Shown here in pieces: positions 1 through 64,000 of a stretch of 64,000 nt of DNA. Numbering within the stretch: the stretch's first letter is position 1; every line of letters starts with the position of its first letter. The DNA comes from Olivibacter sp. SDN3 (lineage in GTDB: Bacteria > Bacteroidota > Bacteroidia > Sphingobacteriales > Sphingobacteriaceae). The notes beneath the pieces are model-generated. The model was not told the origin of the DNA. It did not search any database and worked only from the letters and a program-made list of their open reading frames with translations. Location of the stretch: positions 2,666,001 to 2,730,000 of the forward strand of contig NZ_CP060497.1 of the NCBI RefSeq assembly GCF_014334135.1. The letters run 5' to 3'. A program made the translations under genes and the position numbers.

Positions 1-719
1 AATATTTCCGTGGGCCGTTAAAAATGTTTTCATTCTTGAAAACATTACTCCAGAAGTTCGATCTGAAAGCAAGTAAAAACCCGGACTTCCTTATCTCCAA
101 TTCCTATTTTGTACGAGACTGGGTGAAAAAAAGATATGATCGAGATAGTGTAGTGATTTATCCGCCTGTAGAGGTGGAAGATTTTTATATATCTGATGAA
201 AAGGAAGACTACTTTATAACGGTTGGTCGGTTAGAGCCGTATAAACGTTTTGATATAATTATCGATGCGTTTACGAAAAATGGAAAAAAACTAATTGTGG
301 TGGGCGACGGTGCGGAAATGAAAAAACTGAAGAAAAGGGCAGGGAATAATGTGAGTTTTGTTGGTTATCGTTCAAAAGCGGAAATTCGGGAATTGCTTAG
401 TCGAGCAAAAGGGTTTGTCTTCGCTGGAGTAGAGGACTTTGGTATAGCCATCGTTGAGGCTTTAGCATCGGGCATACCTGTAATAGCTTATAGTGGAGGT
501 GCTAGTAAGGAACTTATTCATGCAGATAATGGTCGTTTGTTTGATATGCAAACAGCAGAATCATTGAATGGAGCAGTAGAAGACTTTGCCATGGTTGACG
601 GGGATTTCGATCCGCATGTTATAAGAGAATCAGCGATGAGGTTTTCCAAGGAACGTTTTCAGAGCGAATTTCGACAGTTTGTAGATCAGGTAGTTTTGAC
701 GAAATTGACTAACAGCTAA
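1..719 (+). CDS. Glycosyltransferase family 4, C-terminal part (5' truncated by window)
   Basis: The reading frame is open from base 3 (Y-F-R-G-P-L-K) through the first ATG at 24 to the stop at 717-719, so the gene starts upstream of the window. The visible part is the C-terminal Rossmann domain of a GT-B retaining glycosyltransferase: a YPPVEV stretch at the domain border, ITVGRLEPYKRFD (donor-binding loop), VGDGAE, and the E-F-G-I-A-I-V-E-A-L-A-S-G-P signature around residues 138-152 that binds the nucleotide-sugar. It would transfer a hexose from an NDP-sugar to a growing lipid-linked glycan at the inner membrane face. Its stop overlaps the next gene's ATG (TAATG), so the two are translationally coupled. 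Donor and acceptor cannot be told from sequence. Confidence 0.9.
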   Translation, partial: YFRGPLKMFSFLKTLLQKFDLKASKNPDFLISNSYFVRDWVKKRYDRDSVVIYPPVEVEDFYISDEKEDYFITVGRLEPYKRFDIIIDAFTKNGKKLIVVGDGAEMKKLKKRAGNNVSFVGYRSKAEIRELLSRAKGFVFAGVEDFGIAIVEALASGIPVIAYSGGASKELIHADNGRLFDMQTAESLNGAVEDFAMVDGDFDPHVIRESAMRFSKERFQSEFRQFVDQVVLTKLTNS

Positions 720-1924
720 TGAGAATCGTACTATTTAATACGCTTTACTACCCTAAGTTGATCGGTGGAGCAGAAGTATCTGTGCAATTACTTGCAGAAG
801 GCTTGGTGAAACAAGGACATCAAGTTTTCGTATTTACTTTAGGAGATAAAGACACGGAGCAGGATTTGAATGGTGTAAAAGTAGTTCACGTGAAGCAGCG
901 GAACATAGTTCGCCAGTTTGAAGGTAGGCAATATAATAGTTTAATAAAAGCTATTTGGATGTTGATTGATTCTTGTAACCCCTTTTACGTTTGGAGAATT
1001 CGTAAATTACTTAAGCGGATTAAACCGGATCTTGTCCATACCAATAATATTATGGGTTTTTCACCAGCAATATGGCAAGTCATTAAAAGATTACAGATTC
1101 CATTAGTTCATACGATGCGTGATTATTACCTCTTGTGTCATCGATGTAATATGTTCAACAAAGGGCAAAATTGTGAAAAACTCTGTAAGGATTGTAATAT
1201 TACCTATCAGATTAAAAGAAATTTTATAAAATTTCCGGATGTTTTTGTCGGGATAAGCAGATTTATTCTCGAGAAACATAGTTCTTTTTTTGTGGGCTTG
1301 CCTCCTTCCAAGCAGCATGTGGTTTATAATGCAGTCAGTATAGCTGATGAATCGACACCTCGAAAACAGCTGGGAGATCGTCTGACGTTTGGTTTCATGG
1401 CTCGGATAGCCGAAGATAAAGGCGTGGATTACTTGGTGGATCAACTTATTTTGCTCAATAATCGTTATCCAGAAGGGTTTAAGATTTTGCTGGCAGGTAA
1501 GGGTGAAAAAGAGTACGTTGATATGCTTAAGAAAAAATTAAATGGGATTTCATATGAGTTTTTAGGTGTCGTTCACCCAAAGGACTTTTACCAACGTGTT
1601 GACGTAGCCATTGTGCCTTCGTTGTGGAATGAACCCTTTGGTAGAGTGGCAATCGAAGCATTGGCTTTTGGTATTCCCGTCTGTATGGCAGCTAGAGGGG
1701 GGTTGACTGAAATTCATGATGATAAATGTTCATGGCTTTTTTCTCCGGGAGAAGTTGAGCTTTCTGAAGTGTTGGCAGACATTGTTGAAAATACAGCGTT
1801 GGTTCTTGATAAGAGTAAATACGCACGCAACCATACACAATCGTTTAATGTTAATGTAAACGTAGCAAAATATCTCCGTATTTACGAAAATGTTTTAGAA
1901 CCGGTGAATAAAATAAGTAGTTGA
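719..1924 (+). CDS. Glycosyltransferase family 4 with Cys-rich insert
   Basis: A 401-residue GT-B protein with the N-terminal acceptor domain (L-I-G-G-A-E-V-S at about 15-22, typical of GT4) and C-terminal donor domain (FMARIAEDKGVDYL, LAGKGEK, EPFGRVAIEALAFGIP). Between them, around residues 140-162, is a cysteine cluster (C-H-R-C-N-M-F then C, C and C-x-x-C) following a DYYLLC motif; such Cys-containing inserts recur in this GT4 subgroup and could bind a metal. It is coupled to the upstream glycosyltransferase by an overlapping stop/start and is followed by a strong terminator, so it closes a polysaccharide operon that lies mostly left of the window. A clear paralogue with the same insert lies at 54044-55246. 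Confidence 0.92.
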   Translation: MRIVLFNTLYYPKLIGGAEVSVQLLAEGLVKQGHQVFVFTLGDKDTEQDLNGVKVVHVKQRNIVRQFEGRQYNSLIKAIWMLIDSCNPFYVWRIRKLLKRIKPDLVHTNNIMGFSPAIWQVIKRLQIPLVHTMRDYYLLCHRCNMFNKGQNCEKLCKDCNITYQIKRNFIKFPDVFVGISRFILEKHSSFFVGLPPSKQHVVYNAVSIADESTPRKQLGDRLTFGFMARIAEDKGVDYLVDQLILLNNRYPEGFKILLAGKGEKEYVDMLKKKLNGISYEFLGVVHPKDFYQRVDVAIVPSLWNEPFGRVAIEALAFGIPVCMAARGGLTEIHDDKCSWLFSPGEVELSEVLADIVENTALVLDKSKYARNHTQSFNVNVNVAKYLRIYENVLEPVNKISS

Positions 1925-1947
1925 GCGGTTGATGATACTGTATAATT

Positions 1948-1983
1948 AAAGAACGTCAGCCAAATTACTGGCTGACGTTCTTT
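1948..1983. terminator. Bidirectional intrinsic terminator
   Basis: A perfect 15-bp inverted repeat (AAAGAACGTCAGCCA / TGGCTGACGTTCTTT) with a 6-nt loop lies between the convergent glycosyltransferase (stop 1924) and lipoprotein (stop 2022) genes. Its arms end in A/T runs on both strands, so it can terminate transcription from both sides. Confidence 0.85.
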
Positions 1984-2021
1984 AAATAAAATAACAGTAA
2001 TTGAAATTTAATTAGTCAATC

Positions 2022-3062
2022 TTATTTTGCGAATGCCTTTGGTGTAAACTGGTTGTAAGTATTTGCCCAGCGAAAAATACCCAAGTCAGCATCTTTTGCA
2101 TATTTTTCAGGTTCGTCAAATAGTTGGTAGATCATCGCAGCTTTTACTTGCGGGTTGTTTTGACATTTTTTCAGAAAAGAGTCAAGAAATTCCTTTTGCT
2201 CTTGGTCAGTACGGAAATTACCTTTATTGCGAACACCGATTTCGGTAAACCAAATAGGCTTATTGAATTTTGTCGATAAAAACTTAGTAATATCGTCTAT
2301 ACCATGGTTATTAAGAGCTGCCCGCTCGTGGTCATCATACCAGTGGTAACCTACAATATCAAACTTTACGCCTCGCTCTTCCAACATTTTCAGGTACATA
2401 AAATGCATCCAACATGCATTGATAATAGTTTTCGCATCTGGATCTTTTGACTTAATCCCTTCGTCCATGCCTTTGAGATAGGCCGCTACGATGTTAAACT
2501 TCTTCATATCGTAATGCTCTTTATGTGCACCTGAGTAGTTTTTTCCGGTGATAATAATCTTATTACACATCTCGTTTGCGATATTATAGTAGGTGAAATC
2601 GTCTTTATATCTTCTCGCAAATCTGTCTCCTCTAACGCGCCCAAGACGATAGGCTTCACCCGTACTTAAATCAAAACTAAAATCTCTTGCAGAGAGCATG
2701 GGAAGTAAAGTAACGCCGCCGGCATCCGCAGCCTCTTTTAGTGGTTTGTAAAGATAAGGCACAGTGACTAAACCATTGGCCGTTTGTGAAAGGACATCGA
2801 TCCGGTATATGTTCATACCTAAGGACTTAATAGCGTCAATTTGTTTTTTTGCCGGGACACTGGTGTAGGCTATTGTTCCCAAAGGATGTCCGTTAACACC
2901 GTAAAAAAAATTCCCGGAACGTGCAAGAGCTTTAAGTGAAGAGGTTGAAGATTCTGATGTTTCAATTGTTTTTGCCTCTTCTACAAGGGGTTCTTTGGAG
3001 CAAGATGTTGTGAATAAAAATGCTCCCGCGATAACTGCTAAGAAAAAAATGTTTTTTTTCAT
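2022..3062 (-). CDS. Lipoprotein glycoside hydrolase-like TIM barrel (clan GH-A type)
   Basis: A 346-residue protein with a lipoprotein signal (FLFTTSC, lipidated Cys at about 21), so it is probably anchored to a membrane facing the periplasm or surface. The rest reads as a TIM-barrel glycosidase: N-I-A-N-E-M with Glu164 placed as acid/base, W-F-T-E-I-G with Glu274 as nucleophile, the usual 100-plus residue spacing of clan GH-A, and a late Y-Q-L-F-D-E strand. The overall look (YRIDVL, VGYHWY) resembles GH39/GH5-like enzymes that trim exopolysaccharide, such as those in PslG-type loci. It sits convergent to polysaccharide glycosyltransferases, which fits a role on the polymer made there. Exact family and substrate are not determined. 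Confidence 0.75.
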   Translation of the reverse strand: MKKNIFFLAVIAGAFLFTTSCSKEPLVEEAKTIETSESSTSSLKALARSGNFFYGVNGHPLGTIAYTSVPAKKQIDAIKSLGMNIYRIDVLSQTANGLVTVPYLYKPLKEAADAGGVTLLPMLSARDFSFDLSTGEAYRLGRVRGDRFARRYKDDFTYYNIANEMCNKIIITGKNYSGAHKEHYDMKKFNIVAAYLKGMDEGIKSKDPDAKTIINACWMHFMYLKMLEERGVKFDIVGYHWYDDHERAALNNHGIDDITKFLSTKFNKPIWFTEIGVRNKGNFRTDQEQKEFLDSFLKKCQNNPQVKAAMIYQLFDEPEKYAKDADLGIFRWANTYNQFTPKAFAK

Positions 3063-3245
3063 TTAATTTAAAGGATTTAGAAAAATTTAGCCATACTATA
3101 CTCATGCTGGGCTACACTATGGGTTACCCAGGCAGTTAATTTATAGTACAGTTAATCTTTCACGGTTGGATAAAAAATGCTTCAATTACTGCTACTATAA
3201 CGGAAAGGCTCCGAATATATTGACCGATATTTTACATCTGACAAG

Positions 3246-3276
3246 CAAATTTAGTTTTTTTTTGTAAAACGTTCAA
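3246..3276 (-). promoter_or_regulatory. Candidate promoter for the 2022-3062 lipoprotein
   Basis: On the reverse strand, TAAATTTG (3246-3253) matches the Bacteroidota -7 element TAnnTTTG. A TTG lies 20 nt upstream (3274-3276), inside the usual spacing range. The resulting leader would be about 180 nt, which is long, so this is tentative. The rest of 3063-3358 shows nothing else recognisable. Confidence 0.35.
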
Positions 3277-3358
3277 TTATTATTTAAAATAATGTGTTTT
3301 TTTTAAAAAAAATCTATTGACAGTATGCGTAGAAACATTAGAAGAGAATATGAAGAAC

Positions 3359-3393
3359 AAAAAAAACGCAACATTTACGTGGAGATGTTGCGT
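3359..3393 (-). terminator. Intrinsic terminator of the 3425-3949 gene
   Basis: A 9-bp stem (ACGCAACAT / ATGTTGCGT, 3366-3374 with 3385-3393) is followed, reading the reverse strand, by a run of eight T (A-run at 3359-3366 on the plus strand). Confidence 0.8.
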
Positions 3394-3424
3394 TATAAAT
3401 AGGATGTTATTGGAAAATTTAATT

Positions 3425-3949
3425 TTAATGGCCCAGACGACAGGGACATAGTAGCTCTATAATGCCTTCACGTCTCGCTGCTGTCCGGGTTTCTCCGTCC
3501 TTATTGTATTTTAAGTTTGACCCTTCGGTTGAGATAAGCTGTAAGGTCATCTCAGACTTAGTAAAATGAACCACTTCATATTTATCAATTTCGCCAGACT
3601 CCCAAGTGACAACAATATGATCTTTTTTGTTTTCTCTGAGGATATCCCAATCACCTTGACTACGTGCATTTGTGATGGTGTTAGTCCGTGTCACTTGGTG
3701 ATCAGCCGGGTGTTTAAAGTTGTAATGAATGCCCGAGGCACTGGGGTTGTTGTACGTTTGGCTACTATCAAGAACGGTTGCCCCATTAGTATCTTTATAA
3801 GAAAAGGTTTCTGAAGTCGTTAACCACATGGTACGAACAATGGTTTGATCTATGGTTTCAGGAATATCTACTTCCGGATCGTCTGTTTTATCGCATGCTG
3901 TAAGTACAAATACAAATAGCGGTAATAAAAAAATAAATCTTTTTGTCAT
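3425..3949 (-). CDS. Small lipoprotein, possibly lipocalin-like
   Basis: A 174-residue protein with a lipoprotein signal ending L-T-A-C (Cys at about 19) followed by an acidic D/E/P linker. The remainder has alternating short strands (W-L-T-T-S-E-T-F-S-Y, DHIVVTWESG, KYEVVHFTKSEMTLQL), as in small Bacteroidota lipocalin-like or META-like lipoproteins, but no family signature is decisive. It has its own terminator, so it is probably monocistronic. The C-terminus (ELLCPCRLGH) contains a C-P-C, unusual for an exported lipoprotein. Function unknown. Confidence 0.7.
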   Translation of the reverse strand: MTKRFIFLLPLFVFVLTACDKTDDPEVDIPETIDQTIVRTMWLTTSETFSYKDTNGATVLDSSQTYNNPSASGIHYNFKHPADHQVTRTNTITNARSQGDWDILRENKKDHIVVTWESGEIDKYEVVHFTKSEMTLQLISTEGSNLKYNKDGETRTAARREGIIELLCPCRLGH

Positions 3950-4458
3950 GATAGATGATTTTAAAATGTACGTAACTTTTAGGCAAATTTCTAAAGATTT
4001 GAAGAAGAATATGCACGTTTGTAGGGATTGTATAAAGAATTAGGAAATAATGAGTAAATATTATTTCATGATAAGATCAGATTGTAATAGGTATGTTTCC
4101 GCTTATTATGGATAATTACATGTCTAATCTTTTGGACAGGGGTGAGTACTTTATATATAAATTCATAATACCAGTTTAAACATTTAAATAAAAATGCTTG
4201 ATTTGATGATTTAATATAAAAAAAAATACTATTTTTATACAGTTCATTACGTGCAAAGTCAACCGTTTTTACATAAATTACCATTATTATTCGAGCAAAA
4301 AGAGAAAAGCACACACTAAACTGGTACGAATTTTGAAAATATGTCGTCGAGCTATTTGTCATAACCTATCCAAATGTTTCTGTTTTTTATAAAAAATTGA
4401 AACACAATGCTTTATTTGATGGGTGTTATGAAAGATATAAAAACTAGATAAAGGCCTT
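3950..4458. other. Intergenic region, 509 bp
   Basis: An AT-rich divergent intergenic region between the small lipoprotein and the LuxR-type regulator. A 98-codon reverse reading frame (4066-4362) has no recognisable domain and a composition typical of translated AT-rich spacer. No exact TAnnTTTG promoter element was found on either strand. Nothing else is supported. Confidence 0.5.
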
Positions 4459-5085
4459 ATGAAAGGGACAGTAGGTATAGTTGATGATCAACAATTATTC
4501 TTAAAATCAGTGGGAATGTATGTAAATAGTTTCCCAAATTTTGATGTTACACTGTATGCTGTTGATGGACAGGATTTACTAGCTAAATTAGGTTCGCAAC
4601 CAACTCCTGATATCTTATTGATAGATGTTAATATGCCTCAGGAAGAAGGCTATGAAGTGGCTACAAAGGTGAGGGCTTCTTACCCTAATGTGAAGATGGT
4701 AGCATTTTCCATGATGGAAGATGCAGGTAATGTGATGAGAATGATCAGGGCAGGTTGCTGTGCATACCTTGTGAAAAATATGGATCCGAATGAGCTGGAA
4801 GTGGCATTAACAGAAATTCTGCTTAAGGGATTTTACAACTCTTTCGTGACCAATCTGTGTTATCAGGAGCAGTCTAAAAATATGTCTTTCAACTTGAAAG
4901 ATCGAGAATTGCAGTTTTTGCAGTTGGCATGCACTGACTTAACTTATCAGGAAATTGCGGCTAAAATGTTTTTGTCTATCAAGACAATAGATGGTTATCG
5001 GGCGATGCTTTTTGAGAAATTTCAGGTAAAAAGCAGGGTTGGGCTGGTGATGGCAGCGCTTAAACACAACTTAATCTCCGTTTAA
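4459..5085 (+). CDS. LuxR/NarL-family response regulator
   Basis: A 208-residue two-domain regulator. The receiver domain (about 1-125) has D9-D10, the phospho-acceptor Asp56 in L-L-I-D-V-N-M-P, the switch Ser (AFSMMED) and Lys (YLVKNM). The output domain (about 145-205) is a LuxR-type HTH with LKDRELQFLQL, YQEIAAKMFLSIKTIDGYR and a final ALKHNLI helix. It would be phosphorylated by a histidine kinase and bind promoter DNA as a dimer. No cognate kinase is adjacent in the same operon; the nearest kinases are at 6497 and 9509. A very strong inverted-repeat terminator follows at once, so it is monocistronic. Confidence 0.93.
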   Translation: MKGTVGIVDDQQLFLKSVGMYVNSFPNFDVTLYAVDGQDLLAKLGSQPTPDILLIDVNMPQEEGYEVATKVRASYPNVKMVAFSMMEDAGNVMRMIRAGCCAYLVKNMDPNELEVALTEILLKGFYNSFVTNLCYQEQSKNMSFNLKDRELQFLQLACTDLTYQEIAAKMFLSIKTIDGYRAMLFEKFQVKSRVGLVMAALKHNLISV

Positions 5086-5090
5086 CTGTG

Positions 5091-5140
5091 AAAAGAACTA
5101 TAAAAAAACAGGAAATTTCCTGTTTTTTTATAGTTCTTTT
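5091..5140 (+). terminator. Perfect 25-bp palindromic terminator
   Basis: Arms of 25 bp with no unpaired loop base (AAAAGAACTATAAAAAAACAG... mirrored), centred at 5115/5116, lie 6 bp after the LuxR-type gene. The U-rich 3' arm gives an intrinsic terminator that can work on both strands. Confidence 0.8.
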
Positions 5141-5167
5141 CCTCTAGTATCGAGAAAAAGTATACCC

Positions 5168-5175
5168 TACTTTTG
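5168..5175 (+). promoter_or_regulatory. Candidate -7 promoter element
   Basis: TACTTTTG matches TAnnTTTG exactly and lies 22 nt before the ATG at 5198, right after the upstream terminator. No good -33 TTTG is present, so the match rests on one element. Confidence 0.45.
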
Positions 5176-5197
5176 CGATATAAAAACTATCTATAAA

Positions 5198-5590
5198 ATG
5201 AAAAACTTGAATAAACATTACGGTGAAATCGTAGAAAAAGTGGTCAGGAGGAATGGCTATAGCATAAGTGAGCTGGCCCGCTTGGCTAATGTTAATAGAC
5301 GGTCAATTTATAATTGGTTTGGGCAGCAAAAGCTAAAACCTGAAATTATTTACAAAGTAGGGTGCGCATTGAAATACGATTTTTCATCAGAGTTTCCTGA
5401 ACTTTTCTCTTCCGAAGATTTCCAAAAGGCATTTATTAACAGTAAACCTGTACCTACAGATGGCTTGATTAATGAAATAGAACGGATAAATTATTGGAAA
5501 GATAAATATGTGGATTTACTTGAGGAGTACAATCAATTACTTTCTGGAAGAATAAATAGTAATTTTGGGCGAGGGTACCACTCTATTTAA
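5198..5590 (+). CDS. Small HTH DNA-binding protein (Cro/CI-like)
   Basis: A 130-residue protein. Residues about 8-55 form a phage-repressor-type helix-turn-helix: V-V-R-R-N-G-Y-S-I-S-E-L-A-R-L-A-N-V followed by N-R-R-S-I-Y-N-W-F. The C-terminal third (YWKDKYVDLLEEYNQLL) is predicted helical, perhaps a coiled-coil dimerisation tail. It has its own promoter-like element and no close partner gene, so its targets are unknown. The C-terminal extension makes it longer than a minimal XRE domain. Confidence 0.8.
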   Translation: MKNLNKHYGEIVEKVVRRNGYSISELARLANVNRRSIYNWFGQQKLKPEIIYKVGCALKYDFSSEFPELFSSEDFQKAFINSKPVPTDGLINEIERINYWKDKYVDLLEEYNQLLSGRINSNFGRGYHSI

Positions 5591-5659
5591 AATATAAAGC
5601 GTATTGCTTAAATGAGGTCTTTTCTCTCAGAAGAATTGTACGTCCATAAAGGGCCGAAT

Positions 5660-5698
5660 GTGTATCCGGCGTGCTATTTTCACGCTAAGGCGGTACAC
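5660..5698. other. Interrupted hairpin, possible structured RNA
   Basis: GTGTA/TACAC, CCG/CGG and GCGTG/CACGC pair in order around a 7-nt loop (CTATTTT), with a single-base bulge and a 5-nt bulge. The stretch is more GC-rich than neighbouring spacers. It lies in the 5591-5851 gap between two unrelated genes; no U-tract follows, so it is not an obvious terminator. Confidence 0.35.
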
Positions 5699-5851
5699 AT
5701 GAAGACAAGATGCAAGTGTTTGTGAGTACTTAGACGGAGAGCGGTGAATAAGGAGATTGACATAGTTCGTGTAATTTATTAAACAAGTAAGCATTGCTCA
5801 ATAATAAATACTAATACAATATTTAATATACTTTGAATTACTCACTGCTTA

Positions 5852-6346
5852 ATGAAGGGATTAAGAATCAAGCAATTACCCGGAGAATCTTTTATCGATC
5901 TAGAACCTGTCGATGACGCCTTAGAGACTGATTATTTGAAACTCGAAATTAATGGATGGTCTAATAATGGGAATATGGCTTCATCCATTCTTTTGGATCT
6001 AGAACAAACAAGTAAGTTGTTTAACTACCTGAAAGATTATTTGGAAGAGAAAAGAGAGTTGCTTGAGAAATACCGGGAAAACGTTAAACAGGTAGAACTT
6101 GTATTGAGAGATGTATATAAAGAGGCTAGGAGCACTAAGCTTGTTACCCTACACCACATAAAAAATTTAAGTAGTGTTAAAGCACCGATTGTGGCACTTT
6201 TAGCTAAAGATCTACAGGTTCCTGCTTACGAAATACCAATGATCATTGAAAATAACCCTTTGCCCTTTGCTTTGTTAAAGAAACATTACAGAACCTGTTG
6301 GGAGTCTCTTCTAAGTGTTCCCTACCCAATGGATATGGAGATGTAA
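5852..6346 (+). CDS. Hypothetical protein, 164 aa
   Basis: Not recognised. The frame is intact, has normal coding character and begins at an ATG. The N-terminal 45 residues look beta-rich (IKQLPGESFIDLEPV, SSILLDLEQ); residues about 50-90 form a highly charged long helix (Y-L-E-E-K-R-E-L-L-E-K-Y-R-E), probably coiled coil; the C-terminus is mixed with several Pro. There is no signal peptide or membrane segment, so it is probably cytoplasmic. It lies alone between regulators in the signalling island. Confidence 0.65.
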   Translation: MKGLRIKQLPGESFIDLEPVDDALETDYLKLEINGWSNNGNMASSILLDLEQTSKLFNYLKDYLEEKRELLEKYRENVKQVELVLRDVYKEARSTKLVTLHHIKNLSSVKAPIVALLAKDLQVPAYEIPMIIENNPLPFALLKKHYRTCWESLLSVPYPMDMEM

Positions 6347-6496
6347 TGAGGTAAAATAAATAGGCGTGCTTATTAGCCGCGCTTAGTTGTTTGATAGCTG
6401 ATTTACGTATGGGTACCTTGGTGTGGTGTGTGAAGATAATAACCAGAATTAACTAAATATAAAAATCAGGTATGCTGACTGCTAATATAGTCAATC

Positions 6497-7597
6497 ATGA
6501 ATAATGAAGATCGGATAAAAATATTGTATATAGATGACGAAAGGCAGAACCTAGTAGGTTTTAATGCTCATTTTAGGTACGACTACGTTGTTTTTTTGGC
6601 TAGTAATATTACTGAAGCGCTTAAGTTTTTAAACGATCATCCGGATATACGGATTGTTTTTTCAGATCAGCGGATGCCCGATAAATTAGGAACCGACTTT
6701 TTTAAGGAAATTCGTGTAAGTTATCCGATGCCTGTGCGAATTCTTCTTACGGCATTTACAGATGACCTTAAAACATTGGTTGACGCGATTAATAAAGGGA
6801 ATGTATATCGATTTGTTCAGAAGCCTTGGAATTATGAGACAATTAATAGGGTAATACAAGAAGCAAATAGGCACTACTTGACCAACTCGTTGTTGAAGCT
6901 GAAAAATAAGGAACTGGAAAGTGCTTATCGGGAGCTCGATAAATTTGCTCATCATGTAAGTCATGACTTACGAGGACCCCTGACGGGGATCCTATCGGCG
7001 GCCAAACTTGCACTTGAAGTGGATGATCAAAATGAAGTAAAGGAAATTTTAAGTATTATATCCAATTCTGTAGAACACTTAGATAAGTACATTCTTCAAA
7101 TACAAGATTATTATAGTATCAAAACCGGCGAATTTAATGTTTCAAAGATAAGCTTAAAGGATGTTGCTCAAGATATGCACGCTATTTACCATACCCACGC
7201 GAACGTAAAGGGAATAGATTTCCGCATAACCATTAATGAATCTATACCGTTTTTCTCTGATGAAGTGGCCTTAAGACTGGTACTTAATAACTTGTTGTCG
7301 AACGCCTTTAAATATCAGCGTCCGGAGGAAGCTGATAAATTTGTTAGTCTTGACATGAGTGTTTCTAATGCGCATGCAACTTTTAAAGTAAAAGACAATG
7401 GGCTTGGGATAAAAGAGGAGTATTTAGACAAAATTTTCAATCTATTCTTTCGAGCTTCATCGTTAACAACGGAGGTTGGCAGCGGGATAGGTTTATATAA
7501 TGTACAAAATGTGTTGGAAAAATTAGGAGGAACTATCACCGTAAATTCAGTGGAACGCGAAGGAACGGAATTTCTTGTGAAGATTCCCAGCAATTGA
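6497..7597 (+). CDS. Soluble hybrid: N-terminal receiver plus histidine kinase
   Basis: A 366-residue protein with no membrane segment. Residues about 7-125 are a receiver domain (D13-D14, phospho-acceptor Asp57 in S-D-Q-R-M-P, L-L-T-A-F-T-D, and a terminal F-V-Q-K-P-W). Residues about 150-210 hold a HisKA dimerisation helix with S-H-D-L-R-G-P and His156 as phosphorylation site. Residues about 245-363 are the ATPase domain (N-N-L-L-S-N-A N-box, D-N-G-L-G-I G1 box, G-S-G-I-G-L-Y G2 box). The REC-HisKA-HATPase order suggests a kinase whose activity is set by an upstream phospho-donor. Its receiver closely resembles that of the response regulator at 11698-12159, so both may be fed by the same sensor kinase (9509-11701). 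Confidence 0.93.
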   Translation: MNNEDRIKILYIDDERQNLVGFNAHFRYDYVVFLASNITEALKFLNDHPDIRIVFSDQRMPDKLGTDFFKEIRVSYPMPVRILLTAFTDDLKTLVDAINKGNVYRFVQKPWNYETINRVIQEANRHYLTNSLLKLKNKELESAYRELDKFAHHVSHDLRGPLTGILSAAKLALEVDDQNEVKEILSIISNSVEHLDKYILQIQDYYSIKTGEFNVSKISLKDVAQDMHAIYHTHANVKGIDFRITINESIPFFSDEVALRLVLNNLLSNAFKYQRPEEADKFVSLDMSVSNAHATFKVKDNGLGIKEEYLDKIFNLFFRASSLTTEVGSGIGLYNVQNVLEKLGGTITVNSVEREGTEFLVKIPSN

Positions 7598-7653
7598 AAA
7601 CCGATTTTATTGTAAACGTTTGAATGATAATTTTTATACTTAATCTTTAGCAT

Positions 7654-8769
7654 ATGCATCCCGAACAGGTAAATCGCTTTGATCAAAACAATTATCAAGT
7701 AAAGATATTTTATCGAAGGAATTCGGCAGAAAAAAAGGCCATGGATAAATTTTTGGCTGATGTTCAGGATATTCAAATTGTTGATACTATTTATCAGCAG
7801 TTGATAGAGCTGGTTAAGATTAGTTATCCTTCGTACGATTGGAATAAACAAAAATTTGAAGAAGCGATCAATGAGTTGCTCGGCAATCAGTCCTGTGATG
7901 ACTATGGAACGTGGGTTTATTACCCTTGGCTTGGAAAAATAGTACATCTGCTGGATGAAGATGATTTTATTAAAGTGAGAACCAGCAGAAATATTTACAA
8001 AATTACGCCCGAAGAAATAGCTGTTTTACGAAACAAAAGGATAGGAATTATAGGGCTGTCTGTTGGACAAAGTATTGCCCAAACCATGGCCATGGAACGG
8101 ATATGCGGTGAACTTAGGCTGGCAGATTTTGACAACGTGGAACTAAGCAATATGAATAGGGTGAGGTGTGCTGTACATGAGCTCGGTATCAATAAAACGG
8201 TTCTTGCTGCTAGACAAATAGCGGAGCAAGATCCGTATCTAAAAGTGGTGTGTTACCAAGAAGGGGTGAATATCGAGACAATCGACGAATTTTTAACAGG
8301 GAATGGTAAGCTGGATTTGCTAGTAGAAGAATGCGATGGTATAGATATAAAAATAATAGCCAGAATCAAAGCCCGAGCGCTTAAAATACCTGTTATCATG
8401 GATACAAACGATATGGGGATGTTAGATGTTGAGCGATATGATCATGAACCGGATAGACCTATTTTCCATGGAAGGTTACCACAGTTAGATGATGGAGACG
8501 TGAACGAACTAGCCCTTAAACTTAAGCATTTGCGCGCTGAAGAGAAGGTGCCGTATTTGGTGGATATTATAGGCATGGAAAATGTATCGGCTGCAATGAA
8601 AGTTTCGCTTGCGGAGATGAATAAAACAATTGTTGGCTGGCCTCAACTTGCTTCATCGGTAGTTTTGGGCGGGGCAATGGTTACTGATGTAGGGAGACGT
8701 ATTCTATTGGGTAAGCACACGAGTTCCGGAAGGTATTTTATAGATTTTGATGAATTAATCCAAGGTTAA
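7654..8769 (+). CDS. ThiF/E1-like adenylyltransferase-fold protein (Rv1355c-like)
   Basis: A 371-residue protein. After about 100 residues of unassigned N-terminus comes an E1/ThiF/MoeB-type nucleotide-binding domain: I-G-I-I-G-L-S-V-G (about 130-138), the L-A-D-F-D-N-V-E-L-S-N-M-N-R segment that binds ATP ribose and metal, the conserved G-I-N-K-T Lys and an E-E-C-D-G strand end. The paired CxxC zinc motifs of classical MoeB/E1 proteins are absent, and no ThiS/MoaD-like partner is nearby. It should adenylate a carboxylate, but the substrate is unknown. It lies 3 nt before a GNAT-like gene and upstream of a sensor kinase, forming a tight operon. The fold assignment is firm; the Rv1355c/MoeY resemblance is an inference. 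Confidence 0.8.
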   Translation: MHPEQVNRFDQNNYQVKIFYRRNSAEKKAMDKFLADVQDIQIVDTIYQQLIELVKISYPSYDWNKQKFEEAINELLGNQSCDDYGTWVYYPWLGKIVHLLDEDDFIKVRTSRNIYKITPEEIAVLRNKRIGIIGLSVGQSIAQTMAMERICGELRLADFDNVELSNMNRVRCAVHELGINKTVLAARQIAEQDPYLKVVCYQEGVNIETIDEFLTGNGKLDLLVEECDGIDIKIIARIKARALKIPVIMDTNDMGMLDVERYDHEPDRPIFHGRLPQLDDGDVNELALKLKHLRAEEKVPYLVDIIGMENVSAAMKVSLAEMNKTIVGWPQLASSVVLGGAMVTDVGRRILLGKHTSSGRYFIDFDELIQG

Positions 8770-8772
8770 GGT

Positions 8773-9501
8773 ATGATCCAGATTAGAACCTTTAGAGCCC
8801 CAAACGACCCAGAAGCTTGTAGTAAATTTATAGTCGGGCATAGAAAATTACTTGAAATCTTCGGTATTACGCAAATAACTTCCAACAGACAAGACTGGGT
8901 GGATGATCCGAATACGATTGTTATCCTTGTGGAACATATGGAAACAAAAATGGTGTATGGAGGTGCTCGCATACAGATGGTAAGTGAACGGTATCCGCTA
9001 CCTATCCAAACAGCTATCGGGAAGTATGATGCGAAAATTTTTGACTTGATAAAAGAAGATGAAGCCAGGGGGGGGACCTGTGAAATCTGCGGTCTTTGGA
9101 ATTCCAGGGAGGTTGCTGGAATGGGGATAGGAAGTTATATACTTTCTAGAGTAGGTGTTGCAATTGCAAAGCAACTGCCAGTTGTTAGTCTATTTGTGCT
9201 TTGCGCGCCGATAACAGTGAAAATGGGGTTACGCCTAGGGTGTATGGTAGAAAAAAAACTAGGGAACGAGGGACTTTTCTATTACCCTAAAGATGATTTG
9301 GTAGCAACGGTTATGCGTATGAAAAATATAGATGATTTGAGCTTAGCCACAGAAACAGAGCGTGAGAAAATTTTAGCTCTTCGGGCGCAACCACAACAAA
9401 CAATTTTGGAAAAGGGACCGAAAGGAGAATACCTAGTGAAGTATGATTTACTTATTCCTGATTTTGATGAAAGCAGTCAGCATACAATTGTCGCGCTTTA
9501 A
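8773..9501 (+). CDS. GNAT-fold acyltransferase-like protein
   Basis: A 242-residue protein with features of the GNAT/autoinducer-synthase fold: an early F-I-V-G-H-R-K-L-L helix, central strands (TIVILVEH, YGGARIQ), C-E-I-C-G-L-W-N followed by V-A-G-M-G-I-G (a pyrophosphate-binding loop of the R/Q-x-x-G-x-G type, with Glu in the first position), the helix SYILSRVGVAIA, then VSLFVLCAPITVKMGLRLGC, the usual last strand-helix. It would move an acyl group from acyl-CoA or acyl carrier protein to an amine. It resembles long-chain N-acyl amino acid synthases more than small acetyltransferases, but this is an inference. It starts 3 nt after the ThiF-like gene, so both products are probably made together. 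Confidence 0.7.
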   Translation: MIQIRTFRAPNDPEACSKFIVGHRKLLEIFGITQITSNRQDWVDDPNTIVILVEHMETKMVYGGARIQMVSERYPLPIQTAIGKYDAKIFDLIKEDEARGGTCEICGLWNSREVAGMGIGSYILSRVGVAIAKQLPVVSLFVLCAPITVKMGLRLGCMVEKKLGNEGLFYYPKDDLVATVMRMKNIDDLSLATETEREKILALRAQPQQTILEKGPKGEYLVKYDLLIPDFDESSQHTIVAL

Positions 9502-9508
9502 CAAGTTA

Positions 9509-11701
9509 ATGTTGAGCCTGGTAGGCGAAAGGATAGGGTTCTTGATGTTGAATCTAATGTTGCTGGGATCATATGGTTTATATGCACAGGAATGCCCTTC
9601 GGCAATATCATTGCAAAGCGCATCTTCCCCGCTGATGATTGATACTGGGATTTCTTATTATATCGATGAAACCAAGGATGCCGACTTTGAATCGATACGG
9701 GTGGAACATTTTCAAAGAAAGGTAAATAAGGGGGTGCTCAATTTTGGCTTTACACAATCGAAAGTTTGGTTAAAGTTCTGCCTGTCTAACAAGTCCTTAA
9801 GAACAGATTTTTTTCTTTTACTGCAACAGCCGTCCTTAGATAGTGTGATATTATATGCCGTTGATGAAACGGGTGAGGTGTTGATAGATAGTTTGGGTAA
9901 GTATAAAACCTTTTATGAACGGTTTGTTCGAGCCCCCGATTATATTTTTCCACTGACCTTAGATTCGGGCACGGAAAGAGAAATTTATATTAAAATATCG
10001 TCAAACGATCAATTGCAAATACCTTTATTCGTAGGTAGTGAGGAAGCTATATTACAAAAGCTATCTAATAAAAATCTGATATTTGGGCTTTATGCGGGGG
10101 CTGTGCTTATTATGATGCTGTATAACTTTTTTGTAAGTGTCTCTACGCGTGATAACAGTTACGTTTTTTATATCCTCTATATCTTTTCTGTTGGACTGAC
10201 TCAAGCCTTGTTTCAAGGGTATGCTTTCATGTATTTTTGGCCTAATAGTGCATTTATGGCAGGTTTTAGTTCTATTTTTGTTCCGTTCTTTTCTGGTTTG
10301 ATGACCATCGCCTTTATTAAATCCTTTTTACATACGAAATTCTATGCGCCAAAATGGGATCTAGGAGTAAATGTTATTGTTATCTTGTATTTTGCTGCTT
10401 TATTAATAGGAATTTTTGATATTTACTACGGAGCAATCGTTCTACAGGTTATTGCATCACTTGGATCTATTTATATCCTCTTTCTGGCAAACTACATAAG
10501 GAAATTGGGCTATCGACCGGCTATTTTCTTTTTGGTTGCCTTTACGGTATTCTTTGTCAGTGTAATTCTTTTTGTTTTAAGGAATTTTAATGTTATTCCT
10601 TACAACACATTCACATCTTATATTTTAGAAATAGGATCTATTCTGGAAATATCTTTACTTTCTTTCGCATTAGCCGATCGGATTAACTTTTATAGGAAGG
10701 AAAAGGAGGCCTCTCAGGCCCATGCTTTAAAGGTTTCAAAAGAAAATGAACGCATTATCAGTGAACAAAACGTATTGCTCGAAACGGAGGTTGCCAAGCG
10801 AACAGCAGACCTTGAAAAAACTAATGAGCATTTAAATAATGCTATGCAGAACTTAAAACAGGCCCAAGCACATTTGGTTGAATCTGAAAAATTAGCATCT
10901 TTAGGTATGCTCACAGCCGGTATTGCACATGAGATCAATAACCCCATTAATTTTGTAACCTCAAACGTTGGACCGCTTAAACGGGATGTCGCATTTCTGC
11001 TAGAAACAATTGAATTTTTCGAAAAAACAGCTTTATCCTCTTCTGACATTCAAGATAAAATGGAGAAAATCAGTCAGTATAAAGAAGAACTGGAGTTTGA
11101 TTACCTTAAGGAAGAAATTCAATCATTATTAAGTGGTATTCAAGAGGGGGCAGTAAGGACAGCCGAAATTGTGCGAAGTTTACGTGTTTTTTCGAGAGTG
11201 GACGAGGATGATCTAAAGTTGGCCAATTTGAACGACTGTATTGAATCGACTTTGGTTGTGCTGAATAGCATGATAAAAGATAAAATAATTGTTGAAAAAA
11301 ATTATGGAGAACTCCCTTATGTAGAATGTTTCCCTGGAAAACTAAATCAGGTGTTCTTAAACCTGATAACCAATTCAGTACACGCGATAGAACAAAAATT
11401 TAGTGCTTCTTATGGAGGAAAATTGCTGTTGCATACACGCGCGGATGAAACATATACGTATATTACTATTAAGGATAATGGAGGAGGTATTAGTGATGAT
11501 GTCAGAGATAAAATTTTTGAACCGTTTTTTACTACTAAAGAAATAGGTGAGGGAACCGGTCTAGGTTTAGCTATTGTTTTACAGATCATATCAAAACATC
11601 ACGGAAAAATAACGGTTAATAGCGAGGAAGGTGAAGGGTGTGAGTTTTTGATTAAAATTCCGATTGCTCACCCTAATTCAAGTCATGTCGACGATTACTA
11701 G
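9509..11701 (+). CDS. 7TM-type sensor histidine kinase (7TMR-DISM like)
   Basis: An ATG at 9509, 7 nt after the upstream stop, starts a good signal peptide (residues 1-27, ending L-Y-A-Q); a longer frame from 9443 would overlap the GNAT gene by 59 bp and is less likely. Order: signal peptide, periplasmic beta-sandwich of about 165 residues (DISM-type, with [10 protein letters not shown]), seven membrane helices (about 190-400), coiled coil (about 405-465), HisKA with phospho-acceptor His474 in G-I-A-H-E-I-N-N-P, and HATPase (N-L-I-T-N-S, D-N-G-G-G-I, G-T-G-L-G-L-A). It senses an extracytoplasmic ligand and phosphorylates a receiver, probably that at 11698-12159, whose gene converges on it. 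Co-transcription with ThiF and GNAT genes suggests their product is sensed. Confidence 0.92.
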
Positions 11702-12159
11702 GAAAGCAGTCGTTGTCTAAGCAAGAACTCTAATTGCTCATTTGTTAGAGAAAGTTGATCGTTCGCTTCTTTAATCTTTTTTTTCTCCATAAAGGCTTGG
11801 TAGGCTTTTTGAATAGTATTGTCTAACTCTTCTTCACTCCAGGGTTTATTAAGGTAATGAAAAATTTTTCCTTTATTGATGGCTTCTACTACTGCAGCCA
11901 TGTCTGTATAACCGGTTAGTAGAATTCGTGTTGGATCCGGGTATGTGGGAATAATATGCTCAAGAAACTCGACCCCTGTCATTTTGGGCATGCGTTGGTC
12001 GGTTATGATGACTTCAAATGGGTGGTTACTTAACAATACCATAGCTTCTTCACCACTAATGGCAGTTTTTACGTTATATTTCTTTCTGAAAGTAGCTTTG
12101 AAGGAAATAAGATTGTTCTCTTCGTCGTCAACATAGAGAATATTGATCTTTTCTTGCAT
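11698..12159 (-). CDS. Single-domain response regulator (RpfG-like receiver)
   Basis: A 153-residue protein: receiver domain (D11-D12, phospho-acceptor Asp54 in I-T-D-Q-R-M-P, L-L-T-G-Y-T-D, Y-L-N-K-P-W) plus a short C-terminal helix, with no output domain. The ATG at 12159 is preferred over an in-frame start at 12207 because a TAnnTTTG element ends only about 35 nt upstream of it, which would put the longer start before the transcript. Its stop codon overlaps that of the converging sensor kinase (shared CTAG at 11698-11701). It probably relays phosphate or binds a partner kinase, such as the one at 6497. Confidence 0.9.
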   Translation of the reverse strand: MQEKINILYVDDEENNLISFKATFRKKYNVKTAISGEEAMVLLSNHPFEVIITDQRMPKMTGVEFLEHIIPTYPDPTRILLTGYTDMAAVVEAINKGKIFHYLNKPWSEEELDNTIQKAYQAFMEKKKIKEANDQLSLTNEQLEFLLRQRLLS

Positions 12160-12193
12160 GATATCTCTTAATTTAATGGACTTTTCCGCATAA

Positions 12194-12230
12194 CAAATGT
12201 AATACAAATCCTTTTTTGAATTTTAACAAA
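12194..12230 (-). promoter_or_regulatory. Candidate promoter of the receiver gene
   Basis: On the reverse strand TACATTTG (12194-12201) fits TAnnTTTG and a TTTG lies upstream at 12227-12230, with a spacing of 25 nt, slightly longer than usual. It places transcription start about 28 nt before the ATG at 12159. Confidence 0.45.
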
Positions 12231-12431
12231 TAAAAAATAAATTTTTATAACCGTTTCACACCCAGTATTGTTTGCTCTTATTTGGAGCTGTAAAGAACGA
12301 TAAAAACGCAAATGAGAAGAGCTTATGGGTTTTTGCCCAAAAATAGTTATTTATGGGGGCTGTGTATTTATGAGTAATTATATGTGTAGTGTTTCTTGAT
12401 ATGTATAAAAAAATCTCATATAATTGTATGT

Positions 12432-12818
12432 ATGTCTCCACCTCAAATTGCAATTGTAGATGATAATGAGTTCCATAGAGCCTTACTTCGGGAGGTCTTG
12501 GAGTCTCATGGTTTTAATGTGGCTCTTGAAGCAGAAAATGGCGAGAAATTTATCGACGCGTTAGCCAATCTAGATCAACAACCCATGTTATGTATAGTTG
12601 ATATTGTTATGCCTGGTTTGGGGGGGTATGAAACTATTAAGTGTATCAAGGAAAAGTGGCCAGAGGTTAGAGTAATGGGGTACACTGGAATGGTGGAGCC
12701 TGACACTTTTCAACAAGTTATTAGTTGTGGAGCCGATTTTCTTATATTAAAGGGAGACCATCCGAAGAATATGATACGAACTATAAAGGGCTTGGTACAA
12801 GATTGGGCAAAACAGTGA
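12432..12818 (+). CDS. Single-domain response regulator
   Basis: A 128-residue receiver domain: D10-D11, phospho-acceptor Asp57 in I-V-D-I-V-M-P, G-Y-T-G-M switch Thr, L-I-L-K-G-D Lys. It resembles LuxR-family receivers that have lost the HTH. The ATG at 12432 is chosen over one at 12396 because receiver homology begins at once. Its last 38 bp overlap the converging HTH gene. It may act as a phosphate sink or protein-binding switch; no kinase is directly adjacent on its strand. Confidence 0.88.
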   Translation: MSPPQIAIVDDNEFHRALLREVLESHGFNVALEAENGEKFIDALANLDQQPMLCIVDIVMPGLGGYETIKCIKEKWPEVRVMGYTGMVEPDTFQQVISCGADFLILKGDHPKNMIRTIKGLVQDWAKQ

Positions 12819-13104
12819 TTTTTGCGTAACACCCACCATTTGTATTATGGTATTCCTGATTGTTTAAAGGTCTTAATTGAACATCTATCAGGATCTCATA
12901 TGCACTAGTATAATAATAGCTTCTGAAAGTTCTGGAATAAGCAATGGGAACTTCCATTAATTTCAACTCTTCAATGATTTGATAGATTCTTGATACGGAT
13001 AAATTTAACCTTTCTGCAAGTTCTTCAGGTGTGCCCGTACGTTTACGTTTAATGAGTTGATGTAAACGGTTTACCCTATCAATGTACATAAATAATTTCA
13101 TCAT
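12781..13104 (-). CDS. HTH protein with C-terminal double-glycine leader-like tail
   Basis: A 107-residue protein (102 from the ATG at 13089). Residues about 8-50 form a DeoR/HTH_11-type winged helix-turn-helix (L-H-Q-L-I-K-R-K, T-P-E-E-L-A-E-R-L-N-L-S, R-I-Y-Q-I-I-E-E-L-K), followed by I-A-Y-S-R-T-F-R-S-Y-Y-Y. The tail carries L-N-N-Q-E-Y-H-N-T-N-G-G, matching the Leu(-12), Glu(-8), Gly(-2), Gly(-1) pattern of leaders cut by C39 peptidases, then a 16-residue end beginning Cys-Tyr-Ala. The gene is last in an operon with a C39-peptidase exporter (13152-15323) and HlyD adaptor. So it may be a regulator, a peptide precursor, or both. The last 12 codons overlap the opposite-strand receiver gene, so the tail could be constrained or accidental. 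Confidence 0.75.
   Translation of the reverse strand: MMKLFMYIDRVNRLHQLIKRKRTGTPEELAERLNLSVSRIYQIIEELKLMEVPIAYSRTFRSYYYTSAYEILIDVQLRPLNNQEYHNTNGGCYAKITVLPNLVPSPL
12784..12867 (-). other. Putative GG leader motif and 16-residue peptide in the HTH gene
   Basis: Codons for the leader-like motif occupy 12832-12867, with the Gly-Gly pair at 12832-12837; the possible released peptide is encoded at 12784-12831 (Cys, Tyr, Ala, Lys, Ile, Thr, Val, Leu, Pro, Asn, Leu, Val, Pro, Ser, Pro, Leu). Motif fit: Leu -12, Glu -8, Tyr at the hydrophobic -7 position, Thr at -4, Gly -2 and -1. Confidence 0.5.
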
Positions 13105-13151
13105 AATGCTAATTCAAGATGCACTTTTACCTCTAGAACGAATCGTTGATT

Positions 13152-15323
13152 TTATATTAGCGTTGTTTCTGGTAAAACAATCGTTTGGGGTTTCCACATA
13201 TTATAATAGACAGCTTGCTTTTGGACTAACTCTTCGTGAGTTCCTTCTTCTACAACCTTGCCGCCCTGCATGACAATGATTTTATCAGCGCCAACAACCG
13301 TACTCAATCTATGGGCAATAAGAATTACCGTTTTGCCCTGCTGACGCATATCGCTGATCGCTTGCTGAATGTATCGCTCCGAAGCGGTATCAAGAGACGA
13401 TGTCGCTTCATCTAAAATGAGAATTTCCGGCTTTCGATAAAGCGCGCGGGCAATAGCTAGTCGCTGACGCTGACCACCGGAAAGTGAAGCTCCGTTTTCT
13501 CCCAGGTAAGTGTCGAAACCTGCCGGTAGCTTCTCCACAAAGGATAGAAGCCCTAAGGACGAACAAATCTCTAAAATGCGGTTTATATCAGGGGATAGAT
13601 CGCCTACCGCAATGTTATCTATAACGTTGCCTGCAAATAAATCAATTTGTTGAGGTACCACACTAATAAATTGACGGAGACTTGACGGGTTAATATGCTT
13701 TATATCTAGCCGACCAATAAAAATATTTCCCGCTTGAATAGGGTAGATCTTTTGTAGTAGCGAAAGTAAGGTGGTTTTTCCTGATCCGCTTTCGCCAACG
13801 ATCGCTGTTGTTCTACCTTGAGGTATGCAAAGGTCAAGGTGGCTGAAAATGGGTGCGCGTGTACCATAACGAAAGGTTACGTCTTTGAAAATAATATCGC
13901 CCATAAGCGTTGGGCTTAGCGATGCTTTATTTTCAGTTTCTTCTCTTTCCAAATCCATTATTTCAAATAGGCGATCAGCAGCGATTACGGCGTCCTGAAT
14001 ATTTCTGTTCATGGTGATCAAACTGCTGACGGGCCCGGTGAAGTAACCAATGAGGGCGTAGAATGAGAGAAGTTCTCCGGGAGTAATATGTCCGTTCAAA
14101 ACAAAATTAGACCCCGCCCATAGAAGAATAATGGTGAACAAGCTGGAAAAGAAAGAGCTCGAATTACCAATCCATAATGCGTTGATAGAAGACGTATATA
14201 CGGTTTGCAGTAATTTAATAAATCTGTTTTCTGTCTTCATATTGGCGAAATCTTCCAACCCAAAACGTTTAACTGTGCCTACGGCATTGATAGACTCCAC
14301 CAGTTGGGCTTCCAAATCGGCCGATCGTTCCATTAAGCTGCGCTGAGTTTTTTTATTAAGGTGATCGGAAATATAGTATATGATGGCGTATATGGGTATA
14401 ACCAGCAGGATGATCACGGCAAGTTTCCAATAGTAGGTGAACATTAGGCCGAAGGAAAAGATGACGATAAAGATGTTAACGGCAAAGTTTACCAGCACGT
14501 CATTAATGAATGTTCTAATCTTTACCGCGTCATTAACACGGGAAATGATCTCCCCTACACGCATCGTGTCAAAAAATTGTTGCGGAAGTCGGAGTAAGTG
14601 TTTGTAATAACCCAAGATGAGGCGCGCGTCAATCTGTTGACCACTTCGAAGCGTGAAGCGTGTTTTTGCGTGATTGATGAAAAATTGAAGACCTAATATT
14701 ACGATCATAATGACTCCCATGAGATTGAGGAGGTTATGATTACCATTTGGCAGTATCTGATCAATTATTTTCTGTACAAAAATGGATGTGGAAAGACCAA
14801 GAATGGTATATATAATGGAACCGAAGAGTACTTGCAGGAATACTGAACGATGTGGTTTGAGAAGAAAAAGAAATCTACTGGCAATGGAAACACGTTTTTT
14901 GCCTGATTTGAATTGCTCATTTGGGGCCATCAACACCAATACTCCGGTCCATAATTTCTCGAATTCGGTGTGTGGTATTTTATGGATTTTACCGTCGGCC
15001 GGATCCATGATTTTAACGTTTTTTTTATTGATTTGATAGATAACCACATAGTGATGTAACCCATTGTTATAGATAATATGTGCGATGCTGGGCAGCGGTA
15101 TTTTATAAAGACTATCATATGTCCCTTTTACCCCCTTCGCTGAGAAGCCTATTTTATTTGCGGCAGCAATTAGCCCCATAACATTTGTTCCTTTGGTGTC
15201 TGTACCTGCATGCTGACGGATGCGAGCGATAGGCATCAGAAGTTTATGATGAGCAGCGATTGAAACTAAACAGGCGGCGCCGCAATCAGTAATGTCGTGC
15301 TGTTTTATTCTTATACCAGACAT
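13152..15323 (-). CDS. Peptidase-containing ABC transporter (C39 bacteriocin/peptide exporter)
   Basis: A 723-residue PCAT protein. The C39 peptidase domain (about 1-135) has Gln8, catalytic Cys14 in D-C-G-A-A-C, His91 in H-H-Y-V-V-I and Asp107 in M-D-P-A-D-G, the full triad. Then six membrane helices (about 160-440) and the ATPase domain with Walker A G-E-S-G-S-G-K-T-T from residue 510, L-S-G-G-Q-R-Q-R signature, I-L-I-L-D-E-A Walker B and A-H-R-L-S-T. It cuts leaders after Gly-Gly and exports the mature peptide across the inner membrane. It lies 21 nt after the HlyD-family gene and 47 nt before the HTH gene, whose tail has the only GG-leader-like motif seen nearby. Confidence 0.96.
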   Translation of the reverse strand: MSGIRIKQHDITDCGAACLVSIAAHHKLLMPIARIRQHAGTDTKGTNVMGLIAAANKIGFSAKGVKGTYDSLYKIPLPSIAHIIYNNGLHHYVVIYQINKKNVKIMDPADGKIHKIPHTEFEKLWTGVLVLMAPNEQFKSGKKRVSIASRFLFLLKPHRSVFLQVLFGSIIYTILGLSTSIFVQKIIDQILPNGNHNLLNLMGVIMIVILGLQFFINHAKTRFTLRSGQQIDARLILGYYKHLLRLPQQFFDTMRVGEIISRVNDAVKIRTFINDVLVNFAVNIFIVIFSFGLMFTYYWKLAVIILLVIPIYAIIYYISDHLNKKTQRSLMERSADLEAQLVESINAVGTVKRFGLEDFANMKTENRFIKLLQTVYTSSINALWIGNSSSFFSSLFTIILLWAGSNFVLNGHITPGELLSFYALIGYFTGPVSSLITMNRNIQDAVIAADRLFEIMDLEREETENKASLSPTLMGDIIFKDVTFRYGTRAPIFSHLDLCIPQGRTTAIVGESGSGKTTLLSLLQKIYPIQAGNIFIGRLDIKHINPSSLRQFISVVPQQIDLFAGNVIDNIAVGDLSPDINRILEICSSLGLLSFVEKLPAGFDTYLGENGASLSGGQRQRLAIARALYRKPEILILDEATSSLDTASERYIQQAISDMRQQGKTVILIAHRLSTVVGADKIIVMQGGKVVEEGTHEELVQKQAVYYNMWKPQTIVLPETTLI

Positions 15324-15344
15324 AAATATTTTGTTAAATAAATA

Positions 15345-16523
15345 CTAGGTGCTACGACTATTTGCAGGATTTAACCAATTGTCAACCTTATCGTACAATA
15401 GCTGGAAAAGGCTACGCCTAGCGATTTGAAAGCGTGCTTGTACACTCATGCCCTTCTTTAATCTACCTTCGTAACCGTTTGGAAGGTAAAGAGAGCCTTG
15501 TTGTAATTGGCATTTTACCTGAAATATGGCTGAGCGATTTTCATCGATGTCAACGTCTTTGGAGATGTCGACAATGCTACCGCTTACCATGCCCCACTCG
15601 TGATAATTAAAAGCGTCTATCTGTAGACGAACGGGCATGTCTGGCCTAAGCAAGCCAATATCTCTAGGAGTAATACCAATGATGGCAATAAGCCCTGAAT
15701 CTGGAGAAATTTCAACTACGGTCTCACCCACGGTAACGAAATTGCCTGGTAGTATACCGTTAAATTGTTGTAGCGAACCGTTGATAGGTGCTTTAACCGT
15801 GTATAGATCTTTTTCTTGTTCAAATCGCTCATGTTGCGATGTGAGATCCATTAGCTCCGCGTTCAAACTATTTAGATCTGTTTGCCACTGGTTGATCTGT
15901 TGCTCGTGTATTAATCTCTTTTTGTTTAGCGCTGCTTGATAATCGAAATGAACTTTCTCGAATTCAGCATCAGAGATAACTTGCTTATCGTATAGCTTTT
16001 TGTTTCTTTCGTAAATACCCTGTGCGTTCTCCAAATGCAGTTGCGCATCTGAGTATTGTTGTATATATAGATTATATTGTTGGCGATAAAGAGCAGATTG
16101 TAACGACAAATTACCTATAGTGCTGTTTTCTCGGAGGTGTGTTAATTTGCGAAGATCGCTGAGACGTTGTGAAATCTCTATTCTTCTTTGTGTATTGAAC
16201 GATGATTGCTCGTTAAGCTGGTTGGTTTCTATAGTGAATAATATGTCGTTAGCTTGTACCTCTTGGTTTAATTTAACATATACTTGCTTAATTCGTCCAG
16301 ATATAGGGGCTTTTACCATATTACGCTCGTTGATAGCGGTTAATAAACCCTGTCCGTTGACGCTTACATCGACTTTAATAAAAAATAGAGAAATAAAAGC
16401 CAATACGGTAATGCATAATACTGCTTGATAGATGATATTACTACGGCTGTTGTACCTATAGAAATGATGCTCTGTAGTAAATTCTATTATTTCAGAAGGA
16501 AAGATTAGTTTCTCAGTTGCCAT
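15345..16523 (-). CDS. HlyD-family membrane fusion protein
   Basis: A 392-residue periplasmic adaptor: short cytoplasmic N-terminus, one membrane helix (about 33-52, I-T-V-L-A-F-I-S-L-F-F), a lipoyl half-motif (V-K-A-P-I-S-G-R-I-K-Q-V-Y), a long alpha-helical hairpin (about 115-235), the second lipoyl half (T-V-K-A-P-I-N-G-S-L-Q) and a beta-barrel domain. It links the downstream PCAT exporter to an outer-membrane TolC-type channel, which is not encoded in the window. It is the first gene of the operon hlyD, PCAT, HTH. Confidence 0.93.
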   Translation of the reverse strand: MATEKLIFPSEIIEFTTEHHFYRYNSRSNIIYQAVLCITVLAFISLFFIKVDVSVNGQGLLTAINERNMVKAPISGRIKQVYVKLNQEVQANDILFTIETNQLNEQSSFNTQRRIEISQRLSDLRKLTHLRENSTIGNLSLQSALYRQQYNLYIQQYSDAQLHLENAQGIYERNKKLYDKQVISDAEFEKVHFDYQAALNKKRLIHEQQINQWQTDLNSLNAELMDLTSQHERFEQEKDLYTVKAPINGSLQQFNGILPGNFVTVGETVVEISPDSGLIAIIGITPRDIGLLRPDMPVRLQIDAFNYHEWGMVSGSIVDISKDVDIDENRSAIFQVKCQLQQGSLYLPNGYEGRLKKGMSVQARFQIARRSLFQLLYDKVDNWLNPANSRST

Positions 16524-16675
16524 AGCTCTTTTCGACGTAATGCTTCAGCCGATTTGTTTTTTATTTTTTTTACTGCACTTGACCTTAATATAGATATGAT
16601 GAAAGGTGTTGTTAAACTTTTCAATTCACGTGTTTGAACTGAAGAATAAAATTATGTGCTTATGGTTTTTGCTAC

Positions 16676-16700
16676 AATAGCTGATTTCAGCTATTTTTTT
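16676..16700 (+). terminator. Orphan intrinsic terminator
   Basis: A 9-bp stem (AATAGCTGA / TCAGCTATT) with a 2-nt loop is followed by a T-run to 16700. No plus-strand gene lies upstream of it (genes there are on the reverse strand), so it may end a small RNA or an antisense transcript. Confidence 0.5.
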
Positions 16701-16834
16701 CTAATGGATATTCATGACCGATTCTTGCTTCATCGCGATTGCTTGATTTCTATTACGATTTAATTGTATTTTGAAGTAATATTGAGAAGAGCTGGAAAAC
16801 TCAATGTTAATTTTAAATAGCTAAAACGATTTAT

Positions 16835-16842
16835 TATATTTG
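16835..16842 (+). promoter_or_regulatory. Candidate -7 promoter element of the GH92 gene
   Basis: TATATTTG matches TAnnTTTG exactly and sits 32 nt before the ATG at 16875. A -33 TTTG is not clear. Confidence 0.5.
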
Positions 16843-16874
16843 TACGAGATACTGATATTATAAGCTATTTAATT

Positions 16875-19184
16875 ATGAGACGACTTATGCTAGTCTTAAC
16901 GGGTGCTATTATGGCCTTTTTCGGCACCTCTTTTGGTCAACAAGCAATCATCCAACCTGAACCCGCTGAAACAGAAGACCTTGTTCATTATGTAAATACG
17001 CTTCAAGGAACGAATTCCAAACATGAACTTACAAGAGGCAATACCTATCCAACCACGGCTTTACCTTTTGCAATGCATACCTGGACGCCACAAACCGGTG
17101 AAAATGGAGACGGCTGGAAATATCAGTATTTTAAAAAAACATTGCGGGGGTTTCAACAAGCACACCAATGCAGTTCGTGGTCTAATGACTATGCGGTATT
17201 TTCTTTCTTTCCTACTATCGACAGCCTTCAAGTGGACGAGAATGCGCGAGCAACAGGTTTTACACATGAAAAAGAAGTTGCTAAGCCGCATTACTATAGT
17301 GTAACTATGGATAATAATATACAGGTGGAGATGTCTCCAAGCGAAAGAGGGGCGCATCTACGTTTTTCTTACCCACAGGAACACGAGGCATTTTTAGTAT
17401 TGGATGGCTATACGGGAATAAGCATGGTTAAAATTTTTCCTGATGAACGGAAAATTATTGGATATGTGAATAATGGCAGAGGTTTTAAGGAGGGGTTTAA
17501 AAGTTTTTTTGTTGCAGTTTTCGACCAACCATTTAAAGCTTATGGCGCTTGGGAAAATAGAGATAATAATATATATCCAAACAAATTGGAAGATGAAGGC
17601 GAAGGAAAAGGCGCATACCTGACATTTGAAAAAGGAGCAACGGTTCAGGTAAAGGTAGCATCTTCTTATATTAGTATGGAACAGGCAGAGCTAAACTTAA
17701 CGCAGGAACTGATGCAGGATAAAGCGTTGGAGGATACGAAAAATCGTGCGGGTGATGTTTGGAATAAACACCTATCTCGTATAAAGGTGGAGGGGGGAAG
17801 TGAGGCTGATAAAGCAACTTTTTATAGCTGTTTCTTCAGGGCGAGTTTGTTTGCGCGGCGATACTATGAATATGATAAGGACGGAAACGCTTATTATTTC
17901 AGCCCATATGATGGTAGGGTTTATTCGGGTTACATGTTTACTGATACAGGACTCTGGGATACGTTTAGGGCACAGTTCCCGCTGAATGCATTGTTGTATC
18001 CGACGATGCATGGACGTTATATGCAAGCATTACTGGCTGCCTATGAACAGTGTGGATGGCTACCCTCTTGGTCTTTCCCCAGTGAAGCTGGGAGTATGAT
18101 TGGGAACCATGCTATATCATTACTTGCTGATGCGTGGGCAAAAGGTATCCGCACTTTCGACCCGGAAAAAGCTTTAGAAGCTTATCTGCATGAGGCAACG
18201 AATAAAGGACCTTGGGGGCCGGCAAATGGCCGAGATGGATGGAAGGAATATTACCAACTTGGATACGTACCTTATCCCGGTATTCGTGAAGCAACTGCAA
18301 AAACGTTGGAATACGCTTACGATGATTTTTGTGGATACCAGTTGGCGCTCATGGCTGACAAACCTTTTTATGCGGATATTTTTAAACGACAGATGTACAA
18401 CTATAAAAACGTGTTCGACCACAAGACGGGTTTTATGAGGGGGAGAGACAGGCTTGGGAAATGGAATCCAGATTTCGATCCAATGGAATGGGGAGGAGCG
18501 TTCACGGAAGGGAATGCATGGCATTGGCTGTGGTCGGTTTTTCATGACACAAAAGGGCTTACGGAGTTGCTTGGTGGCGACGAGAACTTTATAACAAAAT
18601 TAGATGCCGTTTTTACCGAACCCAATAGGGTAAATGTAGGGACGTATGGAGGAATGATTCATGAGATGACAGAAATGGTAATGGCCGATATGGGGCAATA
18701 TGCACATGGAAATCAACCAATACAACATATGGTATATCTGTACAATTATGCTGGTGCTCCCTGGAAAGCTCAGTATCATGCCAGAAATATTATGGATAGG
18801 TTATACAATAGCACTGAGAACGGTTATCCAGGAGATGAAGATCAGGGCCAAACCTCTTCTTGGTACGTGTTAAGCGCGATGGGGTTTTATAGCGTTTGCC
18901 CGGGTACCGATGAGTATGTGATAGGAAGCCCGCTGTTCGAAAAAGTTACCATAACGATGGAGGACGGAAAGACGTTTGTGATACATGCAAAGAATAATGA
19001 TAAAGATAATGTATATATTCAGGAAGCTAATTTAAACGGTGAGACATATACTAAGAACTACCTTACTTATAAAGATCTCATTAATGGCGGCCGGCTGGAA
19101 TTGCTTATGGGAAGAGAGCCTTCTCGAACACGTGGTATGGCAGAGGAAGATAAACCATTTTCGCTTACCGATAGAACCAGGTAA
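16875..19184 (+). CDS. GH92-family mannosidase-like enzyme with Gln at the acid position
   Basis: A 769-residue secreted protein with a signal peptide (residues 1-22, ending S-F-G-Q). GH92 landmarks: N-T-L-Q-G-T and G-N-T-Y-P near the N-terminus, T-G-L-W-D-T-F-R-A, L-E-Y-A-Y-D-D-F, F-T-E-G-N-A-W-H-W, H-G-N-Q-P-I-Q-H and G-D-E-D-Q-G-Q-T-S-S-W-Y. In most GH92 alpha-mannosidases the HGNxP motif carries Glu, the general acid; here it is Gln614. The same change is known from a bacterial GH92 that cleaves mannose-1-phospho-6-mannose, where the leaving group needs no acid. So this may be a mannosyl-phosphate hydrolase rather than an ordinary mannosidase. It stands alone, away from the paralogue at 39894-42200. 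Probably periplasmic. Confidence 0.9.
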   Translation: MRRLMLVLTGAIMAFFGTSFGQQAIIQPEPAETEDLVHYVNTLQGTNSKHELTRGNTYPTTALPFAMHTWTPQTGENGDGWKYQYFKKTLRGFQQAHQCSSWSNDYAVFSFFPTIDSLQVDENARATGFTHEKEVAKPHYYSVTMDNNIQVEMSPSERGAHLRFSYPQEHEAFLVLDGYTGISMVKIFPDERKIIGYVNNGRGFKEGFKSFFVAVFDQPFKAYGAWENRDNNIYPNKLEDEGEGKGAYLTFEKGATVQVKVASSYISMEQAELNLTQELMQDKALEDTKNRAGDVWNKHLSRIKVEGGSEADKATFYSCFFRASLFARRYYEYDKDGNAYYFSPYDGRVYSGYMFTDTGLWDTFRAQFPLNALLYPTMHGRYMQALLAAYEQCGWLPSWSFPSEAGSMIGNHAISLLADAWAKGIRTFDPEKALEAYLHEATNKGPWGPANGRDGWKEYYQLGYVPYPGIREATAKTLEYAYDDFCGYQLALMADKPFYADIFKRQMYNYKNVFDHKTGFMRGRDRLGKWNPDFDPMEWGGAFTEGNAWHWLWSVFHDTKGLTELLGGDENFITKLDAVFTEPNRVNVGTYGGMIHEMTEMVMADMGQYAHGNQPIQHMVYLYNYAGAPWKAQYHARNIMDRLYNSTENGYPGDEDQGQTSSWYVLSAMGFYSVCPGTDEYVIGSPLFEKVTITMEDGKTFVIHAKNNDKDNVYIQEANLNGETYTKNYLTYKDLINGGRLELLMGREPSRTRGMAEEDKPFSLTDRTR

Positions 19185-19242
19185 TTATGACTGATGATCG
19201 GTTGTTCGCTTAAGAGCTTTATCTATGTGAATAGAAGAATAA

Positions 19243-19277
19243 TTTGTTAAAAGAAGCGTTATAAAAACATAACTTTG
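19243..19277 (+). promoter_or_regulatory. Candidate promoter of the beta-barrel gene
   Basis: TTTG (19243-19246), 23-nt spacer, then TAACTTTG (19270-19277), an exact TAnnTTTG. The ATG follows at 19312, giving a leader of about 28 nt. Confidence 0.55.
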
Positions 19278-19311
19278 TAATTAAATTAATAAATTATTTA
19301 AAAGTTGTTTT

Positions 19312-20010
19312 ATGTTGAAAAAGATACGTTTTTGCTCTCTTTTGTTTGGGTTAAGTGTGCCTGCTGTTTGTTTTGGACAGTTTGTCGGGCCGTTTAGTAT
19401 AGGTATTGGTGGAGGAGGAACCAAGCTTTATGGTGATTTGCGGAATAAGCCAATAGACTACGCAGGGCACCTTGAGGTGGACTATCTCGTGTCGCCTTTC
19501 ACCTCAGTAGGCTTACAGGGACAGTTGGGTCGATTAAAGGGCGACGATCAAGCCGGTAGGGATGCCCTGAATCGCTATGTCGGCGCAAATGCGAATGTGA
19601 AGGTTCGTGTGGGACAGTTCATGCCGCAGGCGAAAAATTACAGCCTTTATTCGCTTTCCAATAAAAATATCTGGAGTTATCTCAGTAATCTTTATGCAGG
19701 AGTTGGAATAGGTTTTATTTATTCGGATGTTGAGGCATATCGAGGTGAGCATCCTGATGGTGGGATTTCAGAAACTTTTGCCGGAGAAGACTATAGTTAC
19801 ACCACGGTGGTACCGGTAAATGTTGGTATAGATATCCCTTTCGGATATTCGTTAACCGGTCCAGTGTGGGCTGTCAATGTGAATTTTCAGCTTGGAATAT
19901 CTTTTGGAGACAACTTAGATGGATATACCAATAGTTACAGCAATTATCAAGACCGTATGATGTATTTTTCTGTAGGCGTTAAGCGATCGTTACATCCGAA
20001 GGTTAAATGA
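19312..20010 (+). CDS. Outer-membrane beta-barrel-like protein
   Basis: A 232-residue protein with a signal peptide (ending V-C-F-G-Q at about 23). The mature part has alternating amphipathic strands with Gly and aromatic girdle residues (FSIGIGGGGTKLYGDL, HLEVDYLVSPFTSVGLQGQLG, NLYAGVGIGFIYSD, WAVNVNFQLGISFGDN) and ends M-Y-F-S-V-G-V-K-R-S, like a small 8- to 10-stranded barrel. It precedes the gld genes in the same direction but has its own promoter and a 150-bp gap follows. A role in type IX secretion is suggested only by position. Confidence 0.7.
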   Translation: MLKKIRFCSLLFGLSVPAVCFGQFVGPFSIGIGGGGTKLYGDLRNKPIDYAGHLEVDYLVSPFTSVGLQGQLGRLKGDDQAGRDALNRYVGANANVKVRVGQFMPQAKNYSLYSLSNKNIWSYLSNLYAGVGIGFIYSDVEAYRGEHPDGGISETFAGEDYSYTTVVPVNVGIDIPFGYSLTGPVWAVNVNFQLGISFGDNLDGYTNSYSNYQDRMMYFSVGVKRSLHPKVK

Positions 20011-20160
20011 TGCGCACTAAATGTTATTGTTTCACTGTTGTTTAATACACATATCTTGATCAAAATAGAATTTGTGTAGGAGTTTTCAATATTTGGTAAC
20101 ATTTTTGCATGTAGTGGCTGTGAAATAGTGAAAAAATGAATAAACTGAATAAATGAAACT

Positions 20161-21510
20161 ATGTTAAATGCCTTGTTAGGAATTGGTCTGAACCAAACAA
20201 AAAGAAGAGATAAGATAAAAAATAAAAGCATAACAGTGCTTAATGTATTAGGTGTTGTTCTTTTATTAGGTGCATGTCAATCGAATCGTTTATACGATGC
20301 TCCGAAAGTTTCTGCTTTTAGAGGACGAAACTTGCCAGCTCCCCCGGGAATGGTTTATGTGCCTTCTGGAACAATTTTTTATAAAAGTTCCCAAGATAGT
20401 AGTGATGTGGGCAAAAATGTGAGTCTCAGTGCTTTCTTTATTGATCAAACAGAAGTGACAAATAAGCAGTACCGAACATTTGTTAATTGGGTGGCGGATT
20501 CTATTGCAGTAACTGATTATTTGAATGACGATCAGTATTTTATTAATCAACAAGGAGACGATCTGTCTAGTAATGTAGACAGGCCGATTAACTGGGATCG
20601 TGTTAAGAAAGTATCACCTTTGTGGAAGAACGAAGACCCTACAATTCAAGAGAGATTGCAGCCGATGATTTCCTATGAGGGAGACAAAAAAACGCTTAAT
20701 AGGGAAGTAGTTAAATATCGCTTCTCTTACTTAAAAGCTGATGGCGTAAATAATGATCAATATGTTACAGACACCGTAGCGGTAATGCCAATAGAAGATA
20801 TCTGGTCTAAGGATTTTCCGAATGCCCAGTTAACGTCTATGGATGCCAATTATTTTTATCATGAATCTTTTGATTATAATCCTGTTGTGGGGGTAAGTTG
20901 GAAGCAGGCGCGCGCGTATACAGATTGGCGTGGCAAGGAAATTATGGCGAAATTGCAAAAGAATTCTTACTTAAAAGGGTTTCAATTAACTTTTAGTTTG
21001 CCAACCGAGGCGCAATGGCAATACGCCGCTGAAGGGAAATTAGATCCCAGAGATACCGTAAATCGGTCAATGTTAACTATTGATGACAGAAAATCGCGCA
21101 AAAAGAAATTGGCGGTGAACTTTAAACAAGGAGAAGGTACGTATTCTAGGGACGGTGCTACTTTTACGGTACCGGTTAAATCATATGCTCCGAATGCTTT
21201 TGGTATTTATAATATGGCGGGAAATGTTTCGGAATGGACTTTAGATGCCTATAGTCCATCTGCAATAGCATTTGTGAACGACTTGAATCCGGTGCTATTA
21301 TATGATGCAGACGACGGTGCCAATTACGCGTTAAAACGTAAAGTAGTGAAAGGGGGATCTTGGAAAGATAATGGCGGTGTGTTAGATAGCGATGCGAGAA
21401 ATTATGAGGAGCAAGATGCCGCGCATTCTTATATAGGTTTTCGCTGCGTAATGTCGGCTTTTGAAGTCCCTACGGAACATTTGAAAACTCGTAAGTATAA
21501 ATCAGAATAA
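20161..21510 (+). CDS. gldK: Gliding motility / type IX secretion lipoprotein GldK
   Basis: A 449-residue lipoprotein (L-L-L-G-A-C, Cys39) with a formylglycine-generating-enzyme-like fold: G-M-V-Y-V-P-S-G-T at about 62-70, F-F-I-D-Q-T-E-V-T-N-K-Q-Y near 95, F-S-L-P-T-E-A-Q-W-Q-Y-A-A-E-G, N-M-A-G-N-V-S-E-W-T, and R-K-V-V-K-G-G-S-W-K-D plus Y-I-G-F-R-C at the end. This fold without sulfatase partners, next to gldL/M/N, identifies GldK (PorK in Porphyromonas). GldK forms, with GldN, the ring at the outer membrane of the T9SS core. The N-region before the lipobox is unusually long (38 residues), but no better ATG is available. Confidence 0.95.
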   Translation: MLNALLGIGLNQTKRRDKIKNKSITVLNVLGVVLLLGACQSNRLYDAPKVSAFRGRNLPAPPGMVYVPSGTIFYKSSQDSSDVGKNVSLSAFFIDQTEVTNKQYRTFVNWVADSIAVTDYLNDDQYFINQQGDDLSSNVDRPINWDRVKKVSPLWKNEDPTIQERLQPMISYEGDKKTLNREVVKYRFSYLKADGVNNDQYVTDTVAVMPIEDIWSKDFPNAQLTSMDANYFYHESFDYNPVVGVSWKQARAYTDWRGKEIMAKLQKNSYLKGFQLTFSLPTEAQWQYAAEGKLDPRDTVNRSMLTIDDRKSRKKKLAVNFKQGEGTYSRDGATFTVPVKSYAPNAFGIYNMAGNVSEWTLDAYSPSAIAFVNDLNPVLLYDADDGANYALKRKVVKGGSWKDNGGVLDSDARNYEEQDAAHSYIGFRCVMSAFEVPTEHLKTRKYKSE

Positions 21511-21517
21511 GGTGGAA

Positions 21518-22561
21518 ATGAAAAAGTTTGTAATATGCTGTTTTACGGTTTTATCTTTTATAGCTGTAAACGCGCAAGAAATAGAAGAAATGTTTCCTGA
21601 TACCGGAGCTACTTCGCATCAGGTAATAGCGGATGATTTGGTGGCTGACACAGCTGGAGGAGAGATTCTACAGGATACGATTCCGGAAACGGATGGATAC
21701 TACCAACTCGATAACCTTAAGGATGCGGTGCCTTTTGCCTATCCAAAAGTTAATCCTAAAAATATTCGTTTTTATAAACGGATATGGCGAGATGTCGATC
21801 TAAAAGAGGAGGAGAATTATATTTTTGCTACGCCCGGGGCATCCTTGATTGAAGCGATCATGGCAGGTATTAAGGCTGGTAAATTAACACCTTATAACCC
21901 AGAAGATGACGGTTTTAAAACAAGATTGACAGCAAAAGAAGGCGAAGCAAGATTTACTGATAGTGTATTGGTTCCGATCTTTGATGATGAAGGGAATCAA
22001 ATTGATGCACAGATGGCACTAAATGAATTTAACCCTGAAAAGGTAACCAAGTTCCGTATCAAAGAAGACATGTTTTTTGATAAACAAAGAGGTAAATTAG
22101 AGACGCGAATTATTGGTGTTGCGCCACTTATGGAAATTAATTCTTCCGAAGAGCTCGCTGAATCTGTTGGTGCTACGCCGGCATTTTGGCTTTATTTCCC
22201 ACAATTGCGTTATACATTGGTGCAGATCGATGTTTCAGATCCCGACCGTGAGTTATATGACATGAGTATGGATGATTTATTTGTGCAGCGTAAATTTACC
22301 AGTAGAATTGTTCGCGAATCTTCTCCTGGAGGTGTTGGACAATATGCAAATGCTGAGGAGGAGCAAGAGCTCGATGGAAAAGAAGTGGAAGATAAAATAA
22401 ATCAGTATCAGGAGCGCCTTTGGAGAAATCCTAAAGGAGTTAAATCGGAAGAGTTGGTAAGACCTGAGGATCAGTTCAAAAAGAAGGAAAGGACAGATAA
22501 AACGACTACTGTTATCGCTTCGGAAAAAGAAAATAACGATCAAACGGAAGTACAGCAATGA
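21518..22561 (+). CDS. gldN: Gliding motility / type IX secretion protein GldN
   Basis: A 347-residue exported protein (signal ends V-N-A-Q). The ATG at 21518 is preferred over a GTG at 21512. Family hallmarks: I-R-F-Y-K-R-I-W-R-D-V-D-L near residue 85, T-R-L-T-A-K-E-G-E-A, T-K-F-R-I-K-E-D-M-F-F-D-K-Q-R, R-I-I-G-V-A-P-L, P-A-F-W-L-Y-F-P-Q-L-R, and D-D-L-F-V-Q-R-K-F-T-S-R-I. GldN (PorN) binds GldK in the periplasmic ring. It lies 7 nt after gldK, not after gldM as in Flavobacterium johnsoniae. The tail (about 275-347) is charged and low-complexity. Confidence 0.95.
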   Translation: MKKFVICCFTVLSFIAVNAQEIEEMFPDTGATSHQVIADDLVADTAGGEILQDTIPETDGYYQLDNLKDAVPFAYPKVNPKNIRFYKRIWRDVDLKEEENYIFATPGASLIEAIMAGIKAGKLTPYNPEDDGFKTRLTAKEGEARFTDSVLVPIFDDEGNQIDAQMALNEFNPEKVTKFRIKEDMFFDKQRGKLETRIIGVAPLMEINSSEELAESVGATPAFWLYFPQLRYTLVQIDVSDPDRELYDMSMDDLFVQRKFTSRIVRESSPGGVGQYANAEEEQELDGKEVEDKINQYQERLWRNPKGVKSEELVRPEDQFKKKERTDKTTTVIASEKENNDQTEVQQ

Positions 22562-23199
22562 GAAAAAAAATAGTTGTATTTCTATTTGGGGCTGTACTGA
22601 GTTTTAACTGCGTTTATGCGCAAATTTGGAAAGAATATTCGAGTTTTAATCCTTTTGTTGGCGTTCAGTTAGGAGCACAGGGAATTGGAATTGAGGGTGG
22701 ATACCCACTGTCAGAATCTTTTAATGCGCGTTTGACTGCTAACTTTTTCCCAAGTTCAAAAATGGCTTGGGATAATAAGGTGTTTAGCTTGCATCGGTCA
22801 AACATTGTTTTACTGGCCGACTGGCAGCCTTTGTATGGGCGGGAAAGTTGGATAGCAAGGAAGTGGATTGTTAGTGCAGGCGCCGGCTATTATTTTGATA
22901 ATAAGTTGGAACGTTTTCTGGGTAGCTCAAAAGAACCTAATCAATTAAAAGATTATGATGTGGAGTGGAGCCAATTTAGACCGTATATAGGTACCGGGCT
23001 CAATGGAATTAAACTTTCACAACGATTTAATTTTGCAGTAAATGTTGGATATTTTATTCCGACAGAGGCTACAAAGGTTGTATTGCATGAGAAAGATCCA
23101 GAAGGCCTTCCTTCGCTGGAAGATAAATTAAATTCTTTTCCAAATAATGCTGTGCCCGGATTAAATATTCAAGTAGGTATTTCTTATATCTTTTTTTAA
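22558..23199 (+). CDS. Outer-membrane beta-barrel-like protein inside the gld operon
   Basis: A 213-residue protein with a signal peptide (V-Y-A-Q at about 22) and beta-barrel character: NPFVGVQLGAQGIGIEGGY, FNARLTANFFPS, WIVSAGAGYYFD, FRPYIGTGLNGI, FNFAVNVGYFIPT and a terminal LNIQVGISYIFF, the final aromatic residue typical of BAM-inserted barrels. Its ATG overlaps the gldN stop (ATGA) and gldL starts 33 nt later, so it is surely co-transcribed with the T9SS core. It is shorter than PorP/SprF and does not resemble that family. Candidate accessory T9SS component. Confidence 0.8.
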   Translation: MRKKIVVFLFGAVLSFNCVYAQIWKEYSSFNPFVGVQLGAQGIGIEGGYPLSESFNARLTANFFPSSKMAWDNKVFSLHRSNIVLLADWQPLYGRESWIARKWIVSAGAGYYFDNKLERFLGSSKEPNQLKDYDVEWSQFRPYIGTGLNGIKLSQRFNFAVNVGYFIPTEATKVVLHEKDPEGLPSLEDKLNSFPNNAVPGLNIQVGISYIFF

Positions 23200-23232
23200 A
23201 TTTACGCATTAATTTTCCAACAAAAACAAAAT

Positions 23233-24042
23233 ATGAAGAAGAAAGATAATTCGAATTGGTTGCATGTGGCTATCTCCTGGGGAGCTAGTGTAGTTATTTT
23301 AGGGGCTTTGTTTAAAATTTTACATATTGGTGGAGCAATGGCTAACTATATGATCGGTATAGGACTAGGTGTGGAAGCTTTTCTGTTTTTTTTAATGGGA
23401 TTTAATCCCCCGCCGAAAGACCCAGCTTGGGAGAGGGTGTACCCCGAGCTCGCAGAAAATTACGATGGCGAATTACCCAAAAGTTCTCCGAGAGCTGTGG
23501 TAAATACTCCTACGACTTCTACTACAGCAGCTTTGGATAAAATGTTTGCCGATGCTCAAGTTGGACCTGAAACGATTGAGAGTTTGGGAAGAGGCTTACG
23601 CTCTTTCAATGAAAAGGTAACTGCAATCAATAATATTTCGGATGCTTCATTTGCCGCTAATGAGTTTACTGAAAAATTACGCCAAGCTTCTTCAAAATTT
23701 GATCATCTAAGTTTGGCTTTTGAAAAGGCATCGGAAAATCTTGTAGCGATGTCTGCCAGTAATGGGGATACCGAAGGTTATCATAAGCAAGTGCAGCAAC
23801 TTACGCAAAACTTAGGTGCTCTTAATGAGATGTATGAGCGCGAGCTGCGTGATTCAAGTGCACATTTACAATCGATGAACAGCTTCTATGAGCATTTGAG
23901 CTCTACCATGCAAAACTTTAACGAATCTTTAGATGATTCTAAGTCGTTTAAAGATGAAGTTAATAAACTGGCGAAGAACCTAGCTGCTCTCAATGCTGTT
24001 TATGGAAATATGTTAAGCGCGATGAATCAGCCGCGCATTTAG
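23233..24042 (+). CDS. gldL: Type IX secretion / gliding motor protein GldL
   Basis: A 269-residue inner-membrane protein: two membrane helices (about 11-30 and 36-55, W-G-A-S-V-V-I-L-G-A-L-F-K-I-L-H and G-L-G-V-E-A-F-L-F-F-L-M-G-F) with the conserved Glu of the second helix, then a long cytoplasmic helical region (about 100-265). GldL and GldM form the proton-driven motor that powers secretion and gliding. It is followed by gldM after 40 nt. Confidence 0.96.
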   Translation: MKKKDNSNWLHVAISWGASVVILGALFKILHIGGAMANYMIGIGLGVEAFLFFLMGFNPPPKDPAWERVYPELAENYDGELPKSSPRAVVNTPTTSTTAALDKMFADAQVGPETIESLGRGLRSFNEKVTAINNISDASFAANEFTEKLRQASSKFDHLSLAFEKASENLVAMSASNGDTEGYHKQVQQLTQNLGALNEMYERELRDSSAHLQSMNSFYEHLSSTMQNFNESLDDSKSFKDEVNKLAKNLAALNAVYGNMLSAMNQPRI

Positions 24043-24082
24043 TAGAAACGGATATCTCATTGGAAACTTAACATTGTAATTA

Positions 24083-25615
24083 ATGGCTTTAGGAAAAGAA
24101 ACCCCGAGGCAACGGATGATCGGTATCATGTATTTGGTGCTACTTGCGATGCTTGCCTTAAATGTCTCAGACACGATATTAGATGCCTTTAAAAATATAA
24201 ATGATAGCCTTGAAACTTCACGGTCAAATGTAAATACTTCGGTAGAACAGCTGTTCACTGCTTTTGAAAATAGTAAGTTAAAAGAAGAACCGGAGAGGGC
24301 AAGGCCAATTTACGAAAAGGCAAAGGAGGCACGAGCCATAGTGGCCGACCTGAATAATTATATTAATGCGATAAAAGAAGAGTTCGAAAAGCGAGGTGGT
24401 GGATATGATGAGGATACCGGCGATTTAGTTCAAAGGGATAATACAGATATTTCACCAGGATTAATGATTAACCAAAAGAGGGGGCGAGAGCTTAAAGAAA
24501 AAGTAAACGAGACTAGAGAAAAACTGCTAGCCTTGCTAGACGAAAACGACCGCGATGCCGTTACCTTTTCTCTGGAGGCAAATGACCCTGAAAGAAGAGT
24601 GAACCGAAAGAAGACGTGGGAAGAGATTAATTTTGGTGAAGGCACGCCGTTGACTGCGGCCATGACTATTCTCACTAAAATACAAACCGATGCGCAGAAT
24701 GCAGAGTCTGATATGGTTAAACGGATTTTGGGTAAAATGGATCAAGCGGTGGTAAATCTGGATCAGTTTGCCGCTGTAGCAGTAGCACCAAGTTCCTATT
24801 TAATTCAAGGGCAACCGTATACTGCAGAAGTTTTTTTAACAGCGTATGACTCTAAGTCGGATCCGGCAATTTCGGTTAACGGAAATGCTATACAGGTAGC
24901 TAATGGGAAAGGAACATATAATGTGCCAACCAACCAAGAAGGGGTCTTTACGTGGAAGGGAACTATTCGCGTTAAGCAGACTGATGGTACTATAAAAGAG
25001 TATCAAACCCCCGAACAGCAGTATCAGGTGGCCAGACCTTCTGCAGTCGTTTCTCCCGACAAAATGAATGTACTTTATATTGGCGTAGATAATCCACTTT
25101 CTGTTTCTGCTCCTGGAACAGCCGCAGATAAAATTAAGGTTAGCATGAGTAGTGGAAGTTTATCTGGCTCTGGAGGTAAATATGTTGCTAGGGTGTCATC
25201 TCCTGGAACAGCAAAGATTACTGTTGCGGCTGAAGTTGCTCCCGGGAAAGTCCAGACATTGAGTAATACGGATTTTAGGGTGAAACGCATCCCCGACCCG
25301 GTGGCGAAGTTTGCCGGTAAATCTGGTGGTACAATGAGTTCTGTAGCACTGAAGGCTCAGAACGCTGTTTTCGCCAGTCTGGATAATTTTGATTTTGACG
25401 CTAAGTTTAACATAACGAAATTTACTATTATTATCGCTAAACCGAGGGCAGACGCGATTGTTTTGTCTACTAATGGAAACTCGCTCAGCGCAGCCATGAA
25501 GTCGGCATTGAATGGTATAGGCCCAGGGGCGAGGGTAATATTTGATAATATCATAGCTGTTGGACCAGATGGTTCACCTCGTCAGCTTAACTCTATTGCG
25601 TTAACAGCAAACTAG
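24083..25615 (+). CDS. gldM: Type IX secretion / gliding motor protein GldM
   Basis: A 510-residue protein: one N-terminal membrane helix (R-M-I-G-I-M-Y-L-V-L-L-A-M-L-A-L-N-V, about 11-28), a helical periplasmic domain (30-220) and beta domains (225-510) ending in the conserved P-D-G-S-P-R-Q-L-N. GldM spans the periplasm and couples the GldL motor to the GldK/GldN ring. It is the last gene of the operon; a terminator-like hairpin follows. Confidence 0.96.
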   Translation: MALGKETPRQRMIGIMYLVLLAMLALNVSDTILDAFKNINDSLETSRSNVNTSVEQLFTAFENSKLKEEPERARPIYEKAKEARAIVADLNNYINAIKEEFEKRGGGYDEDTGDLVQRDNTDISPGLMINQKRGRELKEKVNETREKLLALLDENDRDAVTFSLEANDPERRVNRKKTWEEINFGEGTPLTAAMTILTKIQTDAQNAESDMVKRILGKMDQAVVNLDQFAAVAVAPSSYLIQGQPYTAEVFLTAYDSKSDPAISVNGNAIQVANGKGTYNVPTNQEGVFTWKGTIRVKQTDGTIKEYQTPEQQYQVARPSAVVSPDKMNVLYIGVDNPLSVSAPGTAADKIKVSMSSGSLSGSGGKYVARVSSPGTAKITVAAEVAPGKVQTLSNTDFRVKRIPDPVAKFAGKSGGTMSSVALKAQNAVFASLDNFDFDAKFNITKFTIIIAKPRADAIVLSTNGNSLSAAMKSALNGIGPGARVIFDNIIAVGPDGSPRQLNSIALTAN

Positions 25616-25636
25616 CTAAAGCTACTTTATTAAAAA

Positions 25637-25666
25637 GGGTCCGATATCGTACGTGATATCGGGCCT
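25637..25666. terminator. Hairpin between convergent gldM and transglutaminase genes
   Basis: A 12-bp stem (GGGTCCGATATC / GATATCGGGCCT, with wobble pairs) around GTACGT. It is preceded by AAAAA, but the plus-strand T-tract is weak. It probably acts on one or both converging transcripts. Confidence 0.6.
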
Positions 25667-25701
25667 ATAGTATTTATGTGATAATGTCCAATAGGGTTAG
25701 T

Positions 25702-26643
25702 TTATTGCTGTTGATTCTGTAACAACCCCTGAGTGTGGTTGTCAAGAGTTACAAACTGCTCTTTCCTTTTTACCGCGTTTGTCTGCTCAAAAGACTTCCC
25801 GTCTTCATAATGTATAGAAACGCAAACGGAAAGGTCTTGGTGGCTGTTACCACGGAAGGATCCCTTGATAGGGGAACAGTCGTTAAAATTGCGTCCGATA
25901 GCAAGTTTAACATGATAGTTGGTTACCCAGACATTGTTGGTTGGATCAATTCCTGCCCAACCAAATTTTGGGATATACGTTTCCACCCACGCATGAGTGG
26001 CACCTTCTCCCCGCATGCCTACCCTATTCGGACAGATATAGCCACTTACATAACGGCTTGGTATGTGCAGGCTGCGTAATATTTGAAGCATGAGGTGTGC
26101 GAAATCTTGACATACACCTGCTTTGTGGTCCAGTATTTCATCTACGGTTGTTTCTATATCTGTAATACCCTGTACATAGTTGAAATGCTTGAATATTAAA
26201 TTGCTGCATTTTTCGACCACTTCAGCTATATTATTGCTGCCACTGGTGATTTGCTTTGAAAATTCTTCGATAAGTGCTCTTTGTCTAATTTTTTCGGGTT
26301 TAGCTAATTCAACAAGAGCTAGGTTTCCGGCCATATCTTCTTTGAGTTGCTCAAAGGTCGAATGGAAATTGATCTGCAATAGGTTCGGAAGAGTGGTGCG
26401 GACAATCAAGTTGTTTTCTATAATTAACTCATTATGGGGCTGTAAAATGGAAAAGGTACCAACCCTGTTTTTCCAATAATCATTATAAATATGCAAAATT
26501 GGGGATGAGGTTATGTTAAGTTCCTGATTAAGAAGTTCTTGCTCTGGACATATAAAGGGGAAGATCCGTATTTCGTTTATACTTTCAGTGACGGGCTGTT
26601 CGTAGGTGTATTTTGTGGTATGTTTGATGTTATAGATAGCCAT
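25702..26643 (-). CDS. Transglutaminase-like cysteine protease family protein
   Basis: A 313-residue cytoplasmic protein with the N-terminal bacterial transglutaminase beta domain (Y-N-I-K-H-T-T-K-Y-T-Y-E-Q-P-V) and the catalytic core: Cys in A-G-V-C-Q-D-F-A-H, His in A-T-H-A-W-V-E-T-Y, Asp in G-I-D-P-T-N-N. The ATG at 26643 is preferred over an upstream TTG at 26664. It is the last gene of the trio ATP-grasp, alpha-E, transglutaminase. Such trios are predicted to make or remodel peptide amide bonds; no biochemical role is established for this one. Confidence 0.92.
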   Translation of the reverse strand: MAIYNIKHTTKYTYEQPVTESINEIRIFPFICPEQELLNQELNITSSPILHIYNDYWKNRVGTFSILQPHNELIIENNLIVRTTLPNLLQINFHSTFEQLKEDMAGNLALVELAKPEKIRQRALIEEFSKQITSGSNNIAEVVEKCSNLIFKHFNYVQGITDIETTVDEILDHKAGVCQDFAHLMLQILRSLHIPSRYVSGYICPNRVGMRGEGATHAWVETYIPKFGWAGIDPTNNVWVTNYHVKLAIGRNFNDCSPIKGSFRGNSHQDLSVCVSIHYEDGKSFEQTNAVKRKEQFVTLDNHTQGLLQNQQQ

Positions 26644-26660
26644 AATGAACTTGTTAATAT

Positions 26661-27596
26661 TCAATAAGAAAAAAAGAGCTGCTTGATTTTATCATTGAAT
26701 AACTGGAGGTCATTTTTCAATGTCGCGAAAAAAGACTGAAGGTCGACATCCAACAATGAAGCTGGTGCGGTATATTTTATTTTACTATAGGTCATGCCAA
26801 AAGTTCTAAGTAGGTCGGGGACTTCAAGGCTGTTGTTCTCTTGTGTCATAATGTTTAGAGAACGATCGATTTGTGTTAAACAATAATAAACAGCGTGAGG
26901 AAAATCGGCATTAAAAATAGCTTGATGTAAGATGTACTGGTTATGCTTCATTGTACGATACGTTTTGAGGTAGGCCTCATACCCAGCTAATGATAATAGT
27001 AAAAAACGCCACTGCGTGATATCATGCTCTTTACTTAAATCATAGTTAAAGAGCTGGCATTGTTTATCCGTTAAGATAATGGTTTCTGTGCAGCGCTCGA
27101 TGAATTTTCCCAACTTCATGACGTTCCAGCCTGTACCTCGTTGCATGGTCACATCAGTTACGCCAGCGTAGATCATGCTATGCTTCAAGAACAGGTCTAT
27201 CATTTCAAGGGTGTCCGAGCTGGCCAGTTTCATTTTGACAAAAGGACGATTGATGAGGTGGTAAATAGCATTAACTTCTTCCCACACTTCCCTTGTGATA
27301 TGGTCTTGGATTCCTCGGGCATTTTCACGTGCCCGTGAAATGATATTCTTAGCAGAATTACTGTTGTTTCCATCTAGCAATAGTGCGTGTAAGGCTGCAT
27401 AAGTATCATTCTCTATACTGTTTATTTCTTCATCCGGCAAATCTGAAAACACTTTTAAAATGGGACTCCAAGAGGCGGTGTTGTTGTTTCGGTCAAGTGA
27501 GTAAATATAATGCGTTCTTGAGGCACGTAATATACCTTCCACTCTTTCCATATATCTACCTAGCCAAAACAATGAATCTGCTATTCTACTTAACAT
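26661..27596 (-). CDS. Alpha-E domain protein (DUF403)
   Basis: A 311-residue all-helical protein beginning M-L-S-R-I-A-D-S-L-F-W-L-G-R-Y-M-E-R-V-E-G, the signature of the alpha-E family, with the R-G-T-G-W-N-V-M-K-L-G-K-F-I-E-R helix at about 155-170. It sits 4 nt after the ATP-grasp gene and 17 nt before the transglutaminase ATG. Alpha-E proteins always accompany circularly permuted ATP-grasp enzymes and may hold the substrate; molecular function unknown. Confidence 0.93.
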   Translation of the reverse strand: MLSRIADSLFWLGRYMERVEGILRASRTHYIYSLDRNNNTASWSPILKVFSDLPDEEINSIENDTYAALHALLLDGNNSNSAKNIISRARENARGIQDHITREVWEEVNAIYHLINRPFVKMKLASSDTLEMIDLFLKHSMIYAGVTDVTMQRGTGWNVMKLGKFIERCTETIILTDKQCQLFNYDLSKEHDITQWRFLLLSLAGYEAYLKTYRTMKHNQYILHQAIFNADFPHAVYYCLTQIDRSLNIMTQENNSLEVPDLLRTFGMTYSKIKYTAPASLLDVDLQSFFATLKNDLQLFNDKIKQLFFSY

Positions 27597-27600
27597 TTTA

Positions 27601-29061
27601 TCAGTTCGTTGAAGGTGTATCGATGATCCAGGTGTCTTTACTGCCTCCTCCCTGGGATGAATTTACTACCAGAGAACCCTCTGTTAGCGCTACACGTGTT
27701 AAGCCGCCAGATACGAGCTTTACGCCATGTGGCCCACAAAGGGCGTATGGACGGAGGTCTACGTGTCTTGGCTCTATTTTACCATTGATAAAACAAGGAA
27801 CGGTACTGAGCTGAATAATAGGCTGGGCAACGTAGTTTCTTGGGTTTTTTTCAATTTCTATCTTGGCTTTTGCCCATTCATTATCATCAATCGCGTTTCC
27901 CATAATCATGCCGTAACCTCCCGACTGGTTAGTGCTTTTGACAACTAGATTGTTGATATTAGATAAGGTATATTTTAGTGCATCGGGATCGCTCAATTGA
28001 TAGGTGGGTATATTGTTGAGGATGGGAGTTTCGTTCAGATAGTATTTGATCATATCAGGGACATGGGCATACACGGCTTTGTCGTCGGCCACACCATTGC
28101 CTACAGCATTTACTATCACAACATTACCCTTTCTGTAGGCACTTAATAAGCCGGGGACACCGAGTAAACTTTCTTGTCGGAAAACCAGTGGGTCTAAAAA
28201 ATCATCATCTACCCGTCGGTAAATGACGTGAACTTGTTTTAATCCATTGGTAGTTTTTGTATAAACTTTATGATTGTCTACTACAAGGTCTCTTCCTTCT
28301 ACGAGATCTACTCCCATTTGTTTTGCAAGAAAGGTATGTTCATAGTAGGCAGAGTTGAACATGCCGGGAGTAAGGATAACGATGTAGGGGGCCGATACCT
28401 GCGATGAGGCGAGTTCCAACAGTATTTCGTGAAGTATCATAGGGTAATGAGAGATGCTGCGTACGTTGGAAGATGCCAGCATATCAGGAAATATACGTTT
28501 TGTAACTTCTCTGTTTTCAAGCATATAGCTCACACCTGATGGTGTTCGTAGATTGTCTTCTAAAACATAGAATTTACCGTCACTTCCACGGATGAGGTCT
28601 ATTCCAGAAATATGTACGTATATATTGTACGGTACATCTATCCCGTATGCCTCGCGAGTATAGTGAGGACAGGAAGCAATAAGTTCTGGAGAGATAATAC
28701 CGTCATGTAGTATGTTTTGCTCGTGATAGATGTCATTCAAGAACAGGTTGAGCGCTGTTAATCTTTGCGCGATACCCTTTTCCAACTCATCCCATTCTGC
28801 ACCTGTGATAATTCTAGGAATAATATCGAAAGGAAAAATACGTTCAATTCCCTCATTGTTGTTGTATACCGTGAATGTGATGCCTTGGTTGAGAAATAAC
28901 TCGCCTGCTAAGCGATGTCGGTTACTCATGCTGTCAACATCCAAATTTTTAAGGATGGAGAATACATTGCTGTAATGTTTCCTTATATTTTTCGAGTCAT
29001 ACATCTCATCCCAGGTGTTTTCTCGATAAATGTATTCATTTAGGATGTGATTTTTTGCCAT
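27601..29061 (-). CDS. Circularly permuted ATP-grasp protein (DUF404/DUF407 type)
   Basis: A 486-residue enzyme of the type 2 circularly permuted ATP-grasp family: early E-W-D-E-L-E-K-G-I-A-Q-R, G-S-D-G-K-F-Y-V-L-E-D-N-L-R-T-P-S-G-V-S-Y (metal/ATP residues), V-I-Y-R-R-V-D-D-D-F-L-D-P, V-N-A-V-G-N-G-V-A-D-D-K, K-S-T-N-Q-S-G-G-Y-G-M, and H-V-D-L-R-P-Y-A-L. It should ligate a carboxylate to an amine with ATP. First gene of the trio with alpha-E and transglutaminase genes. The substrate is not known. Confidence 0.94.
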   Translation of the reverse strand: MAKNHILNEYIYRENTWDEMYDSKNIRKHYSNVFSILKNLDVDSMSNRHRLAGELFLNQGITFTVYNNNEGIERIFPFDIIPRIITGAEWDELEKGIAQRLTALNLFLNDIYHEQNILHDGIISPELIASCPHYTREAYGIDVPYNIYVHISGIDLIRGSDGKFYVLEDNLRTPSGVSYMLENREVTKRIFPDMLASSNVRSISHYPMILHEILLELASSQVSAPYIVILTPGMFNSAYYEHTFLAKQMGVDLVEGRDLVVDNHKVYTKTTNGLKQVHVIYRRVDDDFLDPLVFRQESLLGVPGLLSAYRKGNVVIVNAVGNGVADDKAVYAHVPDMIKYYLNETPILNNIPTYQLSDPDALKYTLSNINNLVVKSTNQSGGYGMIMGNAIDDNEWAKAKIEIEKNPRNYVAQPIIQLSTVPCFINGKIEPRHVDLRPYALCGPHGVKLVSGGLTRVALTEGSLVVNSSQGGGSKDTWIIDTPSTN

Positions 29062-29185
29062 TTATTCGGTTTTGGTATAATTATTTATAATAATACGTAT
29101 TTTTTTGTTGTAAGTACAAGTTTTTAGCTAGAATTTTGCATTTTGTAGTATAGCGTTTGATGTGATCTTGTTGGTTATGTGTGCT

Positions 29186-29229
29186 GAAACAAAAAAACCT
29201 TGATCTTTATGACCAAGGTTTTTTGTTTC
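29186..29229 (-). terminator. Intrinsic terminator of the phosphohexomutase gene
   Basis: An A-rich/T-rich hairpin (GAAACAAAAAAACCTTG paired with CAAGGTTTTTTGTTTC, one bulged base, about 11-nt loop) immediately after the stop at 29242 on the reverse strand gives a T-run on that strand. Confidence 0.8.
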
Positions 29230-29241
29230 CTTTGTTTGCCT

Positions 29242-30978
29242 CTAAACAATGTCTGCCATCATTTGATCTATTTTTCTATTTAGCGCCTCGTCTACGGTAT
29301 TATAGTCTTCCATTGTGTTCAGCGGTAATTTTGCACTGCAGTAAAATTTGATTTTGGGTTCTGTTCCTGACGGTCTGGCAGAAATTACACTTCCATCGGC
29401 CGTAATAAATTGTAAAACGTCTGATTTGGGGAGCGCAAGTTTTTCTTGCTTTCCAGTTCTTTGGTCAATGGAAATTCCATTCTCGTAGTCTTTAAGTAGT
29501 ACAACCTCGTTTCCGCCCAATGTTTTCGGTGTTGAAGTTCTTAATCGCTGCATCATTTCTTTTATTTCAGTAGCTCCTCTTTGTCCTTTCTTAGTTAAAG
29601 AGATTAGCTTCTCTTTATAAAAGCCATATTTTAAGTACAGGGAGATGAGTGCTTCAAACAATGTTTTTCCTTTACTTTTATAATGGGCAGTCATTTCTGC
29701 AATAAAGGCACATGATATAACGGCATCTTTATCACGTACTAAATCTCCAACAAGAAAGCCATAACTTTCTTCACCTCCAACTAAAAAACGCTCTTTACCT
29801 TCTAGGTTAGTCATTAATTCACCTATATATTTAAAGCCAGTTAGCACCTCATAACATGGTACTTCATGATCCTGTGAAATGTCTTGGATGAGATTGGTTG
29901 TTACAATGGTTTTACAAGTGAAATCATTTGTTGCCAATTGATTATTCTCTTTCTTTGCCGTGAGTACATAGTCTACTAATAAGGAGCCAATTTGATTGCC
30001 ATTAAGTAACTGGAATTTTCCGGCAAGATTCTTCGTAGCCGCGCCCACCCTGTCAGCATCAGGGTCGGTGGCCAATAGCAGGTCCGCATCCAATCTTTCG
30101 GCCTCTCTCAAACCCATAGACATGGCTTCTTCTTCTTCGGGATTAGGATATACAACAGTTGGAAAATTTCCATCGGGCTCTGATTGCTCTTCTACAATAT
30201 GTACATTGGTGAAACCCCATTTTTCAAGTACCTTCGGAACTACTGTAATGCCAGTACCGTGTATGGGTGAGTATACAATTTTTAAGTCTTTTTGGGCAGC
30301 AACAGTTTGCGGTCTTACGGACAAATTAACTAATTTCGCTAAATAAGATTGATCAATTTCTTTATCTATCCTTTTAATTAGTGTATTATTTGCTTCAAAC
30401 TTTACTTGGTCGATGTCCAGTGTATCTACTTCTTTAATCACATTCTCATCGTGTGGGGCAATAAGTTGCCCCCCATCTTTCCAATACGCCTTGTAACCGT
30501 TGTACTCTTTAGGATTGTGAGACGCTGTCAACATAACACCACTTTGGCAGCCTAATTCTCGGATAGCAAAAGATAGCTCTGGAGTTGGTCTTAATGTTGT
30601 GAATAGGTATACTTCGATGTTGTTTGCAGAGAATACATCGGCAACAGTTTGTGCGAAATCTGCTGACGAGTTTCTGCTGTCGAAGCTTACTGCAACTTTG
30701 ACGGTTTCATTAGGATATGTTTTTAAGAGGTAGTTGGCTAAACCTTGTGTAGCTCTCCCTACAGTATACTTATTCATTCTATTTGTGCCAACTCCCATTA
30801 TTCCTCTTAGTCCTCCCGTGCCGAAAGCGAGATCCTTATAGAAGGCATCGTTGAGTTCGTCAATATTTTTGCTGTCAATCAGCTCTTGTATAGTTTCTTT
30901 GGTCGATTTATCGTAATTTCCATTTAACCATTTTTTAACGGTCTTCTCAATAGATGGTTGTAAGCTAATGGCTGTCAT
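29242..30978 (-). CDS. Phosphoglucomutase/phosphomannomutase-family enzyme
   Basis: A 578-residue alpha-D-phosphohexomutase of the long bacterial PGM2-like type. Key sites: G-T-G-G-L-R-G near 50, T-A-S-H-N-P-K-E with the phosphoserine near 150, metal loop D-P-D-A-D-R-V-G near 305, sugar-binding G-E-E-S-Y-G near 400, and the phosphate-binding S-A-R-P-S-G-T-E-P-K near 540. It interconverts hexose 1- and 6-phosphates in the cytoplasm, feeding nucleotide-sugar synthesis. Glucose versus mannose specificity cannot be told from sequence alone. Monocistronic with its own terminator. Confidence 0.95.
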   Translation of the reverse strand: MTAISLQPSIEKTVKKWLNGNYDKSTKETIQELIDSKNIDELNDAFYKDLAFGTGGLRGIMGVGTNRMNKYTVGRATQGLANYLLKTYPNETVKVAVSFDSRNSSADFAQTVADVFSANNIEVYLFTTLRPTPELSFAIRELGCQSGVMLTASHNPKEYNGYKAYWKDGGQLIAPHDENVIKEVDTLDIDQVKFEANNTLIKRIDKEIDQSYLAKLVNLSVRPQTVAAQKDLKIVYSPIHGTGITVVPKVLEKWGFTNVHIVEEQSEPDGNFPTVVYPNPEEEEAMSMGLREAERLDADLLLATDPDADRVGAATKNLAGKFQLLNGNQIGSLLVDYVLTAKKENNQLATNDFTCKTIVTTNLIQDISQDHEVPCYEVLTGFKYIGELMTNLEGKERFLVGGEESYGFLVGDLVRDKDAVISCAFIAEMTAHYKSKGKTLFEALISLYLKYGFYKEKLISLTKKGQRGATEIKEMMQRLRTSTPKTLGGNEVVLLKDYENGISIDQRTGKQEKLALPKSDVLQFITADGSVISARPSGTEPKIKFYCSAKLPLNTMEDYNTVDEALNRKIDQMMADIV

Positions 30979-31345
30979 ATGTATTTAATTATAGTTTTGT
31001 TTTTTTGTAAACCTACTATAAAACTGCGAAATAGGCAATATTTTACGTTAAAATGCAATGAAATGTGTATTAATATTGGTATGTTATGTATACACATTGT
31101 GAGTGCATCCAGTGAAGCTCAGGCGAATTATTTCTTGGTTTTGTATTGCATCTGTGTGGAAAGCGGTGATTTCTTTTGCGTGATGATGCATAATTTTTAT
31201 TTTTATCGATGATTACAATACGAGGGGTGATTGGCATTAGTTTAATCGCAGTGTTCGCGAAAGTTCTTATTGTATGAAAGCAGATTTGCCTAAAATATGA
31301 GGATATTGAGTTTTAATTGCCGTTAGAAAAGGTTTACAAATTATA
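30979..31345. other. Divergent intergenic region, 367 bp
   Basis: Between the phosphohexomutase and the Gfo/Idh/MocA gene. A 77-codon plus-strand frame (30979-31212) has no domain and odd composition, so I do not call it. No clear TAnnTTTG promoter, hairpin or repeat was found. Confidence 0.45.
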
Positions 31346-32425
31346 ATGATAATGAAAAATATACGAGTACTTGTAGTGGGTTGTGGTAATATGGGGGCTT
31401 CTCATGCGCAGGCCTATCATCAACTGGATGGATTTGAAATTTGCGGTTTAGTTTCCACTGCGCGGAGCAAAGAGTTATTAAATGAAAAGTTGGGTGGTGG
31501 TTATACGCTCTATAATGATTATGAGGAGGCATTGGCACTAGCAAATCCGGATGCAGTATGCATTGCTACCTACCCGGATACTCATGAGCTTTTTGCGATT
31601 AGAGCCTTTGAAGCCGGCTGTCATGTTTTTATAGAGAAACCTTTAGCAGACACGATTGCTGGAGCCGAAAGAGTTGTTGAAGCGGCTAGGAAGACTGCTA
31701 AAAAGCTAGTTGTTGGTTATATTTTAAGGTACCACCCTTCTTGGGAACGTTTTATCGAACTAAGTAAAGGGCTGGGCAAACCATTAGTTATGCGAATGAA
31801 TTTAAATCAACAAAGTCATGGGAATATGTGGCAGGTGCATCGAAACATAATGAAAAGTTTAAGTCCGATAGTGGACTGCGGCGTTCATTATATTGATGTG
31901 ATGTGCCAGATGACCGAAGCTAAGCCTTTGCAGGTTAGCGCCATTGGTGCGCGTTTATCTAACGAAATACCTGAGGATAATTATAACTATGGTCAGTTAC
32001 AGATACGCTTTGAAGATGGTTCAGTTGGATGGTACGAAGCTGGGTGGGGACCTATGATGAGTGAGACGGCTTTCTTTGTCAAAGATGTGATTGGGCCGAA
32101 AGGTTCGGTGTCTATAGTTGCCCGGGAGGCTGGGATGTCTGGATATTCCGATAATGTGGAGGCGCATACTAAAACCGAATCGCTACGGGTGCACCACGCA
32201 TCACTGAATGCTGATAATCGTTTTGTTAAAGCCGATGAGTGGGTGGATCTTGAGGATGAGCCTGATCATCAAGAGCTTTGTAACCGCGAACAACTTTTTT
32301 TTCAGCGAGCGATTCAAGATGATCTCGATTTAAGCAAGGCAAATGAAGATGCAGTTAATAGCTTAAGGATTGCTTTCGCCTGTGATGAATCTGTCCGTAC
32401 AGGACACGTGGTGTACCTAAGCTAG
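31346..32425 (+). CDS. Gfo/Idh/MocA-family oxidoreductase
   Basis: A 359-residue NAD(P)-dependent dehydrogenase: Rossmann V-V-G-C-G-N-M-G-A-S-H at about 9-19, the E-K-P-L-A motif near 97 and a C-terminal alpha/beta domain with D-C-G-V-H-Y-I-D (catalytic His and Asp region). It oxidises or reduces a sugar or cyclitol hydroxyl. Start may be the ATG at 31352. It converges with the response regulator gene and stands alone. Substrate unknown. Confidence 0.93.
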   Translation: MIMKNIRVLVVGCGNMGASHAQAYHQLDGFEICGLVSTARSKELLNEKLGGGYTLYNDYEEALALANPDAVCIATYPDTHELFAIRAFEAGCHVFIEKPLADTIAGAERVVEAARKTAKKLVVGYILRYHPSWERFIELSKGLGKPLVMRMNLNQQSHGNMWQVHRNIMKSLSPIVDCGVHYIDVMCQMTEAKPLQVSAIGARLSNEIPEDNYNYGQLQIRFEDGSVGWYEAGWGPMMSETAFFVKDVIGPKGSVSIVAREAGMSGYSDNVEAHTKTESLRVHHASLNADNRFVKADEWVDLEDEPDHQELCNREQLFFQRAIQDDLDLSKANEDAVNSLRIAFACDESVRTGHVVYLS

Positions 32426-32463
32426 ACCATCCATATATTAGTTGGTGGTTTACATTAAGGATG

Positions 32464-33189
32464 TTAAGTACCAGTATCGGAAGCGTTATTAATGTTGAAA
32501 ATAAAGCCTATTCCATAAACGTTTTCGATACTGATTTTTGAAGAGTTGGCCGTCGCTTTTCGCAATCGAGATATGAAAACGTCTAAGCTTCTGCCCATGA
32601 AATAGTCGTTTTCACCCCAGAGATTGAGTAGAATATCTTCTCTTCTGAGTATCCGGTTTTTATTCAGGTAAAGATATTCCAATAACTCGGCTTCCCGCTG
32701 CGTAAGTGCGATTTCTGTTTGATCTGCAAAGGAGAGCCTAAGCAATTCTTTCTGAAATAAAATATCGCCGATTTGTATACCGCTTGGTTGATCAGTAGCT
32801 TCGATGTCAAGCGTAGTCCCGCCATGTCTTTTGATAATGTTTTTTATGCGCAACACTAGCTCGTCAATGTCAAAAGGTTTATTGATATAATCGTCGGCAC
32901 CGATTCTCAAACCTTGTAAGCGGTCTTTTTTTTCATTTCTGGCGGTTAAAAATAAAAAGGCTTGGTTTGGATTCTTCCCGATAACTTTTTCTGCCAGCGC
33001 GAATCCATCATAATCGGGTAGTTGTACATCGATAAGCAATAATTCAAAATTTGGATCATTTAGATAGGCGTCATAGGCCATATGGGCGGTGTTGCACCAT
33101 AAGACCTCAAAACCCATGAAAGCCAGATACTGTTTAATTACATTGCCTAAATCTTGCTCGTCTTCTACAAAAAGTAATTTGTGTTTCAT
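32464..33189 (-). CDS. OmpR-family response regulator
   Basis: A 241-residue two-domain regulator: receiver (E9-D10, phospho-acceptor Asp54, L-F-L-T-A-R switch Thr, I-N-K-P-F Lys) and OmpR-type winged helix (about 135-232, L-T-Q-R-E-A-E-L-L-E-Y-L, R-R-E-D-I-L-L-N-L-W, D-V-F-I-S-R-L-R-K). It lies 87 nt after the histidine kinase gene on the same strand, its obvious partner, and both diverge from the susC locus, which they may control. Confidence 0.95.
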   Translation of the reverse strand: MKHKLLFVEDEQDLGNVIKQYLAFMGFEVLWCNTAHMAYDAYLNDPNFELLLIDVQLPDYDGFALAEKVIGKNPNQAFLFLTARNEKKDRLQGLRIGADDYINKPFDIDELVLRIKNIIKRHGGTTLDIEATDQPSGIQIGDILFQKELLRLSFADQTEIALTQREAELLEYLYLNKNRILRREDILLNLWGENDYFMGRSLDVFISRLRKATANSSKISIENVYGIGFIFNINNASDTGT

Positions 33190-33276
33190 GATAAAACTTT
33201 AATTATACCATATTATCCCTACAATCTAGCTTTTGGTTAATTGGTTGGTGTCAAATGCTTTCAAGGACACTCAATA

Positions 33277-34707
33277 TTAGCATGGGATAAAGATACGGAA
33301 TTCTGTACCTAAACCTTGTTCACTTTGTATGTTAATCTCCCATCCATGGGCTTCTATAGTTTGCTTGACGTAAAATAGACCCAATCCTAAACCAGAGGTT
33401 TTAAGCTTATTTTTCCCTCGATAAAATTTATCAAAAATGCGCGACTTGATTGTTTCGGGCATTCCTATACCATTGTCTTTAATAGCTATGATAAAATTTT
33501 CACCTTCTTTGCCAACTGTTATAGAAATCTTTTTAGCGGATGAGAGATTATATTTAATAGCGTTATCCAGTATATTGTTGAGCATCGTTGTGAAAAGAAA
33601 TCTATTTAACAATATCTGTTTATCTTGACCAAGTGGAACAAACTGAATCTTTGCTTCGTGTATTGTTTTTAGTTGATAATCGTTCACCGTCTCTTCCAAA
33701 AGTAGATTTAAATTGTGGTATTCTTTTTCAAGATTTTTTTTGTTCAACGATGTGATATCCAATACTTGGTTGATAAGTGTTTGTAATCTGATTGCCTGGC
33801 GTTTTATGATAGTGGCCAAAGGCTGAACATTTTTTCTGTCTGCAATGATTTCCTGGTTTTCCAGGTTTTTATTGGCGACGAGAATGGTCGCAATAGGGGT
33901 ATTGAACTCATGGGTAATGCTATTTAGGAAGTCGGATTTCATGTCCGTTAATTTTTTCTGTTTAAGCCAATTCCGGTAGGTTAAATAATATATGGTGATT
34001 ACAAATAATATAGAAAAAAGTGAGAGTAAAAAAGTGGGGAGCATCTCTTTGAAAATACTTAGAATGCGATTGTCTTTATCAGCATACAGGACAAAGCGAA
34101 TCTCGTAAGAATGGTCGGAAGGCGTACTTACACTTAAACCGGCGACGAGATTTTGTCTATCGATGTTTTGGAGTGTGCCATCAATGATTATACCTTTTTC
34201 TGTTTGAATCTCTTGCTCAATAAGCGGATAGGCCGTTTCTTGAGCATGATATAATGAGATGTAGTTGATACCGTCAAAGGTAATGCTGATGTTTTCAATC
34301 ATCAAACGGTATTTCATATCCGGTTCAAGCTGATTTTCATGAATAATCTGTATAAATACACTGTCCATATTGCTTTGGCACCTTAATTCCCTGAAAATGC
34401 TATCGCAAACGTGTAAACCCATGATTTCAAAAGAGCGGATATCATGCTCATGCAATTTTTCGAGACTAGGCATATTGCGATAAATAAAATCGTCTATTAT
34501 TTTTTGCCCGCCGGGAAAAACCTTGTCGTTACGAATACTTAGGTTATAGGCATCATTGATTAACTGCTTCTCTTTAAGGTTGTATTGGTTGTTTTTTAGC
34601 TCATAGGTGTTGTAGATTAATTTGGCTTGTACATAAAGTAAAATAATTAAGCTTAAGATACTGATAATTTGATACCTCTTAAATGGGGATTTAGTGAATT
34701 TGTCCAT
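33277..34707 (-). CDS. Membrane sensor histidine kinase
   Basis: A 476-residue kinase: membrane helix at about 13-32, periplasmic domain of about 190 residues, second helix (about 222-244), then HisKA with His266 in S-I-T-H-E-F-N-T-P and HATPase (N-N-I-L-D-N-A-I-K-Y, D-N-G-I-G-M, S-G-L-G-L-G-L-F). It phosphorylates the regulator encoded next. The periplasmic domain shows no named fold. It is transcribed away from the susC gene, with 389 bp between. Confidence 0.95.
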   Translation of the reverse strand: MDKFTKSPFKRYQIISILSLIILLYVQAKLIYNTYELKNNQYNLKEKQLINDAYNLSIRNDKVFPGGQKIIDDFIYRNMPSLEKLHEHDIRSFEIMGLHVCDSIFRELRCQSNMDSVFIQIIHENQLEPDMKYRLMIENISITFDGINYISLYHAQETAYPLIEQEIQTEKGIIIDGTLQNIDRQNLVAGLSVSTPSDHSYEIRFVLYADKDNRILSIFKEMLPTFLLSLFSILFVITIYYLTYRNWLKQKKLTDMKSDFLNSITHEFNTPIATILVANKNLENQEIIADRKNVQPLATIIKRQAIRLQTLINQVLDITSLNKKNLEKEYHNLNLLLEETVNDYQLKTIHEAKIQFVPLGQDKQILLNRFLFTTMLNNILDNAIKYNLSSAKKISITVGKEGENFIIAIKDNGIGMPETIKSRIFDKFYRGKNKLKTSGLGLGLFYVKQTIEAHGWEINIQSEQGLGTEFRIFIPC

Positions 34708-35096
34708 TTTTTGGTGGTTAAAATTTATCTCGGTTTACAATTCATTAACATTCTGTTGTGAATTGGTTGACAACTATCTATTTCAATTATAAATAGTTTT
34801 ACCGGCAGTAATCGACCTGGGCGTAAGTGAGTGCTGTTAGTCGTAAACCATTGAAAACTTATACTAATCTGATTGGGCTTAAAGATAAATTTTTTATTCT
34901 ATAACTAAAATGTTTTAGTGGTGAAAATCATTGGATAAAATGGTATACAAGTGTTAAAATTGGATATGAACAAAGTATCGTTTAAAGTTCACCTTTAATG
35001 AATCCGCTGTTTTGGAACTTTTGACCTCATACGGTTGCATATTTTACGACCACTATTTACAAAAGAAATATTGATCAAACCAATCATCATTAATAT
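34708..35096. other. Divergent regulatory region, 389 bp
   Basis: Between the sensor kinase and susC. It holds the 20-nt palindromic repeat at 34900-34919. A near-match to the -7 element (AACTTTTG, 35016-35023) precedes susC by about 75 nt; no exact TAnnTTTG was found. Confidence 0.5.
34900..34919. repeat. Palindromic 20-nt repeat, copy 1 (upstream of susC)
   Basis: TATAACTAAAATGTTTTAGT, with the dyad ACTAAAA-TG-TTTTAGT. An identical 20-nt copy lies at 39834-39853. Candidate operator of the locus. Confidence 0.6.
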
Positions 35097-38000
35097 ATGG
35101 ATAATTTCAATTTAAACAGGATGAGTAGCATTGACCTTATAAAAGAGGTCAGAGGGTGCTGTTTTATCAAACTGCGGCTTATATTATTAAGCTGTTTTTT
35201 TATTTCTCAGATCTCGGTACTTGCTGTTCAACAAAATGCTCAGCAAACGGTTCGCGGAACGGTTGTAAGTGCTGAAGACGGAAAGCCACTTCCCGGTGTG
35301 ACGGTTAGGGTGAAAGGTGCGTCAAGCGGACAACAAACAAATGCTGACGGAATTTTTGAAATTCAGGCTACTGCGAATGCCGTGTTAGAGTTTTCGTATA
35401 TAGGTTATCTTAAGAAGGAAGAGCCTGTTGGCAATCGTTTAAATGTGGATGTCTCACTGGACCCAGACATTCAAACACTCGACGCCGTGACCGTTGAGGT
35501 GGGTTACGGAACATTAAAACAACGGGAAGTAACCTCTGCTGTAGCACATGTGGATACCGCTCATTTTAGGCAGAGTGGGGCCCGTAACCCTTTAGATTTA
35601 ATCCAGGGAAAAGTTGCTGGTTTACAAGTAACCCGTACAGGAGGTTCGAATCCCAATACTGGTCCTGCGGTACAACTTAGGGGTGTCGTTTCCGTGACGG
35701 GTTCTGCCAGTCCGCTATACGTAATAGATGGGATCCCGGGAGGAAATATGGATTTGCTGCAGCAGGATGATATCCTTTCAATTGACGTGTTAAAGGACGG
35801 TTCGGGTGCCGCAATTTATGGCTCTACAGCGAATGCAGGTGTTATACTGGTTACTACAAAAAAGGGTAAAGCAGGTGCACCCACATTCACCTATAACAAT
35901 TATGTTAGGAAGGAATATTTGAATAACATGGTAGATGTTCTTTCTCCACAGGAATTTAGGGGCAGAATTGCTTCCGGTGATATTATTCAGGAAGATTTCG
36001 GTAGCAGCACGGATTTTTATAATGACATCGTCAATCGCGATAACATCTCCCATAACCACAATTTTGCTATGAGTGGAGGAACAAATAAAACGAATTACCG
36101 GGCAAGTTTAAATTACCGAAATCTGCAGGGAATCGGTCTGGAAAATGAAAGACAGGAGTACGGTGCCCGTCTAAACATCAACCAACGCGGGTTCGACGAT
36201 CGTCTAAATGTTCAACTGAATTTGGCAACCAACTTTAATAATGCGAACCGCTTAGGTGGTGGAGGATGGGAGAGTGAAGCTTTCAAAAATCCAACGCTTT
36301 CCAATTTTAATCCTGATGGCAGTTATCGGTTTGATTTGTTGAGTACGAACGAGTATGCGCGATTAATGCAGGAAACCAATTTGAGAAAACAGCAAACGAC
36401 TTCTGCTGATGTTAAAGCGGATATTGATATCGTGAAAGGACTGAAAGGTTCTGTTTTTGGATCACTTCAACGGAATTTTTGGGTAGATAGTCAGTATGCA
36501 CCACAAGGCAGTGAAGGCTCTTTGGAAAATACAGACTATCCCGGTGGGGCCTATGCGGCGAAAAGTGATCGCTTAGAGCAATCATACGCGTTTGAACCGA
36601 CTTTACAATATAATACCACTATAAATAACGACCATAGTTTAACGGCCATTGCTGGTTATAGTTATCGATATTATATAGATGAAGGAATGGACGCGTCTAA
36701 CAGAGGCTTTATTAATGACCTATTTGAGGAAAATAACTTAGGTACCGGTACAGCACTAATTGACGGAAAAGCGGGGATGGGAAGCTTTAAGAATGATAAT
36801 ACCCTCATCGCCTTCTTCGGAAGATTGAATTATACGTTCGGCGACAAATACATGGCACAATTTATACTTCGTAGGGAGGGATCTTCTCGTTTTGGGGATA
36901 ATAACAAGTGGGGGAACTTTCCAGCAGTATCCGCTGGGTGGAATGTCTCCGAAGAATCCTTCATGGATAATGTTAATTTTGTGGATTACTTAAAACTTCG
37001 TATAGGTTATGGAGAAACCGGAAATTCCGGCTTTGCCAATAATGCTTCCCGGGTAACTTTAGGTGGTGGTGGCCGATACTTATATCCTGATGGTTTTTAT
37101 AGGGAAACGTATGGACCGACCCGAAACCCAAATCCTAACTTACGCTGGGAAACGAAAAGGGAAATAAACCTGGGTTTAGATTTCACTTTATTTAACAGTA
37201 AACTTAATGGTAGTATCGATGCGTTCGATAGAACGACCAAGGATTTATTGGATACGTATGTCTCACCCCAGCCACCTTTCATTCAATCGAGCATTTATAC
37301 CAATGTAGGAAGCATCTCTTCTAAAGGACTTGAATTGGCCTTGAGTTACCAGGCGATAGATCGCGGTAATTTTTCCTGGTCAGTAGATTTGGCCGCAAGC
37401 ACAACCAAAAATGTATTGGACAGCTATTCCAATGATGTATACGTCGTAGAATATAAAACTTTTGGCTCGATAGGTGGCGCGGGAGCTCTTGGTGATGCTT
37501 TCCGCACTTATGAAGGTGAACGGGTAGGCGAATTTTGGGGTAAACGCTTTGCAGGTTTTACGGATGATGGAAAATGGTTATTCTATAACCGTAACGGCGA
37601 GGCTGTTTCCAATGACCAGATTAATTACTCCACCGATAGGAATCTCACAGATCTGGCGCCGATCGGAAATGCTGTTCCGAAATATTACCTGTCTATCACC
37701 AACAATTTTACGTATAAACAATGGGATTTCCGTTTATTCATGCGTGGGAAATTTGCGTACGATGTGTTGAATACGGCAGCTTTAACCTATGGAAATAAGG
37801 TGTGGAGCGGCAATTTACTTAGAGAGGCCTTCGGGAAATATGCAGAAATTGATGATACCTATATGTATTCTGATTATTATCTGGAAAGTGGTAGCCATTG
37901 GAAGATTGATGAGGTGACTTTGGGTTACACATTTAAGCTACCCACCAAGTTGGTGCGAAATTTAAGGATTTATGCTACCGGACAGAACTTAGCAACCATC

Positions 38001-38147
38001 ACAGGATATTCTGGAAACGATCCAGATTTTATTTCTGACACCGGCTTAGGAAATGAAGACGGTAATGGCCGCGCACTCGGAATTGATAATCGGGGTGCGT
38101 ATCCAAGTACGCGCAGCTTTTTGATGGGCGTAAACCTGATCTTTTAG
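35097..38147 (+). CDS. SusC-type TonB-dependent outer-membrane transporter
   Basis: A 1016-residue SusC/RagA-family protein. After a long-n-region signal sequence (to about 44) comes a carboxypeptidase-regulatory-like domain (V-R-G-T-V-V-S-A-E-D-G-K-P-L-P-G-V, about 53-130), a TonB-box/linker (V-E-V-G-Y-G-T), the plug (about 150-265, P-L-Y-V-I-D-G-I-P-G-G, I-S-I/L-K-D-G-S-G-A-A-I-Y-G), and a large beta-barrel ending G-V-N-L-I-F. No STN domain, so it is not an ECF-sigma signalling transporter. It imports glycan fragments with the SusD partner 63 nt downstream; linked GH92 genes suggest mannose-containing glycans. Confidence 0.97.
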   Translation: MDNFNLNRMSSIDLIKEVRGCCFIKLRLILLSCFFISQISVLAVQQNAQQTVRGTVVSAEDGKPLPGVTVRVKGASSGQQTNADGIFEIQATANAVLEFSYIGYLKKEEPVGNRLNVDVSLDPDIQTLDAVTVEVGYGTLKQREVTSAVAHVDTAHFRQSGARNPLDLIQGKVAGLQVTRTGGSNPNTGPAVQLRGVVSVTGSASPLYVIDGIPGGNMDLLQQDDILSIDVLKDGSGAAIYGSTANAGVILVTTKKGKAGAPTFTYNNYVRKEYLNNMVDVLSPQEFRGRIASGDIIQEDFGSSTDFYNDIVNRDNISHNHNFAMSGGTNKTNYRASLNYRNLQGIGLENERQEYGARLNINQRGFDDRLNVQLNLATNFNNANRLGGGGWESEAFKNPTLSNFNPDGSYRFDLLSTNEYARLMQETNLRKQQTTSADVKADIDIVKGLKGSVFGSLQRNFWVDSQYAPQGSEGSLENTDYPGGAYAAKSDRLEQSYAFEPTLQYNTTINNDHSLTAIAGYSYRYYIDEGMDASNRGFINDLFEENNLGTGTALIDGKAGMGSFKNDNTLIAFFGRLNYTFGDKYMAQFILRREGSSRFGDNNKWGNFPAVSAGWNVSEESFMDNVNFVDYLKLRIGYGETGNSGFANNASRVTLGGGGRYLYPDGFYRETYGPTRNPNPNLRWETKREINLGLDFTLFNSKLNGSIDAFDRTTKDLLDTYVSPQPPFIQSSIYTNVGSISSKGLELALSYQAIDRGNFSWSVDLAASTTKNVLDSYSNDVYVVEYKTFGSIGGAGALGDAFRTYEGERVGEFWGKRFAGFTDDGKWLFYNRNGEAVSNDQINYSTDRNLTDLAPIGNAVPKYYLSITNNFTYKQWDFRLFMRGKFAYDVLNTAALTYGNKVWSGNLLREAFGKYAEIDDTYMYSDYYLESGSHWKIDEVTLGYTFKLPTKLVRNLRIYATGQNLATITGYSGNDPDFISDTGLGNEDGNGRALGIDNRGAYPSTRSFLMGVNLIF

Positions 38148-38210
38148 TAAGAAAAGTTTTATAGGAATCTTTTAACAATTAAAAAGGTTAAAAATTAAAG
38201 AAATTTTCAA

Positions 38211-39842
38211 ATGAAGAATACATATTTTAAGGTCGTAATCCTAATCGTGACAACCATGTTGGGTTGTACCAATCTGGATGAGAATGCATATGACCAAATG
38301 CTCACAGAAAACTTTTATAATAATCGGAATGAGGTGATTTCAGCTGTTTTAAGGCCTTATACCCACGCAAATGCTTGGGTTACACCCTCTGGACAGGATG
38401 GTTGGTGGCGGCCGGCAGAACTTTCCGGAGATCAACTGGCTTGGCCAACTAAAGGAAGGCATGGAGAAGACGGTGGAAAATGGAAGCGTTTACATTATCA
38501 TACTTGGACTGTTGATGAAGGGGGATTGAATAATGCTTGGTCGTTAATGTACTGGGGCATGGGGCTGTGTAATGATCCTATTGAGAATCTGGAAGCTAGG
38601 GATGTTGATAAAATGGGGATAACGGAAGAAGAGAAGGCTGCATTTATTGCTGAATTAAAGCTACTTAGGGCTTTTCACTACCTTAAACTGATGGATCTGT
38701 TTGGCAATATACCTATTGTAACGCAGGTAGGCGAACCGGCTCAGCCTGAGACCGTACCGAGAGCGGAGGTGTTTAATTTTATTGAAAGTGAAATATTGGA
38801 GAATATCGAAAGTGTACCAGTTTTGTCGCGACCTATGTTGGGTAGAATGTCCAAAGCAGGCGCTTATGCTATGCTGGTCGAACTATACCTAAATGCAGAA
38901 GTGTGGACGGGCACTGCGCGTTGGGACGACTGTATTGCAGCAGCAGACCAATTGATTAATGGTGCTGGTGGTGGCCAAAATGGGGCAATGGCCTTGGACC
39001 CCGATATTGTCAGCCAGTTCAACAGCACCAACGATCAATCGAAGGAAGTTATATTTTCGATTGCATACGATTATACCACTGCAAATTTCGAACCCCGTTT
39101 TCCCTTGGAGTTTTACCATTTTATACAAAGGGAGATCTATGGAGGGGGAAGAAACGGGAATAATGGAATAGTGCTGGTTCCCGGAGTTTATGGTTCGTTT
39201 TCAGCTGATGACCTGCGAAAAACGGAATGGTTACTGGAGGGTGACATGGTGAATTTTGAAACCGGTGAGCCAGTTATCGGGACAGAGGAATATCGCGAAA
39301 GACCGTTAGTATTTGTAGACAATATTCGGCGAAACAGAGCGAATTCAACCGTATCCAATATGAGCGAAGGAGAAGAGAACAGCGGGATACGGTTTAATAA
39401 ATATAAACTCGGAAATCAGGTGAGGGGTTTTGACGGTACGCCAGAGGATCCAAACTATAATAATACTGATTGGAATATTTATCGGTTGACATGGGTTTAT
39501 TTTGCTAAAGCAGAGGCTATTATGCGAAAAAATGGAGGGACAGCCACGCAGGAAGTGGTGGAATTGATAAACGAATGTCGGAAAAGGGCTTTCAGCGAAG
39601 AAGATTGGACAACAAATGCTTATACCGTTGCAACATTAACGATGGACGAGTTTTTAGCGGAGAGGGGGAGAGAATTTATTTTTGAAGGTTTTAGAAGGAA
39701 TGACTTGATACGTTTCGGTAAATTTACTACGGAGGAGTGGTGGGATCATACACCTAGCGATCCTTCAAAAGAACTGTTCCCCATCCCGCAAAGGCAAAGG
39801 GACTTAAACCCAAATTTAGCACAAAATCCAGGTTATAACTAA
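38211..39842 (+). CDS. SusD/RagB-family glycan-binding lipoprotein
   Basis: A 543-residue surface lipoprotein (M-L-G-C, Cys19) with SusD features: T-E-N-F-Y-N-N-R-N-E near 35, A-F-I-A-E-L-K-L-L-R-A-F-H-Y-L-K-L-M-D-L-F-G-N-I-P (SusD helix) near 145-170, T-P-xx and R-G-R-E-F-I-F-E-G-F-R-R-N-D-L-I-R near 480-497, and a terminal P-N-L-A-Q-N-P-G-Y. It caps the SusC barrel and binds glycan. Its stop codon lies inside the palindromic repeat copy 2. Confidence 0.97.
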   Translation: MKNTYFKVVILIVTTMLGCTNLDENAYDQMLTENFYNNRNEVISAVLRPYTHANAWVTPSGQDGWWRPAELSGDQLAWPTKGRHGEDGGKWKRLHYHTWTVDEGGLNNAWSLMYWGMGLCNDPIENLEARDVDKMGITEEEKAAFIAELKLLRAFHYLKLMDLFGNIPIVTQVGEPAQPETVPRAEVFNFIESEILENIESVPVLSRPMLGRMSKAGAYAMLVELYLNAEVWTGTARWDDCIAAADQLINGAGGGQNGAMALDPDIVSQFNSTNDQSKEVIFSIAYDYTTANFEPRFPLEFYHFIQREIYGGGRNGNNGIVLVPGVYGSFSADDLRKTEWLLEGDMVNFETGEPVIGTEEYRERPLVFVDNIRRNRANSTVSNMSEGEENSGIRFNKYKLGNQVRGFDGTPEDPNYNNTDWNIYRLTWVYFAKAEAIMRKNGGTATQEVVELINECRKRAFSEEDWTTNAYTVATLTMDEFLAERGREFIFEGFRRNDLIRFGKFTTEEWWDHTPSDPSKELFPIPQRQRDLNPNLAQNPGYN

Positions 39843-39853
39843 AATGTTTTAGT
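39834..39853. repeat. Palindromic 20-nt repeat, copy 2 (upstream of GH92)
   Basis: Exact copy of the element at 34900-34919. It spans the susD stop codon (39840-39842) and ends 40 nt before the GH92 ATG. Confidence 0.6.
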
Positions 39854-39893
39854 ATTTTATTATCTTTAAAAATTTAACAAAACAATCAATTTG

Positions 39894-42200
39894 ATGAATC
39901 GTAAAGCGAAGCAGGCATATGTATGGTTGGCACTAGTTGCCACTTTATTTGGCGGACAGGTAAATGCGCACAGTATGGAAGAAGAAAAGGATCCGGTGGA
40001 CTACGTAAATCCACTCATGGGTACAGATTCCAAACCCTCTTTATCTAATGGTAATACCTATCCAGCAGTTGGATTGCCTTGGGGCATGAATTTGTGGACA
40101 CCCCAAACGGGCAAAAACGGCAATGGTTGGCAATATACTTACGGTGCAGATAAAATACGTGGAATAAAGCAAACACACCAACCCTCTCCATGGATGAACG
40201 ATTATGGACAGTTTTCTATTATGCCAGTCAGCGGGAAAAGTGTCTTTAATGAAGAAGAACGTGCAAGCTGGTTTTCACACAAAGCCGAAGTAAGTAAACC
40301 TCACTACTATAGCGTTTATTTGGCTGATCACGACGTTACTGCGGAGATCACACCAACGGAAAGGGCAGCGATCATGCGTTTCTCTTTTGCAAAAACGGAC
40401 AGTGCTTTTGTGGTATTGGATGCTTTCGACAGGGGTTCCGAAGTGACGATTATCCCTGAGAAGAATATGATCACTGGCTATTCTTCCCGTTATAGCAGAG
40501 GCGACCTCAAGAACTTCCGAAATTACTTTGTGATTGTTTTTGATAAGCCGTTCAGCAACTATGCTACCTGGTCTGATTCTACGAAGCATAGCGGTCAAGT
40601 CAGCATAAGCGCTGATCATGTAGGTGCTATCGTCGGTTTTTCCGTTAATGGGAAAGCTGATCCTGTACAAGCCAGAATTGCGTCTTCCTTTATCAGTGTA
40701 GAACAGGCTGAATTAAACCTGAAAGAATTAGGAAGTGATTCTTTTGAAGAAGTTGCGAAAAAGGGCCGCGAAAACTGGAACGAGAAGCTGGGCAGACTAA
40801 AAGTAGAAGGTGGTACGATTGATGAGAAAAGGACTTTTTACTCTTGTCTTTACCGCACCTTGTTTTTCCCCAATAAACTATATGAGATTAACGCTCAGGA
40901 AGAAATTGTGCACTACAGCCCTTATGCAGGAGAGGTCTTACCGGGCTATATGTTTGCGGGAACAGGTTTTTGGGACACCTTTCGGGCACTTTATCCATTC
41001 TTGAACCTGATGTACCCATCCATTAATAAAGAAATGCAGGAAGGGTTGATCAATGATTATAAAGAAGGTGGGTTTTTGCCGGAATGGAGCAGTCCGGGCT
41101 ATGCCGACATTATGGTTGGAAACAATTCGGCTTCAGTGGTGGCTGATGCTTATATTAAAGGATTAAGGGGTTACGATATCGAAAAACTATATGAAGCATT
41201 ATTGCATGGTGCGAATAACGAAGGACCAGTGAGTGCTGTGGGACGGAAAGGCGTGGCTTATTATAATAAGTTGGGTTATGTGCCCTATGATGTCGGAATC
41301 AATGAAAATGCCGCACGTACACTGGAATATGCCTACGATGATTTTACGATCTATCAATTAGCAAAAGCGTTGAAAAGGCCAAAAAAGGAAATCGCCCTCT
41401 ATGAAAAAAGAAGCCAGAATTATCGACATTTATTCGATCCCGAAACTAAATTGATGCGCGGTAAAAATGAAGATGGAACCTTTCAAAGTCCATTTAACCC
41501 TTTAAAATGGGGTGATGCGTTCACAGAAGGCAATAGCTGGCACTACTCTTGGAGCGTTTTTCACGATGTACAGGGCTTGATCGATCTTATGGGTGGGCAA
41601 AAAACCTTCGTGAACATGTTGGATTCCGTCTTTGCACAACCGCCGTTATTTGACGAAAGCTATTATCGGGGAGTGATCCATGAAATTCGTGAAATGCAGA
41701 TTGCCAATATGGGGCAGTACGCACACGGCAACCAACCCATTCAACACATGATTTACCTCTATAATTATGCAGGTGAGCCTTGGAAAACACAATATTGGAC
41801 AAGAGAAGTGATGAACAGGATGTACGCCGCGACACCTGATGGTTACTGCGGTGATGAAGACAATGGTCAAACTTCTGCTTGGTACGTTTTTTCTGCCTTA
41901 GGTTTTTATCCGGTATGCCCAGCAACGGATCAATATGTGATTGGCGCGCCGTTATTTAAAAAAGTAACCCTGCAATTGGAAAATGGAAAGCAGTTTGTCA
42001 TCGATGCGCAAAATAATAGTGCCGCCAATCGTTATATCGGTAAAGCCTCATTGAATAATAACACATTGGAGGAAAATTGGATCGGTCATCAAACGATTTT
42101 AGACGGTGGAAATTTGCGCTTTGAAATGGATAGTGAGGCCAATACGGCTAGAGGAACTGATGCCAAAGCATTTCCTTATTCGTATTCTAATGAAAAGTAA
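39894..42200 (+). CDS. GH92-family mannosidase-like enzyme with Gln at the acid position
   Basis: A 768-residue secreted enzyme (ATG at 39894 preferred to a TTG at 39891; signal ends V-N-A-H). It shares with the 16875 protein length and motifs: N-P-L-M-G-T, N-G-N-T-Y-P-A-V-G-L-P-W-G-M, T-G-F-W-D-T-F-R-A, F-T-E-G-N-S-W-H-Y, H-G-N-Q-P-I-Q-H and G-D-E-D-N-G-Q-T-S-A-W-Y. Gln614 replaces the usual catalytic-acid Glu. This suggests a substrate with a good leaving group, such as mannose-1-phosphate diester, as in the known mannose-1-phospho-6-mannose-cleaving GH92. It lies 51 nt after susD and 12 nt before the BSP gene, so it belongs to the utilisation operon. Confidence 0.92.
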   Translation: MNRKAKQAYVWLALVATLFGGQVNAHSMEEEKDPVDYVNPLMGTDSKPSLSNGNTYPAVGLPWGMNLWTPQTGKNGNGWQYTYGADKIRGIKQTHQPSPWMNDYGQFSIMPVSGKSVFNEEERASWFSHKAEVSKPHYYSVYLADHDVTAEITPTERAAIMRFSFAKTDSAFVVLDAFDRGSEVTIIPEKNMITGYSSRYSRGDLKNFRNYFVIVFDKPFSNYATWSDSTKHSGQVSISADHVGAIVGFSVNGKADPVQARIASSFISVEQAELNLKELGSDSFEEVAKKGRENWNEKLGRLKVEGGTIDEKRTFYSCLYRTLFFPNKLYEINAQEEIVHYSPYAGEVLPGYMFAGTGFWDTFRALYPFLNLMYPSINKEMQEGLINDYKEGGFLPEWSSPGYADIMVGNNSASVVADAYIKGLRGYDIEKLYEALLHGANNEGPVSAVGRKGVAYYNKLGYVPYDVGINENAARTLEYAYDDFTIYQLAKALKRPKKEIALYEKRSQNYRHLFDPETKLMRGKNEDGTFQSPFNPLKWGDAFTEGNSWHYSWSVFHDVQGLIDLMGGQKTFVNMLDSVFAQPPLFDESYYRGVIHEIREMQIANMGQYAHGNQPIQHMIYLYNYAGEPWKTQYWTREVMNRMYAATPDGYCGDEDNGQTSAWYVFSALGFYPVCPATDQYVIGAPLFKKVTLQLENGKQFVIDAQNNSAANRYIGKASLNNNTLEENWIGHQTILDGGNLRFEMDSEANTARGTDAKAFPYSYSNEK

Positions 42201-42212
42201 ACTAGCATAAAT

Positions 42213-42956
42213 ATGATTAGCAATTCCATTATGATAAAAAGAGTATTTCGATACGCTACGATTTTCGTGCTATCATTTTTATTTTCACGTTATGCTGAGG
42301 CGCAAGATCGTTGGAATCGGATAGATAAGGATTTGAAAGCGGCAGTAGCGGTGGATACCATTAAACAAGGCAAATACACCCTGGTTTTTATCGATAAGTC
42401 AAGCGATTTTAATCAGCAAGTTAAGGAGAAACTAATTGAAACCTTCTTTATAAATTATCCTAAAGAAGCCAAGATTTATAATAAGAAAACTACCAGAAAT
42501 GTAATTTTCGTTATAGACCCTGAATACACAGGTGTAGCCGCGGCGGGTGGAGGAATTGTACGTTTTAATCCTGAATGGTTTAAAAAGAACCCGGGCGATA
42601 TTGATGTTGTAACACACGAAGTGATGCATTTGGTACAAAGCTATCCTGAGGGGGCAGGGCCAGGTTGGATTACCGAAGGGATTGCAGACTATGTGCGGTA
42701 TACTTTGGGAATTGATAATGCCGGCGCAAATTGGAAACTTACCGATTTCGATAGTAAACAATCTTACGAGAACGCTTATCGCATTACCGCACGTTTCTTC
42801 TATTGGATGGAAACAACTAAGAAAAAGGGAATAATTAAAAAATTAGATGCCGCTATGCGCAATAAAGAATATACGGAAACTTTTTGGCAAGAACATTTAG
42901 GAAAAAATGTAGATGAGCTTTGGGAAGAGTATGCAGAAAATCCCGTGATTGGTTAA
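42213..42956 (+). CDS. Basic secretory protein family peptidase
   Basis: A 247-residue exported protein (signal ends A-E-A-Q at about 31; start could also be the ATG at 42231). It carries the zinc metallopeptidase motif H-E-V-M-H (residues 135-139, HExxH) followed by W-I-T-E-G-I-A-D-Y-V-R, the BSP family arrangement. Such proteins resemble plant basic secretory proteins and are common in Bacteroidota glycan loci. In this operon it could open glycoprotein backbones, for instance fungal mannoproteins, beside the mannosidases. Substrate is inferred. Confidence 0.88.
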   Translation: MISNSIMIKRVFRYATIFVLSFLFSRYAEAQDRWNRIDKDLKAAVAVDTIKQGKYTLVFIDKSSDFNQQVKEKLIETFFINYPKEAKIYNKKTTRNVIFVIDPEYTGVAAAGGGIVRFNPEWFKKNPGDIDVVTHEVMHLVQSYPEGAGPGWITEGIADYVRYTLGIDNAGANWKLTDFDSKQSYENAYRITARFFYWMETTKKKGIIKKLDAAMRNKEYTETFWQEHLGKNVDELWEEYAENPVIG

Positions 42957-42978
42957 CAAATAAAATATTTAAACATGG

Positions 42979-43028
42979 AAGGTAGCCCTATTTTTACTGG
43001 TTGATTCGGTAAAGATAATGGCTACCTT
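42979..43028. other. Intercistronic stem-loop
   Basis: A 9-bp outer stem (AAGGTAGCC / GGCTACCTT) encloses an inner TTTAC/GTAAA stem. It lies between the BSP peptidase and second GH92 gene. No T-run follows, so it may protect or process mRNA, or partly terminate. Confidence 0.55.
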
Positions 43029-43068
43029 AGCTATATAAAAGTGTTTATTTTTAAAATGAAATATTTGC

Positions 43069-45354
43069 ATGATGAGAATTAAGATTTTACTGTTAATTGT
43101 TTTGTTTCCAATGACAATGTTGGCACAAGAGCCCTCTCTGGTGAAATATGTGAAGCCCATTATAGGAACTGCAAAAATGGGACATACTTTTCCGGGTGCC
43201 ACTGTGCCTTTTGGCGCGGTGCAGTTGAGTCCTGATACTGATACTATTCCTTATGCAGTAAACGGTAAATATAATGGAGATGTGTATAAATACTGTGCTG
43301 GTTATCAGTATGATGACCCTACTATTGTTGGCTTTAGTCATACGCATTTTAGTGGGACGGGTCACTCAGATTTGGGCGATTTTTTAATCATGCCGACGGT
43401 AGGTGAATTACAGATGAATCCGGGTACGGCTGATAGTCCTGAAAGTGGTTATCGTTCTACCTATAGTCATGCCAATGAGGTTGCAGAAGCAAACTATTAT
43501 AAAGTTAAGCTTGATGAACCTGGTGTGCTAGCTGAACTCACTACCAGTACTCGTGTCGGTTTTCATCAGTATACGTTTCCCCAGTCGGAACAGTCACACA
43601 TCATTTTGGATTTGATGGCTGGGATCTATAATTATGAAGATAAAAATGTATGGACGGTAGTACGCGTTGTCAACGATACGTTAATTACCGGATATCGGCA
43701 AACAAACGGTTGGGCACGTACGCGCACGGTTTATTTCGCCATGCGCTTTTCTAAACCATTTAAGGAATATGGTACACAGAAAAATGACCCCGTGTCTGTT
43801 TACAGAGGATTTTGGGGTAAATTCAAACAGGAAGAGAATTTCCCGGATATAGCTGGGAGAGATTTGCGTATGCATTTTGATTTTGACACGGAAGAAGATG
43901 AACAGGTAAAAATCAAATTTGCGATCAGCCCTGTCAGTATGCAAGGAGCACTAGCGAATATGCAAGAAGAAATTCCTCATTGGAATTTTGAGCAGACAAA
44001 ACAGGCAGGACAAGCACTTTGGGAAAAAGAGTTGCAGCGTATTCAGATAGATGTACCTAAAGAGGAAGACAAAATTAATTTTTATACGGCTATGTATCAT
44101 GCTGCATTGATGCCTACAGTTTATATGGATGTTGATGGGCGATATAAAGGGCTGGATTATGAGGTCCATCAGGCAGAGGGATTTACAAACTATACCTCTT
44201 TTTCATTGTGGGATACCTTTCGTGCTTTTCATCCTTATCTTAACTTAATTAGTCCATCGCGCAACGCGGATATGGTCGCTTCCATGATGGAACATTATAA
44301 ACAAAGTGTATTACATATGTTGCCCGTATGGTCACACTATGCAAACGATAATTGGTGCATGAGTGGTTATCATAGTGTTTCTGTGGTGGCAGATGCGATT
44401 ATTAAAGGTAACTACCAAGGAGATGCAATGGCGGCATTGGAGGCGTGTGTAGCAACTGCAAATGCAAGAGACTATGAAGGTATTGGCTCCTATATTGATA
44501 AAGGATATATTCCTGCGGAAGTATCTGGAACTTCAGTGTCTAACACGCTGGAGTATGCATACGATGATTGGTGTATTGCCCAATTGGCACAGAAGCTTGG
44601 GCGTACCGATGTTTACGATGCTTTTATTAAACGATCGGAAAATTGGAAGAATGTGTACGACAACAGTATAGGCTTTATGCGGCCCAAAATGGAGGACGGT
44701 AGTTTTAAGAAGGAATTTGATGTGCTGGAAACACACGGTCAGGGGTTTATTGAGGGTAACTCCTGGAACTTTAGCTTATATGTACCGCACGATCCGGAAG
44801 GTATGATGCAACATATGGGAGGAAAAAAGAGATTGTCGCGTTATTTGGATTCACTGTTTAGTATGCATTTACCTGATGAATTTTTTGCAAATACCGAAGA
44901 TATTACAAGAGAAGGAATTATAGGGAATTATGTACATGGCAATGAGCCATCTCACCATGTAGCTTATCTATATAATATAACCGGCGAACCCTGGAAAACT
45001 CAAGAAAAGGTACGGATGATTTTAAAGGATCAGTATCATAACGGTGCTGATGGCTTAGGAGGAAATGATGATTGTGGGCAGATGAGCGCTTGGTATATTT
45101 TTAGTTCCTTGGGTTTCTACCCTGTTGCTCCTGCTTCTGATGAGTATTGGATAGGTAGCCCGGCTGTACAACAGGCAAAAATAACTTTGGAAAATGGTAA
45201 AAGTTTTTCAGTGAAAGCAGTTAATCAATCTGATGAGAATGTTTATGTTGAAAGGGTTGTCTTGAATGGTAAGGAAATAAAATCTTGGCGGCTAAAACAT
45301 GCGGATATCGCGGATGGCGGCGAGTTAGTGTTTCACATGCGTAAAAAACGTTAG
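43069..45354 (+). CDS. GH92 alpha-mannosidase (canonical catalytic acid)
   Basis: A 761-residue secreted enzyme (signal ends M-L-A-Q near 20) with classical GH92 motifs: P-I-I-G-T then G-H-T-F-P-G-A-T-V-P-F-G-A-V-Q-L-S-P-D-T, G-F-S-H-T-H-F-S-G-T-G, S-L-W-D-T-F-R-A, H-G-N-E-P-S-H-H with Glu626 as general acid, and G-N-D-D-C-G-Q-M-S-A-W-Y with the Asp pair (667-668) of the base region. It hydrolyses terminal alpha-mannosides with inversion, using calcium. It ends the susC-susD-GH92-BSP-GH92 locus and works beside the Gln-type GH92 on the same glycan. Confidence 0.95.
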   Translation: MMRIKILLLIVLFPMTMLAQEPSLVKYVKPIIGTAKMGHTFPGATVPFGAVQLSPDTDTIPYAVNGKYNGDVYKYCAGYQYDDPTIVGFSHTHFSGTGHSDLGDFLIMPTVGELQMNPGTADSPESGYRSTYSHANEVAEANYYKVKLDEPGVLAELTTSTRVGFHQYTFPQSEQSHIILDLMAGIYNYEDKNVWTVVRVVNDTLITGYRQTNGWARTRTVYFAMRFSKPFKEYGTQKNDPVSVYRGFWGKFKQEENFPDIAGRDLRMHFDFDTEEDEQVKIKFAISPVSMQGALANMQEEIPHWNFEQTKQAGQALWEKELQRIQIDVPKEEDKINFYTAMYHAALMPTVYMDVDGRYKGLDYEVHQAEGFTNYTSFSLWDTFRAFHPYLNLISPSRNADMVASMMEHYKQSVLHMLPVWSHYANDNWCMSGYHSVSVVADAIIKGNYQGDAMAALEACVATANARDYEGIGSYIDKGYIPAEVSGTSVSNTLEYAYDDWCIAQLAQKLGRTDVYDAFIKRSENWKNVYDNSIGFMRPKMEDGSFKKEFDVLETHGQGFIEGNSWNFSLYVPHDPEGMMQHMGGKKRLSRYLDSLFSMHLPDEFFANTEDITREGIIGNYVHGNEPSHHVAYLYNITGEPWKTQEKVRMILKDQYHNGADGLGGNDDCGQMSAWYIFSSLGFYPVAPASDEYWIGSPAVQQAKITLENGKSFSVKAVNQSDENVYVERVVLNGKEIKSWRLKHADIADGGELVFHMRKKR

Positions 45355-45372
45355 ACGCCTTTTGCTATAACC

Positions 45373-45411
45373 TGTAAAAGTAACAGGAGCAATTCCCCTG
45401 TTACTTTTACA
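45373..45411. terminator. Intrinsic terminator between convergent genes
   Basis: A perfect 15-bp stem (TGTAAAAGTAACAGG / CCTGTTACTTTTACA) with a 9-nt loop lies between the GH92 stop (45354) and the small reverse gene (45419). Confidence 0.8.
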
Positions 45412-45418
45412 TTTGTTG

Positions 45419-45673
45419 TTAAACCCCATCATCTATCTCAATTACGAGGCCTTCACTTGAATAGAAACTAAAATTATTGATAATCTCTTCTATACCGATT
45501 ATCTCTCGATCGCTAAGGGCAGTTATGGAAGCATCGTCCATTAATTCACCGGTTATAGGTTCTTTACTTGGAATAAAAACCAATTGATTTCCATCCTTCG
45601 CGCTAGCGATAAGTGTGCTAAAGCCATCTGCTAGCAGCTTTTCTAATAAGGTGAGCGTGATCGGTTCGTTCAT
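45419..45673 (-). CDS. Small acidic hypothetical protein, 84 aa
   Basis: Not recognised. An acidic soluble protein with alternating helices and strands (L-T-L-L-E-K-L-L-A-D-G-F, G-N-Q-L-V-F-I-P, L-S-D-R-E-I-I-G-I-E-E-I-I). The frame starts at an ATG and ends just before a strong terminator, which supports a real gene. No signal peptide. It lies alone between the mannan locus and glmS. Confidence 0.6.
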   Translation of the reverse strand: MNEPITLTLLEKLLADGFSTLIASAKDGNQLVFIPSKEPITGELMDDASITALSDREIIGIEEIINNFSFYSSEGLVIEIDDGV

Positions 45674-46031
45674 ATATTTGATAATTTGTCTTATCGCTTA
45701 ACAAGGGAGTGTAATAAAGTGTTTTTATTGCTAAAGCATTTTTGGATGCACTGTGGGTTCGACCTGATAAATGATAATAAGGATGTGATATTTGTGCTGA
45801 AATATTCGTTTGGGTGTGAATAAAGAAATGATAGAAAAAAAAATTTGAAAAATTTTCATCAAAATAAAAAATAAATTGTAGATTTATCAAAAAATTTATA
45901 AACTTAATCTAATCGACGTTTTTCATGTGTGAATAGTCTAAGCACAAATAGTACCCGTTGGTGGTTCTACGGGTACTTGTGCTAGACGCTAGTAGTGATT
46001 CTACCTAGTATAAGCTTGGTTATTAAAATAA
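45674..46031. other. Intergenic region with hairpin at 45941-45983
   Basis: 358 bp between the small hypothetical gene and the end of glmS. It contains an inverted repeat (AGCACAA and GTACCCGT paired with ACGGGTAC and TTGTGCT, 3-nt bulge, about 10-nt loop) without a T-run on either strand, probably the 3' end of the glmS transcript. The part nearer 45674 is AT-rich with nothing else recognisable. Confidence 0.5.
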
Positions 46032-47867
46032 TTATTCAACCGTTACAGATTTCGCGAGGTTTCTAGGTTGATCAACGTTGCAGCCTCTCATAACTGCTAT
46101 ATGATAGGAAAGTAGTTGTAAGGGGATTGTGGCTAGAAGAGGGGTGAGTGCCTCGGCACAAACGGGTATTTCGATCGTATAGTCGGCAATTTCCCTGATG
46201 ACTGTGTCGCCTGCTGTAACGATTGCTATGACTTTACCCTTTCGTGCTTTAACTTCTTGAATGTTGCTAATAATCTTCTCGTAAGAAGAATCTTTTGTTG
46301 CAATCACTACGATGGGCATTTGCTCATCAATAAGAGCTATAGGACCATGCTTCATTTCTGCCGCTGGATACCCTTCAGCATGTATGTAGGAGATCTCTTT
46401 TAATTTAAGTGCTCCTTCTAAGGCAACGGGGAAGTTAATACCCCGTCCCAGAAATAGACAATTCGTGCTGTCTTTAATTTCACCGGCAACGTGCTGAATA
46501 AACAGATCATTTTCTAGACACGTAGTAATTAATTTCGGGGTTTCTTGTAATTCCGTCAATAGTGATGTAATTTTAGATAGGGGTAAAGTCCCACGTTTTT
46601 TTGCAAAAAACAAAGCAAGGAGCGTTAATGCTGTCACTTGAGCAGTAAAGGCTTTAGTTGACGCTACGCCGATTTCAGGGCCGGCATGTGTGTACATCCC
46701 AGCATGAGAAAGTCGTGGGATAGAAGCGCCCACAACATTGCAGATGCCTAGTATTGTAGCCCCTGCTTCTTTTGCTAATTCTATCGCAGCCATGGTATCT
46801 GCTGTTTCTCCAGACTGAGAAATAGCTAACACAATATCTTCCTCATGTATTATTGGATTTCTATACCTGAATTCGGAAGCGTATTCAACTTCTACCGGAA
46901 TACGGGCATATTCTTCAATAAGATATTCTCCAACTAGGCCAGCGTGCCATGAAGTGCCACAAGACACAATGATGATGCGCTTTGCCTGAGAAAGTTTAGA
47001 GGCGTACTCGCTCAGCCCTCCAAGGTTTATTCCAGCATCTTCTGCATGGATGCGGCCTCTCAGACAATTGGCAATGGAACGGGGCTGTTCATAAATTTCT
47101 TTCAGCATGAAGTGTTCATACCCCCCTTTTTCTAGTGCTTCTAATTCAAGCTCTAACTCTTGTATATAAGGCGTAAGCTCAATGTTTGCTAAATCCCTGA
47201 TTTCCATCTGTTCACGACTGAGATAAACCAGCACATTATCTTCGGGGTAATAGACTTGCTTAGTATATTCGACAATTGGGGAAGCATCTGAGGCAACAAA
47301 ATATTCGTTATTGCCAATGCCTATTACCATTGGACTGCCCTTTCTTGCCGCAATTAGTAAATCAGGTTCGTCCTTACACAAGATCACAATGGCGAAAGCT
47401 CCGGTGACTTGTGAAAGGGCAACTCTTACTGCCTCTCGTAGATCCGTGGCACCCTCCAATTGAATTTGCTCTACTAATTTGATTAATACTTCTGTATCTG
47501 TATCACTTGTAAAGGTATGCCCCTTTTTACTCAACATCTCCTTGATGGCTGCGTAATTTTCAATGATTCCATTATGAACAATAGATAAACTTTGGTTACC
47601 TGAAAGGTGGGGGTGCGCATTTTGATCGCTAGGAATGCCATGTGTGGCCCAGCGTGTGTGACCCATTCCTAGTGTCCCATTTTTGTTTGCACTAGTAGCG
47701 AAACTTTCCAGCTCGGATACTTTGCCTGTCTTTTTATAAATACTCATTTTACCGTTCATAAGTGCCACTCCAGCGCTGTCATATCCACGGTATTCTAGTC
47801 TTTTAAGGCCTTTAATGATAATTTCCCAAGCATTCTGATGTCCTATATAACCCACTATTCCGCACAT
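46032..47867 (-). CDS. glmS: Glutamine-fructose-6-phosphate aminotransferase (isomerizing)
   Basis: Start is the ATG at 47867 because the mature N-terminus M-C-G-I-V-G-Y-I-G requires Cys2, the nucleophile of the glutaminase domain; an upstream frame to 47945 is non-native. The 611-residue protein has the class II amidotransferase domain (1-220; R-L-E-Y-R-G-Y-D-S-A-G, G-H-T-R-W-A-T-H-G, H-N-G-I-I-E-N) and two SIS domains (about 285-420 and 455-600; S-C-G-T-S-W-H-A-G, S-Q-S-G-E-T-A-D-T, terminal N-L-A-K-S-V-T-V-E). It makes glucosamine-6-phosphate for peptidoglycan and surface glycans. Several inverted repeats lie in its leader. Confidence 0.98.
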   Translation of the reverse strand: MCGIVGYIGHQNAWEIIIKGLKRLEYRGYDSAGVALMNGKMSIYKKTGKVSELESFATSANKNGTLGMGHTRWATHGIPSDQNAHPHLSGNQSLSIVHNGIIENYAAIKEMLSKKGHTFTSDTDTEVLIKLVEQIQLEGATDLREAVRVALSQVTGAFAIVILCKDEPDLLIAARKGSPMVIGIGNNEYFVASDASPIVEYTKQVYYPEDNVLVYLSREQMEIRDLANIELTPYIQELELELEALEKGGYEHFMLKEIYEQPRSIANCLRGRIHAEDAGINLGGLSEYASKLSQAKRIIIVSCGTSWHAGLVGEYLIEEYARIPVEVEYASEFRYRNPIIHEEDIVLAISQSGETADTMAAIELAKEAGATILGICNVVGASIPRLSHAGMYTHAGPEIGVASTKAFTAQVTALTLLALFFAKKRGTLPLSKITSLLTELQETPKLITTCLENDLFIQHVAGEIKDSTNCLFLGRGINFPVALEGALKLKEISYIHAEGYPAAEMKHGPIALIDEQMPIVVIATKDSSYEKIISNIQEVKARKGKVIAIVTAGDTVIREIADYTIEIPVCAEALTPLLATIPLQLLSYHIAVMRGCNVDQPRNLAKSVTVE

Positions 47868-47904
47868 AAAATTCGTCTTTTTATAAAAATGATTACTTCT
47901 GATC

Positions 47905-47972
47905 TTAGCGCGAGCTAAATTAGAACAAATAAAAGATTTACGCAACCGATTGCGTAGCTTTATTTAAAGCTA
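47905..47972. promoter_or_regulatory. Cluster of three inverted repeats in the glmS leader
   Basis: TTAGC-GCGA-GCTAA (47905-47918), TACGCAA-CCGA-TTGCGTA (47939-47956) and TAGCTTTA-TT-TAAAGCTA (47955-47972, sharing TA with the previous one). They lie 38-105 nt upstream of the glmS ATG and could be operators or leader-RNA hairpins. Confidence 0.45.
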
Positions 47973-48056
47973 TTGGGCTTCTTTCGCAATAAATTTAATA
48001 TGCCCCGGGGGTATACGCTTTGTAGGAGCCTCTTTTTTGGACAGAAAAGCCATAAT

Positions 48057-48096
48057 GAAAAAAAGGGCGCAGATTATTATATCTACGCCCTTTTTT
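48057..48096 (-). terminator. Intrinsic terminator of the sugar transferase gene
   Basis: A stem (AAAAGGGCG-C-AGAT with ATCT-A-CGCCCTTTT) with a TATTAT loop; on the reverse strand a T-run (A-run 48058-48064) follows. It lies 28 bp after the stop at 48125. Confidence 0.75.
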
Positions 48097-48124
48097 CTGT
48101 AACGAGGTCCACGAGGTTGATGAT

Positions 48125-48880
48125 CTATTTTCCTTTCCCCTGTACCATTACTTTAACGGTTTTTAAAATAATGCTCATATCTGAGAAAAAATTTATGCCG
48201 TGTAAATATTGTAAATCTAAAAGCATCCGCTCACACATTTCATCCACCGTTTGTGCATAACCGAAATTCACCTGTCCAATAGAGGTAATACCTGGTTTAA
48301 CCGTTAAAAGATTTTTATAGTTGGGTGCTTTAGCAACGATCTGCTCAATGAAGTGAGCGCGTTCCGGCCGAGGGCCAACAACAGCCATATCTCCCTTAAG
48401 CACGTTCCAAAATTGTGGCAGCTCATCTAATCGGGTTTTACGCATAAACTTACCCCAGGGAGTAATACGAGGATCTTCGTCAGAGGCCAATTGCGGACCT
48501 GTCTGCTCGGCATCCACTCTCATGCTCCGAAATTTATAAATATAAAATGGCTTCTCATGAAGACCGATTCTTTCTTGCTTGTAAAATACTGGTCCCCTAG
48601 ATGTTAGTTTTGTTATGCAAGCTAACAATAAAAAAATAGGAAGCCCAATTAACATTACCGTTAACGCGAAGATAACGTCAAAACATCTTTTGAAGAACCT
48701 GGTGCTTAAATCTACTGCCTCACCTCTATTGATAAGTATTAGTGGAAAATCAGCGTAGTGAGCAAAATTATGCTCAATTAGGCTTGAAAAAGAGGTCTTA
48801 AGCATCACATTGGGAACAACTATTGTTTGTTCACTCATGCCTGAAGCGGACATTTCCTGTATTTGCGAATCTCTTAACAT
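48125..48880 (-). CDS. Sugar-1-phosphate transferase (monotopic phosphoglycosyl transferase)
   Basis: A 251-residue bacterial sugar transferase: about 55 residues of unassigned N-terminus, one membrane segment (about 68-90, V-I-F-A-L-T-V-M-L-I-G-L-P-I-F-L-L-L), then F-Y-I-Y-K-F-R-S-M-R-V-D-A-E, T-R-L-D-E-L-P-Q-F-W-N-V-L-K-G-D-M and V-G-P-R-P-E, the catalytic core with the Asp-Glu dyad. It moves a sugar-1-phosphate from an NDP-sugar to undecaprenyl phosphate to start a repeat unit. It lacks the multi-helix N-terminal half of WcaJ-type enzymes. It is separated by 244 bp from the end of the exopolysaccharide operon but runs the same way. Start could be the ATG at 48838. Confidence 0.93.
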   Translation of the reverse strand: MLRDSQIQEMSASGMSEQTIVVPNVMLKTSFSSLIEHNFAHYADFPLILINRGEAVDLSTRFFKRCFDVIFALTVMLIGLPIFLLLACITKLTSRGPVFYKQERIGLHEKPFYIYKFRSMRVDAEQTGPQLASDEDPRITPWGKFMRKTRLDELPQFWNVLKGDMAVVGPRPERAHFIEQIVAKAPNYKNLLTVKPGITSIGQVNFGYAQTVDEMCERMLLDLQYLHGINFFSDMSIILKTVKVMVQGKGK

Positions 48881-49124
48881 ATTTCTTTTTGAATTCTTTT
48901 GTTCTATACGTAAATGAAAAATATACGTTAATAATTTTTTCCTAATGCAATGTGAACAATAATGCTGCTCAACGTTGATTGTTATTCATTAAAAGCCAAG
49001 AAATATGCCAAGTACTTAAAATAGCGAATAGGATGTTCCTGAAGGCTATTGCGCTTTTTTTTAACTTATTTTTGGTTAGTATTGTGGGGAAATTATTCCA
49101 CATTTAGGGTAGGCAAATGTTGCA

Positions 49125-50048
49125 TCATGACCTATGTTTTTGCCAATATGCCTTATGCATAGACAACCACTTGTTCCAAGTTATAGGCCACTTTTTATAA
49201 TACATACCCAGTTTATACCCCAGCCACTTAGCTCCGATGGAAAAGATGGATTTAGGTAGAACAAAGATATTATGTTTTAAAACATATGCCAGCTCAGATT
49301 TTACATATTTAAACCCTTCACTATCTGCATGACCAAAATGATCAAAAATCCAAGCATTGGTACGATGAAATACACCGATATCAAAATATCGCCTAAATTC
49401 TTCGCCAACGGTATAATCATGCGAATGATAGACCGCCGCTTCTGCAACATACGCCAGTTTCCATCCGTTTAACAGTATCCTGCCGGCGGCAATAACGTCT
49501 TCACCTAAAATTGTTCCCGAAGGAAATCCGCCCGCTTGCTCAAAAGCTTCCTTGCTGTAGGCAGCAAAGGAGTTGGAGCAAGAGGCCGTTCTGATACCAT
49601 ATTGAGATGCGTTATCCATGCTTCTAATTTGGGATATAGAAGGGTAATTAAAAAGCCTGGCATGTGCTTCCAATGTTTTAGCCCCTTTGTGCGGAAGCTG
49701 TCTGCCATAGGCCACCCCAATGGTAGAGTCGTTGATAAAAGCCTGCACCAGTTTTTCCAGGGCATACTGATCGGCAAGTATGGCGTCTTGCGTTAAAAAA
49801 ATATAGATATCCGCATCAGGGAATTTGTTGATCACCAATTGACGCGTTCCCCCATGATCGAAGTCTTTCTTATCTATAGTCAAAACCTCAAAACCTGTAA
49901 GCTCTTTTGAAGAAAGCGTGCCATCGGTAGATCCAGAATCTACTAACACTTTTTTTGTCGGTTTCAAGCTTTGGCGATTAAGGGCAGCTAAAACCGCTGT
50001 CCAAACGGCTCCCGCATTTAACGTGGGGATATAAACAATAGTTCTCAT
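49125..50048 (-). CDS. Glycosyltransferase family 2 (rhamnosyltransferase-like)
   Basis: A 307-residue GT-A enzyme: V-Y-I-P-T-L-N-A-G at 4-12, V-D-S-G-S-T-D-G-T near 38, the T-Q-D-A-I-L metal-binding region (about 86), E-D-V-I-A-A-G (about 184) and H-S-H-D-Y-T-V-G-E-E-F-R-R near 208, the pattern of WbbL-like rhamnosyltransferases. It adds a sugar to lipid-linked repeat units in the cytoplasm. Last gene of the exopolysaccharide operon, 7 nt after the beta-helix gene. Confidence 0.9.
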   Translation of the reverse strand: MRTIVYIPTLNAGAVWTAVLAALNRQSLKPTKKVLVDSGSTDGTLSSKELTGFEVLTIDKKDFDHGGTRQLVINKFPDADIYIFLTQDAILADQYALEKLVQAFINDSTIGVAYGRQLPHKGAKTLEAHARLFNYPSISQIRSMDNASQYGIRTASCSNSFAAYSKEAFEQAGGFPSGTILGEDVIAAGRILLNGWKLAYVAEAAVYHSHDYTVGEEFRRYFDIGVFHRTNAWIFDHFGHADSEGFKYVKSELAYVLKHNIFVLPKSIFSIGAKWLGYKLGMYYKKWPITWNKWLSMHKAYWQKHRS

Positions 50049-50055
50049 ATGCTAA

Positions 50056-51819
50056 TTAATCCTCCTGAATGACAACTTTGCCATAATCCGGATAACCACT
50101 GATTATTTTTTCGTTTGAAATAATTGCTGTACCAGTTCCTTCAAGACGAATGGAGTTGTCGGATTTACCTGCTTTATGTGTGTTGTTTTTCAGCTGGAGG
50201 TTATTGGGGTTCAAACTTACCAACGTGCGGCTTGTTTGTGCTCCGGGTAATGAGGTAAGCTTGTTTTTGTAGATCTTCAAATCTGCAGCACCTTCATCAA
50301 AAATACAAGCGTTGGCTGCTTGTATGTCATTTTCGGTAACAACAACTCTTTTTGCCGTTTTCCTGATATTGACACCATAAGATCGTGTGCTGGAAATATG
50401 ATTTTTTTTGATGGTTGCACTGTTAACATTGACAATTAATAAGGCATCACGCGGTGTATCGTTTTGGATAGTGTTGTTTTCCAATACAATATTTCCTGCC
50501 ATATTAAAGTTTAAAGTTGCTTTTTTGACTTGGTTGTCATATAACAACAAGCTGTCAATGTGTATCCCGTTAGGTAACAGAAGAGTACGCAGGATGTTTT
50601 GTCTCAATAGCAGTTTTTTGCCCTTTACATTGGATAAAGCCGTTAATGCATCAAATTGGTTGTCTAAGAGTTTTATATCGTTAAAAGCATCCACAATTTC
50701 TATTTTGTTGTCCGAACGATTGCCTTCAGCAGCTATCTCATCACATTTTTCGAAATACAATGCGGGTCGATTAGATGATGTCGAGCGATTGTTGACGACC
50801 GCTACTTTACTTATATTGATTAGCGTAGCGATACCTGACCCATCGGGTGTAGGTGTTCCTTTCACGTATCCGTTATTGGAACTTCTATTTCCCTTGATCA
50901 AACAATGTATTGCCAGTGGTGGTTGGGCTGAACGATTGTTTATATCAATCGCATCGGCGGCATTGTGATCCATTACATTGTTTACAATGGTGAAGTTTTT
51001 TTCGATTCCGGTATTGCCGAAACCGATTTGTATGGCACTCATACCATTGTTTAGGATATGGTTATCGCTGATGGTGGCATCTGAACTGCCATGTAGAAAC
51101 ACACCGTTTTCTCCATTTTCAGACAATCTGTTTTGAGCGATCAACACATTTGAGCAAGACAATAGGCGGATCGCTGTACCAGGTTGATAATAAATAGCGG
51201 ACTCCCTTGCTGTGCCATAGTTGCGAACAACAGACCCGCTAACCTCGATTCCTTTACAGTCGTAGAACAGCATTCCAGGGAAAGACCGTTTTTTGGAACT
51301 GCCCGTCATCATACTATTTTTTACCGTTATATTACTGCTTCGATAAACGTAAATGGCTTCATTCCGTGTTTCTGCGCGGAAATCTAAAGTGATATGATGT
51401 ACATCTCTTCCAAAGAACAAAGGGTTGGAAGAGTTTTGTTTCTCAAGCGAAAAGAGCTGGGTATCTGCCGGTAAATATTGACGGAGAAGGCCAATGCTTC
51501 TGATATGAATATTTGATCTTAAAACGAGGGTTTTAACTTTGTATTTTCCAGAAGGGATGAGAACGGTATCACCGCTAAGGGCATCGTTAATGGCTGCCTG
51601 AATTTGCTTTGTGTCGTCAGAAATCCCATCGCCTATTGCTTGGTAATCATGTACATTGAGAGTGCGGTTTGTTACGCTAACAGGTGGCTGCTGTTGTGCC
51701 GAGGTGTCAGCATCTTTTTTCGAGTTGGATAATTGGCATGCATTTAACAGCAATAAAAAACAACAACAATAGCAGTTGAAAAGCTTATATGGGAGGTATA
51801 TGTTATAGCGGTGTGGCAT
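50056..51819 (-). CDS. Right-handed parallel beta-helix lipoprotein
   Basis: A 587-residue exported lipoprotein (L-L-L-L-N-A-C lipobox near 28). A pectate-lyase-3-type start (N-V-H-D-Y-Q-A-I-G-D-G-I-S-D-D-T-K-Q-I-Q-A-A-I, about 54-77) is followed by many beta-helix coils, each with N/D-rich turns (I-A-Q-N-R-L-S-E-N-G-E-N-G-V, I-S-D-N-H-I-L-N-N-G, I-K-K-N-H-I-S). It probably binds or cleaves the polysaccharide made by this operon, like lyases and epimerases in other EPS clusters. Catalytic residues are not identifiable. It sits between two glycosyltransferase genes in the operon. Confidence 0.88.
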   Translation of the reverse strand: MPHRYNIYLPYKLFNCYCCCFLLLLNACQLSNSKKDADTSAQQQPPVSVTNRTLNVHDYQAIGDGISDDTKQIQAAINDALSGDTVLIPSGKYKVKTLVLRSNIHIRSIGLLRQYLPADTQLFSLEKQNSSNPLFFGRDVHHITLDFRAETRNEAIYVYRSSNITVKNSMMTGSSKKRSFPGMLFYDCKGIEVSGSVVRNYGTARESAIYYQPGTAIRLLSCSNVLIAQNRLSENGENGVFLHGSSDATISDNHILNNGMSAIQIGFGNTGIEKNFTIVNNVMDHNAADAIDINNRSAQPPLAIHCLIKGNRSSNNGYVKGTPTPDGSGIATLINISKVAVVNNRSTSSNRPALYFEKCDEIAAEGNRSDNKIEIVDAFNDIKLLDNQFDALTALSNVKGKKLLLRQNILRTLLLPNGIHIDSLLLYDNQVKKATLNFNMAGNIVLENNTIQNDTPRDALLIVNVNSATIKKNHISSTRSYGVNIRKTAKRVVVTENDIQAANACIFDEGAADLKIYKNKLTSLPGAQTSRTLVSLNPNNLQLKNNTHKAGKSDNSIRLEGTGTAIISNEKIISGYPDYGKVVIQED

Positions 51820-51840
51820 GGTGACAGCTAATTAGATGAG

Positions 51841-52827
51841 TTAAGAAATGATTGTTTTCCAGGTCTGCAAAGCGGTATCTTCCCATTTAAAGTCTTTAGC
51901 CCGCTCTTTCCCATCAACAACAAGTTGTTGATATAGTGAATTATTGTTTACCACTAGCTCTATCCCTTCGCTGATGCTATTTATCCGTAGCGGATCAACA
52001 CATATGGCAGCATTGCCTGCAATTTCTGGCAGTGAGCTGGCGTTTGATGTGATAACGGGTGTGCCCGAAGCCATGGATTCTATAATAGGTAGGCCAAACC
52101 CTTCCATTAAAGATACATATAGGGTGGCAAAAGCCCCTTTATAAAGTTTAGGTAAATCGGTATCGGAAACGAAACCCAAAAACTTTATGCGTTCACCTAT
52201 TCCTAGCCTTTGGATATGGGTGTTTAAACTGTCCTCTGGAGAACCCGTGAGTGCAAAAATAAAATCATTGGGAATGTTGGCCTTTGCAAATGCTTCAAGC
52301 ATAGCAGGTATATTTTTATTTTTTCGACGGTTACCTATATATAAAAAATAGGGCCTGGGAAGCTTATAACGTTCTTCATTCTTCGAAAATTGTTCATCTA
52401 CCCCGTTATAGATTACTGTTATGAGTTGCTCTTTGATTCCCAACAGTTTTATCAATTGTTGTTTGCTATAATGAGAAACGGTAATGATTTGTTTGGCGTT
52501 TTTAGCTATGTTACCGATCACATGTTTATAATACAATTTATGCAAGGTGGAGTAGTAAAAAAGATGCATCAAATCGTGCACGGTAAAGACAAAAGGTATT
52601 TTTGAAAAAAGTGGGGGCATAAATGATGGGCTATAAAAAACATCTGCCCGGGTGTTGTATATTTCTTTTGCTAGGATGAGTGGTGTAAAAACACTTCCCA
52701 ATGCAAGATTACTTTTTATAGATGTGGTATCTACTCCAGAGGGTTTCCGTGCCACTACTTCCCGATAAAGCCTACCAATGCCGGTATCTCCATCCCATCT
52801 ACTATCGATCAAAATCCGTTTAGTCAT
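51841..52827 (-). CDS. Glycosyltransferase family 4
   Basis: A 328-residue GT-B enzyme: an N-terminal D-S-R-W-D-G-D-T-G-I-G-R acceptor segment, F-V-F-T-V-H-D-L-M-H, V-S-H-Y-S-K-Q-Q-L, F-L-Y-I-G-N-R-R-K-N-K-N (donor loop), E-G-F-G-L-P-I-I-E-S-M-A-S-G-T-P-V. Resembles mannosyl- or other hexosyl-transferases of O-antigen clusters. Its ATG abuts the Wzy stop. Confidence 0.93.
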   Translation of the reverse strand: MTKRILIDSRWDGDTGIGRLYREVVARKPSGVDTTSIKSNLALGSVFTPLILAKEIYNTRADVFYSPSFMPPLFSKIPFVFTVHDLMHLFYYSTLHKLYYKHVIGNIAKNAKQIITVSHYSKQQLIKLLGIKEQLITVIYNGVDEQFSKNEERYKLPRPYFLYIGNRRKNKNIPAMLEAFAKANIPNDFIFALTGSPEDSLNTHIQRLGIGERIKFLGFVSDTDLPKLYKGAFATLYVSLMEGFGLPIIESMASGTPVITSNASSLPEIAGNAAICVDPLRINSISEGIELVVNNNSLYQQLVVDGKERAKDFKWEDTALQTWKTIIS

Positions 52828-54075
52828 TCAGAATTGTATCTTTATGTTTTTAAAATCGATGCTTTTCGTTCTCCCCAGTAAAAAAACAAGAGTCAGGTAT
52901 ACAACAATATCATTGTCATACCCCGAATAGAGAATCATCATAATGGCTAGTAAAGGCAAAAATGCGATACACCAAAATAAACGCGTCTGTCCTGCCTTCA
53001 GGCAAAATTTAATAAAATACCAAAAAAATAAACCATACGACAACAAACCGATAACACCAAGTTCTAGGTAACAAGACATGAAAGTATTATGTAAATGTGG
53101 CTCCCCATGATAGTAAGCTGCGTACTGCTTTAAAAAAGGAGCTCCATTGAAAAATCCGTTTCCCAAGGGTGAAATGGTATCAAAATGTTGAAAAAATGCC
53201 TTCCAATAAGTTATTCTAACGCCCATACCGTCGTTTGAAGCGGTTATATTGTCTATTCGCAGGAATTTCTGCGCCACAATCGGCAATATGGATGCACTGA
53301 CCAGCACCAAGCCTACGCGTACATATTTCGTTGATAGCGCCCACCCCAAAAGAAAGATACCCATAATCAAAGCAGCAATGGGCGTTCTTGATAAAGAGAG
53401 ATGGGCAAGCAGAAATACCGCAGCAATGCGCCAGATTGTCAATTTATGATAGCGTACTAGTGGTACAAGGACATATATAAAGCCTAGCAATGCCAAACGT
53501 GCTCCGAACATATTCTTATCGTCTAAACCCCAGAAAAAATGTTGGGGATTATATAAGGTGCTGGCTTTTCCGGAAGAAGCAGAGCCATAAATGAGACCGA
53601 AATTAAAAGCCTCGTGATAGATGAATAGCTGGGCAAAGCAAAGCAGGAATATAAGATGTAAGGTGATATCCAATGCTTTTAATAGCCTAATATTATCTCG
53701 GAGACTTAACCAATAAGTAGCAGTACCGAGAAATATAGCATTAACCCATAACTTTAAAAAGTTATTGATTACGTATGGTTGGCCGTTATATGTGGTAAAG
53801 AAGCTGACAGAAGCGTAACAGGTAAAAATTCCCAAAAAAACAAGCCATGGGTTTTTCAGGTAATTTCCCATAGCAATAAACCCCTGTTTGCTATAGGTGT
53901 CCATTAGAAAAACGAAAGAGCTGGCCAAATACACAAATGGATATATTTTTAGCGGAACGAACATGGCAAGTAAGCTCAGACAGAAGAAAAGCTCCGTTAG
54001 GTCGATACCTATTAGCGGTATTTTGTTCCCAACTATAGATGTTTTATGCGTTGATATGTTTGTTAGTTGTTCCAT
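52828..54075 (-). CDS. Polysaccharide polymerase (Wzy / O-antigen ligase family)
   Basis: A 415-residue protein with about 10-12 membrane helices and the large periplasmic loop seen in Wzy/WaaL proteins, with a conserved-looking G-N-G-F-F-N-G-A and H-L-H-N-T-F-M-S-C-Y-L-E-L-G-V-I-G-L segment (about 318-350) typical of the O-antigen ligase family. It would polymerise flipped repeat units at the outer face of the inner membrane. It overlaps the preceding glycosyltransferase gene by 32 bp. Confidence 0.88.
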   Translation of the reverse strand: MEQLTNISTHKTSIVGNKIPLIGIDLTELFFCLSLLAMFVPLKIYPFVYLASSFVFLMDTYSKQGFIAMGNYLKNPWLVFLGIFTCYASVSFFTTYNGQPYVINNFLKLWVNAIFLGTATYWLSLRDNIRLLKALDITLHLIFLLCFAQLFIYHEAFNFGLIYGSASSGKASTLYNPQHFFWGLDDKNMFGARLALLGFIYVLVPLVRYHKLTIWRIAAVFLLAHLSLSRTPIAALIMGIFLLGWALSTKYVRVGLVLVSASILPIVAQKFLRIDNITASNDGMGVRITYWKAFFQHFDTISPLGNGFFNGAPFLKQYAAYYHGEPHLHNTFMSCYLELGVIGLLSYGLFFWYFIKFCLKAGQTRLFWCIAFLPLLAIMMILYSGYDNDIVVYLTLVFLLGRTKSIDFKNIKIQF

Positions 54076-55246
54076 TTAAAACCATTGCGTATTCATTGAT
54101 CATTCTTTCTTTATCTAAAATTGCCTCAACAGATGATCGGGCATTTTTCATTAAACGATTATAGAGGGCCATATCTTCGTTTAAGCGTAATATTGCCTTT
54201 CCAAGTGAATTGGGATCAGCCGATTCGCATAGTAACCCATTCACTTCATGTTTTACCGTTTCTCGTAGTCCTCCGATATTATTTGCTATTACCGGCAAAT
54301 GGTTTGCCAAAGCTTCGATAGCGACCATCCCAAGTGGCTCCTGCCATAATGAGGGCACCACCAGTACGTCTACTTCTTTGTAAAACAGGGTCGAATCGGT
54401 GGAGCCTATAAAAGCTATATTTGGTGCTTTTGTGATAGCATGAAGGTGTTCTTCATAATCCTTTTTCCCGGCACCTGCAATGGTCAATGTGGCATTTATT
54501 TGTAACTGCTCAAATTGTTGAATGAGCCATTCTATTCCTTTTTTTTCGGCCAGTGTGCCTATATATCCTACCTTTAATGCCTCATAAACCTTTCTGTCGG
54601 ATGGTAAAGGGGGGGGAGGAATTTGCCGACTATTATAAATAACGTGTTTTTGTGCGTAAGGGAAATAGTGAAAATGATTGAACCGCTTCAGGATGAAGTT
54701 GCTTATGCCTACCACAGCATCTACCTTAGCCGATAACTTTCTGTGTTTGCTACGGAGTAGTTTACATTGTAAACATTGGTGCTGGCAGGAAGCATTTCCT
54801 TTAAACATATCGCTATTGGGGCATAAAAGATACAGATCGTGTAATACCTGCACAAGAGGGAGGTTTGATTTCTTGATTTCATCCCACACGGCAATACTCC
54901 AGCCAACCAAATTATGACAGGAGATAATGGTTGGGTTTTCTTTGGCTATAACTTTTCTGACATAGGTGCGCATTTGACGATTATAACGATCTTTTAGGTG
55001 CCAGCGTAGCCTTGCCCATTTTCCGGGTTTACTTTTATGAAAAGGCCAATACCTGTTTTTTAAAGGTGCACGATAGACTTTTACCCCGTCTACATATTCT
55101 TCTTTTAGTCTTCCCGCGGGCTGAAGACTCAATACAGCAACTTCATGTCCGTTTGCTTGCATAGCTTCTACCAATACCTTGAGCGATAGCTCGGCGCCAC
55201 CTAAGATGTCTGGACTGTAAAGGGCATTGATATATAATATTTTCAT
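54044..55246 (-). CDS. Glycosyltransferase family 4 with Cys-rich insert
   Basis: A 400-residue GT-B enzyme closely related to the protein at 719-1924: L-G-G-A-E-L-S near 15, H-D-L-Y-L-L-C-P then N-S-D-M-F and three further Cys (C, C and C-x-x-C) near 140-162, V-G-Y-I-G-T-L-A-E-K-K-G, E-P-L-G-M-V-A-I-E-A-L-A-N-H-L-P. The two copies in separate polysaccharide clusters suggest a shared linkage in both glycans. Confidence 0.93.
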   Translation of the reverse strand: MKILYINALYSPDILGGAELSLKVLVEAMQANGHEVAVLSLQPAGRLKEEYVDGVKVYRAPLKNRYWPFHKSKPGKWARLRWHLKDRYNRQMRTYVRKVIAKENPTIISCHNLVGWSIAVWDEIKKSNLPLVQVLHDLYLLCPNSDMFKGNASCQHQCLQCKLLRSKHRKLSAKVDAVVGISNFILKRFNHFHYFPYAQKHVIYNSRQIPPPPLPSDRKVYEALKVGYIGTLAEKKGIEWLIQQFEQLQINATLTIAGAGKKDYEEHLHAITKAPNIAFIGSTDSTLFYKEVDVLVVPSLWQEPLGMVAIEALANHLPVIANNIGGLRETVKHEVNGLLCESADPNSLGKAILRLNEDMALYNRLMKNARSSVEAILDKERMINEYAMVLNGTTNKHINA

Positions 55247-55252
55247 GTTCGC

Positions 55253-56320
55253 TTATGCCTCAATTAATAAGTTACTATACACTTTTATCAGTTGTTTGCC
55301 AACGCTTTCCTTTTGATGAATTGTTTTCACATGTTCAAACAACTTGTGCCCGTATTCTTGTAAAGTAGTTGGTTGTTGCTGTTTTAAATGGATAGCATGT
55401 TCAACCGTATCGAATAATAGCTGCTGATGTTGTTGGGGGGTTTCGTAGGAATAGGTCAATACATATTTCTTTTGATCCCCCAGATCGCTGATAGTACCGA
55501 TATTAGGACATATAACTGTTTTGCCATAGGAAAAAGCTAAAATTACGGTGCCCGAATTTAGACTACTTTTCAAATCATAAGGTAAAATTAACAAATCGGC
55601 ATGCTGAAAAAAAACAGGAAGCTCTTCATCTGGAACAAAGCGCAACTGCAGATCAATATTGGCTGATTGCGCGGCCATACTTTCAAGCTTTGTCTTGTAT
55701 TGAACTGTTGAAGGGTTTCCTGCAATGACTATGCTAACCTTGAGCGGGAACTTTTTAGCCAACTGTATCAATAGTTCGATATTTTTATAGGGTTTTACGG
55801 TCCCTACAAAAAGTAAATTTAGGGGTAAATTAGGGTGCTTATTTTTAGCGGATAATATTGGACCGTAAACGTCGATAAAATCTGGATGTGGTATATAGAC
55901 TGCTTTTGAAGAAGCTCCTCGTACATATTGTTCGAGAAAGTGACCGGATACTTTACTATGAAGGATAATGGTATGAGAGGTACGGATTAACAGTTGCATT
56001 AAGGTGCGGCTGAAAAAGCTGAGACCTTTTTCATGTGAACTACGATTATGCATGGTCCATACCAACTTCTTCTTTCCCAATTTAATGGCTGTTAATACCA
56101 CTAATTTTCTAAAAAAGCTTCTTAAAGCGACGAAAAAAGTGCTGTCATCCACATTTTCAAACCAATTGAGATGCACTAATTTAATTGATCTGAAATGTTT
56201 AATCGACGATAAAAAGCTATCTAAAGGATAAACATTAAACCCAGCCTTTTTAAGTGCACCGACCATAATATTGACGTACTTGTTCTCTTCGTTTTCAGGA
56301 GGATTAAAGATGATATTCAT
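55253..56320 (-). CDS. Glycosyltransferase (GT-B)
   Basis: A 355-residue GT-B protein: I-K-L-V-H-L-N-W-F-E-N (N-terminal domain), K-K-L-V-W-T-M-H-N-R-S, L-L-F-V-G-T-V-K-P-Y-K-N-I-E (donor loop near 170), A-D-L-L-I-L-P-Y near 245 and L-N-S-G-T-V-I-L-A-F-S-Y-G-K. It lacks the classical E-x7-E of GT4 (has S-G-T-V-I-L-A-F-S), so it belongs to a diverged subgroup common in exopolysaccharide operons. Confidence 0.88.
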   Translation of the reverse strand: MNIIFNPPENEENKYVNIMVGALKKAGFNVYPLDSFLSSIKHFRSIKLVHLNWFENVDDSTFFVALRSFFRKLVVLTAIKLGKKKLVWTMHNRSSHEKGLSFFSRTLMQLLIRTSHTIILHSKVSGHFLEQYVRGASSKAVYIPHPDFIDVYGPILSAKNKHPNLPLNLLFVGTVKPYKNIELLIQLAKKFPLKVSIVIAGNPSTVQYKTKLESMAAQSANIDLQLRFVPDEELPVFFQHADLLILPYDLKSSLNSGTVILAFSYGKTVICPNIGTISDLGDQKKYVLTYSYETPQQHQQLLFDTVEHAIHLKQQQPTTLQEYGHKLFEHVKTIHQKESVGKQLIKVYSNLLIEA

Positions 56321-56332
56321 ACGGTGATCTAC

Positions 56333-57265
56333 TTAATTTGTATTCAAACTTTTTACGGCGGCTATCAGAATGTCTTTGACGCTAATGTCAAATTTCTTGC
56401 GGTATCTGAACCATAAAAAAGACTTGTTTAGTAGCTGCCTCCGCATGGAAAGCATCATGGTATAACGTTTTCTCTTGGCCATAAAACCGTGTTGTTTGTT
56501 TACCAGATATTGATATACAATATCATCATCGCTGTTGGTAGGTTGCTCCTGTAAAAAATGACCTAACCATTTGGCATAACCTAAATTGGCTTCCATTTTT
56601 TGCAAATCATTGCCGGTAGATGTGATGGATAAGTTATTGCTTCGATAGTTAAAAACGGGCTTGCTACTATGTGCGATGCCTTGTCGGTGTGCAGCAATAA
56701 ATGCGGTAATATCATCAGACCCCCAGGCTAATGGCAAATTGTAGAATCCTCCCTGTTGCTGGAGCGCCTCTGTACGGTACATGAAATCAGAAATATAGTT
56801 CGATCGATACTGTGCTAGTCGATGCCATATACTATCATAGACACTTTCGAACAAAGGACATGAAGGGGTTAGCATGATGGTCTCTCCTTCATCATTGATT
56901 ATTTTACTTCGGCAGTGGTAAACATTTAAATCAGGGAACAGGTTAATAAGTTGAGCGAATTCGTTTAAATAATCCGGTTCCAAAAGGTCATCGTCTCCCA
57001 TGATCACAATGTATGTTCCCCGGGCTAATGACAGGCATTTGTTCCAGTTATCTACTAAATGCAATGCACCAACGTTTTTTTTATTGCTATAATAAGAAAT
57101 TCTTTGATCGTTAAATTGTTTCACTATCGCTTCAACTGGTTCGGGGGAGCAATCATTAAGAATAATCAGCTCAAAGTCTTCAATGGATTGCTTCAATATA
57201 CTATCAATACATGCCTTTAGATAGCGTGTTTTGTAGGCGGGTATACATATAGAAAATTTAGTCAT
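56333..57265 (-). CDS. Glycosyltransferase family 2
   Basis: A 310-residue GT-A enzyme: F-S-I-C-I-P-A-Y-K-T-R-Y near the N-terminus, F-E-L-I-I-L-N-D-C-S-P-E-P, Y-I-V-I-M-G-D-D-D-L-L-E-P-D-Y (metal-binding DxD region, about 85-100), then the acceptor half with W-G-S-D-D-I-T-A-F. It adds one sugar to the growing repeat unit. 19 nt after the flippase gene. Confidence 0.92.
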   Translation of the reverse strand: MTKFSICIPAYKTRYLKACIDSILKQSIEDFELIILNDCSPEPVEAIVKQFNDQRISYYSNKKNVGALHLVDNWNKCLSLARGTYIVIMGDDDLLEPDYLNEFAQLINLFPDLNVYHCRSKIINDEGETIMLTPSCPLFESVYDSIWHRLAQYRSNYISDFMYRTEALQQQGGFYNLPLAWGSDDITAFIAAHRQGIAHSSKPVFNYRSNNLSITSTGNDLQKMEANLGYAKWLGHFLQEQPTNSDDDIVYQYLVNKQHGFMAKRKRYTMMLSMRRQLLNKSFLWFRYRKKFDISVKDILIAAVKSLNTN

Positions 57266-57284
57266 TATTAATAATTACCTGAGT

Positions 57285-58805
57285 TTATTTGGCGAAAACC
57301 TTATTTTTCAATGCTAAGAGTTCTGCCGGTTTAATGATAAAAATAAGGTGTATCAAAAAGAAGAACAAGCAAAAAACAATAGAGTTTATGATAATTTGTA
57401 TATAACCATGCATAGCAGTCATCCAATGATCAAGAAAATAGACAGGAATACAAGCAACTATGCCGGCTAGAAATGAAGGAAGGAATGACCGCAAAAAGAG
57501 TCGACGACCGCTCAACTTTAAGATAATAGGGATATAATATATGTAGTAAAAAGCAATCTGTAAGATAATGTATGCCAGATAGCCTATCACAGCTGCACCT
57601 ACATTGAGTTTTTTTGCCAGTAAGATAGTGATGGGTATAGACAGGACACAAGATATGGCCGAAGAATAGATAAGTGGCTTAATTTTTCCCGTAGATAACA
57701 CGAGGCTGGATACCGGTGTGTTATGCATGGAGATTAATACGGTAATTAACCATAGGCTAAGCCATACTGTCAACGCTCCATAACTTTCTCCCATATATAG
57801 CGAAAGTAGTGTGTTAGCATTTACTATCAGCACAAAAACCATAAATGATAAAAGGATGGTGATGTATTTTGTGCCATCGTATACCATCATTTCCATTTTT
57901 TTAATATTATTTTCTGCATAGACTTTTGATGCGGAAGGAAGCAAAACTTGCATAAACACGCCACCAAAAGCAACAATAAGCATGGCTATAGTTTGAATGA
58001 CCCGATAATCTGTTAAAACGTCTATTCCCGAAGCAAACTTACCAAGAAGTAGTGGGCGCAAATTGTTTGCCGTAAGCTGAAAGAGCCCCATGATGAAAAT
58101 CCCAATACTATACCCCAGAATTTCTTTGAAAGCTTTTCCGTCCCATTTTGGCTTTATTAACTTGCTGAGATTCATGTTGAATACCCGAAGTTTATAAATA
58201 TAAAAAGGAATGGGGCTAAGTGTAGACAGTGTATAGCATATGAAGTAGCCTTCAAGTGTCCATTGGAATTTTATGGCAATAAAGGCGGATAAAAAATTTA
58301 ATATACTGCTAATGATGCTAATCTGATTGATATAAGCAATTTCTTCCTTTGCACTGAGCAATTGAACAAAGACATTTGAGACCCAGTTTAACACCGTACT
58401 GAAAGCCAAGATGTACATCATGGAGCGATAAATAGGAAGCTGACTGGCTGTTAAATTGAAGAGCTGAGTGCCGTAATTAGCCATGACTGCAAATATCATT
58501 GCATTTATTAGTCCGATGGTTCCGTAAAAAACAATGCTTGATCGGGAAACTTTTGCAATTTTTTCCCATTCATTTAACGATACCCACATGGAAAAAAAAC
58601 GCACAGAACCGACATTCATCCCTAAATCCATCAAACGCAAGTAGGCGTTTAATGAAAACGCAAGCGCAATCAATCCGTAATCGGCCTTGCCATAAAAGCC
58701 CACCAGCATTGGAATAGTGACAAATTTGGCTAAAGCATCAAGAATTTTTGCCAAAATCCCCCAAAAGGAACTGGAAAAAATAGTTTTGGCTGAAGAGCTA
58801 GCCAT
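57285..58805 (-). CDS. Lipid-linked oligosaccharide flippase (Wzx family)
   Basis: A 506-residue protein with about 14 membrane helices in the polysaccharide synthase/MOP arrangement: S-S-F-W-G-I-L-A-K at the start, Y-G-K-A-D-Y-G-L near 40, D-L-G-M-N-V-G near 60. It flips undecaprenyl-linked repeats across the inner membrane for Wzy. Its ATG overlaps the end of the FrhB-like gene by 8 bp. Confidence 0.94.
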   Translation of the reverse strand: MASSSAKTIFSSSFWGILAKILDALAKFVTIPMLVGFYGKADYGLIALAFSLNAYLRLMDLGMNVGSVRFFSMWVSLNEWEKIAKVSRSSIVFYGTIGLINAMIFAVMANYGTQLFNLTASQLPIYRSMMYILAFSTVLNWVSNVFVQLLSAKEEIAYINQISIISSILNFLSAFIAIKFQWTLEGYFICYTLSTLSPIPFYIYKLRVFNMNLSKLIKPKWDGKAFKEILGYSIGIFIMGLFQLTANNLRPLLLGKFASGIDVLTDYRVIQTIAMLIVAFGGVFMQVLLPSASKVYAENNIKKMEMMVYDGTKYITILLSFMVFVLIVNANTLLSLYMGESYGALTVWLSLWLITVLISMHNTPVSSLVLSTGKIKPLIYSSAISCVLSIPITILLAKKLNVGAAVIGYLAYIILQIAFYYIYYIPIILKLSGRRLFLRSFLPSFLAGIVACIPVYFLDHWMTAMHGYIQIIINSIVFCLFFFLIHLIFIIKPAELLALKNKVFAK

Positions 58806-60021
58806 TTTGTTTTAAGTGTTTAACGGTTCTGCGAACGGTGCCTAAAAAATCTCTTAAAAGCGTAGTTGCCTTTACATACCTCATATTGTAATGCAAATGC
58901 ATATGCTTGAAATTCAGCCATTTTCCGGTGGTAACATAAACGGCTAAACGCCTAATCCCTGCGCGTGTCCGTCGCGTATATTGATAAGGTTGCATATATC
59001 GGATGATATCACTTTTTAGTGGTGTAAAAGATATCTCCTGCGCATGGGCAGCACTTAATAACGTTTCTTCGCCTGCATCCGTTCTGGTTATGATGAGACT
59101 TTGGCCTTCTTTTTCGGTAAAATCAGGGTATCCATCCTTTGTTTCCCAGGCATCTCCGATAGCAATGTCTGCCTGCAAGCCAATACCCTCTGGGCATATT
59201 TTGCACCGAAAATGTAAATGCTGGTTCAGTGTTTTTCCCCAAGAGTCATTATAACTCTGCTTGAAAGATGTTCCCTCACCATCACGAAAGGAGAAATATC
59301 CCGGCCAACCATTTCCCCGATAGCTTAAATTTTTTATGGGCAGTTTTGGTTTGTAGCTATCAATGATAGCTTGTGTTCCTTTAAAAGAGGGTAAGCCTGC
59401 ACACATGATAGCTATAGTGAGTTTGAATCTATCGGCATAAATGGGGTATTTTGATAAAAAATTCTTTAACGCAGAAACGTCGCAAGGTTTACCTATAAAA
59501 CAGTAGGTATCATTGCTGTTTTTTAATATAGCTAGTATTTTATCAAAAATCAGCGCAGGCGCGTAGCGTGAGGAAGCACAATTTAAAACGTCTGCACGAG
59601 TATAGGATATGCGTAGGCTATTTCGCTCGTAGTCCTCTGGGTCGCCGCCAACCTGTAGTACCGCATCTACCGTTTTGGAGCTTAGTAGATAGATCGCAAG
59701 ACCACTAACGACACCCCCGGAAGATCCGCGCGTTCTGACTTCATTGTCTGTAGCGTAGCCGGAACATACTGTTTCTATATTTCCCCAGATACTTTGCTTT
59801 TTACTGAAAGCGATATCATTAGTGATGTTTATACCTGGACAAATTGCCGTGATAATCTTTTCCGCTTCTGGAACCACTTTTTTTACTACTGGGTGGAAAA
59901 AGCCATCGGGCTTTAATTGCATATGAACATGCTCTTTGCCACAAATGCTTTCACACAAGCCACAACCTAAACATAAATTAGCCCGATCAATATCACTGAT
60001 CTTTGATTTAACTGATAACAT
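58798..60021 (-). CDS. Coenzyme F420 hydrogenase/dehydrogenase beta-subunit-like iron-sulfur protein
   Basis: A 407-residue FrhB-like protein. N-terminal [4Fe-4S] motif C-L-G-C-G-L-C-E-S-I-C (about 17-27), then R-G-S-S-G-G-V-V-S-G-L flavin-binding region (about 98-108), Cys-containing I-G-K-P-C-D-V, S-Y-R-G-N-G-W-P-G, and C-K-I-C-P-E-G-I-G-L-Q-A-D-I-A-I-G-D-A-W (second cluster or flavin site) near 275-295. Bacteroidota do not make F420, so it should use another flavin or reductant. It lies next to the pyruvyltransferase gene, a recurring pairing in exopolysaccharide operons, suggesting redox modification of a sugar or its pyruvate ketal. Confidence 0.9.
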   Translation of the reverse strand: MLSVKSKISDIDRANLCLGCGLCESICGKEHVHMQLKPDGFFHPVVKKVVPEAEKIITAICPGINITNDIAFSKKQSIWGNIETVCSGYATDNEVRTRGSSGGVVSGLAIYLLSSKTVDAVLQVGGDPEDYERNSLRISYTRADVLNCASSRYAPALIFDKILAILKNSNDTYCFIGKPCDVSALKNFLSKYPIYADRFKLTIAIMCAGLPSFKGTQAIIDSYKPKLPIKNLSYRGNGWPGYFSFRDGEGTSFKQSYNDSWGKTLNQHLHFRCKICPEGIGLQADIAIGDAWETKDGYPDFTEKEGQSLIITRTDAGEETLLSAAHAQEISFTPLKSDIIRYMQPYQYTRRTRAGIRRLAVYVTTGKWLNFKHMHLHYNMRYVKATTLLRDFLGTVRRTVKHLKQNG

Positions 60022-60026
60022 GGTGT

Positions 60027-61244
60027 TTATGAGTCAAGCGCTTGTTTCAATAATTCTTTTAATTCTAGCAAACGAGGCTCTACGATTGTTTTGATGCTTA
60101 GTTGAATTTGTTTTTTTAGCTCTTCTTTGGTTTCGAAGGCATTTTTTAATCCGGCTAATATCTCGTCGTTTTTGGTGTTTACACAATCGCCAAGCCAGTG
60201 ATAATTGAGTGTATCCACGAAAAGCCCGTTGAACTTTCGGCTGTAGGCGAGGGGATAAACGGGGACACCGGAAGAGAAGGCAGCTATACAGGCATGCATA
60301 CGTGCACCAGTGAAAAAATCCAGTCCACTGATGTAGTTTTTAGCAGCTATTGGGGTTTCAAACCTTGGAGCTACCAATACACCGGAAAACTCTCGCTGTA
60401 ATTGTTCTGATACGATATAATCGTCTTCAACTGGTTGATGTTCAGGAACAACATGCGGTACTAGGTGTACCTGAACGCCCGCTTTTTCCACAAAAAAGGT
60501 TAAAATTTCCCGAATCAAATCCTGATATACTGCTTGCATACCAAATTGATTATTTTTCGTATACCCTCCATTCCAAAGTAAGCCAGATATATTGACCCCT
60601 ACGTTTACCTTTTGATTGCTAAAAGACTGTTTCTCATAAGGTAAATAAAAAGCCACATCGATGTTTTCGCGAATCTTATCTTTCGAAAGCTTTCCTTTGG
60701 TATATTGAAAACTTTGTTTATCTCTGCTGATAATGAGATCTGTAGCTTGCATCGCTTTGAATGCAGATTTTTCGTTCCTTACATGCTTGAAGGGACCGAT
60801 AGTCTGCGGTAATAATACTTGCTTTTTTACCCTTTTGGCAAAATATTTTTTCGAGTTACGGATCTTTTCAAAACGAACATTACCATAAATATCTGTAAAA
60901 CTATCTCCCTCGGCAATATCGAAGATATATTCCAGGGATTGTATGGCTTTAAGCTGGTGTTTCTCAGGGTCTACTAACAACTTCAATATCCATTTAAGGT
61001 CATAAAAGTCAAGGCCTTTGATATTTTTGAAAGTAATCACTTTATTGCCAATCTTGATTTGATCTTTTGTTGACTTATCACTGCCAAAAAATGTGATCTC
61101 CCCGTTTATGTTATGCGTAGTTAATACATCATGTAAAATCGATAAGGCAGAATAGGCTAGGGCGGCTACCCCTAAGTTTTTGTTATATGGATTGGCCCAT
61201 ACAATGCCTATTTGTTTTTTCTTTTCATTGGTTGTTCCGTTCAT
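60027..61244 (-). CDS. Polysaccharide pyruvyl transferase family protein
   Basis: A 405-residue protein with pyruvyltransferase/CsaB motifs: I-G-I-V-W-A-N-P-Y-N-K-N-L-G near the N-terminus, E-G-D-S-F-T-D-I-Y-G-N near 130, L-P-Q-T-I-G-P-F, I-S-R-D-K-Q-S-F, F-F-T-G-A-R-M-H-A-C-I-A-A-F-S-S-G-V-P (nucleotide- or PEP-binding site). It would add a pyruvate ketal from phosphoenolpyruvate to a sugar of the exopolysaccharide, giving it a negative charge. The ATG at 61244 is preferred over a TTG at 61316, since a promoter element lies at 61319-61326. First gene of the exopolysaccharide operon. Confidence 0.92.
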   Translation of the reverse strand: MNGTTNEKKKQIGIVWANPYNKNLGVAALAYSALSILHDVLTTHNINGEITFFGSDKSTKDQIKIGNKVITFKNIKGLDFYDLKWILKLLVDPEKHQLKAIQSLEYIFDIAEGDSFTDIYGNVRFEKIRNSKKYFAKRVKKQVLLPQTIGPFKHVRNEKSAFKAMQATDLIISRDKQSFQYTKGKLSKDKIRENIDVAFYLPYEKQSFSNQKVNVGVNISGLLWNGGYTKNNQFGMQAVYQDLIREILTFFVEKAGVQVHLVPHVVPEHQPVEDDYIVSEQLQREFSGVLVAPRFETPIAAKNYISGLDFFTGARMHACIAAFSSGVPVYPLAYSRKFNGLFVDTLNYHWLGDCVNTKNDEILAGLKNAFETKEELKKQIQLSIKTIVEPRLLELKELLKQALDS

Positions 61245-61302
61245 ATTGAAAATTAACTGTGCATTAATGGTGCCAAATTCATCGATGAATCTTGGCGCTA
61301 TG

Positions 61303-61337
61303 TTTGTGTACTTCAAAACAAAAGTAAAATATATTTG
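61303..61337 (+). promoter_or_regulatory. Candidate promoter of the second susC gene
   Basis: TTTG (61303-61306), 23-nt spacer, TATATTTG (61330-61337), an exact TAnnTTTG. The susC ATG lies about 220 nt downstream, leaving a long leader with two hairpins (61410-61450 and 61454-61489). Confidence 0.5.
61319..61326 (-). promoter_or_regulatory. Candidate -7 element of the exopolysaccharide operon
   Basis: On the reverse strand TACTTTTG matches TAnnTTTG, ending about 75 nt upstream of the ATG at 61244. A -33 TTTG is lacking. It overlaps the spacer of the plus-strand susC promoter, so the two divergent promoters would compete. Confidence 0.45.
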
Positions 61338-61409
61338 TCTATTAGTTATTTATAAACTAATCAAGGTGCAAAAACTTAAAGATATGACTCCCCAACGAAG
61401 TTTTATAAG

Positions 61410-61489
61410 CAGTATTAGCTTGCCTGCCCCAGGGAGTTCTAGCGATACTGGAAAAGGGTTTTTGGTTATTCCCCCATGATATAACCCTT
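61410..61489 (+). other. Two hairpins in the susC leader
   Basis: Hairpin 1: CAGTAT/ATACTG (61410-61415 with 61445-61450) enclosing CCTG-CCC-CAGG (61423-61433). Hairpin 2: AAGGGTT/AACCCTT (61454-61460 with 61483-61489). Neither has a clear T-run. They lie between the promoter element and the susC ATG. Confidence 0.4.
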
Positions 61490-61562
61490 AATAAATAAAG
61501 CGCTCGTCAGGTACTTTAAACTCATAACGTGTAATTTATTGTTCAGCATTAACATTAAAAAA

Positions 61563-64000
61563 ATGTATGAAATATTTATTGTATTGAAGCGCTGGAAGCT
61601 AATTAATGCCAGACCTATATGGTATATCTCAAAGTTTGATCTTCCTCTACTCTTAATAATTGTATTTTTGATAAGTGTCAACATTGACTTATATGCACGT
61701 GAAAAAGCAAAACCTGCCGATAATAAGTTAATAGCTACTCCTCTAGGAAGTATTCAAAAAGAAATAAGTGGTAGAGTAACCGATCAGTCAAACCAACCTT
61801 TGGCCGGGGTGACGGTCAGTGTACAAGGGGATACTACCAATGGAACAAGTACCGATGAAAATGGTAGCTTTCGGTTAACCGTTAGTGATGAAGCGGTAAT
61901 CATGTTTTCCTTTACGGGCTATCGACCTCACGAAGAGGGCTTGAAGGGTAGGGAAACAATAAATGTCTCTTTAGTGCCTCAACAGGAGGCCTTGGACGAA
62001 GTAGTGGTAGTGGGTTATGGAACGGTACGGAGGCGTGATTTAACCGGTTCTGTTGCGCAGGTCAAGGCTCAGGAAGTCAATGCTTTTCCTGCAGCTAATC
62101 TTTTGCAGTCCTTATCTGGAAGGGCTGCGGGGGTTCAGGTCGCCCAATCTACAGGAGCACCCGGCCCGCCATTGAACGTCAGAATCAGAGGAGGAAATTC
62201 TATCCAAGGAAGTAATGAACCGCTCTATGTTATTGACGGTTTCCCCACCGCCGGTATAAACCCTAGCTTACTTAATAATGCCGATATTGAAAGCATGGAG
62301 ATATTGAAAGATGCCTCAGCAACCGCAATTTACGGTTCCAGAGGAGCTAACGGCGTGGTTATGATCACAACTAAGCAAGGAGCCCAAGGAGATACAAAGG
62401 TTGACTTTGAACTTAATCATGGTATTCAAACACTGCGTAGAAAATTAGATTTGATGAATTCGCAAGAATATGCTACATTTTATAATCTACAAGCCACTAA
62501 TGATAACCTAGACCCTTACTTTTCGCAGGAGCAAATCAATTTATTGGGGACCGGCTTCGACTGGCAGGATTTTATGTTTCAGAGAGCTCCCATGACGAAC
62601 GCTTCATTGAATATCAGTGGAGGTAGCGAAAGAACGCAATTTTCCGTTGCCGGAAGCGTCTTTGATCAGAATGGAATTGTCAAAGGAAGCGATTATAGCC
62701 GTTATTCTTTTCGCACAAACGTTAATCATAAAATTAGTGAAAAGTTTAGGGTGACGGGAGGAACGATCTTGACGAGGTTAACCACTAACCGAAGGGATAG
62801 CAGAGGGGGGAATAGAGGTAATTCCATGATGTCTGCTGCGCTCTCCGCACCACCTACCCTTACGCCATTTAATGATGACGGAACTTATCGGAATCTATCA
62901 ACAGCTTATCCGTTCATCGCGTCCGACCTAATTAATCCGATCAACTGGATAAACGAACAGACGAACGCAACCAAGGCGAACGTTGTTTTGGCCAATGCGG
63001 CTTTGCTCTACAATCCGATACCTGAAATAACGGTGAAAATTTTGGGAGGTATCGAAAATAGAGATGAAAGAATCGACAATTACACCACCAACAATTTTCA
63101 GAATTCGCAAGGCCAGGCAACTGTTGTAGCTAATCAGTCAACCAGTTTATTGAGCGAAAATACCATTTCCTACGATAAAACATTTTCAGATATACATAAC
63201 CTTTCCGCACTGGTAGGATTCACCTATCAAAACTTTTTAAATACTACGGTCAACGCGAGTGGCACTGGTTTTATCAGTAATGCACAGGAAACACATGATT
63301 TAGGATCTGCGAATGTTCCCGGAATACCGGTGTCTGGATACGACAAATCTGCATTAATTTCATATTTAGCCCGGGTGAACTATACCATTGACGATCGTTT
63401 CCTGTTTACGGCAAGTTTTCGGGCTGATGGGTCGTCGCGTTATAGCGATGGGAATAAATGGGGGTATTTTCCGTCTGCGGCGGCGGCTTGGAGACTGTCG
63501 AACGAAGCTTTTTTGCAGGACCATTCGGTTATATCTGATCTAAAGTTAAGGACAAGCTGGGGGCTGACAGGCAGCCAGGCCATTGATCCTTACTCTACGT
63601 TAAACAGGTTGTTGTCTGGAAATACGGTTTTTGGTGAAGATCTTTACGTTGCTTACGCCCCGGGAACCATGCTCCCAGGAAACTTGAAATGGGAAACCAC
63701 CGAACAGGTGGACGTTGGTCTCGATTTAGGCCTGTGGAATAACCGTTTGCTCTTTACGGCCGATTATTATGTGAAGAATACCAGAGATCTACTGAATACG
63801 GTGGGTTTACCTTCCTCTATGGGCTTCATCACCACAATACAGAATGTCGGACAGATCAAAAATAGTGGGATCGAATTCGGATTGGAAGCGAACATATTGC
63901 CCGGCCCCTTTAAATGGGACGTCTTGGCAAATATAGCCTTCAATAGAAACAAAATCGTACGATTATACAATGGTGAAGATATACTGGGTGATTTTCTTGC
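61563..64000 (+). CDS. SusC-type TonB-dependent outer-membrane transporter (3' truncated by window)
   Basis: The frame from the ATG at 61563 stays open to the window end (812 codons). Order: long n-region and membrane-like signal (L-P-L-L-L-I-I-V-F-L-I-S-V-N-I, about 28-42), carboxypeptidase-like domain (I-S-G-R-V-T-D-Q-S-N-Q-P-L-A-G-V, about 70-150), linker V-V-V-V-G-Y-G-T, plug (P-L-Y-V-I-D-G-F-P-T, M-E-I-L-K-D-A-S-A-T-A-I-Y-G-S-R-G-A-N-G-V), and beta-barrel strands (F-R-A-D-G-S-S-R-Y near 620). No STN domain. It begins a second nutrient-uptake locus, divergent from the exopolysaccharide operon; the SusD partner should follow outside the window. Confidence 0.95.
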   Translation, partial: MYEIFIVLKRWKLINARPIWYISKFDLPLLLIIVFLISVNIDLYAREKAKPADNKLIATPLGSIQKEISGRVTDQSNQPLAGVTVSVQGDTTNGTSTDENGSFRLTVSDEAVIMFSFTGYRPHEEGLKGRETINVSLVPQQEALDEVVVVGYGTVRRRDLTGSVAQVKAQEVNAFPAANLLQSLSGRAAGVQVAQSTGAPGPPLNVRIRGGNSIQGSNEPLYVIDGFPTAGINPSLLNNADIESMEILKDASATAIYGSRGANGVVMITTKQGAQGDTKVDFELNHGIQTLRRKLDLMNSQEYATFYNLQATNDNLDPYFSQEQINLLGTGFDWQDFMFQRAPMTNASLNISGGSERTQFSVAGSVFDQNGIVKGSDYSRYSFRTNVNHKISEKFRVTGGTILTRLTTNRRDSRGGNRGNSMMSAALSAPPTLTPFNDDGTYRNLSTAYPFIASDLINPINWINEQTNATKANVVLANAALLYNPIPEITVKILGGIENRDERIDNYTTNNFQNSQGQATVVANQSTSLLSENTISYDKTFSDIHNLSALVGFTYQNFLNTTVNASGTGFISNAQETHDLGSANVPGIPVSGYDKSALISYLARVNYTIDDRFLFTASFRADGSSRYSDGNKWGYFPSAAAAWRLSNEAFLQDHSVISDLKLRTSWGLTGSQAIDPYSTLNRLLSGNTVFGEDLYVAYAPGTMLPGNLKWETTEQVDVGLDLGLWNNRLLFTADYYVKNTRDLLNTVGLPSSMGFITTIQNVGQIKNSGIEFGLEANILPGPFKWDVLANIAFNRNKIVRLYNGEDILGDFL

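Follow-up and report, generated by a model that had tools for sequence, protein, structure and literature searches.

In Gram-positive class II and ComC-type loci, a C39-peptidase exporter and a partner protein occur with double-glycine (GG) leaders that carry Leu at -12, Glu at -8 and hydrophobic residues at -7 and -4, numbered back from the second glycine. The leader positions given for the ComA C39 peptidase are Leu-12, Glu-8 and Leu-7, and LahT150 is described as requiring hydrophobic residues at -12, -7 and -4, with Thr at -4 accepted and cleaved (PMC10885120, PMC6363468). Nif11 and NHLP (proteusin) leaders place a long protein-like N-terminal part before the C39 GG site, and the available part of the source does not describe them as DNA-binding regulators (PMC10885120). 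HTH_11 domains, GG leaders, C39 exporters and protein-like leaders of the Nif11 and nitrile-hydratase types are all known parts. Some regulators are secretion substrates in their own right; one is FlgM, whose export couples flagellar transcription to secretion.

Here, we describe a locus in which a leader of this kind, followed by a short peptide, appears to form the C-terminus of a predicted DNA-binding regulator, a combination that had no match in Pfam or NCBIfam models. Among the PMC matches listed, covered by their titles and abstract openings, none was seen to describe a GG-tailed regulator; subscription journals and preprints lay outside that scope. The locus lies in a 64,000-nucleotide stretch of DNA from Olivibacter sp. 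SDN3 (the window). It resembles Gram-positive class II loci in its C39 exporter, partner protein and leader pattern and in the bacteriocin-type precursors that lie beside the exporter in its relatives, but it differs from them, and from Nif11 and NHLP leaders, in that the protein ending in the candidate peptide is predicted to bind DNA. It shares the DNA-binding fold of HTH_11 regulators such as NiaR and the N-terminal domain of BirA; unlike these, it lacks a ligand-binding domain and carries a leader-peptide tail instead. The gene and its parts are as follows.

12781-13104, minus strand: HTH gene, an open reading frame of 107 amino acids with a start at 13101 shared with homologues
12901-13101, minus strand: predicted winged-helix DNA-binding domain (HTH_11), residues 2-68 of 107, from PF08279, AlphaFold2 and Foldseek
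12832-12882, minus strand: leader-like C-terminal segment VQLRPLNNQEYHNTNGG, positions -17 to -1, from the leader-profile score and a short predicted helix
12784-12831, minus strand: predicted 16-residue peptide CYAKITVLPNLVPSPL after Gly-Gly, from direct reading

Direct reading of the window protein bore out the proposal of the initial annotation that an HTH protein ends in a GG-leader-like tail plus 16 residues. The C-terminus is LNNQEYHNTNGG followed by CYAKITVLPNLVPSPL, and the last 28 residues run L(-12)NNQE(-8)Y(-7)HNT(-4)NGG and then the 16-residue end. With Leu at -12, Tyr at -7, Thr at -4 and Gly-Gly, this tail agrees with the published C39 leader requirements (PMC10885120, PMC6363468). 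The protein barely passed the Pfam HTH_11 model (PF08279; 25.4 bits, gathering cutoff 25). AlphaFold2 modeling produced a compact winged helix of the order H-H-H-E-E (block pLDDT 90-98), a short helix in the leader, at model residues 81-87 (mean 79 over residues 81-90), and a disordered peptide end of low confidence (about 50), so that the putative cut site looks exposed in the model. NiaR and other winged helices were nearest to this model in Foldseek searches (best E 0.04), with no matches at E 0.001 or better. In scans of Pfam (E <= 0.001) and NCBIfam (E <= 5, with filters that remove most matches above about 0.1), the leader and bacteriocin models TIGR01847, TIGR03949, PF10439 and ComC did not match the window protein, and neither did Nif11 or NHLP family models. 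When ten tailed proteins were compared with leader models, only L106 was matched over its tail, by TIGR04149 below cutoff (13.1 bits, cutoff 25). A PDB sequence search was of no use, its 21 matches being mostly to antibodies and none stronger than E 0.0026, and the single partial match in a plasmid collection was an annotated 'HTH domain-containing protein' of Aureibacter.

The neighbors of the HTH gene in the window are these.

13152-15323, minus strand: C39-peptidase ABC exporter (PF03412 Peptidase_C39, PF00664 ABC_membrane, PF00005 ABC_tran; TIGR01193)
About 14916-15308, minus strand: peptidase domain of this exporter
15345-16523, minus strand: HlyD-family adaptor of the exporter (PF13437, PF16576)
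12396-12818, plus strand: stand-alone, converging receiver gene (PF00072), outside the shared locus

The HlyD, exporter and HTH genes follow one another on one strand, with the HTH gene last and 48 bp from the exporter. The exporter passes TIGR01193 (533.9 bits, cutoff 523.85) and contains Cys14, the His motif LHHYVV and the Asp motif IMDPAD, confirming the earlier description of an HTH gene placed last in an operon with HlyD and an intact C39 exporter. The overlap of the last 12 codons of the HTH tail with the converging receiver gene, against which that description had cautioned, is likewise present. Six C39 matches, one of them weak, were found in the same genome. One HTH copy there (L004/L105; 74% identical to the window protein) lies directly behind a second exporter, another (L005/L106; 48% identical) lies just before HlyD and a third exporter, and both carry a GG tail; in Olivibacter domesticus (L001/L104) the order is HlyD, exporter, tailed HTH gene. 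Judging from sequence comparison with L104 and L105 (pN 0.16-0.17, pS 0.85), the window exporter is under purifying selection. A search for a shared operator in the upstream regions of the window locus, L104, L105 and L106 found just short common 11-mers, related precursor genes aside, and positions 11600-17000 held no credible known RNA element, the one match being a chance microRNA at E 0.81. Elsewhere in the window, and unrelated to this locus, a gene at 7654-9501 on the plus strand resembles Rv1355c-family E1/ThiF proteins (460 bits, cutoff 476) and is followed by a gene for a 242-amino-acid protein without an NCBIfam match; histidine-kinase genes at 6497-7597 and 9443-11701 flank this pair.

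Taken from the window alone, the tail has no significance, as the leader motif occurred in one of 772 short open reading frames against a residue-shuffled mean of 0.98. With tails left out, an alignment restricted to the HTH domain (A2) was used to search 251 genomes from the family and 395 from the class, and 120 stretches were taken from the matches listed, mostly with about 7 kb on each side and some shortened by contig ends. The census comprises the 112 HTH proteins of 55 bits or more among the matches listed, the window's included. Outside it are 13 rows scoring 40-55, all tailless, as well as lower-scoring matches, which also lie outside the stretches taken, and 11 class matches of at least 42 bits omitted because they were fragmentary, contained stops or scored low (four from G627 and one each from G622, G139, G303, G046, G138, G537:C36 and G539); those of G139, G303, G046 and G138 were read and were all tailless. 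A tail was scored when Gly-Gly or Ala-Gly stood in it with at least 8 residues on either side. This simple rule counts three doubtful tails (L155, L182, L189), reads L188 as Ala-Gly though its sequence runs on as AAGG, and scores L163 as untailed only because the contig ends inside the gene.

Among the matches listed, 48 of the 112 HTH proteins (in 46 stretches) carry a Gly-Gly or Ala-Gly tail, and 39 of the 48 tailed proteins have a C39 gene on the same strand within 7 kb, versus 15 of the 64 untailed ones (Fisher 1e-9). The tail conservation and strong C39 association that the initial annotation had proposed to check were thus both found. After dereplication at 75% identity, the counts were 28/37 versus 8/54 (5e-9); within 2.5 kb they were 35/48 versus 13/64, and within 200 bp the association was weaker (19/48 versus 10/64). 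The C39 open reading frame is under 300 amino acids, and so not a whole exporter, in 5 of the 39 C39-linked tailed cases. Nine of the 48 tailed proteins, two of them near contig ends, have no same-strand C39 gene in the stretch taken, contrary to the expectation that the tail would always be near such an exporter. The best HTH-domain tree, which is poorly resolved, needs at least 10 changes of the tail, and a kinship-corrected pair test had only 2 supported independent pairs, making significance impossible; the association is therefore not established independently of descent, and a large part of it reflects the contrast between one big exporter-linked group and a tailless 38-member group with one C39 neighbor.

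A sample of the phylum was searched with an alignment that includes the tails (A3), which biases this search toward tailed proteins. Matches came from ten genomes of one family of another class, and the protein was read in nine, of which six are tailed. Four of these six directly follow an ABC exporter open reading frame, the stretches being too short to cover the C39 domain, and each of the six has one or more separate precursors inside the 1.5 kb flanks; the three untailed proteins also adjoin an ABC open reading frame. An ordinary HTH protein with a GG tail arising by chance would fit the motif count of the window, but it does not account for a tail kept in the relatives counted above and present in two classes of the phylum, nor for the rarity of the motif when the window protein's own 40-residue tail is shuffled (56 of 20,000). 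Because it is conserved in relatives and linked to C39 genes, the window tail stands above chance, and we reject a chance origin, which we regard as highly improbable, on conservation in relatives.

Three stretches of the census contained further observations. L103 (8236-9822, minus strand) holds two tailed HTH genes with different tails and, between them, a gene for an Rce1-like protein (CAAX protease) that may be immunity-related. Two tailed HTH genes of one genome, identical in HTH domain and tail and about 11 kb apart, lie in L128 (6791-7111 and 18004-18324, minus strand), each adjoining a C39 open reading frame (261 or 544 amino acids), and are likely a recent duplication. In L151 (1462-1722), a relative of L148, the frame seems to shift just before the GG, and this is probably a damaged or mis-assembled copy.

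To compare the tails with leaders of the same loci, we used a profile of 68 distinct separate leaders, taken from short open reading frames with a GG motif and scored over -17 to -3, which excludes the GG. These separate precursors were chosen by a regular expression in which -12, -8 and -4 are set, and the HTH tails were not so chosen. The 45 distinct HTH tails scored -2.6 on average versus -18.8 (sd 1.2) for shuffled tails (z 13.7), and 23 of them scored above zero. The GG register was the best-scoring place in the protein for 31 of the 48 tailed proteins; the window tail scored +7.6, with the next best register of that protein at -4.7. These results support, at the level of sequence, the view that the tail is a conserved module matching the exporter-leader pattern with a short peptide behind it.

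Motif scans revealed no separate GG precursor in the window, either by a strict motif over the whole window or by a relaxed one over 4-26 kb. In this respect the initial annotation, which saw no separate precursor, holds for the window; it does not hold for the family, in which 37 of the 48 tailed proteins have separate GG precursors on the same strand within 5 kb. Within the same distance, precursors were found for 7 of the 13 untailed proteins whose C39 gene is no more than 2.5 kb away, and for 4 of the 49 untailed proteins that have no C39 gene within 7 kb. All eight precursors scanned against the class IIb bacteriocin model TIGR03949 matched at E <= 0.1, and three of the eight passed its cutoff. 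The argument from a missing precursor thus fails, and the counts instead point to bacteriocin-type loci in which the tail is extra to the normal substrates. For the family, we reject the idea that the HTH protein is the sole substrate of this exporter type, given these separate precursors; at the window locus, whose protein is one of the 11 tailed proteins without a separate precursor found, it may hold. This locus may have lost its precursors while the exporter remained selected, or the exporter may serve in trans.

A separate observation concerns DUF805b (RF02914, Rfam), which lies upstream of GG bacteriocin-type precursor open reading frames in 7 of 10 relatives, within 40 nt in five of them and about 210 nt away in two. 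The element was found in L106 and is absent from L104 and L105. In the genome of the window itself, four of six copies (L223-L228) have a GG-leader open reading frame that starts 38-47 nt past the midpoint of the element. Positions of the element in relatives (Rfam RF02914) are as follows.

L119: 7385-7419
L109: 7356-7390
L116: 4353-4387
L145: 6796-6830
L141: 7351-7385
L103: 8163-8197
L107: 7349-7386
L106: 11112-11148

A small open reading frame before hlyD in L104, located in the 400 bases upstream of 3572, contains ...LDTDVLYTTYGG^SILPSAPEIYDS... by eye and is a GG candidate that lacks Glu-8, so the strict motif would miss it.

The residues behind the putative cut site number 11-20 in 36 of the 48 tailed proteins. 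In 26 representatives, positional identity exceeded that of within-peptide shuffles, more so when anchored at the C-terminus (z 6.4) than at the N-terminus (z 4.3), and the residues at C-2, C-3 and C-4 are hydrophobic in 20, 17 and 16 of the 26, with TTFFV, NAFFVH and PLLFL as common ends. Four peptides of family f54 resemble FGGSNFRPxLLDGTLISLL, with 7 to 15 of 16 residues identical between pairs; their conservation is about that of the HTH domain in three of six pairs and lower in the three pairs with L239, and a fifth protein of this family (L242) ends right at the GG with no peptide. In L241/L243 and L250/L251, conservation of the peptide is clearly below that of the HTH domain, and in pairs of the first set peptide pN/pS was 0.78 versus 0.25 for the HTH domain, indicating that the peptide changes faster. 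Such fast change fits a selected peptide that changes specificity and would equally fit weaker constraint.

These properties bear on the alternative of a fused pheromone precursor, in which the secreted peptide would be the purpose of the tail and would induce the bacteriocin locus as a signal, after the manner of Gram-positive class II systems, and the HTH half, a regulator that happens to share its chain, would be left behind. Peptides that keep their length and terminal pattern despite fast sequence change, the good conservation of some f54 peptides, and the co-location of bacteriocin-type precursors that would share one exporter are all consistent with a signal. However, unlike in three-component pheromone systems, kinase and receiver domains are absent from the eight scanned neighbors of L104, L105 and L106, so that a classical sensor is not evident there; the kinase and receiver genes of the window lie outside the shared locus, and one genus retains the locus but has lost the tail and peptide. 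We consider this alternative unlikely. The hydrophobic end (FFV, FLFL, ILL) could instead set protein stability as a C-terminal degron or dimerization tail, with the likeness to leaders due to an old fusion or to convergence, in keeping with the C-terminal hydrophobic pattern and the disorder of this end in the model. That explanation is very unlikely in our judgment, as it leaves unexplained both the fit to neighboring precursor leaders with the GG excluded and the link to C39 genes.

Of the 48 tails, 30 have Gly-Gly and 17 have Ala-Gly, or 18 under the simple scoring rule with its misreading of L188. The precursors near tailed members, 68 by count and 67 distinct, are all Gly-Gly, in a scan that permitted Ala-Gly. 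On the leader profile, the Ala-Gly tails did no worse than the Gly-Gly tails (means of -0.7 versus -3.7). Set against the nearby precursors, the Ala-Gly tails suggest that some tails may be bound yet cut slowly or never. In one genus (g21), ten loci have retained the exporter next to an HTH gene whose protein stops between about -8 and -2.

g21 loci that are exporter-linked and tailless: L114, L116, L117, L119, L120, L122, L132, L133, L136, L141

The HTH gene abuts or overlaps the exporter gene in nine of these ten loci and is 783 bp from it in L117, and most of the truncated proteins still have the leader Leu and Glu. Three-frame reading beyond the stop in the ten loci revealed no tail remnant. 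In the HTH tree, the ten proteins group, without starred support, with the tailed L103_9490, and another g21 genome (L135) has a full Ala-Gly tail. The initial annotation had named homologues that keep the exporter neighbor but lack the Gly-Gly tail as evidence against its reading, and such homologues are found in these ten loci of one genus. Since these loci lost the GG and peptide and kept the exporter, the locus does not depend on the tail in every lineage, and no role proposed for it is essential for the locus to persist.

Docking without cutting would explain several of these features: the leader would mimic a substrate, the regulator would be held at the exporter or compete for it and so sense its occupancy, and the peptide would be a clamp or membrane-touching end. 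The Ala-Gly tails beside Gly-Gly precursors, their good fit to the profile and the retention of leader Leu and Glu in most of the truncated proteins all point in this direction. The prevalence of Gly-Gly among the tails argues against it, as does L252, the one separate precursor with an Ala-Gly site (SAG), which suggests that Ala-Gly may be cleavable in some systems. We regard docking without cutting as decidedly unlikely.

The reading that we favor, and to which we give about an even chance, is that the protein is a winged-helix regulator of a bacteriocin-type export locus whose C-terminus is a substrate module for its own C39 exporter and would couple export to transcription. From the conserved tail and its neighborhood, we infer that the exporter docks the tail and probably cuts it, releasing a short peptide. 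The tail would consist of a leader that ends in Gly-Gly, or in certain lineages Ala-Gly, and a peptide, mostly of 11-20 residues, with a hydrophobic end. The exporter peptidase domain would bind this leader as it binds the leaders of bacteriocin precursors and would cut after the GG; the peptide would be exported, and the regulator would be freed in shortened form or retained at the exporter. If the tail is a substrate of the locus exporter, the state or load of the exporter would feed back on the regulator, and transcription of the locus would track export capacity or precursor load. As with FlgM, the fate of the regulator would follow the state of an export machine; FlgM, however, is exported whole by the flagellar type III machine and has no GG leader, and the present case draws on sequence evidence. 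The conserved leader-like tail, the peptide and the C39 association together make the original idea of a DNA-binding protein that is also a peptide precursor a reasonable one, even as its supporting claims of a missing precursor and of constant proximity to exporters fell away. More tentatively, and with somewhat less than even confidence, these proteins could be single-protein switches found across the Bacteroidota, in which the regulator is both leader and precursor, each cut exports a peptide and resets the regulator, and Gly-Gly, Ala-Gly or loss of the tail tunes individual lineages.

Purified C39 domains have already served in in vitro work (PMC6363468), the tails are short, and the prediction amounts to a yes-or-no cleavage result. 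Should the tail be cut, a peptide exporter would be acting directly on a transcription factor as its substrate, and export capacity could be read without a separate sensor. If this is true, peptide signals of the Bacteroidota could be sought at the ends of regulators rather than in small open reading frames, and the tail would flag bacteriocin-type loci that precursor-based mining may miss.
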